Shown here one piece after another: positions 1-64,000 of a DNA stretch of 64,000 bases; the stretch's first letter is position 1, and each line of letters opens with the position of its first letter. This DNA is from Planctomycetota bacterium (GTDB taxonomy: Bacteria; Planctomycetota; Planctomycetia; Pirellulales; Lacipirellulaceae), in the NCBI GenBank assembly GCA_024278955.1, contig JAJRSE010000051.1, positions 1 to 64,000 on the forward strand, written 5' to 3'. Position numbers and translations under genes: made by a program. The notes beneath the pieces are model-generated. The model was not told the origin of the DNA, did not search any database, and worked only from the letters and a program-made list of their open reading frames with translations.

Positions 1-1
1 A

Positions 2-949
2 GACACGGGCGACGGCAATCTGCTCGGCATGACGCGAACGATTTTGAAGCAAAACGGCACTGACACTTGGCTTACCTCGCCGGCAGCCAACGATCCGCTC
101 ATCCCGCTCGACGAGGAGTTTGGCGCGGGCCAGCTGAACGCAGATCGTGCCCTCAAGCAGTTCCGCACGGGCGAGTATGAGGCGGACGGAGCGGATGTCC
201 CTGTCATTGGCTGGGATTATGGGTTTGCAGCAGGCACCAATGGTGAAAATCGTTATGCGATTGGGCAACCGTTACGGCAAGACAGTTATTTGTCCATTAC
301 GCTTACCTGGGATCGAATCGTCGAATTCGACAATGATGCTAATTCAGATGGCAATTATGACATAGGCGATACGTTTGAAACCTATGACTCGACTGGCCTC
401 CTCAACGACCTGGAAGACGTCGTAAAAGACTTGAACATTTTTTTGGTGAAGCGAGGCGATGAGCTTTTCGTCGATCCCATTGTTGCAGGTTCTGACGGCA
501 ACGTGACTTTTACCGGTGGCTATAATCTGGAGCACCTGTTTTTCAAGATCCCCTCAACTGAACAATATGACATCGTGATCGAGTATACAGACAACGGTCT
601 ATTTGGAGGCCCAGGTTCTCAAGACTATGGGCTCGCTTGGTGGGGCGTAACCGATGCGCTGCTCGGCTCAGGCGATTTCAACGGCGATGGGCGTGTCGAT
701 TTCGGCGATTATTCCCAGTGGGCAGGCGATTATGGTGTCAATGCTCACAGCGATGCGGATGGCGATGGCGATACCGATGGGTTTGATTTCCTGCGATGGC
801 AATTCGGGTTTGGGACTGGCGTTACGCCCCTTGTTGCGGCATCGAGTGCCGTGCCCGAGCCGGCTACGGGGTTGCTTTTGATGACGGGGCTAATTTTTGC
901 CGCGCAAGCTGGCCCGAGGCGTCGGCAAGCGGCTGGGTACCACGGCTGA
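2..949 (+). CDS. C-terminal part of a secreted protein (possible subtilisin-like protease remnant 'GAGQLNADRAL'), with dockerin-type repeats and a PEP-CTERM sorting signal; 5' end lies outside the window
   Basis: Open frame continues upstream of the ATG at 29; 'GDFNGDGRVDFGDYSQWAGDYG...DADGDGDTDGFDFLRWQ' dockerin-like Ca loops; C-term 'VPEPATGLLLMTGLIFAAQAGPRRRQ' PEP-CTERM. Confidence 0.8.
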   Translation, partial: DTGDGNLLGMTRTILKQNGTDTWLTSPAANDPLIPLDEEFGAGQLNADRALKQFRTGEYEADGADVPVIGWDYGFAAGTNGENRYAIGQPLRQDSYLSITLTWDRIVEFDNDANSDGNYDIGDTFETYDSTGLLNDLEDVVKDLNIFLVKRGDELFVDPIVAGSDGNVTFTGGYNLEHLFFKIPSTEQYDIVIEYTDNGLFGGPGSQDYGLAWWGVTDALLGSGDFNGDGRVDFGDYSQWAGDYGVNAHSDADGDGDTDGFDFLRWQFGFGTGVTPLVAASSAVPEPATGLLLMTGLIFAAQAGPRRRQAAGYHG

Positions 950-989
950 ATAAGATCAGACCGCAGCACCCGAACGTCCTTGCAATCTC

Positions 990-1140
990 GGGGCTGTCAG
1001 GAATATTGTGTCAGCTAGCAGGAGAGGAATTGTGAGTCGAGAGTGACTGATTTTCTAGCAACTCGCAACTCACGACTCGCGACCCGTTGCCTGATTTGTT
1101 CGTTTTTTTGCTAGCTGACACAAAAGTCTTTACAGGCCCC
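990..1140. repeat. MITE-like element: ~31-nt imperfect terminal inverted repeats enclosing a heptad-periodic hairpin
   Basis: GGGGCTGTCAGGAATATTGTGTCAGCTAGCA (990-1020) against the reverse complement of 1110-1140, GGGGCCTGTAAAGACTTTTGTGTCAGCTAGCA. Confidence 0.6.
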
Positions 1141-1167
1141 AATCTCAGCCTCTTCTGCATGCGTCGC

Positions 1168-1542
1168 CCTCGAACCGGCCAAAAACAACCTTCGCATCGC
1201 TATCCCAAAAATGCGATAATCCCCAGGACAGCAATTTCCGAAAAGACCAACGACAAAAAGTTTTTACGCAGAGCCCGCGGAGGGCCGCAGAGAAAACTTC
1301 CCAACACCACCTCTGCGGTCCTCTCCGAACTCTGCGTTAAAAATCTCCTTGAAGCATCGCCAATAATATTGTCCCAATAAGGAACTCCAAAAGTCCTAAA
1401 TCCACCCCATTTTGTCCCACGCGCCATGCAGCAAACCCTACGATTCTCGATCCAATCAAAGATCCCAAGGGACAAAACCACCGAATTTTGTCCCAAAACA
1501 TGGGACCCCTACCAATGGGACAAAACCCCAATAGAGGGGGGT
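1168..1542 (+). repeat. Dispersed non-coding repeat, copy 1 (inverted copy at 30461-30830)
   Basis: Long similarity to the reverse complement of 30461-30830, including 'ATGCAGCAAACCCTACGATTCTCGA' and 'CCCAAGGGACAAAACCACCGAATT'; internal CGCAGAG...CTCTGCG hairpin. Confidence 0.85.
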
Positions 1543-1818
1543 CGCAAGAACCCGCAACTCGCAATCCATAACATCGCAGCCCTCCACGCAATCAGGCCAA
1601 ACCCTAAAAAATCGCGTTTCAGCAGACTCGCAAGCTACCTATTTTACCAGAACACCGATTCTACCGCTGGGACGCATTGCCACTCTTAGGTAAGCTCTAC
1701 CCAGTGACGCTAGCTCGGCAAGATTTGCGTTGCCACCGAGCCGATAAATCACTACATTCCCCCACGCTTTCCCATCGCTCTCATATAGGCCAGCAGGCCC
1801 CCACTAGGCAGGATTAAC

Positions 1819-3822
1819 GTGATCTTGGTCAGACGAATAACTTGCTCATTTGCATTTCCTGCGACCTTGCTTTCGGCAGTCGCTCTCGTTCTCTCATGCG
1901 GAACCTCTGCTTGCGCTGTGGTTCCGAGCGACACGCTGATGTCGTCTGGCGCGAGAGGCTTCGCCTCGATCGCCGACATTAGATCATTGCGCCAACACTG
2001 GCAGCAAACTCAAATGGGCCAGCTCGTTCAAGACGAAGCGATGCAGCCCTTTATGAATGACATTAAGAAACAACTTGAGCGCAAAGTCTCTGGCGTCCGC
2101 GATAAACTGGGCGTCGAACTGGCCGACCTACAAGATATCGCTGGCGGTGAAATTGGACTGGGCCTAGTCGAACGAGAGAACGATCGCGCAGCAGTTGTTC
2201 TGACTGTCGACGTGACCGGCCACGAACAGCAACTTGATGATCTGCTGGTAAAAGTACGCAAAGATTTGAGCAAGCGTGGTGCGGTTCGATCGAATGCCGA
2301 GGTCGCCGGCACGGAAATGACAACCTACACAATTCCGTCTGGCAAAGAAGGAGTCGCTGATACCACCGCGGTTTATTTTGTCAAAGACAACCTCCTCTGT
2401 GCTACAGACAGCGCTCTAGAAGCTGCCGAGATGTTACAACGATTTGATGGCCAAGCCGGTGGTCGATTGGTCGACTTAGAAGCTTATCAAAAGACAATGG
2501 GCCGATGCGTAGCCGGCTCCTCAGGACTCGAACCCGAAGTACGCTGGTATCTTGATCCCTTTGGATACACCCGAGCAATCCGCTCGATGGCAACGTCTGG
2601 TAAGAAACGGATCGGCAAAGACTACCTGAAAATCCTTAGCTCCCAAGGCTTTGGAGCAATCAAGGGCATTGGCGGTTTTATCAATTTGGCGGTCGGAGGC
2701 TCGTATGAATTCCTTCACCGCACAGCAATTTACGCCCCTCCCGTCCCTGGCGCAAGAGACAAATACAAGCTTGCCATGCGGATGATGAAGTTCCCGAACG
2801 ACGACAAACTAATCACTCAAAAGTGGGTGCCTCGCAAGCTGGCTAGCTTCCGTACTTTCAACTTCGACTTGGCAAACGCCTTTGAACACTTCGACACCCT
2901 TTTCGACGCAGTCGCCGGCTACGAGGAGGCATTCGACGGGGTTTTAGAAGGCTTGGAACGCGACCCCTATGGTCCCCAAGTCAAAGTGAAGCAAGATTTC
3001 ATCGCCCACTTGGGCCAAAGGGTTATGCTGGTTACCGACTACGAGGTGCCAATTTCTCCCCAGTGCGAGCGGTTCCTGTTTGTGATCGAACTTGCAGGCG
3101 ACGAATCAGAAAAAGCGATCGCGGCAACGGTCGAAAAGTTTATGAAAAGCGATCCCAACGCTTCAAAAACAGAATACCAAGGCAAAACCATTTGGGAAAT
3201 CCAAGAAGCGGACGAAGACATCCCTGATCTTGACATTGCTATCGCCGACCTCGATTTACTCGACCCGATTGATGAAGCCAATTCTTCAGGCAACGACGGA
3301 GGAGCCTTTGGCGCCGACCTCTCGACCTCGGCCGTCTGCGTTACCGAAGGGAACCTTTTCATCGCTTCCCATGCTTCGTACCTAAGAAAAATCTTTGCCC
3401 ATTCAGACAAGGAAGACGAACTTGGCACTGCCGGCGACTACCGCGAAGTCGATGCCGCACTAACTCGGCTGCTCGCTGGTCCAGTTTCTGCCCGAAGCTT
3501 TTTAAGAACCGACGAAGTCTATCGCCCAACCTACGAGCTGCTGCGTCAAGGTAAAATGCCAGAGTCCGAGACCCTACTCGGTCGCGTACTCAATCGGATG
3601 CTAACCGCTCCAGACGACGAAGACGAAGGAATCCTTCGCGAACAGAAAATCGATGGCCGCAAACTTCCCGAATTCGAGATGGTCCGCCGCTACTTTGGCC
3701 CTGCCGGAACAATCGTACGCAGCGACGAAGATGGCTGGTTTATTGTTGGAGCGACACTCAGCAAGATGGCTCCCCAAGCGAACCACCAAAACATCTCAGC
3801 AGGCCGAAGTCGGATCAGGTGA
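1819..3822 (+). CDS. Secreted hypothetical protein (DUF3352-like, planctomycete type)
   Basis: 667-aa ORF with N-terminal signal peptide; 'LQDIAGGEIGLGLVERE' and 'AVYFVKDNLLCATDSALEAAEMLQRFDG' resemble DUF3352-type proteins. Confidence 0.7.
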   Translation: MILVRRITCSFAFPATLLSAVALVLSCGTSACAVVPSDTLMSSGARGFASIADIRSLRQHWQQTQMGQLVQDEAMQPFMNDIKKQLERKVSGVRDKLGVELADLQDIAGGEIGLGLVERENDRAAVVLTVDVTGHEQQLDDLLVKVRKDLSKRGAVRSNAEVAGTEMTTYTIPSGKEGVADTTAVYFVKDNLLCATDSALEAAEMLQRFDGQAGGRLVDLEAYQKTMGRCVAGSSGLEPEVRWYLDPFGYTRAIRSMATSGKKRIGKDYLKILSSQGFGAIKGIGGFINLAVGGSYEFLHRTAIYAPPVPGARDKYKLAMRMMKFPNDDKLITQKWVPRKLASFRTFNFDLANAFEHFDTLFDAVAGYEEAFDGVLEGLERDPYGPQVKVKQDFIAHLGQRVMLVTDYEVPISPQCERFLFVIELAGDESEKAIAATVEKFMKSDPNASKTEYQGKTIWEIQEADEDIPDLDIAIADLDLLDPIDEANSSGNDGGAFGADLSTSAVCVTEGNLFIASHASYLRKIFAHSDKEDELGTAGDYREVDAALTRLLAGPVSARSFLRTDEVYRPTYELLRQGKMPESETLLGRVLNRMLTAPDDEDEGILREQKIDGRKLPEFEMVRRYFGPAGTIVRSDEDGWFIVGATLSKMAPQANHQNISAGRSRIR

Positions 3823-3843
3823 AAAAACGCTAGACGTTAGAAG

Positions 3844-6219
3844 CTAGCGACCAACTTCCAGCTTCGCCCAGAAGGGCCGTTGCCGGTCGCCCCGGGTGCG
3901 AACGTCTTCGAGTAGAACCGTAAGATCCGGCCGCAGCGGCTCATTAGCTCGAGTAACCTTCCTGCCGTTAAGCGTAATCCGAATTGGTTTCTCGAAGTCA
4001 ACAAGATCGGGGCTCAACCAGAACGTGGTTTGCTCGGAAGCGGTTCTCGCAGCAAGTCGATTTGCCTTGAGAACCTTCCCTTCGACCAAAGTAGGCCGCG
4101 CACCGCGTTGGGGCCAATTAGCCGGCTGCACGGTTCCAGGAAACCCCTGCCCTTCCACCCACCAGAAAAAATTATCCCAAGGCCTCATCGTATTGCAAGC
4201 AAACTCCCTGGGGACGTCGCCCCGATGATGCCGCCCCATCCAATCGAATAAATTCAAAATCTCGTCATGAAATGGTTCTTGGCCACGACCGAGAAACTCG
4301 ACGACCGTCGTATCAAACCGTTTCCGCATGTACTGATCGAAAACCTTAGCGTTGCGCGCCATTTTGAGCCCATCAAGCTCGCCTGCCACAAAGTAAAGCG
4401 GCACAAAACCGGCGTTCTCCCAGTAATGGGGAACATACTTTTTTGCGCTGGCAACAAAAGGAATAACTCCTGCCCAAAGGTCAGGATGTGCTTGAGCAAA
4501 ATCCCAGGCCGCGTCACCGCCTACGCCATGCCCCGAAAGAAACACACGATTGGTATCCACACTAAAACGTCGACACGCATCTCGCAGAACCGTCAACACG
4601 GCTTCATGTTCGCGTAAAGAATACTCATAGTGCTTCTGCTGCGGTTTGAGCCAATCTACGGCAATCGTGATGTATCCGTGCCGCATCGCTTGCCCTCGAC
4701 GCGATCGAACAACCTGGGCCCCCTCGCTCTGTTCTTTCTGTTGGACCCCCGCCCAAAAGTTCAACTCCTGCTCAGGCGAGTTATACGCTCCGCAAAGTGC
4801 AACCAACGTCGGGTAATGACGATACGGGTCGTACTCCGGTGGCAATTGGACCGTGTATCGAAAATCGCCACTTTCCGTCTTGCCCGGAGCCCTTAGCTCG
4901 TAAACCCCGTGCCCCTGAGATGCTCCCTCGGGAATTTCCCAAGGTGGCACCATGTGAGCCAAAAGCTGAGCAACCCGCTGAACCGACGCCCCTTCGCGAC
5001 TGCGTACCGCATCGAGCAATTCAATACGTTTATGGGCCAACGGTTCGTTCAAATAGCGGCGTACTTCTTTGCGTACCGTCACTAACGAGACCGCGACCGA
5101 GAGATCTTGTAACGCTCCATCACGTCCTAACATCCAACCAGTAATCGCCAGGGCAGCTTTCTCATCGGCCGAGAGCGACTCGTCGTCGGCTAGTTGCTCA
5201 AGCGAAGCCAACCGATCGATGTTGTTAAAACTTAGGTTGGCACTGATCTCTTTCACAATCATCTGAACCGAGTCACGATGATCGGGATCGCGAATCTTGG
5301 AAACAAACGCAGAAAGCAACTCGGCAATGCGAGTCACGCGAGTCTGCTGGTTCTCGTATTGTTCAAGGGTCTCGCGCACCTGCTGCAATGTTTCACCCGC
5401 GACTTCCTCTGCGGGGAAGTTCGCCAGCAGAACCCCGGCCAGCTCGTGTTGCCCCGCCTCGCGGCGTAGCTGTATTTCTTTTAGGATCCGACGGGCCCCC
5501 ATTTGGCGAAGCTGCGACACCTCGGCTTGCAACTCTTCCATTTCAGGATAACGCTCGATAATACTTTCCAGCTCGCGCCGCGCGTCGCGATAGCGTTCCG
5601 ATTGCAGATAAAAACGAACAATCTGCAGCCAACTCTGCGGGTCGTCTTTCGAGACCGCCTTCGCGAGTATCTTGGCCAAAGTTTCACGCGGTATCGAGCT
5701 GGTCGCCAAGCGTTGGTCCCATACTACCGACTTGCCCATGCTCAGAAGGCCTTCGACTTTCACGTAACGTGGCGTCAACAAAGTAATTCCTTGTACGATT
5801 GCCAACGGGCCCTTGCGAGTTTGCATTTCGTAAATTCGACGACCATACTCGTCGAAAGCGGTAATACCAAGGCTAGGGCCCACGCTGCTCATCGCGTTCC
5901 CCGCTCGAGAAACATTCTGCGGGATCTTGATTCGTGCCATGGCATCAGGAGCTTGGTCGATCACCTCGGCCAAATGCAACTTCGGCACGAAAGTCCGGCG
6001 CAAATCGTCGTTGATCAATAAAATCGGCGTCGCCTTGGGGTCGCTGTCTTCCGAAGCAACCTCGATCACGTTCTCGTCCACGCCCGAAATATAGAGCATC
6101 TTCCCCTGCAAAATTCGACCATCCTTGAGCCGAACTCGCTGCGCAGACGCGGGCAGCGTCATCCATGTCAGCGTGAACAAAAACGCAAACAGGGCGTAAA
6201 GAGAGCGGGAGAATTGCAT
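3844..6219 (-). CDS. Exported TPR-containing alpha/beta-hydrolase (PHB depolymerase/esterase-like)
   Basis: Signal peptide 'MQFSRSLYALFAFLFTLTWMTLPASAQ' at 6219; TPR-like helices; nucleophile elbow 'VFLSGHGVGGDAAWDFAQAHPDLWAGVIPF'. Confidence 0.75.
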   Translation of the reverse strand: MQFSRSLYALFAFLFTLTWMTLPASAQRVRLKDGRILQGKMLYISGVDENVIEVASEDSDPKATPILLINDDLRRTFVPKLHLAEVIDQAPDAMARIKIPQNVSRAGNAMSSVGPSLGITAFDEYGRRIYEMQTRKGPLAIVQGITLLTPRYVKVEGLLSMGKSVVWDQRLATSSIPRETLAKILAKAVSKDDPQSWLQIVRFYLQSERYRDARRELESIIERYPEMEELQAEVSQLRQMGARRILKEIQLRREAGQHELAGVLLANFPAEEVAGETLQQVRETLEQYENQQTRVTRIAELLSAFVSKIRDPDHRDSVQMIVKEISANLSFNNIDRLASLEQLADDESLSADEKAALAITGWMLGRDGALQDLSVAVSLVTVRKEVRRYLNEPLAHKRIELLDAVRSREGASVQRVAQLLAHMVPPWEIPEGASQGHGVYELRAPGKTESGDFRYTVQLPPEYDPYRHYPTLVALCGAYNSPEQELNFWAGVQQKEQSEGAQVVRSRRGQAMRHGYITIAVDWLKPQQKHYEYSLREHEAVLTVLRDACRRFSVDTNRVFLSGHGVGGDAAWDFAQAHPDLWAGVIPFVASAKKYVPHYWENAGFVPLYFVAGELDGLKMARNAKVFDQYMRKRFDTTVVEFLGRGQEPFHDEILNLFDWMGRHHRGDVPREFACNTMRPWDNFFWWVEGQGFPGTVQPANWPQRGARPTLVEGKVLKANRLAARTASEQTTFWLSPDLVDFEKPIRITLNGRKVTRANEPLRPDLTVLLEDVRTRGDRQRPFWAKLEVGR

Positions 6220-6476
6220 CGGTCGTCTGGCCGGAGTGCTGGGATGGTCTACTTCTATTGTGTCGCGCTGAGGCCAAGAGTCAATTTCAGAATTCCTCGC
6301 TCTCTGCATTGCGAGCGAACTATTGACAGCCTACGACGCAAGGAACAAGAATGTGTCATCTCTGCGGTTTGTAACGATTACTCAAGGTAAAGTTGAAATC
6401 GCGATTTCAACTTTTTGATGTCACTCAAAATCCGGCGTAGACACTTCTCTTATCTCTCACATCAAACATCCCCACC

Positions 6477-7868
6477 ATGCCAGATTTCCAGCACGAAAGC
6501 CTCTGCCATGACCCGATTCATGGCTATATCCCCTTTATTTCAATCGCCGCCGAAGGGGAAGTCTCTGAGCGAATGCTGTTAGACCACCCTTGGCTCCAGA
6601 GGCTCCGACAGATCCATCAACTTCAAACCGCCTGGTGGGTCTATCCGTCTGCCGAGCATACCCGGTTTCAGCATGTCGTTGGCGCGATGCACATGGCCAG
6701 CCGGGCGATCGACACGCTCTACCCTAGCTTGGCGGACGTCTGCCCCGACCTGCCAAGTCGTGGATACGTCGAATGCTTGGCCCGGCTCGCGGCCTTGCTC
6801 CACGATGTAGGGCATGGCCCCTTTGGCCATTTTTTCGATGCTCATTATCTCAAAGATTACGGGCTGACTCACGAGACACTCGGTTCGCACATTATCCTCC
6901 ACGAACTTGCTCCCATGCTGCAAAAAGTGCGAGCCTGTCCCAATTGCAAAATGGAGGAAGGCGAAACCATTGATCCTCAGCAAATTGCTTGGCTCATTAC
7001 TCGCCCCACCGCCGAAGACACCGCCGACGTGCCCCGTTGGCTGGTCATGCTACGAAGCCTTTTCTGCGGGCTCTACACGGTCGATAACATGGATTTTGTC
7101 CTTCGCGATGCCTACATGTCGGGCTACAGCCAGCGAGCTTACGACCTCGACCGACTCTTGCGGTACAGCTTCTTTAGCGAAAAAGGGTTTACGATTCACG
7201 AACGTGGGATGAACGCCTTGGTTCGGTTCCGCCAAGCGCGAAGCGAATTGTTCCGCTCGGTTTATTTCCACCGTACCGTGCGTTCGATTGACATGACGCT
7301 CAAAGGTCTGTTTCGCGACAGCAAAGACCTGCTCTTCCCCGGTAATCCTTTAGAACATCTCGACGCCTACCAACGTTTTACCGAATGGTCGCTGCTGGTC
7401 GATGTCGCCACTTGGCACGAAAGCGACAACCCGCGGAAACGCGAACTCGCACCTCGCTGGCAGGCGTTGCTCTCGCGAGAAGTCGATTGGGTGATGGCCA
7501 ACGAACGAACTCGCGTCGAACCAGAAACAGCTACGGTACTCCAAAACGAAGCTTTGACTGAGTATGCCCTGCGTGAAGCGCTGCCCGAAGAATTTCGTAA
7601 TATCGAGTTTATTGTTGACCTGCCTCAGCATATCGATCGCCCCGACCCGAAGACTGCTGCCGCAGGGCAAAACTTTCTCTTTCGATCGGCAACCAAGCAA
7701 ATCCGGGCGCTTACCGACCACGAGCTGTACAAGCATCTGCCGCTCAATCAACTGGTCTGTCGTATCTACTTGCCCAAGGATGCCCCACCCGAGCACTCCC
7801 CAGCCGTCGCCAGCGCACTCGACTCGCTGTTGGGCGGAACCAGCGAAGACGATCTGACGAATATGTAG
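6477..7868 (+). CDS. HD-domain phosphohydrolase (dGTPase-like)
   Basis: 'CHDPIHGYIPF', 'EHTRFQHVVGAMHMASRAIDTL', 'LAALLHDVGHGPFGHFFD', 'VDNMDFVLRDAYMSG'. Confidence 0.88.
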   Translation: MPDFQHESLCHDPIHGYIPFISIAAEGEVSERMLLDHPWLQRLRQIHQLQTAWWVYPSAEHTRFQHVVGAMHMASRAIDTLYPSLADVCPDLPSRGYVECLARLAALLHDVGHGPFGHFFDAHYLKDYGLTHETLGSHIILHELAPMLQKVRACPNCKMEEGETIDPQQIAWLITRPTAEDTADVPRWLVMLRSLFCGLYTVDNMDFVLRDAYMSGYSQRAYDLDRLLRYSFFSEKGFTIHERGMNALVRFRQARSELFRSVYFHRTVRSIDMTLKGLFRDSKDLLFPGNPLEHLDAYQRFTEWSLLVDVATWHESDNPRKRELAPRWQALLSREVDWVMANERTRVEPETATVLQNEALTEYALREALPEEFRNIEFIVDLPQHIDRPDPKTAAAGQNFLFRSATKQIRALTDHELYKHLPLNQLVCRIYLPKDAPPEHSPAVASALDSLLGGTSEDDLTNM

Positions 7869-8024
7869 TGTGGGGGGAGGCGAGGGGTTAGGGGGTGGGA
7901 GGTCAGTCTCGTGAGGGCGACGAACTCTGCCTTGCCTGCCCCTTCCCCATTTCGCTTGCCAAACGAAGCAGCTAAAATAACCCCCCGACCTCTCACCTCC
8001 GACCTCTCACCTCTCCCTAGACAA

Positions 8025-9452
8025 ATGCCCTTCGACCAATACGAAAACCCGCTGATCAGCCGCTATGCTTCTGCCGAGATGAGCCAGTTGTTCAGCCCAC
8101 AGCACAAACACAGCACTTGGCGTCGACTTTGGGTTGCGCTGGCCGAAGCCGAGGCCGAGCTAGGCCTGGCCGTTACACCTAAACAAATTGCACAACTCAA
8201 AGCCCATGTCGACGACATCGACTTCGACGTCGCGGCAAAGTACGAACGCGAACTACGCCATGACGTAATGGCCCATGTCCACGCCTATGGCGACCAATGC
8301 CCCGATGCGAAGCCGATTATTCACCTGGGAGCCACGAGCTGTTTTGTCACCGACAACACCGATCTGATCTTACTGCGAGAAGCCTTGCAACTCGTTTGCG
8401 CAAGACTCGCAAGCGTCATCGATTCGCTTGCTACGTTCGCCAAAAAATATCGCGACTTGCCCACACTCGGGTTTACTCATTTGCAGCCCGCCCAGCCAAC
8501 CACGGTCGGTCGTCGGGCATGTCTTTGGGCGTACGACCTTGCGCTCGATCTTGCAGAGCTCGAACATCGAATAGCAAGCCTACTCGCTCGTAGCACGAAA
8601 GGTACGACCGGCACCCAAGCAAGTTTCCTCCAGCTCTTTGATAACAACCATGACAAAGTTCGCCAACTTGAGCAACTCGTTGCAAAGAAAATGGGGTTCG
8701 AGGCAACCTACGCCGTGACAGGCCAAACGTATTCTCGCAAAATCGACGCCCAAGCTATCGACGCCCTTGCAGGCGTGGCCGCCTCGGCACACAAGGCTGC
8801 CAGCGATCTGCGGATTCTAGCCCATCGTAAAGAAGTCGAGGAACCCTTCGAGAAAAAACAAATTGGCTCGTCGGCCATGGCCTACAAACGCAACCCGATG
8901 CGGTCGGAACGAATCTGCGGGCTTGCCCGTTATGTCATGAGCCTCCAGTCGAGCACTGCGGCAACTGCGGCAAATCAGTGGATGGAACGTACCCTCGACG
9001 ACAGCGCAAACCGACGGCTCGTGATTCCCCAAGCCTTCTTGGCGGTCGACGCAGTGCTAATTCTCTACCAAAACGTGGCCAGCGGGCTGGTCATCTATCC
9101 CGAAGTGATTGCCAGAAGCTTGCGAGAGGAGCTCCCCTTCATGGCCACCGAAAACATTCTCATGGCGGCGGTCGCAGCCGGCGGAGATCGACAAGAACTG
9201 CACGAGTGTATTCGCACGCATAGCCTGGCAGCCGCGGACGAAGTGAAAATGAAGGGCCGAACGAACGATTTGCTTGCACGCCTCTCCGCTGATCCCGCCT
9301 TTGCCGGTGTCGACGTCGAAGCTGCAGTCGACGCTTCGCAGCTCACGGGCCGAAGCGCCGAGCAAGTCGACGAGTTCCTAGCCGAAATCGTCGAGCCAAT
9401 CCGCACCCGCTACGCCGACCGTAAAGTGATTGAATCAGAATTACGAGTCTAA
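8025..9452 (+). CDS. purB: Adenylosuccinate lyase
   Basis: '[19 protein letters not shown]', '[35 protein letters not shown]', '[24 protein letters not shown]'; start set at 8025 because the upstream frame is a heptad repeat. Confidence 0.93.
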
Positions 9453-9485
9453 ACGGCCTCGTTGACTAATCCACTTGGAAAGAAA

Positions 9486-9966
9486 TTTTTGACAGGATAA
9501 ACAGGATTTTCTGGATAAGGGTTTAGAAGAAAGAAAAGACCCTAGATCGGTTGATAGCAAAACATGTTGCGTATGATTTGAAGGGAAAATAAAAAGCAAC
9601 CGTTCACGGGACAAAAAAGAAACACAGAGGCACGGAGAACACCGAGAAAGAAAATAGACTTTCGTTTGGCCCTGTAAGAAATATTGTGTCAGCTATCAGC
9701 ATTCGGTAGAAGTATGTTCACCGTTTTCTGAAAAGGAGAAATGACACATGGATGAAAATTTGCAATCACAAGCCGAGCAGCTAACAGAGGGATTTTCCAG
9801 TTCAGCGACGACGATTGAAAAACTCCGTGTCCTCCGTGCCTCCGTGTTTCAAATCCTTTTAATCCGAGTCGCAAATAGTCAAACTGTTTGAAGAGCGCCC
9901 CGATTTTAACCGACGAACAGAATTCGACCGAATGATCCTGCCCATCCTGTTTTATCCTGTCAAAAC
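9486..9966. repeat. Nested intergenic inverted repeats (ACAGGATAAACAGGAT outer arms; ACAGAGGCACGGAG inner arms)
   Basis: Outer arms 9486-9510 / 9932-9966 and inner arms 9619-9646 / 9823-9850 are mutually complementary. Confidence 0.8.
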
Positions 9967-10091
9967 AAACCTGCTTTAAGGCAATTGTTCGACAAGGCCG
10001 TCTAAAACCCAGGAATTGCAACCCCTGGGATTTCTGAGCTTGCTCGAAAGATCGCCCATTTCTGTATCGGACAGCCCGTTGGTGCAAACCG

Positions 10092-10595
10092 TCAGATCAA
10101 ATCCAACGGCGTTTGACGTCGATGCCGTTTGCGAGAACATTCCGAACAAACGCCGGAAATAATCAGCCGGTGGCCTGTCACCCGAAATTGGTGTTCGCTG
10201 GCGACTGCTTCTCGGAGTTGCTTAAGATCGGTACTTTGAAATTCGATCAGCTTGTCGCAAATGGTGCAGTGCAAATGGTCGTGCTGAGGGTAGCCGTAGT
10301 CGTGCTCGTAAACGGCTCGGCCGCCTAATGTCATCCGCCGCAACAGCCCTGCGTCGACGAGTTCGTTGAGTGTCCGATAGACCGTCGGTCGGCTAACTTT
10401 TGCCCCTTCCGTCTGCCGCGAAAGGTTGAAAATTAGCTCCTCGGCATCAAAATGGTCGTGACGCTCAAAAACATGGTCGACCAAGATGCGTCGCTGCTGC
10501 GTAATTCGCTTGCCCTTGCTTTGCAGAAACTCCGAAAATCGTTCTTGAGGGCTACTCGAAACATGCACAGGCCCGAGAGAAAAACCGCTTGTCAT
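10092..10595 (-). CDS. Fur family transcriptional regulator
   Basis: 'KRITQQRRILVDHVFERHDHFDAEELIFNLSRQ', 'VSRPTVYRTLNELVDAGLLRRM', 'HDHLHCTICDKLIEF', 'GVCSEC'. Confidence 0.92.
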   Translation of the reverse strand: MTSGFSLGPVHVSSSPQERFSEFLQSKGKRITQQRRILVDHVFERHDHFDAEELIFNLSRQTEGAKVSRPTVYRTLNELVDAGLLRRMTLGGRAVYEHDYGYPQHDHLHCTICDKLIEFQSTDLKQLREAVASEHQFRVTGHRLIISGVCSECSRKRHRRQTPLDLI

Positions 10596-10891
10596 ATGAT
10601 CACCAGGCCTCCACTCACGAATCGGGAAGTTTCAACAACAGCCGATATCAGCCCTAATTGAGACGACTAAAAACGCTGCGTTCAAACATGAAAACCACCT
10701 AGGAAAGGCAATTCCATGAGAACCAGCACTGCGATTCCATCCTAAGCCATGAGACAGACCGTCTCAAGAGGGGCCTAGAAGGCTGAGAGGCGAAGAATCG
10801 CCTGCGATCCAATCGCTTTTCTGCAAATTTTCGGTGCGCAGCGGGAAGATACCGCGAATGGGCTCAAAAAGAGGGAGGCAAAGCGAAGAAA

Positions 10892-11164
10892 TTAGCCCAG
10901 CTCGTTGAGAAGGCCTTCTAAGGCACTATCCAGCTTGTCAGGCGTCTCGTAGGTGCCTGAGGCGATTTCGCTACGGACCCGAGCCACTAGGTCTTCCCGC
11001 ACTCCAGAAACCTCAGCAGCCGAAGCGGCAGCCTCGGCAGCAGGAGAGATATCCACTCGATCAGCGGGGCCAGCCGACGAGGGCCGACTAGCTTTGGGGG
11101 CAGAGTTTGGACCCGTATGGGGGCCTTTAATGCCTTGGGTTTGTGAAGGGCCATGAATCTGCAT
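10892..11164 (-). CDS. flgM: FlgM-like anti-sigma-28 factor
   Basis: 'DRVDISPAAEAAASA...REDLVARVRSEIASGTYETPDKLDSALEGLLNEL' matches the FlgM C-terminal pattern. Confidence 0.75.
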   Translation of the reverse strand: MQIHGPSQTQGIKGPHTGPNSAPKASRPSSAGPADRVDISPAAEAAASAAEVSGVREDLVARVRSEIASGTYETPDKLDSALEGLLNELG

Positions 11165-11950
11165 GTTGTTCTCCCCGTCGCTAACGGGCCGCTGTTTCTC
11201 GCCAAAGGAGGCCTCGACGAGATCGGCCAAGCGTTTCGGTTTTCTTGGTAGGAAGTAATGGGCTACTTGGTTAATGCGGGTTAGGACTATCTAGTCCAAA
11301 ATCGGTGCTTTTGGCTTTGGCTCTTATCGTGTGTTTCTCTACTTGTTGAATTTCGCCAAAGCAAGCACGTCGTCGTTGTCTCTCTCGGTCCATCTGCCAA
11401 TAGGTGGTGCCATCTTCCTGATGAAACATTTGACCTCGCAATCGCGAGAACATTTATCTCATCGACGACTCTGCTAGCAAACAAACACCGTTTCCTTACA
11501 AAAGCCGGTTGCCCCAGAGGCAACCTCTGTATCAAGTGTGACAGTCATGATCGAAGATTCAAGTAAGTCGGAACAACCAATGATGTCTAAACGCAACGCT
11601 CAACCGACTTTGAACTCGAATTCCAAATTCGCCATCTGTTCCAACGCCCACTTCAACGCCCGTTCCAACGATTGTATGGGCAAAGCCTCTCGCAAGGCTC
11701 GCACCGCTACGTCTGGATACGCACGGTAGGGATGGCCGGTTCGCCAGCGAGTACAAAAACACAAGCTCGTAGGCGACGGATCTCCCGCCCACTGAATCGT
11801 AGAGACCCAGCCAACATGGCGTCAATATCGATCTACGAATCGAGGAAAATGTGTTTGCTAGCATTAAATGCGAAACTTTGGCAGCCAACCGTGGTTTGAT
11901 AGAATAGTCGCATCTCCCCAGGAAAAGCCGTTTTCCCCAGGAAGCTCCTC

Positions 11951-13015
11951 ATGTACTGTCCTTCCCTCGCTTGCCGTCTGCCCCTGGCTGTCCTGCTTCT
12001 CTGGGCTACTCCGCTCACCGCTTTGAGCATTTCCCCCGACGAAATACAAGATTTATTCGCCTCGCTGGACACCAACCAGGATGGGCAACTTAGTAAGTAC
12101 GATATCGACCCCGACCACGCTCGGCTGTTCGCCCGCCTGCTACGCACCTCCGACCTCGATCGCGATGACCAACTTTCTGCTGCCGAGTTTGCCAGCGGCC
12201 TCCAACCCAGGCGTCTCGATAAACCTCTGCCAGAAAAGCAGGGCAGCAAGCTCCCCGGCGGCAATGCCCTCTTGCTGCTACTCGTCCGCATGGATGCCAA
12301 TAGCGACCTAACTCTACAAGCGGACGAAATCTCCGAGGAGCTTCGTGGTCTCTTCAATCAAATTGAAGCAAAGCTAGGGGGTAAGCAAGACGGAATAATC
12401 ACCCGCCGCGAAATCACTCGGGTGGCCCCGCGGCTAAGCCAAGCAGCACTCCAATTCACCAAAAAAAACAACATGGATGTCGAGCTGGAAATCGCACTCC
12501 TATCCGAAAAAAAATGGGCCTTGGTCCAGCGCATGGACGGGCCCAGTCGCCCAACGGAAATGCTCTCCAGCCCAAAACAAGCTCAAGAGATCTTTAACAA
12601 CCTTGATGCTAACAGCGACGGGCAGATCACCTCTGAAGAAGTACCTCCTCCGTTTGCCGACCGCTTCGAGCAAGTGCTCTTCCGGAGCGATAAGAATCGC
12701 GATGGAAAGCTGAGCAAGAAAGAACTTTTGGCCTTCTCTCGACGCATGGCAGCTTACGAAAAGCAACGACCTCCCCAAGCAGAAATCGATCGTCGGCTTG
12801 AGGGCCTTTTCAAACAGTTCGACCGCAACAACGACCAGCTCCTCAGCCGCAAAGAAGCTCCTGAGAAATTGGCAGCTCGCTTTGATCGCATCGATGCCGA
12901 CTCCAACGGCACGCTCGACCGCCAAGAGCTTTCGCGAGCAGTAGGACTACTTAATCAGATGCGGAAACCCGAAGGCAATCGCCCCAAGAAAAAGCGGTCT
13001 CGCAAGAAACAATAA
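11951..13015 (+). CDS. Secreted EF-hand protein
   Basis: Signal peptide plus about seven EF-hand-like loops (DTNQDGQLSKYD, DLDRDDQLSAAE, DANSDLTLQADE, DANSDGQITSEE, DKNRDGKLSKKE, DRNNDQLLSRKE, DADSNGTLDRQE). Confidence 0.88.
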   Translation: MYCPSLACRLPLAVLLLWATPLTALSISPDEIQDLFASLDTNQDGQLSKYDIDPDHARLFARLLRTSDLDRDDQLSAAEFASGLQPRRLDKPLPEKQGSKLPGGNALLLLLVRMDANSDLTLQADEISEELRGLFNQIEAKLGGKQDGIITRREITRVAPRLSQAALQFTKKNNMDVELEIALLSEKKWALVQRMDGPSRPTEMLSSPKQAQEIFNNLDANSDGQITSEEVPPPFADRFEQVLFRSDKNRDGKLSKKELLAFSRRMAAYEKQRPPQAEIDRRLEGLFKQFDRNNDQLLSRKEAPEKLAARFDRIDADSNGTLDRQELSRAVGLLNQMRKPEGNRPKKKRSRKKQ

Positions 13016-13234
13016 TTCTCAGAAAAATTCTGTGTTTGCCTCTTTTCTCGCGAACTAGACACGAAATAATTGTCTGTCGATGGTTGCTAATGGGTTCGCA
13101 AATATTTCCGTCGCATTCGTGACGAACTCCGAACCCTACGAACGTGTCTTGCGTAATAGTGATCATTGATGCGACCCTCACCCCGTCTCTTCTTTTCCGT
13201 GGGTCGCGACGGAAGACACGAGGAGGAATCTATC

Positions 13235-13438
13235 ATGGCTGCACCAAAACTTCCCGTCCCGGCGAGTCCGAATTGTGATTTGCCACCCGTGAGCATTGAT
13301 GGCCACGCTTTGTTTGAATTCAGCATGAGACTGAACCGCGCGCTCAAACGATTCGAGCGACGATTCGGCGCAAAAGAGCTTCAGCCGGTTCCCGTTTCAC
13401 GACAAATGTGGAAACAACAGCCGCGAAAGCCTCGCTAG
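13235..13438 (+). CDS. Small hypothetical protein (67 aa)
   Basis: In-frame ATG at 13235 preceded by GAGGAGG Shine-Dalgarno; basic, proline-rich. Confidence 0.55.
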   Translation: MAAPKLPVPASPNCDLPPVSIDGHALFEFSMRLNRALKRFERRFGAKELQPVPVSRQMWKQQPRKPR

Positions 13439-13458
13439 GATTTGGCTTTCGCCCCATT

Positions 13459-13558
13459 CAGACCCCAGGGGCAACCGAGCCCAGAGGTCGCGTTGGCCTC
13501 TGGGTCTTGGCCTCTGGGTCTGGGGCTCTGGGTCTGGGGCTCTGGTTGTCGGGGGCAA
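13459..13558. repeat. Heptad-periodic (7-nt) hairpin upstream of ispH
   Basis: cctctgg|gtcttgg|cctctgg|gtctggg|gctctgg|gtctggg|gctctgg with complementary gagcccagaggtc arm. Confidence 0.85.
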
Positions 13559-13631
13559 CGCCTGACGGTTATCATACGGCAAGAGATTCGTTCAACTATG
13601 CTCTTAACCGCGTGACACCGGAAGCGTTCCT

Positions 13632-14558
13632 ATGCAAGTCTTACTAGCCAGCCCCCGCGGCTTCTGCGCGGGCGTCAATATGGCGATCGAAGCTTTGGAA
13701 CTGGCCCTTCGGTCGTTGCCAACGCCGATCTACGTCTATCACGAAATTGTTCACAACAAACACGTCGTCCACCATTTTCGCGATCAGGGGGTTATCTTTG
13801 TTGAAGAGTTGTCCGAAGTACCCAAGGGTTCGACTCTGCTGTTCTCCGCCCATGGCGTCTCGCCAGAAATTCGCCAGCTGGCTTCCGAGCGTAATCTTCG
13901 CGCCATCGACGCCACCTGCCCGCTCGTGACCAAAGTACACCTCGAAGCTATCAAATACGCGAACCAAGGGTTTACCATCTTTCTGATCGGCCACGAAGGC
14001 CATGACGAAGTGATCGGCACCATGGGCGAAGCACCCGAAGCAATCGTCCTGGTCGAAACGCCCGAAGACGTCGACCGGCTTGAGGTTGCCGCCGAAGATC
14101 AGGTCGCATACCTAACGCAAACCACGCTTAGCGTCGACGACGCCAACCGCATTATCGAGCGGCTAAAAAAGCGATTCCCCAAGATCACTTCTCCCCCGAA
14201 AGACGACATCTGCTACGCAACTCAAAACCGCCAAGAAGCCGTTGCCGTTTTGGCCGACGAGGCCGACCTCACCCTAGTGCTTGGCAGCCAAAATAGCTCG
14301 AACAGCCAGCGTCTCGCAGAACTCTCGCGCGAAAGTGGTGTGCCCGCCCATCTGATCGATGGCCCGCAAGATATCAACCCGGAATGGTTCAAAAACGTGA
14401 ACACCGTTTTAGTAACTGCCGGAGCAAGTGCCCCGCAGGTGGTTGTCGAAGAAGTGCTCGACCTATTGCGTTCCGACTACAACGCAACCATCGTGCCCCG
14501 CTCGCTACGCGAAGAAAACGTGTCGTTCCCGTTGCCGCGAGAACTGCGATCGGGATAG
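13632..14558 (+). CDS. ispH: 4-hydroxy-3-methylbut-2-enyl diphosphate reductase
   Basis: 'ASPRGFCAGVNMAIEALE', 'HGVSPEIRQLA', 'IDATCPLVTKVH', 'HEGHDEVIGTMGEAP', 'TQTTLSVDD', 'DICYATQNRQEA', 'VTAGASAPQVVVEEVL'. Confidence 0.97.
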   Translation: MQVLLASPRGFCAGVNMAIEALELALRSLPTPIYVYHEIVHNKHVVHHFRDQGVIFVEELSEVPKGSTLLFSAHGVSPEIRQLASERNLRAIDATCPLVTKVHLEAIKYANQGFTIFLIGHEGHDEVIGTMGEAPEAIVLVETPEDVDRLEVAAEDQVAYLTQTTLSVDDANRIIERLKKRFPKITSPPKDDICYATQNRQEAVAVLADEADLTLVLGSQNSSNSQRLAELSRESGVPAHLIDGPQDINPEWFKNVNTVLVTAGASAPQVVVEEVLDLLRSDYNATIVPRSLREENVSFPLPRELRSG

Positions 14559-14578
14559 ATGATTAAATCGCTCAAGCT

Positions 14579-14605
14579 TTTGTCTGTGGTATAATGGTAT
14601 AATAT
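14579..14605 (+). promoter_or_regulatory. Putative -10 region with duplicated GGTATAAT
   Basis: gtggtataatggtataatatagagc immediately upstream of the small two-gene module. Confidence 0.4.
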
Positions 14606-14620
14606 AGAGCAGTAATCCAA

Positions 14621-14854
14621 ATGCCAGATCATCAGAACAAACACATCCGAGCAGCAATTAACTATGCGATCGATAATGCTTGGACATATCGTAAAGCCAG
14701 TTCTCGTGCCCACATTTGGGGAAGGTTGTTTTGCCCACTTAACGCCAGAGAAGGTTGTATCGTGGCGGTATACTCCACTCCCCGAAACCCACAAGACCAC
14801 GCCAGAGCAATACGACGTAAGGCTAACCGCTGCACACATACCCCCATTGCCTAA
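14621..14854 (+). CDS. Small HicA-like/dsRBD-fold-like protein (putative toxin of a TA-like pair)
   Basis: 'NKHIRAAINYAIDNAWTYRKASSRAHIWGRLFCPLNAREGCIVAVYSTPRNPQDHARAIRRKANRC': short basic protein with a central His, followed 20 nt later by an acidic ORF. Confidence 0.55.
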   Translation: MPDHQNKHIRAAINYAIDNAWTYRKASSRAHIWGRLFCPLNAREGCIVAVYSTPRNPQDHARAIRRKANRCTHTPIA

Positions 14855-14874
14855 TCTGCTTTTAGGATGAAGAC

Positions 14875-15129
14875 ATGACTAAGTACGAATTTAGCTTAAT
14901 CCTTGAAGGGTCTCTGGAACTCACCGAAGAAACAGCCAACAAGCTTTTCGCTTCAGGTTGCGACGATGGCTCTCCTAGCACATGCGATGGAATCTTTTCC
15001 ATCGATTTCCATCGCAAAGCAACTTCACTGGAAGAAGCAATTCGTTCGGCTATTGCAAACGTAGAATCAGCAGGCTACGAAGTGCAACGAGCAGAAATCG
15101 AAGCTAAGGACGTGCCTCAGACCGCGTAA
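14875..15129 (+). CDS. Small acidic protein, putative partner/antitoxin of the upstream ORF
   Basis: 'YEFSLILEGSLELTEETANKLFASGCDDGSPSTCDGIFSIDFHRKATSLEEAIRSAIANVESAGYEVQRAEIE'; acidic, directly downstream. Confidence 0.6.
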   Translation: MTKYEFSLILEGSLELTEETANKLFASGCDDGSPSTCDGIFSIDFHRKATSLEEAIRSAIANVESAGYEVQRAEIEAKDVPQTA

Positions 15130-15170
15130 GAGCATGAAAAATTGCTGATTAAATCGAGGAAAACTATTGG

Positions 15171-17315
15171 TCACTCTTCCTCCATCCCCAAGCTCTTCCA
15201 CAAAAATGCCCAGCGGTCGGCCGCTAAGTCGATCAGCTTGGTAATGGGCGTCCCTGCTCCATGGCCAGCTCGCTTTTCGATGCGCAAAATCACCGGAGAC
15301 GTCCCTGACTGGGCGTGTTGCAGCGCTGCTCCGAACTTAAAACTGTGCATCGGCACCACGCGGTCGTCGGTGTCGGCTGTGGTCACCATCGTGGCCGGGT
15401 AGTGAACTCCCGGGCGGACATTATGGTACGGCGAATAAGCCAGTAGGGCTTTGAACTCTTCGCGATCGTCGGTTGTGCCATACTCATCTCGCCAGAAGTG
15501 CCCCGCAGTAAACTGGTTGTAACGAAGCATGTCCATCACCCCGACCGCGGGCAAGCAAGCTCCGAACAGCTCGGGTCGCTGAGTCATCACGGCTCCGACT
15601 AATAGCCCGCCGTTGCTGCCGCCCATGATTGCCAACTTATTACTAGACGTATAATTTTCTTCGATCAGCCACTCCGCCGCAGCAATAAAATCATCAAACA
15701 CGTTTTGCTTGTTCAGCTTTTTGCCCGCTTCGTGCCAAGCTTCGCCATACTCGCCGCCCCCGCGTAAGTTGGGCACCGCCAACACGCCGCCCATTTCCAT
15801 CCAGGTCGCGTAGGTGACCGAAAACCTGGGCAAAATCGAAATATTGAAGCCACCATAGGCGTAAAGCAACGTCGGACGCTTGCCATCGAGCTTCAGATCG
15901 CGAAGGTGCGAAACAATAATTGGCACGCGCGTACCATCTTTACTTTTGAAAAATGCTTGACGTACCACAAACTTTTCAGAATCGAATTTAATCTGCGGCG
16001 TCCGAATCTTTGCGCTCTTGCCTGTCCTCAAATCGTAGCGATAAATCGAGGTCGGAGTCGTGTAGCTGGTAAACGCGTAAAAAGTCTCGGTATCGTCTTC
16101 TCGCCCTCCAAATCCATGGGCCGCCCCAACTCCAGGTAGCTCCAGTTCGTTTTGCAACTCGCCATCCGAGCTGAAAACTCGAACTTGAGAAACAACATCC
16201 TTCAAATAGCTCGCCACCAGTTTGCCATCGAGAAGGCTGACCCCTTCCAGGGTCGCATCGCTAGCGGGAATCACCTCCTTCAGATGCTCTCGCCCAGGTT
16301 TTTCAGCATCCATCGCTACTACGCGTTTAGTCGGTGCGTCCAAGTCGGTTAGAAACAAAAGTTGCTTGCCAAGGTTGCCGATCAGCGAAAACTCGTTTTC
16401 AAAGTCCTCCACCAGCGGCGTCCACTCGCCATCAAGTGGCGCTGCCACGGGGCGTAGCAGCACTTGATTCTGTGGATCGGTGCTACGGCTAATCGACATC
16501 ACCAAGTACTGGTTGTCCTCCGTCCGCTGGATCCAAAAACTCCACTTAGGGTGCTCCGGTCGGCGGTAAACCAACTGGTCCTTTTCTTGCAAATCGCCCA
16601 ATTGGTGGAAGTAGCACCTCGGGTTGATCGTGAGCGACTGAAACTTCTGCCCCTCTTCTGGTTCAGGATAGCGTGTGTAAAAGAACCCCGTGCTCTCGGC
16701 ATTCCAAACGATGTTTCCCCAGCGAGTCCAAAGCAACTGATCGGCCAACCGCTCTCCCGTGTCGATATCAAGCACATGAATTGTCGACCAATCTGAACCC
16801 GATTCTTTGCGAGAATACGCCAAACGCTTCCCATCGTCGCTGATGGCAGTCGCCCCCATTGCGATCGTCCCCTCCTCTGACCAAGTGTTCGGATCGATCA
16901 GCACACGGCCCTCGCCGTCAAAACTATCCGCAACATAAAATACGGCCTGGTTCTGGAGCCCATCGTTCTTGTAGTAAAAATAACGGCCTGCAAGCTGATG
17001 TGGCACCGAATAGCGTTCGTAGTTCCAGAGCTCTGTTAAACGCAGACGAATTGCCTCGCGCTGCTCGATCCCATCAAGGTACGATCGCGTCACTTGATTT
17101 TGCGAATCAATCCAGTCAGCTACTTCCTTTGAAGTTCGAGCGTCGTCTTCTAGCCAACGGTACGGGTCGGCGACCTCAACGCCATGGTAAGTATCAATCT
17201 GATCGACACGTCGCGTTTCTGGATACTGCAATGGAGACTCCTTGGCAGAACTTGGTACCGAAGCTAACAGCGAAGCGACTAACATGATCATCGCAATAAG
17301 GTTTCGTTGAAACAC
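15171..17315 (-). CDS. Prolyl oligopeptidase family serine peptidase (S9A)
   Basis: Signal peptide; 'DPYRWLEDDAR', 'GGFNISILPRFS', 'VPNLRGGGEYGEAWHEAG', 'LAIMGGSNGGLLVGAVMTQRPELF', C-term 'RAGHGAG'. Confidence 0.95.
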   Translation of the reverse strand: MFQRNLIAMIMLVASLLASVPSSAKESPLQYPETRRVDQIDTYHGVEVADPYRWLEDDARTSKEVADWIDSQNQVTRSYLDGIEQREAIRLRLTELWNYERYSVPHQLAGRYFYYKNDGLQNQAVFYVADSFDGEGRVLIDPNTWSEEGTIAMGATAISDDGKRLAYSRKESGSDWSTIHVLDIDTGERLADQLLWTRWGNIVWNAESTGFFYTRYPEPEEGQKFQSLTINPRCYFHQLGDLQEKDQLVYRRPEHPKWSFWIQRTEDNQYLVMSISRSTDPQNQVLLRPVAAPLDGEWTPLVEDFENEFSLIGNLGKQLLFLTDLDAPTKRVVAMDAEKPGREHLKEVIPASDATLEGVSLLDGKLVASYLKDVVSQVRVFSSDGELQNELELPGVGAAHGFGGREDDTETFYAFTSYTTPTSIYRYDLRTGKSAKIRTPQIKFDSEKFVVRQAFFKSKDGTRVPIIVSHLRDLKLDGKRPTLLYAYGGFNISILPRFSVTYATWMEMGGVLAVPNLRGGGEYGEAWHEAGKKLNKQNVFDDFIAAAEWLIEENYTSSNKLAIMGGSNGGLLVGAVMTQRPELFGACLPAVGVMDMLRYNQFTAGHFWRDEYGTTDDREEFKALLAYSPYHNVRPGVHYPATMVTTADTDDRVVPMHSFKFGAALQHAQSGTSPVILRIEKRAGHGAGTPITKLIDLAADRWAFLWKSLGMEEE

Positions 17316-17352
17316 TGGAACTCCTTTTTAGACAAACGGTCGCCGCGCGTAG

Positions 17353-17380
17353 GCCGGAACAAGCGAAGCGAAGTTCCGGC
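17353..17380. repeat. REP-like hairpin gccggaac-aagcgaagcgaa-gttccggc
   Basis: Perfect 8-bp stem between two minus-strand genes. Confidence 0.6.
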
Positions 17381-17401
17381 ATTTGAAATCTCGACCTAAA
17401 A

Positions 17402-18304
17402 CTACTTATCGCCGCGTACCGCACTCGAAGCGTTCGAGCAAATCGCTCCGTACTGAAAACAAGTGTAGCAAGCCCCATGCTTCAAATGGTAGGGCTGCGA
17501 CGCTTCGGCCAAAGAACTTCCTAGGTTCGCGTCGGGCGATTCTAAAAGAATCGGACAAACGTACACACCCCGATCGGTAACCACCCGCGAATGTTCGCAC
17601 ACCAGCTGGCTCGCGTCAAAGCCTTTCATCATCCGCCGAGTTACCCGCTCGCTTTCGCGATAGGCCTGGGTCCGCTCCGATTCGGCTCCCATCTGAAGCG
17701 GCGGCAGGATTTTTAGTCGAGGTCGCTCGTAGCCCGCCTGCCCAAGCATGTCGACAAACTTTCCCACGACTTGTTGCTCTTCCGCATCAGCCCAAGTGCG
17801 GGTGGCGGTGATGATTGGCAAAAAGCCATGTTCTACGAGCTTCTTCAACCCCTCAACCGCCCGCTTAAAGGTGCCTTCCCCGCGGATCGGGTCGTTGGTT
17901 TTAGGCGAAAATCCGTCGATCGACACGCGAAACTCTAAAGAATAGAGGCTCGCCTGCTCTGCCTTGCGAAGCTCTGTCAGCCACGCTTCTTTCAGAACCG
18001 TGCCGTTGGTAAGCACTGTCGCCGGACCGTAACGCAACGTCTCGACGAGTATCGCGACCATCTCGCGATTAAGAAACGGCTCGCCCCCGGTGAAATAGTA
18101 TTCCTTCACTCCCATCGCGACCGACTCAACAAGCCGTCGCTTGACTTCTTCGAGCGACAAATACCCAAAGGAATCGTTTTTCGGGCTACAACTAATAAAA
18201 CAGTGATGGCAAGTTAAGTTGCAGAGCGTCCCCGAGACTTGGAACCAAAGGTGATCTAGATGGGTTAGCTCAACTACGGGCAAAAGTTCTTCGGTGGCCT
18301 TCAT
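17402..18304 (-). CDS. Radical SAM protein
   Basis: 'GTLCNLTCHHCFISC' CX3CX2C motif, 'EYYFTGGEPFLNREM', C-terminal Cys cluster 'GACYTCFQYGAICSN'. Confidence 0.9.
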   Translation of the reverse strand: MKATEELLPVVELTHLDHLWFQVSGTLCNLTCHHCFISCSPKNDSFGYLSLEEVKRRLVESVAMGVKEYYFTGGEPFLNREMVAILVETLRYGPATVLTNGTVLKEAWLTELRKAEQASLYSLEFRVSIDGFSPKTNDPIRGEGTFKRAVEGLKKLVEHGFLPIITATRTWADAEEQQVVGKFVDMLGQAGYERPRLKILPPLQMGAESERTQAYRESERVTRRMMKGFDASQLVCEHSRVVTDRGVYVCPILLESPDANLGSSLAEASQPYHLKHGACYTCFQYGAICSNASSAVRGDK

Positions 18305-19572
18305 GCTTCGACCTTTGGCATCGTGGCGTAAAGGTCGAGATCTTCTCGCTCGCCAACGATCGTAAACAAATCTCGAATCTGCTGAAAACCTATCGACAAC
18401 AAAAATTGCGAACCTCGACCGTAACTTTTACTGCCCAGAATGTAAAAATTCGGTTCGGGGTTCAACAAACTTTCTGGGCCGCACGGCGTCTGGTCAAGGC
18501 AATCGGCCGTCGCGTTCGGCGTCTTCTGAGCCAACAACTGCGCCGCCAGCTTCATCGGACCGCCGCTTGCATAACACTCGTGGACTTGAAGCTCTTCGTA
18601 GATCTGATTATCAGGCCGATAGCCTACGTTCGCAACAACACGGTCGAACGTGTAAGTTCCCGTGTGCTGCCCCTCGAACTCGACCTCAAAATCGTCACTT
18701 GCTTCACGATATCGCACGGCGGTAACACTCGTCTCGGCGAAATGCGTAACCGAGCCACTCTTCTCTTCCGCCAAGGTATTGGCCGCCTTTGCCAGTTGAT
18801 CTCGGCTCGACAAGCGGTCTCCCTCGATACGACCAATAGGAGCACGATCGCCCGGCTGGCGTGTTACCCAAGTGACTTGGGTCGACGACTCGCCAGAGAG
18901 ACGGCTTAGCTGAGTGGCGACTGTCGCAGCCGAATAACCGGCCCCAACAATCAACGTGTGTCGGCCCTCGTACGCATCTCGCTCACTTCCCAGTACGTCT
19001 GGGATGCCATACTCAATATGCCCAGCGGCAGACCTTTCTCCTAATGCCGGAGTCCCCCCCTGCCCTAACCATTTGTGGTTGCCATAGGTTCCCGTGCAAT
19101 CGATCACAACATCTGCCTCAAAAACTTGCTCGTCTCCATCAGCATTTAGGCAAAGAAGATGAAACGGCGATTCGCCTCGCCGCGGGTCCTCAACGCCCTC
19201 ATGTTTAAGCCATCGCTGACGGCCAATCGAAAGCACCTGGGTACCAAATTTCAGCGTACCTGCCAGTAGATCGGTCTTAGACAACGGTTGTAAATAGCGC
19301 CGGACGTAGGCCTCGCCCGTAAGCAACTCCTCCGAGACAGGCATATCCCAGTTTGCGTCATGCGCCTGAATCGCGGCAACGCCAAGCGGCGTCGCATTCA
19401 TCGAAAAAGGAGTAAATAGCTGAACGTGCCCCCACTCGATCACATTGGCCGCCACCGACCCTGCACGATCTAAAATTTCGACCGAAAAGCCGAGGTACCG
19501 CGCATAGAGCGCCGTCTCAAGACCTATCGGCCCAGCCCCTAAGACTATAATACGAGCAGAAGTTTCAGGCAT
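18301..19572 (-). CDS. FAD/NAD(P)-binding oxidoreductase (flavin monooxygenase-like)
   Basis: 'IIVLGAGPIGLETALYARYLG' and 'TLIVGAGYSAATVATQLSRL' dinucleotide-binding motifs; 4-nt overlap with the radical SAM gene. Confidence 0.87.
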   Translation of the reverse strand: MPETSARIIVLGAGPIGLETALYARYLGFSVEILDRAGSVAANVIEWGHVQLFTPFSMNATPLGVAAIQAHDANWDMPVSEELLTGEAYVRRYLQPLSKTDLLAGTLKFGTQVLSIGRQRWLKHEGVEDPRRGESPFHLLCLNADGDEQVFEADVVIDCTGTYGNHKWLGQGGTPALGERSAAGHIEYGIPDVLGSERDAYEGRHTLIVGAGYSAATVATQLSRLSGESSTQVTWVTRQPGDRAPIGRIEGDRLSSRDQLAKAANTLAEEKSGSVTHFAETSVTAVRYREASDDFEVEFEGQHTGTYTFDRVVANVGYRPDNQIYEELQVHECYASGGPMKLAAQLLAQKTPNATADCLDQTPCGPESLLNPEPNFYILGSKSYGRGSQFLLSIGFQQIRDLFTIVGEREDLDLYATMPKVEA

Positions 19573-19627
19573 AAATTCGTTAGGTGAAGCCGCTTCGCGG
19601 CAGGAATTGAAGCTGATCGGATAAGGG

Positions 19628-21097
19628 TCAAGGCGAGAACAGTTGGTTCACTTCCCCCAGATCAAATCGCTCGGGGTCAAACTCGCCGCCATACCACTCG
19701 CTCAGTTCTTCATGCCGCTCGTCCTCGGGATCAGCCATCGCTTCCAGGAACTCCGCGTAGCCCCAGATACCGCCGATATCCTCCGGCGGGCAGGCGCGAG
19801 CACCAGCCGTGCAGGCCGGATAACAATCCTCGGCTTGAAGTTCAAGCGTCTTTTCAATCTTGATCGTGTGCCGCCAGTCGTCGCCAAAATCGTACCCGTA
19901 GAGCAGCTTTTTATGACCCGCCTCGACGAGTTCACTGAGAAACACTTCATCTTCTTTACGGGCTTGTTGATCGAAATCGCCGAATTCTTCCATCTCTGCC
20001 GCAGTAAAACGCTCGTCTCCGGCGCTGAATTCATGCAAGTGACAGCTATGCCATCCCATCGCCGATTGAATAAGTCCGTGGAGCACGTCAAGCGTGCAGT
20101 CGGGCACTCGTAAACGCCGCCAGATAGGTGGTTTGCTGCCGTTAAGTGTCACCTTGATTTGATAAGCCGCTTTGGTTGCCTGGCTTTTCGATTGACGTTT
20201 CGAGTTGGACGATTGGACTCGCTCGTGAACCACGGCGTACGGACTTTCTGTCTTGTCTCGATCGGCAGGAATGTAGGGAATCAGTCCCTGCCCGAAGGCC
20301 GCTTCTTGCGCTTCGCGTGGTGCCGAGCGGATGTCCATGATAAAACCGTTGATCTCAAGCATCCACACCAACGGGTTCTCGTCCAGAAGACTAGGCAGCG
20401 TAAAACCAGGATCAAGCTGCATGATGTCCAATCCTTCGCGAATCGTCTTGGACTTGCTAAGCATCGTCCCGGTAGAGATGCCAAACCACTCCGCAATCTC
20501 CTCCGAGCGCAAATGCGGTTCGGTCTTCGGGTCGCCAAGAAAGTTCACCCAGCCAACGGTATAAACGATGCCGCTAGCCCAACTGATGCGTTTACCGCGT
20601 TTGACCGGCGAACCGTGTTGGCAAAGGCCAATCGCTACGTCGCGGCAGAGTTGCTGGTACTCTACGTCGAGCAACTCATTGCAGAACTCATCGGTCAACG
20701 CAACCAGTTCCAAGTAGATCTTTCGGAACTCCGCAGGAACCTCTTCTGAGCCACAGATCATCGGAACATCGTCTGGCGTTTGAGAGGAGTTTTGAGAAAC
20801 AGCCTGCGGCTGGTCGGTGTACGTTTCCAACAACCGTTCGATCTTGCGCAATATCTTATCAAGCTTCTTTTCGTATCGAGCATCCTCCGTATGATTGGCA
20901 TCGAACGACAAGTTTCCGTGAAGATCTTCCAACTCATCGAGTGTGTAGAGGACCGGTTTGCTGGAGGGCGTTTCCCGAATGCGATCCTGATGCTGTGGGT
21001 CCATCACATACTGGCAATCGAGCACGACTGTACGTTCGGCAGCGGTCAGCTTCAAATCCACTGGCTCATCTGAGGCGATCACATTTTGGCGAGTCAT
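19628..21097 (-). CDS. DUF6398 / plasmid pRiA4b ORF-3-like protein
   Basis: 'YQIKVTLNGSKPPIWRRLRVPDCTLDVLHGLIQSAMGWHSCHLHEFSAGDERF' and 'YGYDFGDDWRHTIKIEK' (pRiA4b ORF-3 motifs). Confidence 0.88.
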   Translation of the reverse strand: MTRQNVIASDEPVDLKLTAAERTVVLDCQYVMDPQHQDRIRETPSSKPVLYTLDELEDLHGNLSFDANHTEDARYEKKLDKILRKIERLLETYTDQPQAVSQNSSQTPDDVPMICGSEEVPAEFRKIYLELVALTDEFCNELLDVEYQQLCRDVAIGLCQHGSPVKRGKRISWASGIVYTVGWVNFLGDPKTEPHLRSEEIAEWFGISTGTMLSKSKTIREGLDIMQLDPGFTLPSLLDENPLVWMLEINGFIMDIRSAPREAQEAAFGQGLIPYIPADRDKTESPYAVVHERVQSSNSKRQSKSQATKAAYQIKVTLNGSKPPIWRRLRVPDCTLDVLHGLIQSAMGWHSCHLHEFSAGDERFTAAEMEEFGDFDQQARKEDEVFLSELVEAGHKKLLYGYDFGDDWRHTIKIEKTLELQAEDCYPACTAGARACPPEDIGGIWGYAEFLEAMADPEDERHEELSEWYGGEFDPERFDLGEVNQLFSP

Positions 21098-21363
21098 ACG
21101 GAGGTCTCCTTACCGAAAGAGGTTTGAAAAAGTCACTGGGCAGCCTCATTATTACCGATCTCCGATCTGCTGAAAAGTTCTTCATCAACTCATTTCAGGA
21201 CTTTTATTTCTCCGTAACATTCCGGCAAAATGCGGTAAGAAACAGTGGAGTACGTTCCAAAGAAGGTTCTTCGTTTTCGCGATTTCTTGCGTGTTTCGCG
21301 GGCACTTTTGTTAGCGTTTTCACTTTGAGGTCGTAGCTGAGTCGCGAATTTCTTGGCCCTGAC

Positions 21364-22182
21364 TCAACTGCTCGCGCTACGATAGCTAAGGAGTGCCTTT
21401 CTGAAAACCCAACGACTCCCCAGCAGCGAAAGAATCGTGGCCAACACGGCAAAGCCGGCTAGAAAGACCTGCTCTGAACCCAACTGCCTAGCCAACAGTC
21501 GCGCCGGAACATTAATCACTACGAGAATCGGGATCACAAACGTAAACAACTGACGCAAGGGCGTTCCCCAGGTGCCCTCATAAATTTCCATCGGGTAGCG
21601 AGAAAAGTTGGTGATATAAAACCAAAAGTCGTAAAGCGATTGGTTGCGGCCCAACCAAATACTCGTCGCAGCAAGGGTTATCATCACGCTGTACAAAATA
21701 AACACGCCCAAGAGGACATACACCGGGTAAAGCACAAAATGCCAAACCGAGAGCTCAAACCCCTCGATCTTTGGCACCGCGTACCCCAACAGCAACAGGG
21801 CAACAAAAAAGTTACCAAGCGAAGCCCAGTTCACCCGCTGTAACGACACCAAAAACTGAGTATCTATTGGCTTCAACAGCGCGTAGTCGAGCCCACCGGT
21901 TCGCACCAACTCGCTCAGTTCCTGAGCATTCGGCATAAAAAACGCCTGAACTAGGCTATTCACAAACATCGTCGTCGAAATAAAAACAAAGAACTCGTAC
22001 TTGTCCCAGTCTGCAATGCTCGGCGTAAACCGATACACGAGCGTGTAGAACCCAAGGTTCATAATCATCCACGACACCGACGAAACGGCTTCGATCAAGA
22101 AGTTCGCACGAAACGTCATATCACGGATCAAACTATTCCGCGCAAAAGTCAGAAACACACCAAGATAGGAAGGATGATTCAT
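21364..22182 (-). CDS. ABC-2 family transporter permease
   Basis: Six-TM ABC-2 (DUF990-like) hydrophobic pattern; clustered with an ATPase gene. Confidence 0.85.
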   Translation of the reverse strand: MNHPSYLGVFLTFARNSLIRDMTFRANFLIEAVSSVSWMIMNLGFYTLVYRFTPSIADWDKYEFFVFISTTMFVNSLVQAFFMPNAQELSELVRTGGLDYALLKPIDTQFLVSLQRVNWASLGNFFVALLLLGYAVPKIEGFELSVWHFVLYPVYVLLGVFILYSVMITLAATSIWLGRNQSLYDFWFYITNFSRYPMEIYEGTWGTPLRQLFTFVIPILVVINVPARLLARQLGSEQVFLAGFAVLATILSLLGSRWVFRKALLSYRSASS

Positions 22183-22190
22183 CGGCCCCG

Positions 22191-23006
22191 CTATCCTCCA
22201 AATCCACTGTAACGATTAAACCCTGCACGCATCAAATAGCGGCACGAGACGATAAAAAACAAGACCCAGCCGGCTTGAATCATGAGGCCTTGGACCAAAG
22301 CATCGCCCTCGATCTTGCCAAGAAAAACCGCCGCCGGGAAATAGGCTAAAAATTTGAAAGGAAGAAAGTCGACCACTCCTTTCCAAAAATCAGGAAGCAT
22401 ATCTAGCGGAAACATGTGGCCCGAGAAAAAGAACGTGAATAGCATATAAACGAATAACAACGAGGTGACTTCCAGAAACCAAAAAGCAATCATCCCCATT
22501 GAGGCTTCTAAGAAGAACCCCAACATGAAAGCAAGCACTAAAGACAACAGGAATGCCGCAAAAACCTCGGGGGCTGGCCAGCCAGGAAAGTAGCTACGGC
22601 AAATGTAGTACACCAGTGCAAACGGCCCTGCCGCAACAAGGTAATAAACCAGCTTGTGAGCAATTCGCGAAAGCAGCAGGTAGCTCATCAAATCGATGGG
22701 CTGGATAAGAAACTTCTTGATCTCGCCATCCCGCACTTGCCGCGCAATGCCAGAAGCCAAGCCGGGCATGCTCGAAAAAGCTCGAGTCAGCATCGTGAGC
22801 AGGTAATACGCAATAATATCCTCGAGAGAATAACCCGCGATCGATACCGAACCGGCCGAAGCGAAAACCGCCGTCCAAAGAAAAATCTGGGTTACGATCG
22901 GAAGAAATCGCATCAGCGTCCCCAACGCAAAATCGCCGCGGTAGACGAGCCGCTCCTCAAGACAAATCTTGAGTATGATCCACCAGGTTTGAGCTCGGGC
23001 GTACAT
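22191..23006 (-). CDS. ABC-2 family transporter permease
   Basis: Six-TM protein 'MYARAQTWWIILKICLEERLVYRGDFALGTLMRFLP'; between the other permease and the ATPase. Confidence 0.85.
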   Translation of the reverse strand: MYARAQTWWIILKICLEERLVYRGDFALGTLMRFLPIVTQIFLWTAVFASAGSVSIAGYSLEDIIAYYLLTMLTRAFSSMPGLASGIARQVRDGEIKKFLIQPIDLMSYLLLSRIAHKLVYYLVAAGPFALVYYICRSYFPGWPAPEVFAAFLLSLVLAFMLGFFLEASMGMIAFWFLEVTSLLFVYMLFTFFFSGHMFPLDMLPDFWKGVVDFLPFKFLAYFPAAVFLGKIEGDALVQGLMIQAGWVLFFIVSCRYLMRAGFNRYSGFGG

Positions 23007-23031
23007 AAGAATGTTGATTAGGGGCTGTCGA

Positions 23032-24051
23032 CTAAGGAATGGGAACCTGAGACGCTTTTTCTTCGGCCTGCTGTTTGGCCGTTAACTTAAACATGTCGGC
23101 GATCACCTCTTCGAGCGGCGGGTCTTCGACGCTAATATCCTCGATCGAATAGCTAGACAACACCGAAGACAGCACCTCGGCAATGCTACTACGCTCCACG
23201 CGTATCTTCGCCTTGGGGGCGACAACCTCAAGCACCTCGCCATAACGGGCCAAGTCGCTCGGCATCCGCTCATCCGCAAATTGTAGCGAAAGCACTTTGT
23301 GTCCACTAAAACGATCGACAATGTCATCTAAGGAACCATCGTGGACGATCTCGCCTTGCGCAATGATCACCACTCGCTGGCATAATGCTGCCACATCCTT
23401 CATGTAATGACTTGTCAGCAAAATCGTAATCTTGCGTTCCTCTTGGTAATGTTTGAGGAATTTTTGAATATTGTGCTGGGCAATCACATCGAGCCCAATG
23501 GTCGGCTCGTCGAGAAACAACACCTCAGGCGAGTGCAGTAGTGCCGCGGTCAACTCCATCTTCATCCGCTCGCCTAGCGAAAGTTCTCGCACAGGCCGAC
23601 CGAGCGCGTGCCTCACGTCCAACAAATCGACAAGCTCGTCGCGGGTGCGAATAAACTCCGCTGGGTCGATTCGATAAATTTTCTGATGCAGCCGAAAAGA
23701 CTCTTGAGCCGGCAAATCCCACCAAAGCTGATTTTTCTGGCCCATCACCAGCGCAAAACGACGCCGATACTCATTTTCGCGTTTCCAAGGCACATGCCCC
23801 AACACATGGGCTTCGCCGTCGGTCGGAGTAATCACTCCGGAAAGCAATTTCAGGGTTGTTGTCTTCCCAGCACCATTGGGGCCAAGAAACGCGACAAACT
23901 CCCCTTGATCGACATCAAGGTCGATCCCCTTCACAGCATCTACATCGCGATACTCGCGGTTGAATAACCCTGTGAGCGAAGCCCAGAGTCCCTCATTCTT
24001 TTGATAAACGCGGTACGACTTCTGCAGCCCGCGAACTTTGATGGCATTCAT
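23032..24051 (-). CDS. ABC transporter ATP-binding protein
   Basis: Walker A '[17 protein letters not shown]', signature '[16 protein letters not shown]', Walker B '[12 protein letters not shown]'. Confidence 0.95.
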
Positions 24052-24185
24052 AGATCAACGATTATAGCGGACTCGGGGAGAGTGGACAGAGGCAGCACAA
24101 GAGCGACCAGAGCATCAAATCCCCTCGTCTCGAACTTCTTATCTGACCAACCCTCCCTTGAACATTTGGCTAAAAAAGGGTACTC

Positions 24186-25037
24186 ATGCTAGGCATGTCT
24201 TACTTACAAAAAATCGAACGAAAAATGGGCCACTGGGCCATTCCCAACCTTACGGTTTTCATCATCGCCGGCCAGGTGCTGCTGTATTTCATGATCACCA
24301 TGCGCCCTGAGCAAGGATTCGGCGAAAATCCCTTGTCCAAAGTCATTCTCCTGCCCAGCGCCGTCATCAAGGGTGAGGTTTGGAGGCTTATCACTTTTGT
24401 GTTTGTCCCGCCCCCTTCGCGGTCGCTATTCATTATTTTCTACTGGATGCTCATGTATCTGTTTGGAACCTCTCTCGAGCAACATTGGGGAGCTGCTCGC
24501 TACAACCTCTATCTGCTAATCGGATACTTGGCCAGCATCGCTGCCGTGTTTATCGCTTGGGGCTTCGGCTCGAACCTTGCCGCGGAAAACAGCTTTCTTC
24601 TTGGCACACTTTTTTTTGCATACGCTCGCATGAACCCGAATTTCGTGATTCACCTTTTTTTCGTTCTGCCGATTCAAATTAAGTGGCTAGCGCTGCTTTA
24701 CTGGATTAGTTACGCTTATAGTTTTCTTACCGGCACGGGCATGGCCCGTATGCTGGTTGTCGCTTCGATTCTTAATTACCTTTTGTTTTTTGGCCGCGAC
24801 CACTGGCGTGAATTCAAAAGCGGCAATCGCCGGCGATCTCACCAAGCGAGTGCCAAAGCGGTCCAAAAGCAGCTGCTACATCAATGCCTCGCCTGCGATC
24901 TCAACAGCGACAATGCCCCGAAAACGCTGTTCCGCTACTGTTCAAAATGCGATGGGCAATGCTGCTATTGCCCCGAGCATATCCAAAATCACGAACACGT
25001 CACTGCCGACGATTCCAGCTTGACGAGCAAAACCTAA
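24186..25037 (+). CDS. Rhomboid-like membrane protein with C-terminal Cys/His-rich motif
   Basis: Multiple TM segments, 'LFIIFYWMLMYLFGTSLEQHWGAARYNLYLLIGYLAS'; C-term 'CLACDLN...CSKCDGQCCYCPEHIQNH'. Confidence 0.7.
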   Translation: MLGMSYLQKIERKMGHWAIPNLTVFIIAGQVLLYFMITMRPEQGFGENPLSKVILLPSAVIKGEVWRLITFVFVPPPSRSLFIIFYWMLMYLFGTSLEQHWGAARYNLYLLIGYLASIAAVFIAWGFGSNLAAENSFLLGTLFFAYARMNPNFVIHLFFVLPIQIKWLALLYWISYAYSFLTGTGMARMLVVASILNYLLFFGRDHWREFKSGNRRRSHQASAKAVQKQLLHQCLACDLNSDNAPKTLFRYCSKCDGQCCYCPEHIQNHEHVTADDSSLTSKT

Positions 25038-25042
25038 ACCGC

Positions 25043-26401
25043 CTACGCAGCGTGGCGCGTATTCGCTACTCCCGTTTTCAAATCCATAAGCGATACAAGC
25101 AACTCAACCGTCCGCTCGGTCGCGCCCTGCTGGCTAAGAACCAAGTCGCGTGCTCGGCGGCCAAGCTGCTGGGCCGATTTCGGATTCTCTAAAGCTTCTC
25201 GTACAAACCTTAGCAACTCGCTCCGATCTCGAACCACCTCGACCCCGTTAGCGGCTTGCAACTGGGCGACGATGTCGCGAAAGTTCCACGTGTTTGGTCC
25301 AAAACAAGTCGCGACCCCATAGGCGGCCGGTTCTAGCATGTTCTGTCCACCGCGTGAGCCAAACGTGCCACCTACGAAGCCAATCGTAGCGGCACCCCAC
25401 CAGGCGCCAAGTTCGCCGATGGTGTCGACGAGCAATACTCGGGGGCTCCGGCGATGTGTTGCCTCGCGGCTGTTGGTGTTTTCACTGCTCCTCTCCGAAG
25501 TTAATTCACTACGACGTTGCCAGTTGACTCCCGAAGCATCTAGTAACCGTGCCACCTCTTCAAATCGTTGGGGATGCCGGGGGACGAGCACCAATCGCAG
25601 CCGCGTATACTTCTCGGCTAAAGTTTGAAATGTTTCCAGCGAGTAAGCCTCCTCAGGTTCTTGCGTACTACCTGCTAAGAAGACAATCGCCTCGTCTTCA
25701 AACCCGGCCAAACGGCTCAACTCATGCGTCTTGGCATTCCCCCGGTCTGTCTGAGCACCATCAAACTTCAACGAACCTGTTGTTACAACTCGTGCTGGCT
25801 CTGCTCCACACCGACAAAACCGCTCGGCGATCTCTTCGTTTTGGGCAGCAATCAAATCGAGCTGTCGTAGCACGGGCCCGACAAGCCGCTTTAATCGGTG
25901 ATAGCCACGAAAACTCTTATCGCTCATTCGTCCATTCACAATCGCCACACTTACGCCCGACTGCTTGGCAGCCTGGATGAGGTTGGGCCAAAGCTCCAAC
26001 TCCGCAAGCACTAGCAAATTTGGTCGCACACGCCGCATCGCGGTGTGAACTGCCCAACTCAAATCGAGCGGGCAGTAAAAAACGGTGTGATTGGCATACT
26101 TGCGACATGCCAAGTCGTAACCCGCCTTGGTGGTTGTCGAAATAACCAGCTCAACTTCTGGGCTGCGGCGCCCGAACTCCGAAAGAGTCGTCTCCAATAA
26201 ATTCACTTCGCCAACACTTACGGCATGCAACCAAACACATGGCCGGCTTCCTGCTCGCCGGGGTACAAACCCTAGCAGCTTCTCGCCAAAGCCTTCACGG
26301 TACTTCCCATGCTTCAGCGCTGACCAAACAATCCACGGCGACGCAATCAGCATCAGAGTCAAATAGACTCCGTTCAGCAGCCATGCTTTCAAAATAGACA
26401 C
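25043..26401 (-). CDS. waaA: 3-deoxy-D-manno-octulosonic acid transferase (Kdo transferase)
   Basis: 'WLHAVSVGEVNLLETTL', 'VIVNGRMSDKSFRGYHRLKRL', 'VTTGSLKFD', 'AGSTQEPEE', 'VGGTFGSRGGQNMLEPAAYG'. Confidence 0.93.
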   Translation of the reverse strand: MSILKAWLLNGVYLTLMLIASPWIVWSALKHGKYREGFGEKLLGFVPRRAGSRPCVWLHAVSVGEVNLLETTLSEFGRRSPEVELVISTTTKAGYDLACRKYANHTVFYCPLDLSWAVHTAMRRVRPNLLVLAELELWPNLIQAAKQSGVSVAIVNGRMSDKSFRGYHRLKRLVGPVLRQLDLIAAQNEEIAERFCRCGAEPARVVTTGSLKFDGAQTDRGNAKTHELSRLAGFEDEAIVFLAGSTQEPEEAYSLETFQTLAEKYTRLRLVLVPRHPQRFEEVARLLDASGVNWQRRSELTSERSSENTNSREATHRRSPRVLLVDTIGELGAWWGAATIGFVGGTFGSRGGQNMLEPAAYGVATCFGPNTWNFRDIVAQLQAANGVEVVRDRSELLRFVREALENPKSAQQLGRRARDLVLSQQGATERTVELLVSLMDLKTGVANTRHAA

Positions 26402-26432
26402 TCGGGAATCCTTTCCCTCTTGGCCCGTGGAC

Positions 26433-29400
26433 TTACGACCCAGGCTTCATATGACAATTTTTATACTTTTTACCACTGCCGCAAGGGCAAGGTTGGTTGC
26501 GGCCGACTTTTTCTTGGCGGTTCCGAATTGGTTCTATCTTCTGTTTGGTGTCCGTTCCCTCGATCGCCGATTGCTGCTCTTGGGCGATGTCCGACGTGCT
26601 GGGGGCTTCTTCGTGAATCGCAGCCGATTCTTGCCAAGTGCTGCTAACAAAATTTTCGTCGAGCTGTTCCATCTTGAATATGAGATCGGTCACCAAGTTG
26701 GCAACCGAAGCCCACATCGTCTCGAACATCTTCATGCCTTCGCGTTTGTACTCAACCTTCGGGTCGATCTGTGCATAACCACGCAGGCCAACGCTTGAAC
26801 GCAAATGGTCCATTGCGAGTAGATGCTCTTTCCAAGCCTGATCGAGAATCTGAAGCAACAAGGCCCGTTCCATCCGCCGCATCTCAGGTCGGTAGCGATC
26901 TTCGACGATCTGGATTACTCTTTGGAGAGCCTCTTTGTGATCGAGCTTGGCGAGTTCTTCGCTTGAGAGTTCACACTGACAAGAGTCTTGCAGCCAAGTA
27001 CTCAAGTCATCGAGTTTCCCGTTGTTGCCGGTTGCTTGGCCGAGCGTGACGCTGGTTCCCGACTCGGCGAATAGAGCATCGACACGCTGCCGCGCTTCAG
27101 CGGCTACTTCGTTGGCCCGCAGGTTGTTCTTGCGGCTGTACTCTATCAACAATTGACGAACTTCTTCGCGTTGTTTGTTACGCAAATCGTCGAGCGAAAG
27201 CTCCACGTCAAAACGGTGCTTCGCCCACTCGACAAGCTCTTCGCGTTGAAAGCCTTGGCGGTTACCGCTCTGATCGCGAGAAGCAAAGCGGTAAAGCCCT
27301 GCTAGAACGGGATACTCCGACTCGCGGTCGTCGTACGACTGGCGAGCACGCTGATGGGCCAGCTCGATGAACTCGGGCTTCTCCAAAGCCGACATTTCGT
27401 CTGGGGTCAATTCGATGCCAAACTTATCGTGAAGCCAGGCGCAAGCCGTCTTCACCCCGAATTGAGGATCCAACAACTGCTCGCAGCTTGACAAATTGAT
27501 CTTTCCAATCGCCTCGTTGGCGTCGTGAATGAAAGTTTCGGCCAAATGTTCGCGGCCAATTTTTTTCAGTTCACGGTCGCGGTAATTGGTGCCCCAACGC
27601 ACGGCCGACCATTTCGCCAAAGCGGTCCAGTTCCATTCGGTCTCTTCTTCGTCCTCAGGCAAATTCTCTTCGATCGCATCGAGAACCTGCGACTCTGCGC
27701 GTCGGTAGGCCTCGTCGCGAGCCAAACGCTCGGCATCGGTAAGCGCCACGTTGCGAAAGTCGCGTGTCTCGAGTTGTACGTTAAGCAACCCACTCGCAAC
27801 CGCGGCATAAGAATCGGTGCCGTATTCCGAGTCGAGAAACATATGCATATGCTCGTCGATCTGGTCGCTGATCATTTCCATAACCAGGTCGCGGCAGTTC
27901 GTGCCATCGAGGATTCGCTGGCGATAGCCGTACACACGCTTGCGTTGTTCGTCCATCACTTCGTCGTATTCGAGCAGGTTCTTGCGAATATCGAAGTTGC
28001 GTTCTTCTACCTTCTTCTGAGCCCCTTCGACACGACGAGTCACGAGCTTGCTTTCAATGGCCTCGCCCTCTTGCATGCCCAAGCGTGTTAGGACATTCTT
28101 CACCCACTCGCCAGCAAAAATGCGCATCAAGTCGTCTTCCAGCGAAAGGAAGAAGCGACTCTCTCCAGGATCGCCCTGCCGACCGCAGCGACCTCGTAAC
28201 TGCAAATCGATACGACGCGATTCGTGGCGTTCGGTGCCGATGATATGCAGGCCGCCAATTTTCTTGACCTCTTCGCCCTGCTCCTGCATTTTCTCTCGGC
28301 GATCGATCTGAGCAATCAGCTGCTCCCATTCGTCGTGGGGCACGTCCAAACGAGACTCGTACTTATCTTGTAACTGCGCCCAAGCCATCGTCTCGGGGTT
28401 TCCGCCCAGGACAATATCGGTACCACGGCCCGCCATGTTCGTTGCGATCGTTACGGCTCCGAGTCGCCCTGCCTGGGCGACGATCTCTGCTTCGCGTTTG
28501 TGCTGCTTGGCGTTGAGAATCTCGTGCGTTATTCCACGTTTGCCGAGCAAACTGGCCAACCGCTCGCTCTTTTCGATCGAAACGGTACCGACCAAAATCG
28601 GTCGCCCCGGCTGCTGGACGTGTACCACTTTCTCGCGAGAAATCGACTCTTTTTTTCGCTCCTCGACCAAGTCCAGCGTAATGGAATTGTCGTCCTCGGC
28701 TACTATTTCGCCAACATACTCGGTACCGTTCTTAAGCCTGACGGTCGTGTAGCGATTGAGCCGTTCGATTTCGTCGGCAATCGCAATATACTTCTCACGC
28801 TCGGTCCGGTAGATCACGTCGGGATGTTCGAGGCGTTTCATCTCGCGGTTGGTTGGCACCCCGATGACGTCCAGCTCGTAGATTTTCCAAAACTCTCCCG
28901 CCTCGGTGAGGGCGGTACCGGTCATTCCCGAGATTTTTTTATAGAGTTTGAAGAAGTTCTGTAAGGTAATCGTAGCAAGGGTTTGATTCTCTTCCTTGAT
29001 TTGTACGCCTTCTTTGGCCTCGACCGCTTGGTGCAAGCCATCGCTCCATTGGCGGCCCTCCATCAGCCGACCCGTAAACTCGTCGACGATGATTACCTGC
29101 CCTTGTTGCACGACATAATTGACGTCGAGTTTGTAAAGGTGGTGGGCTTTGAGCGAATTGTCGATCAGGTGCGGCCACTGCATATTGCCAGCCGTATAAA
29201 AGCTTTCGACCCCGGCAAGCCGCTCGGCCTCGCGCACGCCTTCGTCGGTCAGATGGGCGGAATGCTCTTTTTCTTTGACCTCGAAGTGCGAATTGGGCTT
29301 CAATTGCCGAGCAATTTTGTCGGCCTTCTGGTACTTGGTGATGTCGTCGCGTGCCGGGCCCGAGATGATGAGCGGCGTACGCGCTTCGTCGATGAGGATA

Positions 29401-30125
29401 TTGTCGACTTCGTCGACAATCGCAAAGTGCAGGTTGCCCTGGGCTTGTTGCTGAAACTTGGGATATCGATCATCGCCCCTCGCCGCTTGCTTCATGTTGT
29501 CGCGAAGGTAGTCGAAACCGAACTCATTATTTGTGCCGTAGGTGATATCGCAGGCGTAAGCTTCCTGGCGTTCGCCGGGTTCCATGCCCGACCAAATTGC
29601 GTCGACCTTGAGGCCCAGGCCTCGGTAAATTGGCGCCATCCACTCCATATCGCGGCGCGCGAGATAATCGTTCACGGTGATGATGTGAACGCCTTTGCCT
29701 GAAATCGCATTAAGATACGCGGGCATGGTGGCGACCAAGGTTTTTCCTTCGCCGGTCACCATCTCGGCGATGTTTCCCTCGTGGAGGATCATGCCACCGA
29801 CGAGCTGGACATCGTAGTGGCGCATCTTGATGAAGCGGCGTCCTGCTTCGCGGCAGAGGGCAAACGCTTCGACCAACAAATCGTCGACCGTTTCGCCGGC
29901 TTCCAAGCGTTGTCTGAGTTCTTCGGTCATTTCGGGGAGCTGATCGTCGCGAAGTTCTTGATACTTCGCTTCCAGCGCATTGATGGCGTCGACCTTTGGC
30001 TGCAAGCGTTTCAAGAAACGTACGTTGGCCGAGCCAAAGAGCGCAGTAATCCCGCGTTCAAAACGATTGAGAATGCCGTTGCCGAAACCGCCAACGATCT
30101 CCCAGATTCTTTCCAATACTTCCAT
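26433..30125 (-). CDS. secA: Preprotein translocase subunit SecA (expanded, 1230 aa)
   Basis: 'MRHYDVQLVGGMILHEGNIAEMVTGEGKTLVATMPAYLNA', 'VDEVDNILIDEARTPLIISG', 'ATNMAGRGTDIVLGG', C-term 'NQPCPCGSGKKYKNCHMKPGS'; start placed at 30125 ('MEVLERIWEIVGG') because the ORF upstream of it runs into a non-coding repeat. Confidence 0.96.
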   Translation of the reverse strand: MEVLERIWEIVGGFGNGILNRFERGITALFGSANVRFLKRLQPKVDAINALEAKYQELRDDQLPEMTEELRQRLEAGETVDDLLVEAFALCREAGRRFIKMRHYDVQLVGGMILHEGNIAEMVTGEGKTLVATMPAYLNAISGKGVHIITVNDYLARRDMEWMAPIYRGLGLKVDAIWSGMEPGERQEAYACDITYGTNNEFGFDYLRDNMKQAARGDDRYPKFQQQAQGNLHFAIVDEVDNILIDEARTPLIISGPARDDITKYQKADKIARQLKPNSHFEVKEKEHSAHLTDEGVREAERLAGVESFYTAGNMQWPHLIDNSLKAHHLYKLDVNYVVQQGQVIIVDEFTGRLMEGRQWSDGLHQAVEAKEGVQIKEENQTLATITLQNFFKLYKKISGMTGTALTEAGEFWKIYELDVIGVPTNREMKRLEHPDVIYRTEREKYIAIADEIERLNRYTTVRLKNGTEYVGEIVAEDDNSITLDLVEERKKESISREKVVHVQQPGRPILVGTVSIEKSERLASLLGKRGITHEILNAKQHKREAEIVAQAGRLGAVTIATNMAGRGTDIVLGGNPETMAWAQLQDKYESRLDVPHDEWEQLIAQIDRREKMQEQGEEVKKIGGLHIIGTERHESRRIDLQLRGRCGRQGDPGESRFFLSLEDDLMRIFAGEWVKNVLTRLGMQEGEAIESKLVTRRVEGAQKKVEERNFDIRKNLLEYDEVMDEQRKRVYGYRQRILDGTNCRDLVMEMISDQIDEHMHMFLDSEYGTDSYAAVASGLLNVQLETRDFRNVALTDAERLARDEAYRRAESQVLDAIEENLPEDEEETEWNWTALAKWSAVRWGTNYRDRELKKIGREHLAETFIHDANEAIGKINLSSCEQLLDPQFGVKTACAWLHDKFGIELTPDEMSALEKPEFIELAHQRARQSYDDRESEYPVLAGLYRFASRDQSGNRQGFQREELVEWAKHRFDVELSLDDLRNKQREEVRQLLIEYSRKNNLRANEVAAEARQRVDALFAESGTSVTLGQATGNNGKLDDLSTWLQDSCQCELSSEELAKLDHKEALQRVIQIVEDRYRPEMRRMERALLLQILDQAWKEHLLAMDHLRSSVGLRGYAQIDPKVEYKREGMKMFETMWASVANLVTDLIFKMEQLDENFVSSTWQESAAIHEEAPSTSDIAQEQQSAIEGTDTKQKIEPIRNRQEKVGRNQPCPCGSGKKYKNCHMKPGS

Positions 30126-30460
30126 TACTTGCTCAACTTGGTTCGGTGGAGAGTTGCGCGGAAATACTGTGGCCAGTATCTTGAGAGCCACCGAAGCGAT
30201 CGGCGAAGGGCCGCTCGGGAGCTTGCGCACCCCAGCTGGCTTCAAGAAACGGGGCAACAGACCGCTATCTTTGCGCAACATAATTGCAATAAAAATTTTA
30301 TTGCGATTTGGCCGAGAGGTCAAGATAGGTTGAGTCTGACGGGATCGACGTAAGTCTTTTATTTGAGGCCACTTACCGCCGAAAGCGGGAGACTGGGAGA
30401 GGATCGATAGCAGGGCCAAAGGGCTGTCTGAGCGGGTATCTTCGGACCTAGGCGTGCTAT

Positions 30461-30830
30461 CCTCCCCCCCGAATGGGGTTTTGTCCTCTTGGTAGGGGTC
30501 CCATGTTTTGGGACTTAATTCGGTGGTTTTGTCCCTTGGGATTTTCGATCGGTTCGAGAATCGTAGGGTTTGCTGCATGATGCGGGGGACAAAATGGGGT
30601 GAATTTAGGACTTTTGGTGCTTTCTCTTGGGACAAAATTATTTGGGGATTCGGTTTGAAACGCAGAGTGCGCGGAGGACCGCAGAGATTGGTATTGGGAA
30701 ATCTCTCTGCGGCCCTCCGCGCACTCTGCGTTAAAACTTTTTGTCGTTGGTCTTTTCAGAAATTGTTGCCACGGGGATTATCGCATTTTGGGGAGGGGAA
30801 TGCGAAGGTTTTTTTTGGCCGGTTCGAGGA
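30461..30830 (-). repeat. Dispersed non-coding repeat, copy 2 (inverted relative to 1168-1542)
   Basis: Reverse complement aligns along almost its full length with 1168-1542. Confidence 0.85.
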
Positions 30831-30950
30831 TCTCAACCGGCGGATTGTTCGTGACGAGACGGTCGGCAGCGGCAACCTGCGGCATTTTTATTACAACCAG
30901 CAGTGTCAGGTGTCTACAATACCTCAACGACCCGGCAACCGAAGCAGAGC

Positions 30951-31051
30951 TTGAAGAAAAAACGGTGCGTTCGGATTGCGAGTTCATGTTGAACCAGCAA
31001 GAATACCCCACCTGGGTAGAACGCACCTTTCTGGGCGGCACTCACGCACCC
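30951..31051 (+). repeat. ~100-bp direct repeat, copy 1
   Basis: ttgaagaaaaaacggtgcgttcggattgcgagttcatgttgaaccagcaagaatacccc...ggcggcactcacgcacc; second copy at 31625-31722. Confidence 0.8.
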
Positions 31052-31123
31052 TACCGCCTAAAAAGGCTTATCTATGGACCTGTCATCCGTTTCCTGTTTG
31101 TCCCCGTTTTCTGTTGCTGTGAA

Positions 31124-31480
31124 ATGAATAAACTACCTTTAGATTTTGATGGCAAGTTCTTTGTAGGCAAGACTCTGGAATACGTTTCATTTGCGGAGTA
31201 CTCGGTATATTTTTCGTTCGAGAAAAAAATAACGGTTACGGTTGAGTCTTCTTTGCAGCATCTATTTCAACTCAGTGGAGAAGAAGAAAAACAGTCTATT
31301 CCATTAACCGAATCTAGTTTAATGCAATTAGTCGGCCATGCTGTAACCAAGGTGTTGGCAGGTGCCGATGGAACGCTCGTACTCGAATTCGACAATGGAC
31401 ACTTGCTAAGAGTTTTTGATGATCTCCCAAACTATGAGTCCTACTCAATACAACATGGAGATATCGAGATCTTCGTCTAG
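31124..31480 (+). CDS. Small hypothetical protein (DUF6188-like)
   Basis: ATG at 31124; 'LMQLVGHAVTKVLAGADGTLVLEFDNGHLLRVFDDLPNYESYSI'. Confidence 0.6.
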   Translation: MNKLPLDFDGKFFVGKTLEYVSFAEYSVYFSFEKKITVTVESSLQHLFQLSGEEEKQSIPLTESSLMQLVGHAVTKVLAGADGTLVLEFDNGHLLRVFDDLPNYESYSIQHGDIEIFV

Positions 31481-31603
31481 AGCAGTTCCTTTAATTGTGT
31501 AGCCACAGAGTTCACAGAGAACACCGAGAGAAGGTGGTTCACTTCCGTATTTTCTCTGAGACCTCGGTGTGCTCTGTGGCTATGTTTTTTAAGGAAGTGC
31601 TCT
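31479..31603. repeat. Long imperfect palindrome directly at the stop codon of the DUF6188-like gene
   Basis: agagcagttcctt...gccacagagttcacagagaacaccgagagaa paired with ttctctgagacctcggtgtgctctgtggc...aaggaagtgctct. Confidence 0.85.
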
Positions 31604-31624
31604 AGTAAGTAGGGCGTGTGGCTT

Positions 31625-31722
31625 TTGAAAAAAACGGTGCGTTCGGATTGTGAGTTCATGTTAAACTAGCAAGAATACCCCATCTGAGTAGAACTCGCCT
31701 TTTTGGGCGGCACTCACGCACC
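31625..31722 (+). repeat. ~100-bp direct repeat, copy 2
   Basis: tgaaaaaaacggtgcgttcggattgtgagttcatgttaaactagcaagaataccc...gggcggcactcacgcacc. Confidence 0.8.
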
Positions 31723-31858
31723 TTGCAGCCTTCTGGGGACCTCTCAGCAGGACCAAATTAGCGTGCGAAAGAGTTGGGGCGAGAGAGAAACAGGAGCAAG
31801 CGTAATCGATTGGCGTAGATTTCGTGGCCAATTGCGAGGGGGGGGCAGGATTCAAACT

Positions 31859-32191
31859 TCAGGATGCTGGGCTTCCTAGCTCTTCGCGGATTTTCTTTAA
31901 CGCGTCTTCCGCGAGAACTCGGACGTTGGGCTCTTTATCTTCAAGCAGCTTTTCTAATGCGGGAATGGCCATCTCGGCTTTAGCGCCCATCTTCGCTAAG
32001 TTTTTCACGGCGAGGCCTCTTACCCGGTAGTCGCCTGAACTCAGCAGCTTGATCTGAGGCTCGGGAAACAACCAAGGCGTTTTTTCGGGGGTTGGCTCAA
32101 CGGTGGGCACCGAACTTTTGCCACATCCGATCGTGAGCAGGAGCATCAGTGCTCCTAAGGAAAAACTCAAGAAAAATTTTGATGAGTCCAT
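31859..32191 (-). CDS. HEAT-repeat lipoprotein
   Basis: Lipobox 'LLLTIGC'; 'DYRVRGLAVKNLAKMGAKAEMAIPALEKLLEDKEPNVRVLAEDALKKI'. Confidence 0.75.
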   Translation of the reverse strand: MDSSKFFLSFSLGALMLLLTIGCGKSSVPTVEPTPEKTPWLFPEPQIKLLSSGDYRVRGLAVKNLAKMGAKAEMAIPALEKLLEDKEPNVRVLAEDALKKIREELGSPAS

Positions 32192-32315
32192 CGTATGTCA
32201 ATTCCTTTTTTTGTAACGCTTCCGCTAAATGGAGAAGAGTGGCACGCGGCTTGAAAAGACTCCCCAGCAACCTACACAAAAAACATTCGCAACCTCAAAC
32301 GGAACTTGCCATGAC

Positions 32316-33422
32316 TCATGGCAGTGAAACCACTTCGTCGCCGCTGATGGTAGATAAAGCGCGGTAGCTAACCATCTCGATCGAGTCATTCAGGAAATGA
32401 ACCGATCCGTCTGCATAGGCAAAATGGCAACCGCCCGGGTGATCGCTGCGGAAATTGGGCACCGCATCGTCGCTTAACCCCGTAGCGCTTCCAGGACATC
32501 CGGGCGTGAACTGGTCGTAAAAAGTCCCTGTGTCGACAAACATATCGGTCACAGGATATTTGTTCATTGGATCGACGGTGCAGCCATAAGGCCCCGTCAG
32601 AACCAGCCCCGCAGAGAGGAATTGCAAAGAACTTGGCTGGGCGATAATCCACCCCATCCAAGCCGAAGGAATTTCGCCCGTTTGGTCTACCTGGAGATCC
32701 GCCTCAGTACAACCGGCTCCGTGGCAAACAAGCCAGTGAGACGATCCGCTTGCCTCTCCTATAGCAAAGGTGTTGCTCGACCCATCGGTGATTCGCCTGA
32801 GGCCAACCCCCCAATTGAAGTCAAACACACCTCGCAGGGAAGAATTCATATCTCCGGGCCCCTTTTTCCCACCGCCAAAAGGAGAAAGGATGCACATTCC
32901 GTCGGAGGCACCCTTCGACAACGTGTAATCGGTTGTACCGTAGACATGGTTGTTTATGATGCCGGAAAGAGGCTCATGAGTATACGGATTGTCCTCGGAA
33001 GTCGAGGGACAGTTGAAGGCCGCAATCGAAGTAGCCGAGACTTCAGCCGACTGTTTGTGCCATTTTTTGTCCGGGTCGTAGAGATTTTTTACATTCTGCT
33101 GTTCCAAGTAAGGCAACAGCTCTGGCAGGGCTCCGGAAAAAACATCGCCATAGCTCACCGCATCGGTCCCAACAGGAAACTTGCCGCGTGCACTGTGATA
33201 GTTTTGCATCGCGAGACCTATCTGTCTCATGTTGTTCATGCACTGACTTCGCCGCGCTGCTTCGCGAGCTGCTTGTATCGCAGGCAACAACAAGGCAACC
33301 AACACTCCGATGATCGCAATGACCACGAGTAACTCAACAAGTGTAAAGCCAGCTGTTAAAGATCGCACCCTAGTGAAAAAAGCTTGCGAGGATTTACGTT
33401 CAACTGATCGAAAACTGAACAT
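32316..33422 (-). CDS. DUF1559 domain-containing pseudopilin-like protein
   Basis: 'GFTLVELLVVIAIIGVLVALLLPAIQAAREAARRSQCMNNMRQIGLAMQNYHSARGKFP', C-term 'HPGGCHFAYADGSVHFL' (H-X9-DG). Confidence 0.97.
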   Translation of the reverse strand: MFSFRSVERKSSQAFFTRVRSLTAGFTLVELLVVIAIIGVLVALLLPAIQAAREAARRSQCMNNMRQIGLAMQNYHSARGKFPVGTDAVSYGDVFSGALPELLPYLEQQNVKNLYDPDKKWHKQSAEVSATSIAAFNCPSTSEDNPYTHEPLSGIINNHVYGTTDYTLSKGASDGMCILSPFGGGKKGPGDMNSSLRGVFDFNWGVGLRRITDGSSNTFAIGEASGSSHWLVCHGAGCTEADLQVDQTGEIPSAWMGWIIAQPSSLQFLSAGLVLTGPYGCTVDPMNKYPVTDMFVDTGTFYDQFTPGCPGSATGLSDDAVPNFRSDHPGGCHFAYADGSVHFLNDSIEMVSYRALSTISGDEVVSLP

Positions 33423-33929
33423 GCGCAGACTCCTGACGTACAGGAAAGAGAAAAGAAAACGATTTCCGGATCATATCTGAAATAGCTGCTTGGTGTCAAA
33501 AAATCGTTCCGCAACGACGGGAAATTCCAACAAAAAACAAGTCGGCCTGAGCAGGCTGGCGACTAGGTGTTTTCCCGGACTCCAAACGGCTTGCCCTTGC
33601 CAGGGCGGAACCCTGGTGCTTTGCCATTGCTAGAATCGAGAGGAGGGGGAGTGCCGGCTGGCTGGGCAGCCTACAGCATAACAACTTCTGTCGGCCAGCA
33701 GCCCAATTCGTAAGAGTGAGTAAAGCCTTGGAACCAAGAGTTGGCTGTTCACTCGATTGCCCCGTACCTATTGCGGTGTGTGAGCCGCATTTTACTTGAT
33801 TAAGCCGGTTCTACCTGTTATACCGAGGGAGCAGGTTGTGCACTCAGGCATCGCCGGTTGGGGGTACTTCTTTTTTTGCGAAGCCGTTCATCGCTTTCAT
33901 TTCTCTTTTTCTCACGGGAGTCGAACTCA

Positions 33930-35159
33930 ATGAAACACATTGCACTAATGGGGTTTTTGGCTGCAACGTTTTTAGTCGGTAGCACAGCCCAGGCGATTGA
34001 TATTATTTGGGATGGTGGTGATGGCAACTGGGAGAGTGCCAACTGGAACACAGGGCAAACTGCGTTGGAGGTATTAGGAACCGTCCGCGGATTGAATGTT
34101 GGAAACGGAGAGCTCGGCACCGATGTTTTTATCAATGGCGGTAATGTTAACTTTGACGCTGAAGTTAATGATGACTTTCGCTGGCAAGACAATCCTAACT
34201 CGGGTTCAGGTACGCTGAACCTTTCGGGAGGAGCCACGCTAACGATAGACACTGCCCCTCCAGGCGACGCCGATGGTCACTGGTCTCAGTTTAATACGAA
34301 AGCCCTTAACATCGACAACGCAACATTCCGTCGAACATTCACCCCAACCGCACCTGGTGAGGTTGGAACCGTACTATCGGGTGGAGTGTTCTCGTTCGCG
34401 GGTGTTGCTGCCAACGATGGCATTGATACTGAAATCAACCTAACAAACGGCGGGAGAATCGAAAACGACGGAATCCTTGCCTTTGGCTGGTACCAGAATA
34501 GCTATGCCAACATCCGAGTAGCCATGACGATTAACGATGGGGATCTTGACCTCACCGGTGGCAGTAACTTCGATTTTCTCGGTGGTGCTGCAGGCGGCGC
34601 GGGAAACCCAGACCTGCTTATCCACCGCGGCTGGGATAACATCAACAACGCGCCTGCCGCGGAGGACTATTCGATTAACTTCACAGGTCCTGGGTCGATT
34701 ACTGTCGATAGCTCCGGTATTCTCATCGTCGATAAAATTGGAGCTGGAGGCTTCGATTACGATTTTAGTACTATCACGACTCTCGTAACCTACGAGGATC
34801 TGTGGGACGAGGGGATTCTTCAAGCCAACGGCCTAAGTGGTGTCGACGGAGCTGCTTTTGCCAGCAACTTCTCTGTCGTTGGCAGCTCGGGTTCTGACGA
34901 CTACATCCTGACTTCGCTGCTATCCCCCGCGGGCCCTGATGGCGACTTTGATGGCGATGGAGATGTCGACGGGAATGACTTCCTGACTTGGCAGCGAGAC
35001 GACGCGACGGTTCCTGGCCTGGCCAACTGGGAGTCTGATTACGGAACACCTGCTCCGCTGAGTGGCTTGGCGGCGGCGAGTGTTCCTGAGCCTGCTTCGG
35101 GAGTATTGCTGATGTTTGGTCTGTCGGCCATGCTGCTTCGTCGCAAGGCTACCGCCTAA
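33930..35159 (+). CDS. Secreted beta-rich protein with dockerin-type repeat and PEP-CTERM signal
   Basis: Signal peptide 'MKHIALMGFLAATFLVGSTAQA'; 'DGDFDGDGDVDGNDFLTWQRDD'; 'SVPEPASGVLLMFGLSAMLLRRKA'. Confidence 0.92.
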   Translation: MKHIALMGFLAATFLVGSTAQAIDIIWDGGDGNWESANWNTGQTALEVLGTVRGLNVGNGELGTDVFINGGNVNFDAEVNDDFRWQDNPNSGSGTLNLSGGATLTIDTAPPGDADGHWSQFNTKALNIDNATFRRTFTPTAPGEVGTVLSGGVFSFAGVAANDGIDTEINLTNGGRIENDGILAFGWYQNSYANIRVAMTINDGDLDLTGGSNFDFLGGAAGGAGNPDLLIHRGWDNINNAPAAEDYSINFTGPGSITVDSSGILIVDKIGAGGFDYDFSTITTLVTYEDLWDEGILQANGLSGVDGAAFASNFSVVGSSGSDDYILTSLLSPAGPDGDFDGDGDVDGNDFLTWQRDDATVPGLANWESDYGTPAPLSGLAAASVPEPASGVLLMFGLSAMLLRRKATA

Positions 35160-35186
35160 CTGCTAGGCAATTTCACAACATCGCTT

Positions 35187-35243
35187 TTGGGGCGGTTCTA
35201 TCCAACACGTTTTTGTGAAACGTGGGGAATGGTTCCGCCCCAA
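35187..35243. terminator. Nested hairpin downstream of the PEP-CTERM gene (terminator-like)
   Basis: ttggggcggttc ... cacgttt-ttgtg-aaacgtg ... gttccgccccaa. Confidence 0.5.
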
Positions 35244-35378
35244 TTGCATTGGTGCGTTTGTCTTTGTGGTCACCCGACGTGTGAGCGTCGGGGGTGAGTT
35301 TCGAACGGGACATCCCTCGGCTCACGCGCGGGTTATGATGGGATCGAATTCTGGCTACAGAGACACTGGCACAATCGG

Positions 35379-35564
35379 CTATTTCGACGAGCCTCGGTAG
35401 CGCTGCAACGTGTGGCCTACGTAAAAAATGGCGACGGAGACCAGGAGGAACTGGAGCATTTGGCCGACCGAGATACGGTTGTTCATTTGGGCAACCATCG
35501 CCAGGGGAGCGAGACCCATTCCCAACAGCTGTAAAAATCGCGATAATGTGTGCATGCCGTGCAA
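35379..35564 (-). CDS. Small hypothetical membrane protein
   Basis: 61 aa with two hydrophobic stretches; no recognised family. Confidence 0.4.
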   Translation of the reverse strand: MHGMHTLSRFLQLLGMGLAPLAMVAQMNNRISVGQMLQFLLVSVAIFYVGHTLQRYRGSSK

Positions 35565-35671
35565 CGTAGCTTGTAAGCGACCTGCAAACTAGACACCTCG
35601 AAGCTGTTTTTTGAATTATTTTCTCGTCCTCAGTCCCCTTCTGCAGCTGCCAAAGTCTGGCGCCGATCTTC

Positions 35672-36109
35672 ATGGAAACTTCGATTACTACGCCTACTCA
35701 CGAAACCCATTCGGAAAGTCTCTGGACCTTAGTGCTCCGCGCGACGAAACTGCGCTGCCCGGCCTGCGGTAAAGGCAAGCTGTTTTGTGGCTTGCTGACG
35801 ATGAATGACCCTTGCCAGGAGTGCGGCCGTAAGTACGAACGAGAGCCTGGCTATCTGCTTGGTTCGATTTACGTCAATTACGGAGTGACGGCCCTGCTGG
35901 TTTTGATTATGTACTTCGGCATGTTCCTTGGTACGGACTTGACTGGAAAGCAGATACTGGGGGTCACAGCAACTTTTTCGCTGCTGTTTCCTCTCTGGTT
36001 CTTTCGATTTGCAAGAGCCTACTGGGTGGCCATGGACGAGAAGTTCGACCCTTGGCCCAACGAGGCCGAGGCTCGCGAGATGGCTGCTGAAATCACGAAG
36101 ACAAAATGA
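35672..36109 (+). CDS. DUF983 family membrane protein
   Basis: 'LRCPACGKGKLFCGLLTMNDPCQECGRKYEREPGYLLGSIYVNYGVTALLVL' is the typical DUF983 arrangement. Confidence 0.88.
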   Translation: METSITTPTHETHSESLWTLVLRATKLRCPACGKGKLFCGLLTMNDPCQECGRKYEREPGYLLGSIYVNYGVTALLVLIMYFGMFLGTDLTGKQILGVTATFSLLFPLWFFRFARAYWVAMDEKFDPWPNEAEAREMAAEITKTK

Positions 36110-36148
36110 TTGGCCGTAAAGGGCGCGAGGGTTCGCAGGGAGATACGT

Positions 36149-36487
36149 TTAGACGTTTTCTTTGCGATTGCCAGGTTCGTTTGTCCTGTTTTGGTCGGTT
36201 TTCGCCTGCTGTTCGCGAGCACGGCGAATCGAATAATATGCCGCCCCGCCGAAGGTGCCGATGATTACGAACGGCATCGCCATCATGAAAAGGATGCTAT
36301 AGAAGTAGCCGCGGGCCATTGCCTGAGAGCTGGCGTCGGCACCGGCTAGGCCGTCCTTGCAGGTTGGGCATGCCATGGCGGTGGTCGCGGCAGCCAGCAC
36401 TGCTACGAGCACTAGTAGGGTGATTGCATGGCGTGAAAAAATCGCGCCGCGGGCACGGGCCAACATCGATTGTTTACGGTGATTCAT
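36149..36487 (-). CDS. Hypothetical membrane protein with CXXC motif
   Basis: 'AMACPTCKDGLAGADASSQAMARGYFYSILFMMAMPFVIIGTFGGAAYYSIRRARE'; last gene of the respiratory cluster. Confidence 0.65.
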   Translation of the reverse strand: MNHRKQSMLARARGAIFSRHAITLLVLVAVLAAATTAMACPTCKDGLAGADASSQAMARGYFYSILFMMAMPFVIIGTFGGAAYYSIRRAREQQAKTDQNRTNEPGNRKENV

Positions 36488-36515
36488 AGGTAAGCTCTCC
36501 TACGGTAATTGTAGG

Positions 36516-37028
36516 TTAGTTTGCGACAGGCGGCCAGAGGTGATACAGCATCACATAGACGAGGACCCCTGTCACCGAGACATAGAGCCAAATCGGAAAC
36601 GTCCAGCGGGCTAGCTTTCGGTGTCTGGCTAGGAATCGTAGGCGAACCTCCATCGGCAGCTTGCTGGCGCCACGAACTCCGAGCCCCATCAGGGCGAAAG
36701 CAATGGTCGTGACTGTCAAAAATGGAACGGTTGCGGCAAGCAACACATGAGTTGCAAGCAGCGTCCAGTAGACGTATTTTACGCTGCCGGGATGCGTAAA
36801 TTTCACGCTCCCTTCCATCCAATGGTAGGCCAGATAGCTAATCAAAAACAAACAAGAGACGAAAAACGCCGCCAGCATTACGCGTGCGTGGGCCTTCGGA
36901 CGAGGGCGTCGGCTTTTGATTAGCCGATACCCGATTAGCAGCAGCACCGTGGCAAGCGTGTTGAGCGCCGCGTTCAGATGAACTAGCGGGTGAGCAACAA
37001 AAGCAAGGAGAACGAGAGGGAATTCCAT
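36516..37028 (-). CDS. DUF420 family membrane protein
   Basis: 'HLNAALNTLATVLLLIGYRLIKSRRPRPKAHARVMLAAFFVSCLFLISYLAYHW', 'HRKLARWTFPIWLYVSVTGVLVYVMLY'. Confidence 0.9.
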   Translation of the reverse strand: MEFPLVLLAFVAHPLVHLNAALNTLATVLLLIGYRLIKSRRPRPKAHARVMLAAFFVSCLFLISYLAYHWMEGSVKFTHPGSVKYVYWTLLATHVLLAATVPFLTVTTIAFALMGLGVRGASKLPMEVRLRFLARHRKLARWTFPIWLYVSVTGVLVYVMLYHLWPPVAN

Positions 37029-37029
37029 A

Positions 37030-37689
37030 TTATGCCGCGGGTTGCTCCTCCGTTTGCGCCTTGGTCGCTTCGGTCGAAGCGGCCGGAGTCGTTTCTTCTG
37101 CCAAACATTCGACAAGCAGCTCGCGTAGTTTCTCTGCTTGGCTGATGCGTGAGGCGTCGTACATGCCGCGGATTTTTCCGGACTTGCCTATGACGACTGC
37201 CATCTCGTTATGTCCCTTCCAGGTGACTGGCTGTTTCATGACCTCGACGCCGACTCGTTTGACGTAGGCGAAATCGGCTCGGCAGAATAACCACCGTTTG
37301 GAATCGGCCTGAAAGCGGTCGGCATATTTTTGTAGTTCTGGCAGCGTGTCGGTATCGGGGTCGACCGTGATGCTGACCCAGGTGACGTCTTTAAGTTCTT
37401 CTAGGCTGTTGAGATATTTGATGCTCGAATTCAGGCGTTCGCAGTTCCCGGGGCAAGTGGCAAAGAAGAAGGTCGTGACCCAGACCTTGCCGAGCATTTC
37501 GCTCGACCGGAAGGGAAGCCCGCTTCGCTCGGTGAGCTCGAACTCGTCGAGCGGAGGGCCTTTGAACTCGATGCCGCCGACGGCTTGGGCCTTTTGAAAT
37601 TGCTCGACCTGATACCACTTCCAGCCGCCGTAACTGGCAGCCAAGACGACCATGAGCGAGAGCCAATAGGGGAGTGTTGAATTGTTCAT
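37030..37689 (-). CDS. SCO1/SenC family copper chaperone
   Basis: 'GKVWVTTFFFATCPGNCERLNSSIKYLNSL', 'VTWVSITVDPDTDTLPELQKYADRF', late conserved His 'TWKGHNEMAVVIGKSGKIRGMYD'. Confidence 0.88.
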   Translation of the reverse strand: MNNSTLPYWLSLMVVLAASYGGWKWYQVEQFQKAQAVGGIEFKGPPLDEFELTERSGLPFRSSEMLGKVWVTTFFFATCPGNCERLNSSIKYLNSLEELKDVTWVSITVDPDTDTLPELQKYADRFQADSKRWLFCRADFAYVKRVGVEVMKQPVTWKGHNEMAVVIGKSGKIRGMYDASRISQAEKLRELLVECLAEETTPAASTEATKAQTEEQPAA

Positions 37690-38498
37690 AGCAAATCTCC
37701 TGTCGTACGAGTGGCGGCAATGCGCCAAGCCAATACGAACATTATCACAGCAAACCCGATTGTTACTAGCCAGCAGGTGGCAAGGCCAGGCATGGCCTCG
37801 GCGGCAACGGTTGGCACTTCAAACCGTAGAAGGTGCCTTAGGCCAGCGACGCCGTAGGTTAATGGGTTGAATCGAGAAAATAGCGTAAGCCAACTTCCCG
37901 CCTCGTCCGGGAAGAGTGAACCGGAAAGCAGCCACATCGGAAACAGGAAAACGCTCATAATTGCATGAAATCCTTGAGTCGATTCCATTCGCCAAGCGAT
38001 GAAGAAGCCCAAAGAGGTCAATGCGACGGCGATGACTGCCATGAGCGAAACTGCAAGCAAAATATCGAACGGCGAACTTACGATATCGAGCGTGAAGCAG
38101 CCCAGAACCAGAAAAACCAGGGCTTGCAGCATCGCGATTGCCGAGCCGCCGACGATTTTTCCGAGTACCATCGCCCAACGTGGAGCCGGAGCCACGAGGA
38201 CCGATTGTAAAAAACCTTCGCTACGGTCTTCGATAATCGAAATGGTCGCAAAGATGGCGGTGAACAGAAGAATCATGGCCAAGGTGCCAGGGAAAAAGAA
38301 CTCGGGGCCCAGCCCCTTCCCTCGAAAACCCATGCTAAACAAACCCCAGAACATGATCGGCTGGAGCATCGCCCCAACGACGCGGTTGCGCTGCCGAAAA
38401 AAACGAACGAGTTCTCGCTGTGCAAGGGTCAAAACCACAGGCCCCCAGGGAACCGCGGCAAGCGAGCCATTCGTCATTCTACTTTCGTCATTCTGCAT
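37686..38498 (-). CDS. ABC-2 transporter permease
   Basis: Six-TM ABC-2 pattern, 'ERQ...RFFRQRNRVVGAMLQPIMFWGLFS'; adjacent to an ATPase. An alternative start at 38477 is possible. Confidence 0.88.
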   Translation of the reverse strand: MQNDESRMTNGSLAAVPWGPVVLTLAQRELVRFFRQRNRVVGAMLQPIMFWGLFSMGFRGKGLGPEFFFPGTLAMILLFTAIFATISIIEDRSEGFLQSVLVAPAPRWAMVLGKIVGGSAIAMLQALVFLVLGCFTLDIVSSPFDILLAVSLMAVIAVALTSLGFFIAWRMESTQGFHAIMSVFLFPMWLLSGSLFPDEAGSWLTLFSRFNPLTYGVAGLRHLLRFEVPTVAAEAMPGLATCWLVTIGFAVIMFVLAWRIAATRTTGDLL

Positions 38499-39477
38499 TC
38501 ATATACCTATGCCCGGTGCAGTCGATGAAGACGTCTTCTAGTGTCGGCTTGCCAAGGGTGATGGTCTGGATTTCGTTGGGAAACGCTTCGACCAGCCGGC
38601 TAATCCACTGGTGGCCTTCGGTTTGCTCTAGTCGTACCGTGCCGTCTAGCTCGGTTGCCTCGCAATCGAACCGAGTACGAATCGCCTGAGCCAACTCGGC
38701 CGGCTGTTCGGTACGGATATTGATGGAATCGCCGCCGACCGAAGCCTGCAAAGCAGTCGGCGTATCAAGAGCGACCAGCTGTCCTTGGTGCATAATCGCA
38801 ATCCGATCGGCGCGCTCGGCCTCTTCGAGCAAGTGTGTGGTTAAAAGAATCGTGACGCCCTGATCTTCTTTGACTCGCCGCAAGTATTGCCAAAGATCGG
38901 CCCTCGCGCCAGGGTCGAGCCCTGTGCTCGGCTCATCCATCAACAACAACTGAGGGCGATGTAACATTCCTTTGGCCAGTTCGACGCGTCGACGCATTCC
39001 ACCGGAGAGCGTCTCGACCAGGTCGGCAGCTCGCTCGACGATTCCTAACGCTTCGAGCATCTCTTGGGTACGCTCGCTCAATTCGGCGCCCGACATTCCA
39101 TAGAGCCGGCCTTGGTGGGTCAGGTTCTCGGCAACGGTCAGTTTCTTGTCGAGACTTGGAGCTTGAAACACGACCCCTAGCTTGCTTCGGATTGCAGTTG
39201 TCTCGCGTTGCAGGCAATGGCCCAAGATGGAAACGTTGCCACTTTCGAGCGGAATTAAAGTCGACAAGACGCGAAAAAGGGTCGTCTTGCCGCTGCCGTT
39301 GGGTCCGAGAAAGACAAAGATCTCTCCCGAGCGCACGTCGAGCGATAGATTATCAACGGCTTTCCGCTCGCCATAGTTGTGAGAAACTTTGGAAACAACG
39401 ATTGCGAGATCATCGGGCACGGGCCGTCCAGACATGTGAGGAAAAACGGGGGCAAGCTCACATGCTTCCTTGGCCAT
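38488..39477 (-). CDS. ABC transporter ATP-binding protein
   Basis: 'LGPNGSGKTTLFRVLSTL', 'LSGGMRRRVELAKGMLHRPQLLLMDEPSTGLDPGAR'. Confidence 0.95.
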   Translation of the reverse strand: MAKEACELAPVFPHMSGRPVPDDLAIVVSKVSHNYGERKAVDNLSLDVRSGEIFVFLGPNGSGKTTLFRVLSTLIPLESGNVSILGHCLQRETTAIRSKLGVVFQAPSLDKKLTVAENLTHQGRLYGMSGAELSERTQEMLEALGIVERAADLVETLSGGMRRRVELAKGMLHRPQLLLMDEPSTGLDPGARADLWQYLRRVKEDQGVTILLTTHLLEEAERADRIAIMHQGQLVALDTPTALQASVGGDSINIRTEQPAELAQAIRTRFDCEATELDGTVRLEQTEGHQWISRLVEAFPNEIQTITLGKPTLEDVFIDCTGHRYMNAE

Positions 39478-39524
39478 GAGCCGTCTGCGAATCTCAAGAC
39501 TTTGCAGACGAGATCGTAAGATCG

Positions 39525-40046
39525 TTAAGTGGAGGGATGCTCGGATTCGTGTTCTGCCTCGTGCGAATGCTCAGAGTGTTCGTCCTCGGATTCGTGCGAG
39601 TGGTCGGCCTGCTCCTCGGCCTGAACTTCTGCTGCATAAATCATCCGATCTTGCGATGCATGACGCATACGCAATCCGATGTCTGGCACAAGAACAATCA
39701 TCAAGAAAATCGACATCAGACTTGCGGGAATGGTCAGCATCCATTTCCAATTGGTTTCCCACTTCAAGTGCATGAAAAACGTAATCACGAGCATCGCCTT
39801 CGAGCAGGAGACCGCCATCATGAACGTACGGCTAACGCCGACCGACACGCGATCTCTCCAAAAATCGAAGTACGTTAGAAACGACAAGGAGGTAAGGATA
39901 CACAGGGCAAAAAAAACCGTGAGGTAGAGTCCCGTGCTACCGTGGCCAGGGTGGTCGTCGTGAGCAGTTTCGGCTGACATAGTTACTTCGCTCGCCATGG
40001 CGAGCGCCTCGTTGGCTGCAATCTTAAAAGGTAAAGGTTCCGGCAA
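39525..40046 (-). CDS. Cytochrome c oxidase subunit IV-type protein with His-rich C-terminal tail
   Basis: Three TM helices with 'MLVITFFMHLKWETNWKWM'; tail 'QADHSHESEDEHSEHSHEAEHESEH'. Confidence 0.85.
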   Translation of the reverse strand: MPEPLPFKIAANEALAMASEVTMSAETAHDDHPGHGSTGLYLTVFFALCILTSLSFLTYFDFWRDRVSVGVSRTFMMAVSCSKAMLVITFFMHLKWETNWKWMLTIPASLMSIFLMIVLVPDIGLRMRHASQDRMIYAAEVQAEEQADHSHESEDEHSEHSHEAEHESEHPST

Positions 40047-40085
40047 TTTTTTGGAACGCGGTTATCCCAGGTCGCTTTGGCTTCG

Positions 40086-41096
40086 CTAAAACAAGTAAAG
40101 TAGTGGGAACAGGAAGATCCATACGAGATCGACAAAGTGCCAATAAAGGCCTACGTTTTCGATCAAGCCTGCGTTGCTGGTCCCTAGCGTTTTGGTCAGC
40201 ATGATCGCGAAAGCAATCAGCCCAATGATCACATGCAAAGCATGAAAACCGGTGAGCAAGAAATAGGTGCTCACCCACATGTTGCCACCTGGAATCATGA
40301 TCGGCAGTTTGAGCCACGGATACAGATCATTGAGTCCCTGGACATGGCCGGTCGCGGCGGGGGTGCTGGTACTTGCGAGGTGGAAATTTGAGCTGAGAGC
40401 TGCCGCATGAGTCGACCTTTTGTGCTGGTCGTGGACACTTGCTCGCGGGTAAATCGCATCGGCCATTTCCAGGAGCAAAATCCGCCCTGCCGGCGATGCC
40501 GGATCTTCACGAATCGCCTTCTCTGCCGGAACGACGTAGTCGAGCGAAATACTGTCGACCAGTGTCAACTGTTCGTTCTGAGCTTCTGTGCGATCGGTCG
40601 TATTCTCTAACTCGGCCTTCAAAACAGCCAGTCGCTTCCGGACTGCCTGGGAGTAGTAGACATCGGCTTTTTCGTAGATTTGGCTATGCGGGTACTGTGG
40701 GTAAAGGCTGTGGGAAAATTTCGCTTTGTACTCGTACATTTTGATGCCGAGAAAGACGACTCCGAGCAGGGTGGTGAGTATCATCCAGCTTTTCGCCAGC
40801 GAGGCATTATTTTTTTTCGCCGCTTCAAGGGCTAAAACGATCGTTACGCTCGAACAAATTAGCACGAAGGTATTCGTCGCACCCCAAATCTCGGCCAAAT
40901 GCACATCATGGGTGCTCGGCCAACTGATGGCTCCAAACCTTAGGACAAGGTATGTGCCGAACAAAGCGGCAAAGAACATGATTTCGGTTGACAGGAACAG
41001 CCACATAAATGTCTTGCCGTTGGAAATCGGCAGCGCAGGCTGGTAGTCGAAATTCGGACCATGGCTAGGGCCGTCGTCTTTAGGGTTATCGCTCAT
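40086..41096 (-). CDS. ctaE: Cytochrome c oxidase subunit III with a large soluble insertion
   Basis: '[23 protein letters not shown]', '[18 protein letters not shown]', '[24 protein letters not shown]'. Confidence 0.93.
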
Positions 41097-41166
41097 AATT
41101 CTTTTATCTACTCTGAATTCTTCTATCTTGGGAAACTCTTAATTCAGCTACAGGGGTTTCTCTCCG

Positions 41167-42072
41167 TCACATCGTGACGATTAACAACATGACCATCCAT
41201 GCCGGTAGGTACAACAGCGTACCTCGAAGCAACAAGCGGGCTGAGGCTTCGTCTCGCATGAGTGCAAAACGGACCGACAGCGCAAACTGAACCACTCCGA
41301 GGGAAAAGGTCCAAACCAAAAAAACCAAGGGGCTTCCGCCGGTTGGCAATACGGCAGGAATTAGACTTACCGGAATTAACACGAGCGCCGTAACAACCGC
41401 TAGCGCACCGCTACGAATGCCTGAAGGATCGACCACCGAAAGCATGCGATGGCCTGCCGCCTCATAATCGCGACGGTATAACCATGCGATGGCCATAAAG
41501 TGTGGGAACTGCCACAAGAACAAGACGGTAGCTAGCGCGTAGGCGGTTAAAGTCAGCGGCTGTCCGGTAGCTGTCCAACCCATTAGCAAGGGGATCGTAC
41601 CTGAGACAGCGCCGACGGTTGTGTTGAGCGGAGTTCGTGTTTTTAGCGGAGTATAAATCAGGGCGTAAACTACCCAGCTCGCTAAACCGAGTGCCGCCGT
41701 CAACAGATTGACTTGCAAAGCGAGCCAACCTAGGCCGAGTACCAAACTCACTCCCGAGAGCAGCAAGGCCTCGAAGCTCGTCACGCGGCCAGTTGGCAAG
41801 GGGCGATCGGCAGTTCGCGGCATAAGCGAGTCGTTCTCGCGTTCCCACCAGCTATTGGCAATACTGGCACTCGCGGCCACTAGTGCGGTACCGAACAAGG
41901 CATGCAGCACGACTGTAAAATTCAGCGAATGAGGCGCCGCAATACATGCCGCCACTCCGGCGACAATTAGCTCGAGCACGACGATTCGAGGCTTGGTCAT
42001 CTCAAAGTAATCGGCAAGTCGTGCTGTCAGGACACTCGCTCGCTGCTCCGTATTTAAGATCGAGCTACTCAT
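41167..42072 (-). CDS. ctaB: Protoheme IX farnesyltransferase (heme O synthase)
   Basis: 'DYFEMTKPRIVVLELIVAGVA', 'NSWWERENDSLMPRTADRPLPTGRV', 'YTPLKTRTPLNTTVGAVSGTIPLLMGW'. Confidence 0.96.
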   Translation of the reverse strand: MSSSILNTEQRASVLTARLADYFEMTKPRIVVLELIVAGVAACIAAPHSLNFTVVLHALFGTALVAASASIANSWWERENDSLMPRTADRPLPTGRVTSFEALLLSGVSLVLGLGWLALQVNLLTAALGLASWVVYALIYTPLKTRTPLNTTVGAVSGTIPLLMGWTATGQPLTLTAYALATVLFLWQFPHFMAIAWLYRRDYEAAGHRMLSVVDPSGIRSGALAVVTALVLIPVSLIPAVLPTGGSPLVFLVWTFSLGVVQFALSVRFALMRDEASARLLLRGTLLYLPAWMVMLLIVTM

Positions 42073-43085
42073 AGCAGGACCTCCACTAGTCGCGTCGAGG
42101 TGGGCAAATTCGAGAGACTGCGAGCAGAAAACCCCGTCTGTCGGGCGATTCGCAGCGCGATGGCTAGCGAGATCACTAAAATCAGCGACCCGACCGCCAC
42201 ATGGCTCGTGATAATCGATGCCTGAAAGAAGTCTGCCTCGCGGTTAAGGAATTGTAGTTCGCCTATCCACGCCATCGCCCAGGCAGGCATACCGTACTTC
42301 ACCAACCATGTGCTCATGCCGAGCAATAATTGGATTCCCACCAAGCCGAGCAAGATCAACCCGCCCGCAACCTGAAGCTGGCTACGTAAACAACGAGCGG
42401 CTAGCAGAAGCACGTGAGCAACAATCATCAGGGCGAGGAAAAGGTGGAAGTAGACGGCGATTTGAAAAAGGACCGGTGAAATGGTGCTCAGCATATGAGG
42501 ACTGTGGCGGACAATTGCTCCTACGACCAACTGGGCGTATGCCAAGCAGGTGCAAACCACTGCCAGGCGAAGTACTTTTTTTCCGGAAGGGGAACTTGCC
42601 GCCTTGGGAACACTCTCCCACCATTGCGAAGTAAAGACGACCATCGCTATGCCCATCGCAAAAAACAGAGGACCGGTGCAACCATGCACAAGTGCCAGGG
42701 TGCGTTGATCAAACATCACTCGCATTCCGCCCAGTACGCCTTGCAGGATGACTCCTGCTAAAATGGCAAGGCTAAACATCCGCACCCAGCGACGCGATTC
42801 GCCCAGCCAAGTCAAAACGACAAGCAAGATCGACAACAAGCCTGCGGCCATGCCGAGTAGGCGATGGCCGTGTTCGACAAACTTATCGCCGGTAGAGCTG
42901 AGCCATGGGTAAAAGGGCATCCAATAGCCGTCGGAGGTAATCCAATCGCGAAATGCCATTCCCGCGTCTGTGGTGGTGACCAAACCGCCGACCCAAATCA
43001 ACGGAAACGTCGCGCAGACCAAAAGCCAAGCACATCGATGTGCCCACTTGCTTCGGCGTTGCGTGTTGTTTGGGTCAGAGTTCAT
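42069..43085 (-). CDS. ctaA: Heme A synthase (COX15/CtaA)
   Basis: 'GGLVTTTDAGMAFRDWITSDGYWMPFYPW', 'EHGHRLLGMAAGLLSI', 'LQGVLGGMRVMFDQRTLALVHGCTGPLFF'. Confidence 0.94.
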   Translation of the reverse strand: MNSDPNNTQRRSKWAHRCAWLLVCATFPLIWVGGLVTTTDAGMAFRDWITSDGYWMPFYPWLSSTGDKFVEHGHRLLGMAAGLLSILLVVLTWLGESRRWVRMFSLAILAGVILQGVLGGMRVMFDQRTLALVHGCTGPLFFAMGIAMVVFTSQWWESVPKAASSPSGKKVLRLAVVCTCLAYAQLVVGAIVRHSPHMLSTISPVLFQIAVYFHLFLALMIVAHVLLLAARCLRSQLQVAGGLILLGLVGIQLLLGMSTWLVKYGMPAWAMAWIGELQFLNREADFFQASIITSHVAVGSLILVISLAIALRIARQTGFSARSLSNLPTSTRLVEVLL

Positions 43086-43180
43086 TGGTTTCAGGGTTTA
43101 CTGATTTCGGAGTTTATTGATTCAAGGGGGATGCGGGTTAAGGTTTTTTATGCAATCCCTAACGGCCACGGTTCCGTTGG

Positions 43181-44956
43181 TCATTTCGCCTCGGGAGGCG
43201 GCTGGTTTTGTGGGTAAAAGTCTTCTTCTACTTCTGGCGAACCATACTCGTAGGGTCCACGATAAATGATTGGCTGGAAGTCAAAATTGCCGTGTCCTGG
43301 AGGGCTCGGGGCTTGCCATTCTAGGCCATTGGATCGCCAAGGATTTCGGCCCGAACGGGGTCCAAAGAACATGCTTCCGAAAAAGTTGATCACGAAGATT
43401 ATTTGAAGGCCAACCAGTATGAAGGCGGCATAGCTAATAAACTGGTTCATCGGCAACAAGTTTCGGAAGGTTTCGTAATGGTAAGGGTCGGCCAATCGAC
43501 GCGGGAAACCCTGCATGCCTAAGATGTGCATCGGATAGAAGACCAAATTCATCAAGAGGAAGGTAAGGACAAAATGTACCTTCCCCCAGGAGTCGTTCAT
43601 CATCCGGCCAAACATTTTGGGGTACCAAAAGTAGATCGCTCCGAAGACGGCCATCGCTGTACCGGCGAACAACACATAGTGGAAATGTGCCACGATGAAG
43701 TAGGTATCATGAATAAAGATATCGACCGGAGTCGCGGCCATGAAAATGCCGCTCAGCCCGCCTATGATAAACATCGAGATAAACGAGATGGCAAATAGCA
43801 TGGGGGTTGTGTACTGAATGTGTCCACCCCAGAGCGTGCCAAGCCAGTTGAATGTTTTGATCGCACTGGGGAGCGCGATCATCATGGTCGAAACCATGAA
43901 GGTCATCCCTAGCATCGGATTCATGCCCGAGACAAACATATGGTGACCCCAAACGATAAAGCCAAGGCCTGCGATTCCCGAGATCGAGTAGACCATGGGT
44001 TTGTAGCCAAAGAGGGGCTTTCGCGAAAAGCAGCTGAGGATATCTGAGACCATGCCCATCGCAGGCAAAATCATGATGTAAACGGCCGGGTGACTATAAA
44101 ACCAGAACAGATGCTGCCAAAGTAGGGGCTGCCCACCTCCCGAGGCCATCGCCGAGTTGTTGGCCATCGCCCCTTCTGCCAAGAAGAAGCCCGTGCCCAA
44201 GAGACGATCGCTAACTTGCATGAAGCCCGCCGCAGTAAGCACGGGCAAGGCAAACGCTTGTAGGATGGCTGTGATAAACATTGCCCAGATGGTCATCGGC
44301 AGACGAAACATTGTCATGCCGGGGGCGCGCATCTGGATGATGGTCGTCATGTAGTTAATCGAGCCCATCATCGACGCGATTCCGACAAAGGTCACGCCAA
44401 GTAGCCATAGATTCTGCCCGTTGAGACTCCCCGGCGCGGCCTCCGCGATCACCGAAAGCGGAGGGTAGGAGGTCCAGCCGCCTTGGGCAGCACCGCCTTC
44501 CACAAAAAAGCTGGCTCCGATGAGTGCGAACGCAGGCCACATGAACCAGTAGCTAAGCATGTTGAGAACGGGCACCGCCATATCGTCGGCCCCAATCATC
44601 AGGGGGATTAAAAAGTTGCCGAACGCACCGGCAAGAACCGGGATGATCACAAAGAAGATCATCACCGTGGCATGCATGGTGACGAGCATGGTGTAGTTTT
44701 CGGGAGCAATTTGGCCGCCTTCCGCCGCCCCAAGCAGATCTCCGAGAATCGGCATGGGCCTCCAAGGAAACGCCAGTTGCCAACGAATGCCCAGCGCAAG
44801 CATGCCGCCAACGAAGAACCAAATCAGCGTACTAAACAAAAATTGCAGGCCGATTACCTTGTGGTCCAACGAAAAAACGTAGGTACTCAAGAATCCACCG
44901 GAATGCCCATGATCGGCATGGGCGTCGGAATGTGGGTCAGCAGTCACGGTACTCAT
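43181..44956 (-). CDS. ctaD: Cytochrome c oxidase subunit I
   Basis: 'DHKVIGLQFLFSTL', 'WQHLFWFYSHPAVYIMILPAMGMVSDIL', 'WGHHMFVSGMNP', 'HDTYFIVAHFHYVL'. Confidence 0.98.
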   Translation of the reverse strand: MSTVTADPHSDAHADHGHSGGFLSTYVFSLDHKVIGLQFLFSTLIWFFVGGMLALGIRWQLAFPWRPMPILGDLLGAAEGGQIAPENYTMLVTMHATVMIFFVIIPVLAGAFGNFLIPLMIGADDMAVPVLNMLSYWFMWPAFALIGASFFVEGGAAQGGWTSYPPLSVIAEAAPGSLNGQNLWLLGVTFVGIASMMGSINYMTTIIQMRAPGMTMFRLPMTIWAMFITAILQAFALPVLTAAGFMQVSDRLLGTGFFLAEGAMANNSAMASGGGQPLLWQHLFWFYSHPAVYIMILPAMGMVSDILSCFSRKPLFGYKPMVYSISGIAGLGFIVWGHHMFVSGMNPMLGMTFMVSTMMIALPSAIKTFNWLGTLWGGHIQYTTPMLFAISFISMFIIGGLSGIFMAATPVDIFIHDTYFIVAHFHYVLFAGTAMAVFGAIYFWYPKMFGRMMNDSWGKVHFVLTFLLMNLVFYPMHILGMQGFPRRLADPYHYETFRNLLPMNQFISYAAFILVGLQIIFVINFFGSMFFGPRSGRNPWRSNGLEWQAPSPPGHGNFDFQPIIYRGPYEYGSPEVEEDFYPQNQPPPEAK

Positions 44957-45030
44957 AAATATCTCACTTTTTTCAAACAACCAACGATGGAACCGGAAAC
45001 ACTCCGTTATCACGCATCATCTGTTGTTCA

Positions 45031-45816
45031 TCATTCATCAGTGTCTAAGGTATCGTCTTGCACGACGCGCATCGTATTCTCATCGAGTCGCATTTCTTCT
45101 AATTTCGCTTCGTATTCGTCGGCCGAAAGGAAGAAGACTCGGCCCTTCATTTTGTAATGTCCCCAGCCGCAAAGCTCGGCACAGACGATGTCGTACCCGC
45201 CCTTTTCTGTTGCCTTAAACCAGATGCTCTGATCCATTCCCGGAACGATGTCCTGCTTGAGGCGTAGATTGGGAAGGAAAAAGCTGTGCAACACATCGGC
45301 ACTGGTAATTTTCAAAAGCACTTCTTCGTCGACAGGCAAATAGAGTTTGCCATCGGTGCGGACGAAGTCGTCTGCGGTGTACAGTTCGCCATCGGGCCCT
45401 GGGTAGCGGAAGTCCCAATTGAACTGTCGTCCGGTCACTTCGACCAAGGGGCGAATATCTGGCGGCTGCATTTTGGCAGTTGCCCAGGCTTCCATTTGGT
45501 AAATGGCGATAAACAACATTGTGATTGCGGGGATAATGGTCCACACAATCTCCAGGACATGGCTGCCGTGGGAATACTTTACCGGTTGATCGTTGGAGCC
45601 CTGCTCGTACTTCCAGGAAAAGTAAAATAAAACTAACTGCGTGACCACAAAGACTGCGCCCGACAGGTACAGAATGAACATGAACAAGCTGTCGATCACG
45701 TGTCCATGCTCAGAGACATCGCGCGGCAAGCCCATATTGAAATAGGGCGCTACAATAAAAGTCGCGACCCCACCAATAGGGACTAACAGGAACAGGACAC
45801 TCCAGTAGCGATTCAC
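45031..45816 (-). CDS. ctaC: Cytochrome c oxidase subunit II (CuA)
   Basis: 'LEIVWTIIPAITMLFIAIYQMEAW', 'GRQFNWDFRYPG', 'DVLHSFFLPNLRLKQDIVPG', 'CAELCGWGHYKM'. Confidence 0.97.
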   Translation of the reverse strand: MNRYWSVLFLLVPIGGVATFIVAPYFNMGLPRDVSEHGHVIDSLFMFILYLSGAVFVVTQLVLFYFSWKYEQGSNDQPVKYSHGSHVLEIVWTIIPAITMLFIAIYQMEAWATAKMQPPDIRPLVEVTGRQFNWDFRYPGPDGELYTADDFVRTDGKLYLPVDEEVLLKITSADVLHSFFLPNLRLKQDIVPGMDQSIWFKATEKGGYDIVCAELCGWGHYKMKGRVFFLSADEYEAKLEEMRLDENTMRVVQDDTLDTDE

Positions 45817-45896
45817 TTCAATACTCCAACTGATAATGACGAAATCCGAATGACGAGTGGCGAAAACATTGCTTCGCCGTTTGTCCGTCTCATGTC

Positions 45897-47231
45897 CTAA
45901 TTCACAATACCTTCGGTGTTTGCAGGCAAAGCCTTCAAAGGCCTGCTTGGCGACTCGTACGGCAACGACAATACGTAGTCAACAATGTTCCAAATTTCTG
46001 CTTCGCTAATGGTTCCCTTCCCACCTGGCGCCGCGGACCCTGTCGCTGGCATCGGGGTGCCTGGGATACCTGCGGAGATTCGCCAGAAGATGTCAAGGCG
46101 TCGACGCCCGCCGCGGTAGATTCCTTGGCGTAGATTTCGAGGAATCGCGTTGCGTAGCGGGTAAATCATGGCCGCCACTTCGTCGCGGCTGGCAGCAAAC
46201 TCTTGACTATCTTCGGTCGGCTCGCCCTTGTGGCTTTCGGCGACATCAGACAAAAACTTCTTGTGTGCCTTGCTCCAGTTATCGAAATCGTCTTGCTGGC
46301 CATCGCCGAGGGCGGTGGGGCCATGGCATTTAATACAGTTGGCACGTGTGCCGTAGAACAGCTCGCGACCTTTGTCTACCGAGGCAGCGATTTCTTCATC
46401 GCTTCGCTCTTCGGCTGGAATTTGATCTTCCTCAGGCAGGATGATTTTTTCTGAAGCAGCGTCCCAACCTTCGACAATCTCAGCCAGCAAGTCGGCCACG
46501 ACTTCCTGTTGCTCAGCGTCTTCGGCCGGGTTAAACGGGATGCGTCTCAGCACGGGTTCTCCGTCACCGTCTAACAGGGGCTCTCCGTCCTCATCTTCGG
46601 CCTCTTCCTCTCCAAGTTCGTCAAAAACAAAGTTGGTTAGCGCCGTTTCCATCTGGCCGCGAATGCTCAAGTATTTCACATACTCGACCAACGACTCAAC
46701 TTCCGAGGAAGGCAACAACGAGAAAGACGGCATTGCGGTACCAGGGACACCATTGACCAGCACACGGTGAAGATCTTCGTCGGTTGGACGATCGGCGTTG
46801 TAGGTCGACTTGAATTTGTAAACCCCAGGACGGTAATCACGTGGATAAGGATTCAAAAACCGAGCTGTTGGCCCGCGACCGTCGCCCGTGATTCCATGGC
46901 AATGAACGCAATGCTTGCGATACAGTCCGTGGTTGTATCCCTTTTCGTCGCTCCAAGCCGAGCCGGCTGCCATCTGTAGTTGGATTGCATTGAGCCCTGT
47001 CTCGGGCAAAGCAAAGGGCTCGTCTGGGGTACCAAACAGCGCGCCGAGTACGTCGGCAATCTCTTGCTGATACTCTTGGGCAGTGGGGGTTTCTTCGGAC
47101 ACCATCTTCACCATGTCGAGCCGAAACTCCGGCGGTCCCGACGAGCTACAACCGACGGTTACCAGCGGCGCGACGAGGCACGCGAGAAGATAGAAGCTAT
47201 TAAGTTTTTGTTTCATCGTATTTTGGTTCAT
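45897..47231 (-). CDS. Diheme cytochrome c lipoprotein
   Basis: Lipobox 'LVTVGC'; 'CVHCHG' and 'CIKCHG' heme-binding motifs. Confidence 0.9.
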   Translation of the reverse strand: MNQNTMKQKLNSFYLLACLVAPLVTVGCSSSGPPEFRLDMVKMVSEETPTAQEYQQEIADVLGALFGTPDEPFALPETGLNAIQLQMAAGSAWSDEKGYNHGLYRKHCVHCHGITGDGRGPTARFLNPYPRDYRPGVYKFKSTYNADRPTDEDLHRVLVNGVPGTAMPSFSLLPSSEVESLVEYVKYLSIRGQMETALTNFVFDELGEEEAEDEDGEPLLDGDGEPVLRRIPFNPAEDAEQQEVVADLLAEIVEGWDAASEKIILPEEDQIPAEERSDEEIAASVDKGRELFYGTRANCIKCHGPTALGDGQQDDFDNWSKAHKKFLSDVAESHKGEPTEDSQEFAASRDEVAAMIYPLRNAIPRNLRQGIYRGGRRRLDIFWRISAGIPGTPMPATGSAAPGGKGTISEAEIWNIVDYVLSLPYESPSRPLKALPANTEGIVN

Positions 47232-47325
47232 CGTACGACCAGCAATGTCTTTTTTAGGAATTTCAAAGCGATTGAGCAGGATACGGTTTCTGATTTTTCT
47301 TGGCCGGTATTTTACTGAGCTCGAC

Positions 47326-48270
47326 CTAGCCACGGAATGCGTTGGTGGGCACGGTCAGCTCAAACTCTTTCACTTCATCTTCTGCCAGATTTATCTTGAA
47401 GCGGCCTTTTTTCGACCACTTCATCTCTTTACCAGCCTCAGTATTTAACACTAGTGCTCCCTTTGGTCCAGTACCACTCTCGTGCCAAACCTGCACTTCT
47501 AAAATTTCTCCGGCTGGCACATTAGCAATTTCAAACGATCCGTCTGGAGCTGTTATTGCGTAATAGCCATTGGCTCGCGGCAAAAGGTACGAAGCCATCC
47601 AAGGGTGGATACTACAAACCGCAAGCACAGGCATGGCTTCTTCTTTTTGCGGCGTGTAGTCGACCGACTCGTTCGCAGGAATGGTTTGATTGAAACTGTT
47701 GTTCCCCGAGATGTTTGTATTGTGCCCTACAGGGTCGCTGTTTTTTAGCTCAACCGTCTGCCCGATTGTCATCGGAAGTACATGGGTAAGAAAAACACAG
47801 GCTTTTTGGTCAAACAAAACTTTTTCGGTACTAGGCTGTGCCGATTCGTGTACTCGTGAGACCTTGCGAATGTAGATCGCTACGTTTGCAATTCCCTTGT
47901 TGCCAGAATCGACGAGCAGGGTTTCCTGCAAAGGAGGCTTTCCCCCGTCGGTGCAGGTCGCCTGATCTTTATTGACGTTGTAGGGTTGCATTGCCGGCGG
48001 CTCGCCATCGTAGACGAATCGCCCTTTGATGGTTGCCCAGCCCGTGGCCGTAGCAACAGCCGACTCGCTGGAACCTTCTTCAGCAGCACCTGTCGCACTG
48101 GCTTCGCCGGCAAATACGCTGCGAATTTTTGCCACCGACGTAGCGCTCGCAACCGGGCCTAACTCCTCGCCACGCTGGCAACCTATGGTTACGACCAGGG
48201 CAGCAAGCAGGGTTGCCTGAAAAAGGTGGCTGTAAGGCTGGATTTTTTTCGTCACGCTTTTGTCAAACAT
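47326..48270 (-). CDS. Cupredoxin-like lipoprotein with carboxypeptidase-regulatory-like domain
   Basis: Lipobox 'VTIGC'; 'DPVGHNTNISGNNSFNQTIP', 'CSIHPWMASYLLPRANGYYAITAPDGSFEIANVPAG'. Confidence 0.78.
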   Translation of the reverse strand: MFDKSVTKKIQPYSHLFQATLLAALVVTIGCQRGEELGPVASATSVAKIRSVFAGEASATGAAEEGSSESAVATATGWATIKGRFVYDGEPPAMQPYNVNKDQATCTDGGKPPLQETLLVDSGNKGIANVAIYIRKVSRVHESAQPSTEKVLFDQKACVFLTHVLPMTIGQTVELKNSDPVGHNTNISGNNSFNQTIPANESVDYTPQKEEAMPVLAVCSIHPWMASYLLPRANGYYAITAPDGSFEIANVPAGEILEVQVWHESGTGPKGALVLNTEAGKEMKWSKKGRFKINLAEDEVKEFELTVPTNAFRG

Positions 48271-48349
48271 AGTTTTAAGCTTGTGTTGTAGTAGGGTTCC
48301 AACTCGGCATTTCCGGTATTGCCACCAGGCAAGGGGTCGCAGGAAGAGC

Positions 48350-49162
48350 TTACTTTCCCAAGACCGAGGGGCTGACCTTGATGTCGCCCAGGTCGAGGGT
48401 GTCTCCGGCCGGGATCGTTAGTTTTGCGCGGCCTTTTCTGCTCGTTTTCCCGCCACTAAAAGTCATGTTCTTCATATTGCCTTTGGATTCGTGCCAGAAG
48501 ATGAATTCATGCTTCCCCGCCGGGAGGTTGGCAATCTCAAAACTTCCGTCAGCCGCAGTGACGGTCATGTAAGGATTGTCGCGTATCAGCACATAAGCCT
48601 TCATCCAAGGGTGGATATTGCAAGCGGCTGGCGAAGGGTACGATTCTCGCTTTTCAAAAGTCTTGGCGAGGGGCGAATCGTTGGGAATAATCTGGTTAAA
48701 ACCAGGATTCTTTGTCGGAGTTAGGTTCGTATTGTGTGCCACCGGATCGGAGTTGCTAATCTCGAGCGACTGCCCGACTCTTAGCACCAAAGCATGAGGC
48801 TCAAAGCGGCATCCTTTGTTGTCGAGCAACACGGGTTCTGTATCAACCTTTTCTAGGTCAGGGTGAATCTCAACGGTCTTGCTGCTTTTGAGATAGAGGT
48901 ACACAAACACGTTCGCTAGCGCTCCCTCTTCGCCAACGATAATGGCTTCATCCATCAGATTGTGCTTACCACAAAACTCGGGGTCTTTGTTGGCGTTCAC
49001 TGCCGCGGCTTCGCCTAGGTCGCCCTCGACAACAAACCGGCCTTTGAGGGTTCCCCAGTCGGCAGCGTTTGCCGCGGAGAACAGCATCGCGACGATCGCC
49101 CATGCCGCGCAAAATTTTGCCGTTGCTTGAACACTTTGTGTTGTCAATTTAGGAATGCTCAT
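48350..49162 (-). CDS. Cupredoxin-like secreted protein, paralogue of the neighbouring gene
   Basis: Signal peptide; 'DPVAHNTNLTPTKNPGFNQIIP', 'CNIHPWMKAYVLIRDNPYMTVTAADGSFEIANLPAG'. Confidence 0.78.
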   Translation of the reverse strand: MSIPKLTTQSVQATAKFCAAWAIVAMLFSAANAADWGTLKGRFVVEGDLGEAAAVNANKDPEFCGKHNLMDEAIIVGEEGALANVFVYLYLKSSKTVEIHPDLEKVDTEPVLLDNKGCRFEPHALVLRVGQSLEISNSDPVAHNTNLTPTKNPGFNQIIPNDSPLAKTFEKRESYPSPAACNIHPWMKAYVLIRDNPYMTVTAADGSFEIANLPAGKHEFIFWHESKGNMKNMTFSGGKTSRKGRAKLTIPAGDTLDLGDIKVSPSVLGK

Positions 49163-49219
49163 TTTCTTTCCCTTTCACTTAACCAGTAAGGCTTGCTTTT
49201 TCACTTCGTTTATTGTTTT

Positions 49220-52200
49220 TCAGTTCGTTTCATTGTTGGTCGAAGCATCTGATGCTTCTTCCGCAGGCTCGGCGTCGTCCTCGTTTGAGGCACTAGCCGC
49301 TACTGTGGCTTCGACGAGCGAACTGATCGACGTCTGCCGCTTGGTGTAGACGTCGAAATTCATCAACAGATCGACTAGTCCGTCAAGCTGCTCAACACTC
49401 GTTCCGTGGAACAAGTCCTGAGAAATCCCAGCTTCAAACGGAATGTTAACCGGCATTCCCGTGTAAGGCAAAATCCTCTTTGGATTTGCAACCCACTCGC
49501 GGAGGTATTCTGGCCGGAGCCTGCGATAAACCTCAGCCAAATTCGGGCCAAAAGTTACCGGATCGCCTTGCGGCTGAAAGTCGCCTACCGCGTGACATTT
49601 CACGCAGTAGTTGTTATTCACGACGATGCCTATCGCATCGGAGAGTCGTTCTGGCTGATCGGCTTCTAGGCTTGCAAGGTAGCTGGCCCTTTGTCGTGTC
49701 TTGTACTGGTAAGGATACTCGGCGCCGGAAATTGCGGCAAAATAGTCGACCAGCTTGGCTGCATCCTCGCTCGACATGTGGAAATTAGGCATCCGCATGA
49801 TGACTGCCGGGCGGATCTCGGTTGGATCCATCAAGAAATCGTGCAGCCAGTCGGTCTGCACCTTCTTGCCTTCGTCCATCAACGGCGGAGGCAACCAAGA
49901 CCAAGCTTCGGAGCCTTTGACCTGTGGATTGGTTTCCTTTGCTTTGGCAATTGCTCGCGGATACAAGTAGCGAGCCAGAGTTCCCCCCCAGGCTGGGTGG
50001 GCGGTGCCATCTGCTGGACCGTAGCCCTCGGGATTGGCTGGAATCATCAAATCTTGGATTCCACGTAGCCAAGGATTCCCCTCAACCAAACCGTTATTCC
50101 AAAGCGTGAACAGGTAGTAGGGTTCCGACTCGTCGTCGTCGGGTTCGATAGGCAAACCGTCTTCGTCAACGCGTTGGGCAAGGCCCGTTTCTTCACTCAG
50201 CACAGGCATGCCATGCAGAGTGGCGAGCATCTGGCCACGGGAATTCTTTTTCAACGAATCGGTGACGGCTTTGTCCGAGAAGTGCTTGGCTAGGAAGGGG
50301 AAGTCGACTACTTCTGACTGGGTATCAAAAGTACCTTCCTCAAAAGCAAATTTCCATTGCTCCATGCTGAGCGTGTGGCAACCTGCACAGTTGAACTTCT
50401 CGAGCACCTGACGACCTTCGACAATTGCTTCCTGGCGAGGATCTGGGTGGTAGATGAGTTTGTCGGTAGGCGGCTCATTCACAAGGCCCAAGACAAACGT
50501 AATGATCGCTTCTCGTTGGTCGTCGGTCAGAGGGAACTTCGGCATCCGCAGACGCTCGTTGTATCCCTTGTTCTTCATCGTCTTGTAGTCAAAGCTACGT
50601 GGCATACGAAGTTTTTGCCAGATAAACCCATCGCGACCGTGACTATTGAGCGACTGAATGAAGTAGCTCGTATCAGGATCGAAATTGGCCGGGTCGAGGT
50701 GGCCGTGCCCAGCATGCTCGTCATGTCCGTCGTGGGAAGCATGTTGGTCGTGGGAAGCAGTGTCCGGGTTGCCGGGACCTTCGAGGAACTTATGGATGTT
50801 CTCGAACGCCAGCTTCGACGTTTCTTTGCGTCCCCATTCGGCGAGTGTTGTGCCAATGGGCTTGGCCCCTTCAAAGCCAGGGATATCGTGGCAGCCGAAG
50901 CAACCATGCTTGCTGATCGAGCGTCGGGCAACGTACTCTTGAAGTTTGGCGACGTGATTCTCTTCGGTCATGCCCAGCAAGATTTTCTCGTCCGATTTCA
51001 ACCTCGGTTCCATGTGGTCAGGGAAACCCTTTTGGATGAATTCCTTGGCTCTTGCAGAAGGAATCGCATCGCTAGTGATCCACTCTTGGGCTAAGTCTTC
51101 CAAGGCAGATTGTTCGGCTTCTGACCAATTTTGATCGACTGCTGCGGGTTTCCAATCGCTTGCTCCGCCCATGAGGTACGCAGCAATGTCTGCCGCCGGA
51201 TCGGTGATCTTGCCGGTTGGCTTGCCTGCCGAGTCTGTCTCGGCAAGGGGATCAAGAAACAGGTCGGGCATCTTGGTACGTGTATGGTAACGCTGTGGTT
51301 GTTTGATCCAGGAGTAGAGCCAGAGGGCGCCTTTTTCTGATCCAAGCTTTGCGCCTAGACGCGACAAGTCGGGACCTTGATCGGCAGCTACGCTCTCAAA
51401 GCTCTCGTGCGAGTGGCAGGCTAGGCAGCCACGCGATTCAAACAACCACTGGCCGCGTTCTGCCGAAGGGGCTTCGGTTACTTCCGCGGGTGGAGTGAGG
51501 TACTGGAAATCGTTGCTATTGGCCAGCAGGAACTCTGTCATCGCACGAATTTCGACAGGCTCGTAGCGTTCTGACTCTGCGAGTTCGTCCGCATCTTCTG
51601 GATCTTGGAGATGCTCGTGCAACCCAAAGAACTGAGGCATCCGGGTAGAAGGTCGGAAATCTGAAGGCTGCGAGATCCACGCATGGAGCCAATCGAAATC
51701 AACTTTAGAACTCAAGTAACGCAGGCTCGGACCGGCTTTTCGGTACTGCCCCGGGGCATCGACGTCTTTCAAGCCGTCGGCAAGTTTGTGCGTTGCGGCG
51801 GTAAGCGTTGCCTCGCCGTTTGACTTCTGGGTGCTGTCCTTTTTGAGGGCCACCATGAGCTGACGACGTGCCGCCGAATTATCGGGAGACGAAACTAGAG
51901 ACGATGCCCAAGCTTGCTGCTCTTCGGTTAGACCCTTGTCTAGTAAAATTTGCGAGGCGACTTCGCTCCAATTCGGCTCAAGACGTACGTCGGGGCCAAT
52001 GCGTCGGTCAGGTCCGTCGAAGCCGTTTACTTCGTGACAGCCAAAGCATCCAAACTTCTCGACCAGCGACCACCCCTCGACCAGTTTTGGAGCCGGAGGA
52101 TCGGGGAAACGCTCGCTTGCCACCAGCGAACCTTTGTCGTGGTGACACTTCAAGCAATTGCTCTCAACAAAACGGCTAGGCTTCATCGGGAAAATCCAAT

Positions 52201-53767
52201 GATGGTTGTCGAACCAACCTAACTCTTCGGACCACTTTTGTTGCTGCTTTGAATTGTTTGGCGTATGTGACGTCCATGGGAAAGACGTACCGCTTCCTTG
52301 ACCATCGTGACAGACGGTGCAGCCCATCTCTTTTTCAACGTGCGGACTCGAATCGGTTAGGTACAGATCGAGCCGCGGGTGGGAAGTAAACGGATGGTCT
52401 AGCCCTCGCCGAATCGTCAAGCTGAGTGGCTCTCCCCAGACGGCGGATTTCAACAAGTAGTTCGTCACGACCGCAGGTTCGTGGGCAGGCTGGTCTCCGG
52501 CTAGCTCAATGACATCGCCTGCTTCGAGTCCGGCCTTCGAGGCAAGGCTCTCTGGCAAAACATAGAGCACGGTCACGTCGAAATAGTTGACGATACCCTG
52601 GTCGGCTAATTTCAAACCATAGACATCGCGTACCGCATCTCCTGGCGATATTTCCGGGGCAAGCTCAGGTGGTTCCTCGGGAGTAGCTAGCGAGATAAGC
52701 CGCTCTCGTTCGCTTTCTGGCAAGGTGGGATAAGCCGGATCGCTCGCCGTGCCTGACGCTGTTTGAGAAATTGCTTGGTGGCAGGACTTGCAGCGATCGA
52801 ATCGTGCAACCTGCGAGAAGTTGTAGTTGATCGTCAACTCAGGCAGCCAAATCTGATTGATACGTACGTTGCCATCGTAAAGTGCATCAAGAACCGGCAA
52901 GCGAGTAATCCACTCCCCAAGGTTCGAGGTATTCTTCGCAACTTGTTCTTCGAGTCGAGTCAACTCGGTGGTCATGGCGCCACGCCGTTTTTCCAACTTG
53001 ACTTGCTCGGCGGCAACTTGCTTCACAATTTTTTCTAAACGCGAACGGTAAGTCTGAGCGAGGACGATCTTTTCGGTGAGCGCAGCGGTCGAGGTTGTGT
53101 AATCATCAATCCGTGATTGCACTTCGTTGCGAATCGCGGCACTGGCGCCCTCTCCAACACGCAAACCAAGCTCGCTGACGGCAGCGGTCCGGTCGGCAGC
53201 TACCGATTTGCGTTGGGCTACGACATTTTTCTCTAGTCGCACCGCGTCAACAACGAACTCCTGTAGCTCGCCGAAGAGACGACTTCGAGCAGCAAGGGCC
53301 TTTTCGTCTGCAAGCCGCGAAGCCTTTGCAAGCTCCGCATTCTCTTCGTCGCCAGTCTTCTCGAGCGATTGATAGGCTTCGTTTGCTGCCGCGGCTGTCT
53401 CGTCAAGCTTGGTTACTGCCGCCTCCAGCGCATCAAAACTGGCGGTTGTGCCATGGCGTTCGGCATCGGCAGTGGCAAGCGACTGGAACTCTTCGATCAA
53501 CTCGGGAGCAACGGGCTGTGCCTCGGCGCGGCGAATCTGATCATCAAAGGCATCCATCTTGCTTGCAAACTGGAACGCCAAAGAGTCGTGTTGCGACTGC
53601 GTCATCCAGGCTTCTTTTTTGCGATCGGTCAATTGCCATCGCTTCCACTCGCGATTATGGTCCTTCGCCAGGAGCCAGAGTGTAGCAATCGTCATCACAA
53701 GCGCAGAGCAGGCAAAGACGACATGCATCACCTTTTGGTTACGCCAAGTTTGTTCGGTTGCGGGCAT
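49220..53767 (-). CDS. Giant membrane-anchored multiheme cytochrome c (eight CXXCH) with PDZ-like domain
   Basis: CKSCH, CTVCH, CLKCH, CFGCH, CLACH, CFGCH, CAGCH, CVKCH; N-terminal TM and coiled coil; PDZ-like 'VTVLYVLPESLASKAGLEAGDVIELAGDQPAHEPAVVTNYL'. Confidence 0.92.
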   Translation of the reverse strand: MPATEQTWRNQKVMHVVFACSALVMTIATLWLLAKDHNREWKRWQLTDRKKEAWMTQSQHDSLAFQFASKMDAFDDQIRRAEAQPVAPELIEEFQSLATADAERHGTTASFDALEAAVTKLDETAAAANEAYQSLEKTGDEENAELAKASRLADEKALAARSRLFGELQEFVVDAVRLEKNVVAQRKSVAADRTAAVSELGLRVGEGASAAIRNEVQSRIDDYTTSTAALTEKIVLAQTYRSRLEKIVKQVAAEQVKLEKRRGAMTTELTRLEEQVAKNTSNLGEWITRLPVLDALYDGNVRINQIWLPELTINYNFSQVARFDRCKSCHQAISQTASGTASDPAYPTLPESERERLISLATPEEPPELAPEISPGDAVRDVYGLKLADQGIVNYFDVTVLYVLPESLASKAGLEAGDVIELAGDQPAHEPAVVTNYLLKSAVWGEPLSLTIRRGLDHPFTSHPRLDLYLTDSSPHVEKEMGCTVCHDGQGSGTSFPWTSHTPNNSKQQQKWSEELGWFDNHHWIFPMKPSRFVESNCLKCHHDKGSLVASERFPDPPAPKLVEGWSLVEKFGCFGCHEVNGFDGPDRRIGPDVRLEPNWSEVASQILLDKGLTEEQQAWASSLVSSPDNSAARRQLMVALKKDSTQKSNGEATLTAATHKLADGLKDVDAPGQYRKAGPSLRYLSSKVDFDWLHAWISQPSDFRPSTRMPQFFGLHEHLQDPEDADELAESERYEPVEIRAMTEFLLANSNDFQYLTPPAEVTEAPSAERGQWLFESRGCLACHSHESFESVAADQGPDLSRLGAKLGSEKGALWLYSWIKQPQRYHTRTKMPDLFLDPLAETDSAGKPTGKITDPAADIAAYLMGGASDWKPAAVDQNWSEAEQSALEDLAQEWITSDAIPSARAKEFIQKGFPDHMEPRLKSDEKILLGMTEENHVAKLQEYVARRSISKHGCFGCHDIPGFEGAKPIGTTLAEWGRKETSKLAFENIHKFLEGPGNPDTASHDQHASHDGHDEHAGHGHLDPANFDPDTSYFIQSLNSHGRDGFIWQKLRMPRSFDYKTMKNKGYNERLRMPKFPLTDDQREAIITFVLGLVNEPPTDKLIYHPDPRQEAIVEGRQVLEKFNCAGCHTLSMEQWKFAFEEGTFDTQSEVVDFPFLAKHFSDKAVTDSLKKNSRGQMLATLHGMPVLSEETGLAQRVDEDGLPIEPDDDESEPYYLFTLWNNGLVEGNPWLRGIQDLMIPANPEGYGPADGTAHPAWGGTLARYLYPRAIAKAKETNPQVKGSEAWSWLPPPLMDEGKKVQTDWLHDFLMDPTEIRPAVIMRMPNFHMSSEDAAKLVDYFAAISGAEYPYQYKTRQRASYLASLEADQPERLSDAIGIVVNNNYCVKCHAVGDFQPQGDPVTFGPNLAEVYRRLRPEYLREWVANPKRILPYTGMPVNIPFEAGISQDLFHGTSVEQLDGLVDLLMNFDVYTKRQTSISSLVEATVAASASNEDDAEPAEEASDASTNNETN

Positions 53768-53854
53768 TTTTGAGTCGTTGGTAGTTAGTATTTAGTCGTC
53801 AGGCAGAGAGTCAATTACTAACGACTAACTACTTAATGCCTAACGCCCTCTTTA

Positions 53855-55231
53855 CTAAAAGTTCAAAAAGTATTCAGGAATAGTAATCAGGTACTTCAGG
53901 TTAAAGACCCAGCGAAGCACCATTTTGATCGGCAGCGAGGCCATGAACAGCAGCAGGTTGGTCATCACCATAAAGCGGACGAAACCCATTCGCTGGTAGA
54001 AACTGCGGAACACGGTCAGCGCCATAATCGGCGGCAAGACAATGAAATAGCCCAGCACCAAGACGATGCCTAGCCACTCGCGGTAAATGATGTAGCCAAT
54101 CTGTGTCAAGGTACTACTCCCGGCTGCAGCTACCGGCGGGCTCATGCCCAGCAGGTCTTTCCACCAGAGATCCGAGAGATAGACATTGATTAAGGCTTCG
54201 ACTTTATGCGCATCCCAATGTTCGTAGGGGCCAAAAAAGTTCCAGTTCGGGCCGCGCAACAGGGTGCCAAGCACAATCAGTGTGATCCACATTTCCAGAA
54301 AGCCAAACTGAAAAACCGTATAGCTAAATGGTCGTTCCTTGATCGTGTAGTAGCCGTTGCCCTTCTTGTTGAAGTCTAAGTAGGGGATTGCCATCAAGCC
54401 GGCGACAATCATGCTTGGAAGCACCACGCCCGCCATCCACGGATCGTAATAGACGAGCATCTCTTGGAGACCCAAGAAGTACCAAGGGGCTTTGGAGGGG
54501 TTCGGGGTCTTTGCCTGATTGGCAGCCTCTTCGAGCGGTGCCGGCAAGGCAATTGCCCAAAAGATGAGGAATGCCATCAGCGCGATCATGCAGATCAACT
54601 CGATGTAAACCAAGTCGGGCCAGACCAGCACTTTTTCGTCGTCCAGCTTCTCCAGCGGAGGCTCGCCACGGGCGATACGATCGTCGTTTTCAACTGCTCG
54701 AGCGGTGCCTAGCCAAGTGAAGAAGGCTAGCAGAAATACGAGCATCACAATGGGCACATTGTCTGGCTTGGCAACGATTTCATAAAAATCGCTGTCGGTC
54801 ATCGAGAGGCCTAAAAACAGCCACATCAGATTCCAGATGGTCCAGGCAACCACTGGCTTCACGAAGAAACTTCGGAAAAGGTATAGCAACACCAACATCG
54901 CTGTGGTGCCCAAGCTGTAGACAACCGGACCAGTGCCTTGGTTGATTGCGTCTCGCAGCCCCTCAGGCAACGCGAGCATCGACACCCAACCACTTCCGGC
55001 AATAGCGCCGAGGATCGCAAACATGGTCGCTAGCAAAAGCCAACCTGCTGAGTTGGTAATAGCGACCTTACCGAGACCAGGCACAGGCAAGCTGAACCAA
55101 GTTTTTAGCTGTCCCGATCGCCACAAATAGAGGGCGGCCAAGCCATTCATCAGCGCCAGCGCAAGGTAGTAGGGCCCCAAAAAGGAGGCAACCATGCTAA
55201 AAAATTGGCCGTCTGTCAGTCCGTGGGTCAT
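53855..55231 (-). CDS. Cytochrome b, C-terminal (subunit IV-like) part of bc complex
   Basis: 'NPSKAPWYFLGLQEMLVYYDPWMAGVVLPSMIVAGLMAIPYLD' typical of cytochrome b C-terminal domain; multiple additional TM helices. Confidence 0.88.
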   Translation of the reverse strand: MTHGLTDGQFFSMVASFLGPYYLALALMNGLAALYLWRSGQLKTWFSLPVPGLGKVAITNSAGWLLLATMFAILGAIAGSGWVSMLALPEGLRDAINQGTGPVVYSLGTTAMLVLLYLFRSFFVKPVVAWTIWNLMWLFLGLSMTDSDFYEIVAKPDNVPIVMLVFLLAFFTWLGTARAVENDDRIARGEPPLEKLDDEKVLVWPDLVYIELICMIALMAFLIFWAIALPAPLEEAANQAKTPNPSKAPWYFLGLQEMLVYYDPWMAGVVLPSMIVAGLMAIPYLDFNKKGNGYYTIKERPFSYTVFQFGFLEMWITLIVLGTLLRGPNWNFFGPYEHWDAHKVEALINVYLSDLWWKDLLGMSPPVAAAGSSTLTQIGYIIYREWLGIVLVLGYFIVLPPIMALTVFRSFYQRMGFVRFMVMTNLLLFMASLPIKMVLRWVFNLKYLITIPEYFLNF

Positions 55232-55339
55232 AGGAGAGAGATCAGGGGTCAGGGGTCGGAGATCAGGGGATAGGATTTCAGTGGCAAAGTAGCCAGGGAA
55301 AGTCTGATCCCTGACCTCTAGGCACTGGCCTCTCCTTCA

Positions 55340-56116
55340 CTACAGCGGTCCGCTGATGCCGCCGTCCTTTCTTACCCGCCAAAAGTGGATCGCTAACAAT
55401 AGCGCCACTCCTAACGGAATTGCGATGCAATGCAAAATATAAAATCGATTCAATGTCTCTTCACCTACCTCGCGCGCACCTAAGAGCGCAAAGCGGGCAT
55501 CCGAGGCGTTGGTAATCATGTCGACGCCGCCAAGAGTCAGCAGCTGCTGACCTGGGCCTTCATGGCCAATCACGGGAGTGGCGCGAGCCATATTTGAACC
55601 CACGGTAATTGCCCAAACGGCCAATTGATCCCATGGTAACAAGTAGCCGGTAAACGAAAGCAGCAAGGTCAGCAGAAGCAAAAACACTCCCACGACCCAG
55701 TTGAATTCTCGTGGCGGCTTGTAGCTACCGGTAAGAAACACGCGGTACATATGCAGCCAGACGGTGATTACCATCGCATGGGCACCCCAGCGGTGGATCT
55801 CGCGCAGTATTCCTAAGGAATGGACGTCTCGGAGCATCTGAATATCGGTATAGGCCCATTCAACCGTTGGTCGATAGTAAAACATCAACAGCACGCCGGT
55901 TACGGTTTCAACCAAAAACAGAAAAAAGGTAACCCCACCCATGCACCAAGTGTAGGAAAGGGCAATGCCTTGCTTCTTGACCGAGACCGGATGCAGATGC
56001 AAGAAAAAGTTGGTCAACACGACCACAATACGATTACGGCGATCGACCGGCATAGGATGACGGAAGATACTTTTCCAAATCTGTGATTCGCGGATTATGT
56101 CGCCTAAGCCTGGCAT
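55340..56116 (-). CDS. Cytochrome b, N-terminal (b6-like) subunit
   Basis: '[87 protein letters not shown]'. Confidence 0.95.
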
Positions 56117-56179
56117 AGTTTTTCTGACTTCTAATTACGGTTGGTTTTCTGTTCGGCCAACGTCTCTAAACTGGATTTT

Positions 56180-57199
56180 CTAAACGGGGATAAAGCAAGA
56201 CGGGTTGTCCCACTCGCCCTTTTCTTCAAAGAACAACTGATTTTTGTCGATCTCGATCTGCCCATCTTCGGCGACGCGAATGGCGTAGCGTTCTAGCGGG
56301 CGAGGTGCAGGACCTTCGAAATTGACTCCATCCTTGTAAAAGCCACTGCCATGGCAGGGGCACTTGAATTTCTGTTCTGCTTCGAGCCAGTTGGGGGTAC
56401 ATCCTAAATGAGTACAGACCGATCTTAAAGCGTAAATTTGCTGCTGACCGTTGTACTCGCCATTGGAAATCCAAACCGCAAACTGGGCCTTGTACTTCGT
56501 GTTGACCTGCCCTGGAGGAAACTCGTCAGGCAAACCAACTTTGAATTTACTTGGCGGTTCGCGAAGCACGTTCGGGAACATAAACTTCACGGTGGCTACC
56601 GTCCAAAGGAGTAGCGCCGCACCTAGGAAAGTAAAACCCTCGGCAAGGAACCCACGCCGAGTTTCTTCGCCTGCTCCCTTCTTGCTTGAGTTTTTAGGAG
56701 CTGGCGGAGCAATTGCGTAAGCAGGCTTCTGGGGCATCGGTGGCACAACGATTTTCGGCTTTTCCTTCTTAGGATTTGCCTTCTCTTTCGCTGCGGCTTC
56801 GGCCTTGCTCATCGGCCCAGCCTTCGAGGGCTTGCGGGCAGCAGCGAGAATGCTTGCCGTATCGCGAGGCTCGGCCGGCTTGCTGGGAGTAGCCGCCTTG
56901 GCTGCGGCAGGTTTCTTCGCCGCGGGCTTTTTCTCGGCTGCCTTTTTCGGAGCGGCCTTCTCGGCACCCGACTTTTCTCCTCGGGCCATCGCCAACATTT
57001 CAGCGACGCTTGGTCGCCCCGCTTCGCCAGGCTTGGGAACCGACTTCGAAGGCGCAGAACCCTGAGACACCTTGGCAGGTGCTTCTGCTTCGCTCGAATC
57101 GGTTTTGTTCGGTTGGTCGTCTGCCTCACCACCACCGCTATCAGCCTTACGGGCTGCGGCGATCATCTCGGCGACAGACATTTTTTTCTTATCGGCCAT
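56180..57199 (-). CDS. Rieske iron-sulfur protein with long Ala/Lys/Pro-rich N-terminal extension
   Basis: 'CTHLGCTPNW...KFKCPCHGSGFYKDG'; TM at 'RRGFLAEGFTFLGAALLLWTVATV'; ~180-aa tail before the TM. Confidence 0.93.
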   Translation of the reverse strand: MADKKKMSVAEMIAAARKADSGGGEADDQPNKTDSSEAEAPAKVSQGSAPSKSVPKPGEAGRPSVAEMLAMARGEKSGAEKAAPKKAAEKKPAAKKPAAAKAATPSKPAEPRDTASILAAARKPSKAGPMSKAEAAAKEKANPKKEKPKIVVPPMPQKPAYAIAPPAPKNSSKKGAGEETRRGFLAEGFTFLGAALLLWTVATVKFMFPNVLREPPSKFKVGLPDEFPPGQVNTKYKAQFAVWISNGEYNGQQQIYALRSVCTHLGCTPNWLEAEQKFKCPCHGSGFYKDGVNFEGPAPRPLERYAIRVAEDGQIEIDKNQLFFEEKGEWDNPSCFIPV

Positions 57200-57769
57200 G
57201 TCGGCTTTTCCACTCCGCAAGCGCCGGCTCCTAGAACAGGAAGCTAGCGAAACTCACGCCCACAGGATGCTGCGATAACCATATGTCGCAATCCTGACTA
57301 CCAGGTAAAAAACAGTCTGCTAGGCCACGCAACTTACGATGCAAGGCGTTTGCTAGAACTGACTTCCAACGCCACGTTGGCTTTGCTATCAAATTCTTCA
57401 TTAGTTTGTGACAATTTTCACAAACTATCTAGCACAGGTTTAAGGATAACGCCTCTAATTGTCAACCGCCCTTTCTCTCAGATCGCCAACTCCTGCCCCT
57501 CCAGAAGGAGTTTTGCCAATTTCATTGTCCCTCCAATCGAAATATTCGTCCTCGGCCTCGAATTCCAAAAAGTCCAACTGGAAAAAGTCCAACTGGGTGG
57601 CATCTCTCTGGCAATACTTTCAACCCGCCCCTGGCCGGAGCCTTCCTCAGCGACAACAAACCTCGTAAAATCGCGAATTCGCGCCCAAGTGCTTGCTCAA
57701 GGCGAACGAATCAAGGTAGTCCAACCGCTCAATTCCTGGCTGGATCGCCATCGCAAACGGAGATTTTTA

Positions 57770-59056
57770 ATGAAGGTACTGGTTATAGGCAGTGGTGGAC
57801 GTGAACATGCGCTGGCCTGGAAGATTGGGCAGAGTAGCCGCGTCGACCGAATTTTTGTCGCCCCCGGCAACGCGGGCACCGCCTCTGAGCAGGACGCTTC
57901 GCTAGAAAATGTCGACATCGCGGATAACGACATCCCACGACTCCTCGAATTTGCCAAGCAAAACGAGATTGGCCTAGTCGTTGTAGGCCCCGAAGCTCCG
58001 CTAGCTGCCGGAGCGGTAGACGCATTCTCGGAATCTGGCATTCGAGCCTTCGGCCCAAGCGCGCGGGCTGCTGAGCTCGAGGCCAGCAAAATCTTTTGCA
58101 AAAACCTGCTTCGACACGCCGACATTGCCTCCGCCGAGTTCCATACCTTTCGAGACGCTGCGGGCGCCGAGCTGTTTCTGACCTCGCGAGACGACGTGCC
58201 GGTTGTGGTCAAGGCCGACGGACTCGCCGCCGGCAAGGGAGTAATCGTCTGCGACAACCGCGAGGAAGCCCTTGCAGCGGTCGACCGAATCGCTGGGTCA
58301 AAAGAATTCGGTGATGCCGGAAATCAGCTGATCATCGAAGAACGCCTGGTGGGGCAAGAAGCCAGCGTTCTCGCAATCACCGATGGTCGCACCATATTGA
58401 CCATGCCCGCCGCCCAAGACCACAAGCCGGCCCTTGATGGTGACCGGGGCCCTAATACTGGCGGCATGGGGGCCTATAGCCCGACGCCGATCGTCACCCA
58501 GGAGATTATGAATCTGGTCGAGGAAAGGATTCTGGTTCCTACGGTTCACCAGATGAAGCGGTCTCGACGTCCTTTCCGCGGCATCCTCTACGCCGGGCTG
58601 ATGATCACGAAGCACGGAGTCAAGGTTCTTGAATACAACGTCCGCTTTGGCGATCCCGAATGTCAACCGCTGATGATGCGATTGCAAAGCGATCTGGTCG
58701 ACGTACTCGAAGCGACCATTGATGGTCGCCTCGACGAAGTCGAACCGATGCAATGGGACCCTCGACCTTCCGTCTGTGTTGTGATGGCCAGTGAAGGTTA
58801 TCCCGGCTCGTACGAAAAAGGACGTCCTATCCGCGGATTGAAGGAAGCGGCCCTGGTTCCCGGTGTCAAAGTTTTTCACGCCGGCACCGCGATCCAAGAA
58901 GGCCAAACGGTCAACAACGGCGGTCGTGTTCTTGGCGTCACCGCCCTTGGCGACACGATCTCGGCAGCCAAATTGCAGGCGTACACTGCGGTCAAATGTA
59001 TTCGCTGGGAAGGCGCCTGGTGCCGTAAGGACATCTCGGATAAAGCACTACGTTAG
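57770..59056 (+). CDS. purD: Phosphoribosylamine--glycine ligase
   Basis: 'MKVLVIGSGGREHALAWKIGQS', 'VVGPEAPLAAGAVDAF', 'PVVVKADGLAAGKGVIVCD', 'NTGGMGAYSPTPIV', 'EYNVRFGDPECQPLMMRL'. Confidence 0.97.
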   Translation: MKVLVIGSGGREHALAWKIGQSSRVDRIFVAPGNAGTASEQDASLENVDIADNDIPRLLEFAKQNEIGLVVVGPEAPLAAGAVDAFSESGIRAFGPSARAAELEASKIFCKNLLRHADIASAEFHTFRDAAGAELFLTSRDDVPVVVKADGLAAGKGVIVCDNREEALAAVDRIAGSKEFGDAGNQLIIEERLVGQEASVLAITDGRTILTMPAAQDHKPALDGDRGPNTGGMGAYSPTPIVTQEIMNLVEERILVPTVHQMKRSRRPFRGILYAGLMITKHGVKVLEYNVRFGDPECQPLMMRLQSDLVDVLEATIDGRLDEVEPMQWDPRPSVCVVMASEGYPGSYEKGRPIRGLKEAALVPGVKVFHAGTAIQEGQTVNNGGRVLGVTALGDTISAAKLQAYTAVKCIRWEGAWCRKDISDKALR

Positions 59057-59115
59057 GGGATGTAAGATGTGGGATGTTTGATTGTTGATGTGGGAGAGAA
59101 GCTTGCCCGCAAAGC

Positions 59116-59213
59116 CCTCACATCAACAATCAACAATCAACAATCAAACATCCCACATCAACAATCAAACATCCCACATCCCACATCCCACATCAAACAT
59201 CCCACATCTCATA
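59116..59213. repeat. Heptanucleotide tandem array (14 units) forming one arm of a heptad hairpin
   Basis: cctcaca|tcaacaa|tcaacaa|tcaacaa|tcaaaca|tcccaca|tcaacaa|tcaaaca|tcccaca|tcccaca|tcccaca|tcaaaca|tcccaca|tctcata; complementary arm at 59058-59095. Confidence 0.95.
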
Positions 59214-59243
59214 TTCCCCGTTATTTCGACCTATACTTGCGCT

Positions 59244-60035
59244 ATGTCTAGCCCAACCGCGCAATCCGCAAAACCGGTCCCAACGGAACCGCGACATGCC
59301 TGGCCGATGCGGCTTTGGCTGGCGATGCCCGACTGGGTATTTCGCCTAGCAGGTGCGTCTTTCTTTTTTTCGTACGTTGTTTTGCGGGCCGAAAAATACT
59401 GGCTTCACGGTTTTTGGCAGCAGGGGCCTTTCTACAATTTCGCCAACGGCGATTCGGTTCACATGCCTTGGGTGCCGCTGCTGATTGATCTCACCTTTGT
59501 GCTGATCGCCCTCAGTTTTTGTTTTCGATTGCCACCGCGCCGGCGGACGGACAACGGTTGGATCGTCTCTTACACGTTGCTAACAGCCTATGCTCCGCTG
59601 CTCCCGCTTTGGCTTTTGCCGCTGCTCGGACTTGTGAGCGAGGACACCCAAAACGCTTACGGCCAGTTTTTGTATCGAAATCCTCTTACCTGGAACGAAG
59701 TGGCGATTGGGGCGACCTTGCTGACGATAGGCAATGCGATCGTCCTCTGGGGATACGCGGCCCTGAACCGCAGCTTTAGCATTATCCCCGAACCTCGACG
59801 ACTGAAAACCACAGGCCCCTACCGGTTTGTTCGCCATCCGGTTTACTTCGGCCAGTTTTTCTCGCTGGCTGGGTTTTGGCTTTTTTTCGCACAACTTCAT
59901 GTGGTTTGGATCGTTTTCTACTGCGTCTGTGTTGCGATGCAGCTCTATCGATCGAAGCTCGAAGATCGAATCCTCGCCGACGCATTCGGCGACGAGTGCC
60001 GAGAATGGCAAAAACGAACTTTCTGGTTTGTTTAA
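59244..60035 (+). CDS. Isoprenylcysteine carboxylmethyltransferase-like membrane protein
   Basis: 'EPRRLKTTGPYRFVRHPVYFGQFFSLAGFWLFF' and 'YRSKLEDRILADAFGDECREW' typical of ICMT/PEMT-like methyltransferases. Confidence 0.8.
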   Translation: MSSPTAQSAKPVPTEPRHAWPMRLWLAMPDWVFRLAGASFFFSYVVLRAEKYWLHGFWQQGPFYNFANGDSVHMPWVPLLIDLTFVLIALSFCFRLPPRRRTDNGWIVSYTLLTAYAPLLPLWLLPLLGLVSEDTQNAYGQFLYRNPLTWNEVAIGATLLTIGNAIVLWGYAALNRSFSIIPEPRRLKTTGPYRFVRHPVYFGQFFSLAGFWLFFAQLHVVWIVFYCVCVAMQLYRSKLEDRILADAFGDECREWQKRTFWFV

Positions 60036-60184
60036 TTCAAACTGTAGCGAACCCTTTCCCCCAATAGCCTGACCGCCACGCGGTCTGCGAAGCGTCCCGG
60101 AGGCAGGTGCGACTCTGGCTGTTGTGGGCTTTCTGCGATCTCAGCACCTAGCGTTCGCTAGGAATAGTTTGACATAATGGGGGC

Positions 60185-63100
60185 ATGTCGCCCCTTCAAC
60201 TCATATTCGCCAGCCTGTGGCACTATCGACGCATCCACCTTTCGGTCGCAGCAGGTGTGGCCGTGGCAACGGCAGTGATCACCGGTGCCTTGCTCGTGGG
60301 CAACTCCGTGCGTGGTAGCCTCCGCGACTTGGCTCTGGAACGACTAGGCCGCATCGACAGCGTACTGCTCGCCGAACAACCTTTTCGAGAAAACCTTGCC
60401 GACGAACTTGAGCTTGGCGAACCATTCCAAAAAGTCTCGCCGCTGCTGATGGCCTCGGGCAGCTTGTCCTCGGCAGGACGCCATGCAACGCAACTTGCGG
60501 TCTTCGGTTACGAACACTCGTTCTGGCAATTCGACACCGCGCCCCCCCCTGCCCCACTTGCAGGAAACCAATGTGCCATCACTCAGGCAATCGCCGACGA
60601 GCTTGGCGTTTCGCTTGGCGACCAGGTGTTGCTCCGCCTGCCGCTGCCAAGCAGCGTGCCGGCCGACAGTACGCTTGGCGAAAAGACCGATTCGACTACG
60701 TCCCAGCGTCTCAAAGTTACTGCCATCCTCCCGAGCCAAGGCTTAGCCCGCTTTAGCCTTCGTCCGAGCCAGCAGCTGCCGCGGAACGTCTTTGTTCCTC
60801 TGGCGACCTTGCAAAAAACGCTTCAGTTGAAGGGCCGGGTAAATTTGCTGGCGATTGGTGGCCCTGCTGCTGAAACAGCGGTCGCCGAAGAGGCGTTTGA
60901 GACTTTGCGGAAAAGCCTTTCGCCCGAGCTTGAAGATTTTGGTGTCATAGTCGACGAACCTGCGGGGTTCGACTACCTGCGTGTTACGGCCCAACGATTG
61001 GTCCTGCCGGCGGCGTTGGTCGAAGCCGTTTCGACCGCCTTTCCCGACGCCCAGGTTCAACCGGCAATCACTTATTTGGCTAACACGATTTCGCTAGGCG
61101 ATCGCAAGATTCCTTACTCGACCGTCACGGGTATCGATTCCCTCGCCAAGATCGGGCCTCTTACCGACGACCGCGGCAATCCGATTATTTTGGCCGACGA
61201 CGAAGTGGTGCTGAACGACTGGGCGGCCAACGACCTGGAGGCTCAGCTGGGCGATCTGATTACGATTACCTACTACGAACCCGAAACTACCCACGGCAAT
61301 CTGAAAGAAGCCCGTCCGCTTGAGCTGCGGTTGCGCGCGATCGTCCCGCTGTCGAGCGCCGATCAAAAAAGTACGCTCGCCGCTGACCCGCATCTTACGC
61401 CCGATCTCCCTGGCGTCACCGACCAAAGCTCAATCGGCGATTGGGATTTGCCTTTTGAATTGGTCGAAAAAGTTCGTGCGGTCGACGAAGATTACTGGGA
61501 CCAATATTCGACCACCCCAAAAGCATTTATTTCGCATCGCCTCGCGGCACGTCTCTGGCAAACTCGTTGGGGTACCGACAGCGTCCTTCGTATTCCTTCC
61601 GCGACTGGCGTAACCGCAGACAACCTACGCCGGCAAGTTCGCCCCAGCCCGGCCGATATGGGCATGACGTTGCTGCCCGTCAAACGACAAGGCCTGCGTG
61701 CCGCACGCGGGACGACGGCCTTCGAGGGCCTGTTTCTTGGGTTCAGCTTTTTTCTTATGGCCTCGGCAGTGATGCTTATCGCGTTGCTCGTTAAGCTTGG
61801 CATTGAATCTCGATGTTCCGAAATAGGACTGCTTTCGGCTGTGGGTTGGAATGTCGGCAAGCTCCGGCGACTGCTCCTCGGCGAAGCGGCAATCGTTGTG
61901 CTGTTGGGCACCCTTCTGGGCGTTGCTGGTGGCGTGGGCTATGCCCGACTGATGATTCATGGGCTGACGACTTGGTGGGTCGCGGCAACGGTCACGCCAT
62001 TTCTTTCGCTTCATCTCTCCAATTCGAGCCTCGGGTTGGGCGCAACAATCGGCATGATGGTTGCCCTGGGCACGGTTTGGTGGGCTCTTCGCAAACTCAT
62101 CCAACTCCCCACCCGGCAGCTTCTGAGCGGCGACACCACCGACCTCTCTGAGCTTCAAATCACCTCCCGGCGCCAACGTCGCTGGCTGCCTGCCGCACTC
62201 GTTTTATCCGCGTTGGCGATTGGCCTCTTGGCGATCACTCTTCAAGGCGAAGCCCAAGCGGGCGCCTTTTTTGGTAGCGGGGCGCTGGTCCTCGCCGGCC
62301 TACTCGTCGGACTTCGCCAAAAGCTCCGGCAGATCGCCACGACACCTCCCTCGCATCTTACGCTTGCAGGGCTCGCATCTCGCAATGCTCGGCGGAACCC
62401 GAGTCGCACCCTGCTCTCGGTTGGGCTCGCCGCAATGGCAAGCTTTCTGATTGTTGCCCTGAGCGCCTTTCGACTGGCCCCTTCCGAACAAGGCACCGGC
62501 GGCTTCGGGCTGATCGCCACCTGCGACCAGTCGCTGCATCTCGACCTTGGCTCGTCCGCGGGACGCGACTCGCTTGGTTTTAGCGACCGCGAAAACGACC
62601 TCCTCAGCAGTCTCTCGGTTTTTGGTTTTCGCATCCACGAGGGCGAGGACGCCAGTTGCCTGAATCTCTACCAAACTTCGCAACCGCGACTGATTGGCAT
62701 TCCTCAATCGTTTTACGGACAAAGCAAGTTTGGCTGGGCGGGAACCTCTAGCGAAGTACCTGAATCCGGCGATCCTTGGCAGCTTCTCGAACTTTCGCTT
62801 GGCGCGGACGAAAACAACCGACCAATCGTTCCGGTCGTGCTCGACAAAAATACCGCGGCTTACAGTCTGCATCTCGCAGGCGTTGGTGCTCAGTTCACGA
62901 TTCAAGACGCGGCAAATCAACCTATCACTCTCCAAATCGTGGGGCTCCTTTCTGGCAGCGTACTGCAAGGCAACGCGATGATTGGCGAATCTCAGCTGCT
63001 GCGACTCTTCCCCGAAACGTCGGGCCAACGGTTGTTCCTTCTGCAAACTACGAAGAGCAAGCTTTCCGAAGACGAGCTTTCTGCCCTCCTAGAGTCGCAA

Positions 63101-63550
63101 CTCGAAGATTACGGCTTCGATGCGGTTCTCACCACAAAACGCCTGGCCGGTTTCCTCGCAGTGCAGAACACGTATCTCTCGACGTTTCAATCGCTCGGAG
63201 CATTCGGTTTGCTGCTTGGCACCTTGGGGCTGGCCGTGGCTCAGCTGCGAAGCGTCTTGGAACGGCGCAGCGAATTGGCCTTGTTACGTAGCGTTGGGTT
63301 CCGCCGAAGCCGGCTAGCCCAGATGGTGATTAGTGAAAATATCGTCCTCCTTCTGGGCGGGCTTGGTATCGGCTGCGCTGCGGCGTTGGTCGCGGTACTG
63401 CCGCACTGGATTCTACAATCGGCCGAACCCCCTTGGGGAACTCTTGCCGTGCTTCTGCTGATAATCGCGGCAACCGGATTGGCCGCAGGCTGGCTAGCCG
63501 TCCGCAGGACCCTCCGCGCCCCTCTTCTTTCGGCCCTACGAGGCGACTAA
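60185..63550 (+). CDS. Large FtsX-like ABC transporter permease (1121 aa)
   Basis: N-term 'GALLVGNSVRGSLRDLALERLGRIDSVLLAEQPF'; two FtsX-like TM blocks; 'ERRSELALLRSVGFRRSRLAQMVISENIVLLLGGLGIG'. Confidence 0.88.
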   Translation: MSPLQLIFASLWHYRRIHLSVAAGVAVATAVITGALLVGNSVRGSLRDLALERLGRIDSVLLAEQPFRENLADELELGEPFQKVSPLLMASGSLSSAGRHATQLAVFGYEHSFWQFDTAPPPAPLAGNQCAITQAIADELGVSLGDQVLLRLPLPSSVPADSTLGEKTDSTTSQRLKVTAILPSQGLARFSLRPSQQLPRNVFVPLATLQKTLQLKGRVNLLAIGGPAAETAVAEEAFETLRKSLSPELEDFGVIVDEPAGFDYLRVTAQRLVLPAALVEAVSTAFPDAQVQPAITYLANTISLGDRKIPYSTVTGIDSLAKIGPLTDDRGNPIILADDEVVLNDWAANDLEAQLGDLITITYYEPETTHGNLKEARPLELRLRAIVPLSSADQKSTLAADPHLTPDLPGVTDQSSIGDWDLPFELVEKVRAVDEDYWDQYSTTPKAFISHRLAARLWQTRWGTDSVLRIPSATGVTADNLRRQVRPSPADMGMTLLPVKRQGLRAARGTTAFEGLFLGFSFFLMASAVMLIALLVKLGIESRCSEIGLLSAVGWNVGKLRRLLLGEAAIVVLLGTLLGVAGGVGYARLMIHGLTTWWVAATVTPFLSLHLSNSSLGLGATIGMMVALGTVWWALRKLIQLPTRQLLSGDTTDLSELQITSRRQRRWLPAALVLSALAIGLLAITLQGEAQAGAFFGSGALVLAGLLVGLRQKLRQIATTPPSHLTLAGLASRNARRNPSRTLLSVGLAAMASFLIVALSAFRLAPSEQGTGGFGLIATCDQSLHLDLGSSAGRDSLGFSDRENDLLSSLSVFGFRIHEGEDASCLNLYQTSQPRLIGIPQSFYGQSKFGWAGTSSEVPESGDPWQLLELSLGADENNRPIVPVVLDKNTAAYSLHLAGVGAQFTIQDAANQPITLQIVGLLSGSVLQGNAMIGESQLLRLFPETSGQRLFLLQTTKSKLSEDELSALLESQLEDYGFDAVLTTKRLAGFLAVQNTYLSTFQSLGAFGLLLGTLGLAVAQLRSVLERRSELALLRSVGFRRSRLAQMVISENIVLLLGGLGIGCAAALVAVLPHWILQSAEPPWGTLAVLLLIIAATGLAAGWLAVRRTLRAPLLSALRGD

Positions 63551-63619
63551 GAGGGATGTTTGATGTAGGATGTTCGATTGCTGATCTGAATCTCCCGCGT
63601 ATCCAACATCCAACATCTC

Positions 63620-64000
63620 ATGCGTAACCTCCTGCTGATCATCCTTTCGTTCGCCATCACAATCCTCGCTTGGGGTATTTATGGCCCGGTGCTGCATTGG
63701 GGGCAACACGAGATGTCGACCATTGGCCGTTTTGCCAGAATGCGTCCGTTTGTTTGTGTCGGCATGGCTTATTTTGCCATTGGCGTGGTGGTTCCTGCGA
63801 TTGTGCTGGTACTCAAAGGCGAATCGGGCCAATGGACGATGAAAGGAATCGTCTACAGCTTGGCTGGCGGAGCGCTCGGGGCGGTTGGCGCGTTGGGCAT
63901 CATCATGGCGTTCACTTTCGGTGGCAAACCGATGTTTGTTATGCCGTTGGTTTTTGGTGGGGCGCCGGTCGTGAATTCGTTTCTCACAATCACGATGGCC
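63620..64000 (+). CDS. Hypothetical multi-TM membrane protein (truncated by window end)
   Basis: ATG at 63620: 'MRNLLLIILSFAITILAWGIYGPVLHWGQHEMSTIGRFARMRPFVCVGMAYFAIGVVVPAIVLVL...' open to the window end. Confidence 0.7.
   Translation, partial: MRNLLLIILSFAITILAWGIYGPVLHWGQHEMSTIGRFARMRPFVCVGMAYFAIGVVVPAIVLVLKGESGQWTMKGIVYSLAGGALGAVGALGIIMAFTFGGKPMFVMPLVFGGAPVVNSFLTITMA

Follow-up and report, generated by a model that had tools for sequence, protein, structure and literature searches.

The window, i.e. the whole 64 kb stretch of DNA that was analysed, is part of contig 70 of a 4.6 Mb draft planctomycete genome. Between purD and the methyltransferase gene that follows it on the same strand lies a hairpin whose two arms are built of 7-nt units, and heptad repeats are found in several other gaps of the window (Table 1). 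G010 denotes a congener, whose median orthologue identity to the present genome is 62%.

Table 1. Genes and heptad features of the window (word: consensus of the 7-nt unit)
Feature	Position	Strand	Basis or remark
ACTCGCR heptad tract	1054..1087	+	tract scan
G-rich tract and GACCTCT heptads sharing one gap	7871..8017	+	tract scan (7987-8017); heptads also present in the G010 counterpart of this gap
Heptad hairpin, word TTAGTNN	53768..53854	-	gap downstream of the cytochrome b C-terminal-domain gene (53855-55231); orthologous gap matched
Heptad hairpin, word GGTCAGN	55232..55339	-	between the cytochrome b N-terminal-domain (55340-56116) and C-terminal-domain (53855-55231) genes
purD (phosphoribosylamine-glycine ligase), upstream gene of the hairpin	57776..59056	+	Pfam GARS_N, GARS_A, GARS_C; stop codon 59054-59056
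Left G-rich arm, 36 nt	59057..59092	+	reverse complement of the family head plus ~4 heptads; head on the minus strand at 59092
Loop, 26 nt	59093..59118	+	no similarity to the loops of other copies found
Right C-rich arm: head CACATCAACAATC, 13 heptads in all	59119..59213	+	heptad reading, head alignment
Methyltransferase gene (PEMT/ICMT type), downstream neighbour of the hairpin	59244..60035	+	Pfam PEMT 3e-11, ICMT 5e-8
Second copy of the ATC-head hairpin family	63551..63619	+	fills the gap from an FtsX/MacB-type permease gene to the next ATG

The earlier note had described a heptanucleotide hairpin in the purD gap, and sequence and coordinates agree with that description, save that the right arm has 13 full units and not 14, and that the arms are separated by a 26-nt loop and not by a spacer of about 20 nt. 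At positions 59119-59212 the right arm reads CAC followed by 13 heptads in register (ATCAACA four times, ATCAAAC three times, ATCCCAC five times and ATCTCAT once); the left arm, at 59057-59092, is the reverse complement of CACATC-AACAATC-AAACATC-CCACATC-TTACATC-CC. Lag-7 identity in the right arm is 0.76, versus 0.25 at lag 6 and 0.31 at lag 8 (0.25-0.38 over lags 4-6 and 8-13), and the highest lag-7 identity reached in 10,000 Markov shuffles of this arm is 0.60. The predicted RNA fold has an energy of -68.1 kcal/mol (z -12.3), and none of the shuffles folds as well. The hairpin has no Rfam match over the gathering threshold, all sub-threshold matches being to microRNA-precursor models, and a terminator-like site (a GC-rich stem followed by a T run) was sought at the hairpin and not found.

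Period 7 was also thought to run through the window as a whole, and it does: besides the purD gap it is seen in the ACTCGCR and GACCTCT tracts, in a tract at 55237-55264 inside the GGTCAGN gap, in the TTAGTNN spacer and in the second family copy. The expectation that intergenic period 7 would exceed both shuffled DNA and the neighbouring periods was likewise borne out, since tracts outside gene bodies number 35 for period 7, 3 for period 6 and 2 for period 8 in 860 kb of the present genome, and 67, 6 and 3, respectively, in 1.04 Mb of G010. Gene bodies were taken from simple open reading frame calls, and gene starts are therefore approximate. Intergenic shuffles that preserve trinucleotide context contain almost no period-7 tracts. 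These shuffles, together with the counts outside gene bodies, rule out chance or a coding artefact as the source of the heptads. Other relatives, sampled at 100-200 kb each, have 0 to 4 period-7 tracts per 100 kb, and there are none in the 50 kb of E. coli K-12 that were scanned. The densest stretch seen is L082 1649-7183 (JAGQOW010000061.1), with seven heptad tracts in 8 kb and the word GCTTTCC/GGAAAGC.

A separate period-9 class (CGCCAAGNN, CACAGAGNN and their complements) forms inverted arrays in gaps, sometimes around heptad arrays. It is present in G010 (C3:141382-143455, C12:91676-91819, C12:105194-105340 and others) and in the present genome (C91:3093 and C91:77005).

The word of the purD hairpin is not private to its locus. 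The earlier note had pointed to a different choice of units at each locus; words do differ between loci, but that of the purD gap belongs to a dispersed family. Its loop-proximal head, CACATCAACAATCAAACATC, occurs 57 times within two mismatches in the 4.6 Mb genome, versus no occurrence of the reversed control. In related genomes the head is found 30 times in G011, 21 in G008, 11 in G007, nine each in G001 and G005, and five in G012; the same search detected none in G010, G006, G004, G009 or G013. The order of units is largely common to 33 copies aligned from 860 kb of the present genome, and is roughly CACATCAACAATCAAACATCCCACATCAAACATCCCC. Head-to-head pairs account for 22 of 36 heads, and several single heads retain remnants of a partner. 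The loops of most copies are unrelated, with partial sharing in a few (C36:62578, 63900 and 249892), and a mobile element with a conserved interior was rejected on this ground. The purD-gap copy (59058-59213) stands out from its family mainly by its long right arm, which exceeds that of other copies through repeats of 7 and 21 nt and includes a perfect 21-nt duplication detected by TRF.

Word families differ from species to species. G010 has a head of its own, TCTGGCTCTYNGCTCT of the GCTCT family, in 53 copies within one mismatch, versus one in the present genome, as well as GACCTCY, GCTAANN and other words. The heptad words found include ATCAAAC, GACCTCY, GCTCTNN, GCTAANN and ACTCRCR, and none equals GGGGAYT of Nostoc or GGGAATC of Xanthomonas. 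Some words recur across distant lineages of the class: GACCTCNGACCTCNGACCTC, three tandem units of GACCTCN, is present in 15 of 298 genomes of the class, patchily across unrelated families. The exact 20-mer ATCAACAATCAAACATCCCA, in a search of a contig collection, was found only in eight planctomycete MAG stretches.

Different words may also occupy the same gap. In G010 the purD gap holds a heptad hairpin of the GCTCTNN family (fold z -4.5), and the two cytochrome b gaps have hairpins in both species, with TTAGTNN in the present genome versus CTAGNNN in G010, and GGTCAGN versus GCGAGGN. Among 47 orthologous gaps, heptads are present in both species in five (2.4 expected), in one species only in three and seven, and in neither in 32. 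This excess of shared gaps (Fisher p 0.018; length-stratified permutation p 0.03) is based on small numbers, and heptads may simply be tolerated better in some gaps than in others. The spacers of the two genomes are too diverged for an empty-site comparison.

The hairpins have a fixed polarity. Close inverted head pairs, taken as those within 200 bp and counted from the tables of head matches, have their G-rich arm first and their C-rich arm second in 47 of 47 cases (27/27 of the ATC and 20/20 of the GCTCT family); since the two arms are inverted copies, the G-rich arm also comes first on the opposite strand. The same polarity appears at gene edges. On the coding strand, tracts that lie no more than 25 nt from a gene 3' end are G-rich by 25 to 5, and 40 of the 50 that lie equally close to a 5' end are C-rich (40:10). 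GC skew in heptad spacers is +0.43 after stops and -0.34 before starts, versus -0.01 and -0.05 in other spacers; thus the polarity is limited to heptad spacers. A depletion of tracts at convergent gene ends was present at one threshold and vanished at another, and was discarded. Among the few starts preceded by heptads, a Shine-Dalgarno-like motif is present in 3/21 and 3/24, versus about 28% of other starts. At C36:65273 and C36:66460 of the present genome, on the minus strand, heptad tails appear by eye to continue straight into prepilin-like leader codons (LTLIELLVVI-type).

Arms within one hairpin match far better than arms swapped across loci (mean 10.3 versus 1.8). When the order of units in one arm is permuted, however, the match is not reduced (z 0.45, all families), and the arms therefore share a word and are not exact copies. 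In the ATC family, two arms from one locus resemble each other no more than arms taken from separate loci do (p 0.85). Thus, of the proposal that the purD hairpin consists of complementary arms of 7-nt units, the pairing stands, but in the ATC family it is a matter of a common word and not of a unit-by-unit fit. The idea of one arm as an exact inverted duplicate of the other was rejected on these two results. In the GCTCT family the loop-proximal heptads do match between arms (p 0.001, nine hairpins, one of several tests). Adjacent units are more alike than permuted units (z 6.1), which is a signature of slippage, and decay of tract ends could contribute. Variation restricted to certain positions inside the units was also considered; a mean of 4.2 invariant phases versus 3.7 expected is unconvincing.

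We consider it fairly probable that the purD-gap hairpin belongs to an extragenic hairpin repeat which has dispersed over the genome and whose arms were later changed by 7-nt slippage. This is favoured by the 57 heads versus none for the reversed control, the head-to-head pairing, the uniform polarity of close pairs and its restriction to heptad spacers, the likeness of neighbouring units (z 6.1), the perfect 21-nt duplication and the RNA fold (z -12.3). The basic unit would be two inverted copies of about 35 nt (CACATCAACAATCAAACATCCCACATCAAACATCCCC, with its internal 7-nt periodicity), placed head to head around an unconserved loop, and the hairpin as a whole is probably what spreads. The conserved heads call for copying between loci, and slippage in place is insufficient on its own because head and unit order are largely common to 33 loci. 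Slippage in 7-nt steps after arrival, which is suggested by the varying tails and the likeness of neighbouring units, would lengthen or shorten the arms and is the presumed cause of their differences in length; here it would have brought the right arm to 13 units. It should be pointed out that the unrelated loops of most copies are unlike a simple transposon and count against the dispersed-repeat explanation, as do the three Y1 transposase genes of G010 with no heptad tract within 3.8 kb.

As to a role in the cell, the hairpin may, with less weight, be an intercistronic RNA stem-loop of a purD-methyltransferase transcript, if the orientation of the two genes is taken to mean co-transcription. 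Perhaps it shields the upstream message or damps the downstream one, and it would be tolerated because co-directional transcription is not blocked. A 5' arm richer in purines and a 3' arm richer in pyrimidines, whichever strand is read, would make it easier for the RNA to fold behind the polymerase, owing to the stability of the RNA-DNA hybrid. By analogy with the STRR hairpins of cyanobacteria, for which such a role has been suggested (PMC2670836), stem-loops next to purD and the cytochrome b genes could serve to stabilise or fine-tune messages.

A rival reading is that the hairpin is a selected RNA element, a functional intercistronic stem-loop or terminator whose structure is kept while the word drifts, hence the other words in the same G010 gaps. 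The five gaps with heptads in both species (2.4 expected, p 0.02-0.03), the hairpins of both species in the purD and the two cytochrome b gaps, and, in the GCTCT family, the changes that occur in pairs in the heptad next to the loop (p 0.001) all speak for it. Yet numbers are small, ATC-family arms match no better within than across loci (p 0.85), no terminator-like site was found at the purD hairpin, and there is no enrichment at convergent gene ends; selection of this kind is unlikely, if the least so of the alternatives. The shared gaps can also be looked at as conserved slots in which heptad hairpins, purine-first and pyrimidine-second, keep the gap filled whatever the word, so that period and polarity, and not sequence, would be what some process or selection acts on, and the words would be exchanged wholesale from one species to another. 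This appears rather unlikely.

A purely local origin, i.e. a chance short hairpin at each locus with arms grown by 7-nt slippage and no dispersal, would account for the likeness of neighbouring units (z 6.1) and for arms that, across all families, have a common word but not a common unit order; moreover, the heptamer excess of bacteria has been ascribed to polymerase slippage (PMC4692102). However, a 20-nt head with fixed unit order is found at dozens of loci per species and in several congeners, and the GCTCT head behaves likewise. Local origin is largely refuted for these two conserved-head families and could still hold for rare words; as a general explanation it is improbable.

The dispersed inverted doublets, extragenic and with a variable loop, resemble REPINs, i.e. 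REP doublets mobilised by a RAYT transposase, and Y1 transposases are present in 14 of 14 congeneric genomes, although presence everywhere is uninformative. In the present genome Y1 transposase genes lie, for example, at C33:98245, C141:38447 and C70:225118. The head CACATCAACAATCAAACATC, as read from its sequence, has no REP palindrome or GTAG/CGTC tag, however, no heptad tract lies within 3.8 kb of three Y1 transposase genes examined in G010, and the present genome holds separate REPIN-like palindromes; that the heptad hairpins are REPINs proper is very improbable. These palindromes have the form GGGTGCCACTGCTGGCTTGCCCAGCAGTG, a conserved 20-nt loop and CACTGCTGGACAAGCCAGCAGTGGCACCC, lie at C70:83002-83079, C70:185903-185980 and C36:10681, 158439, 198710 and 220532, and appear to be an ordinary REPIN-like family distinct from the heptads. 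A further alternative is a binding array, in which an RNA- or DNA-binding protein would recognise each heptad as one of its sites, much as has been put forward for the TAACTGA repeats that precede start codons in Beggiatoaceae (PMC4679880). The C-rich heptads that often adjoin start codons (40/50 within 25 nt of a 5' end) suggest it, but it is very improbable, as a single binder is hard to reconcile with the numerous unrelated words of each genome and with the exchange of words from one species to another.

An excess of heptamers in the intergenic DNA of bacteria has been on record since 2007 or earlier, with no mechanism put to the test, and the GGGAATC arrays of Xanthomonas and GGGGAYT arrays of Nostoc are intergenic, with conserved and variable positions in the unit (PMC4692102). 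Many arrays of the Xanthomonas type are convergent pairs able to form stem-loops, and they often occupy the same gene gap in two species with altered length and sequence; the G-rich-first polarity reported for Xanthomonas heptamers is that of the planctomycete hairpins (PMC4692102). That work, however, describes one G-quadruplex-type word per genome studied, whereas the planctomycete genomes have several words, mostly without G runs, and the word is swapped in the gap of a congener.

The STRR repeats of cyanobacteria share the 7-bp period, intergenic location and capacity to form hairpins, as in the hupS-hupL gap, and transcript stabilisation or translation coupling has been suggested for them (PMC2670836). 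They differ in sequence and phylum, and the text consulted mentions neither a conserved head nor a rule of polarity nor an exchange of words. The earlier note had seen hairpin arms as the difference from STRR; this distinction falls, since hairpins made of 7-bp repeats have been described for STRR (PMC2670836), as have inverted heptamer pairs in Xanthomonas (PMC4692102). TAACTGA repeats of Beggiatoaceae are intergenic direct heptamer repeats, often just upstream of start codons, but consist of a single invariant word with almost no inverted arrangement (PMC4679880), whereas planctomycete words are many and paired inversely. REPINs, also dispersed extragenic inverted doublets that form a hairpin with a less conserved spacer (PMC3116915), are the nearest model for dispersal; unlike them, the planctomycete arms have no REP palindrome, are periodic in heptads, presumably grow in steps of seven and show no RAYT linkage at the three G010 Y1 genes.

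Hairpin-forming heptamer arrays are thus already known from cyanobacteria and Xanthomonas. No description of heptad hairpins in Planctomycetota was found in the open-licence literature that was searched, which is not proof of absence. What is new is the presence of many words per genome, species-specific word families, the exchange of one word for another in a conserved gap, and occurrence in Planctomycetota. The gaps with heptads are specific places at which strains can be compared and RNA mapped. Many species of one genus carry different words, at times in one and the same gap, while period, polarity and the layout of the hairpin are common to them, and the genus therefore allows features fixed by mechanism (7 nt, purine-to-pyrimidine polarity and inverted pairing) to be told from the one that is free, the word.
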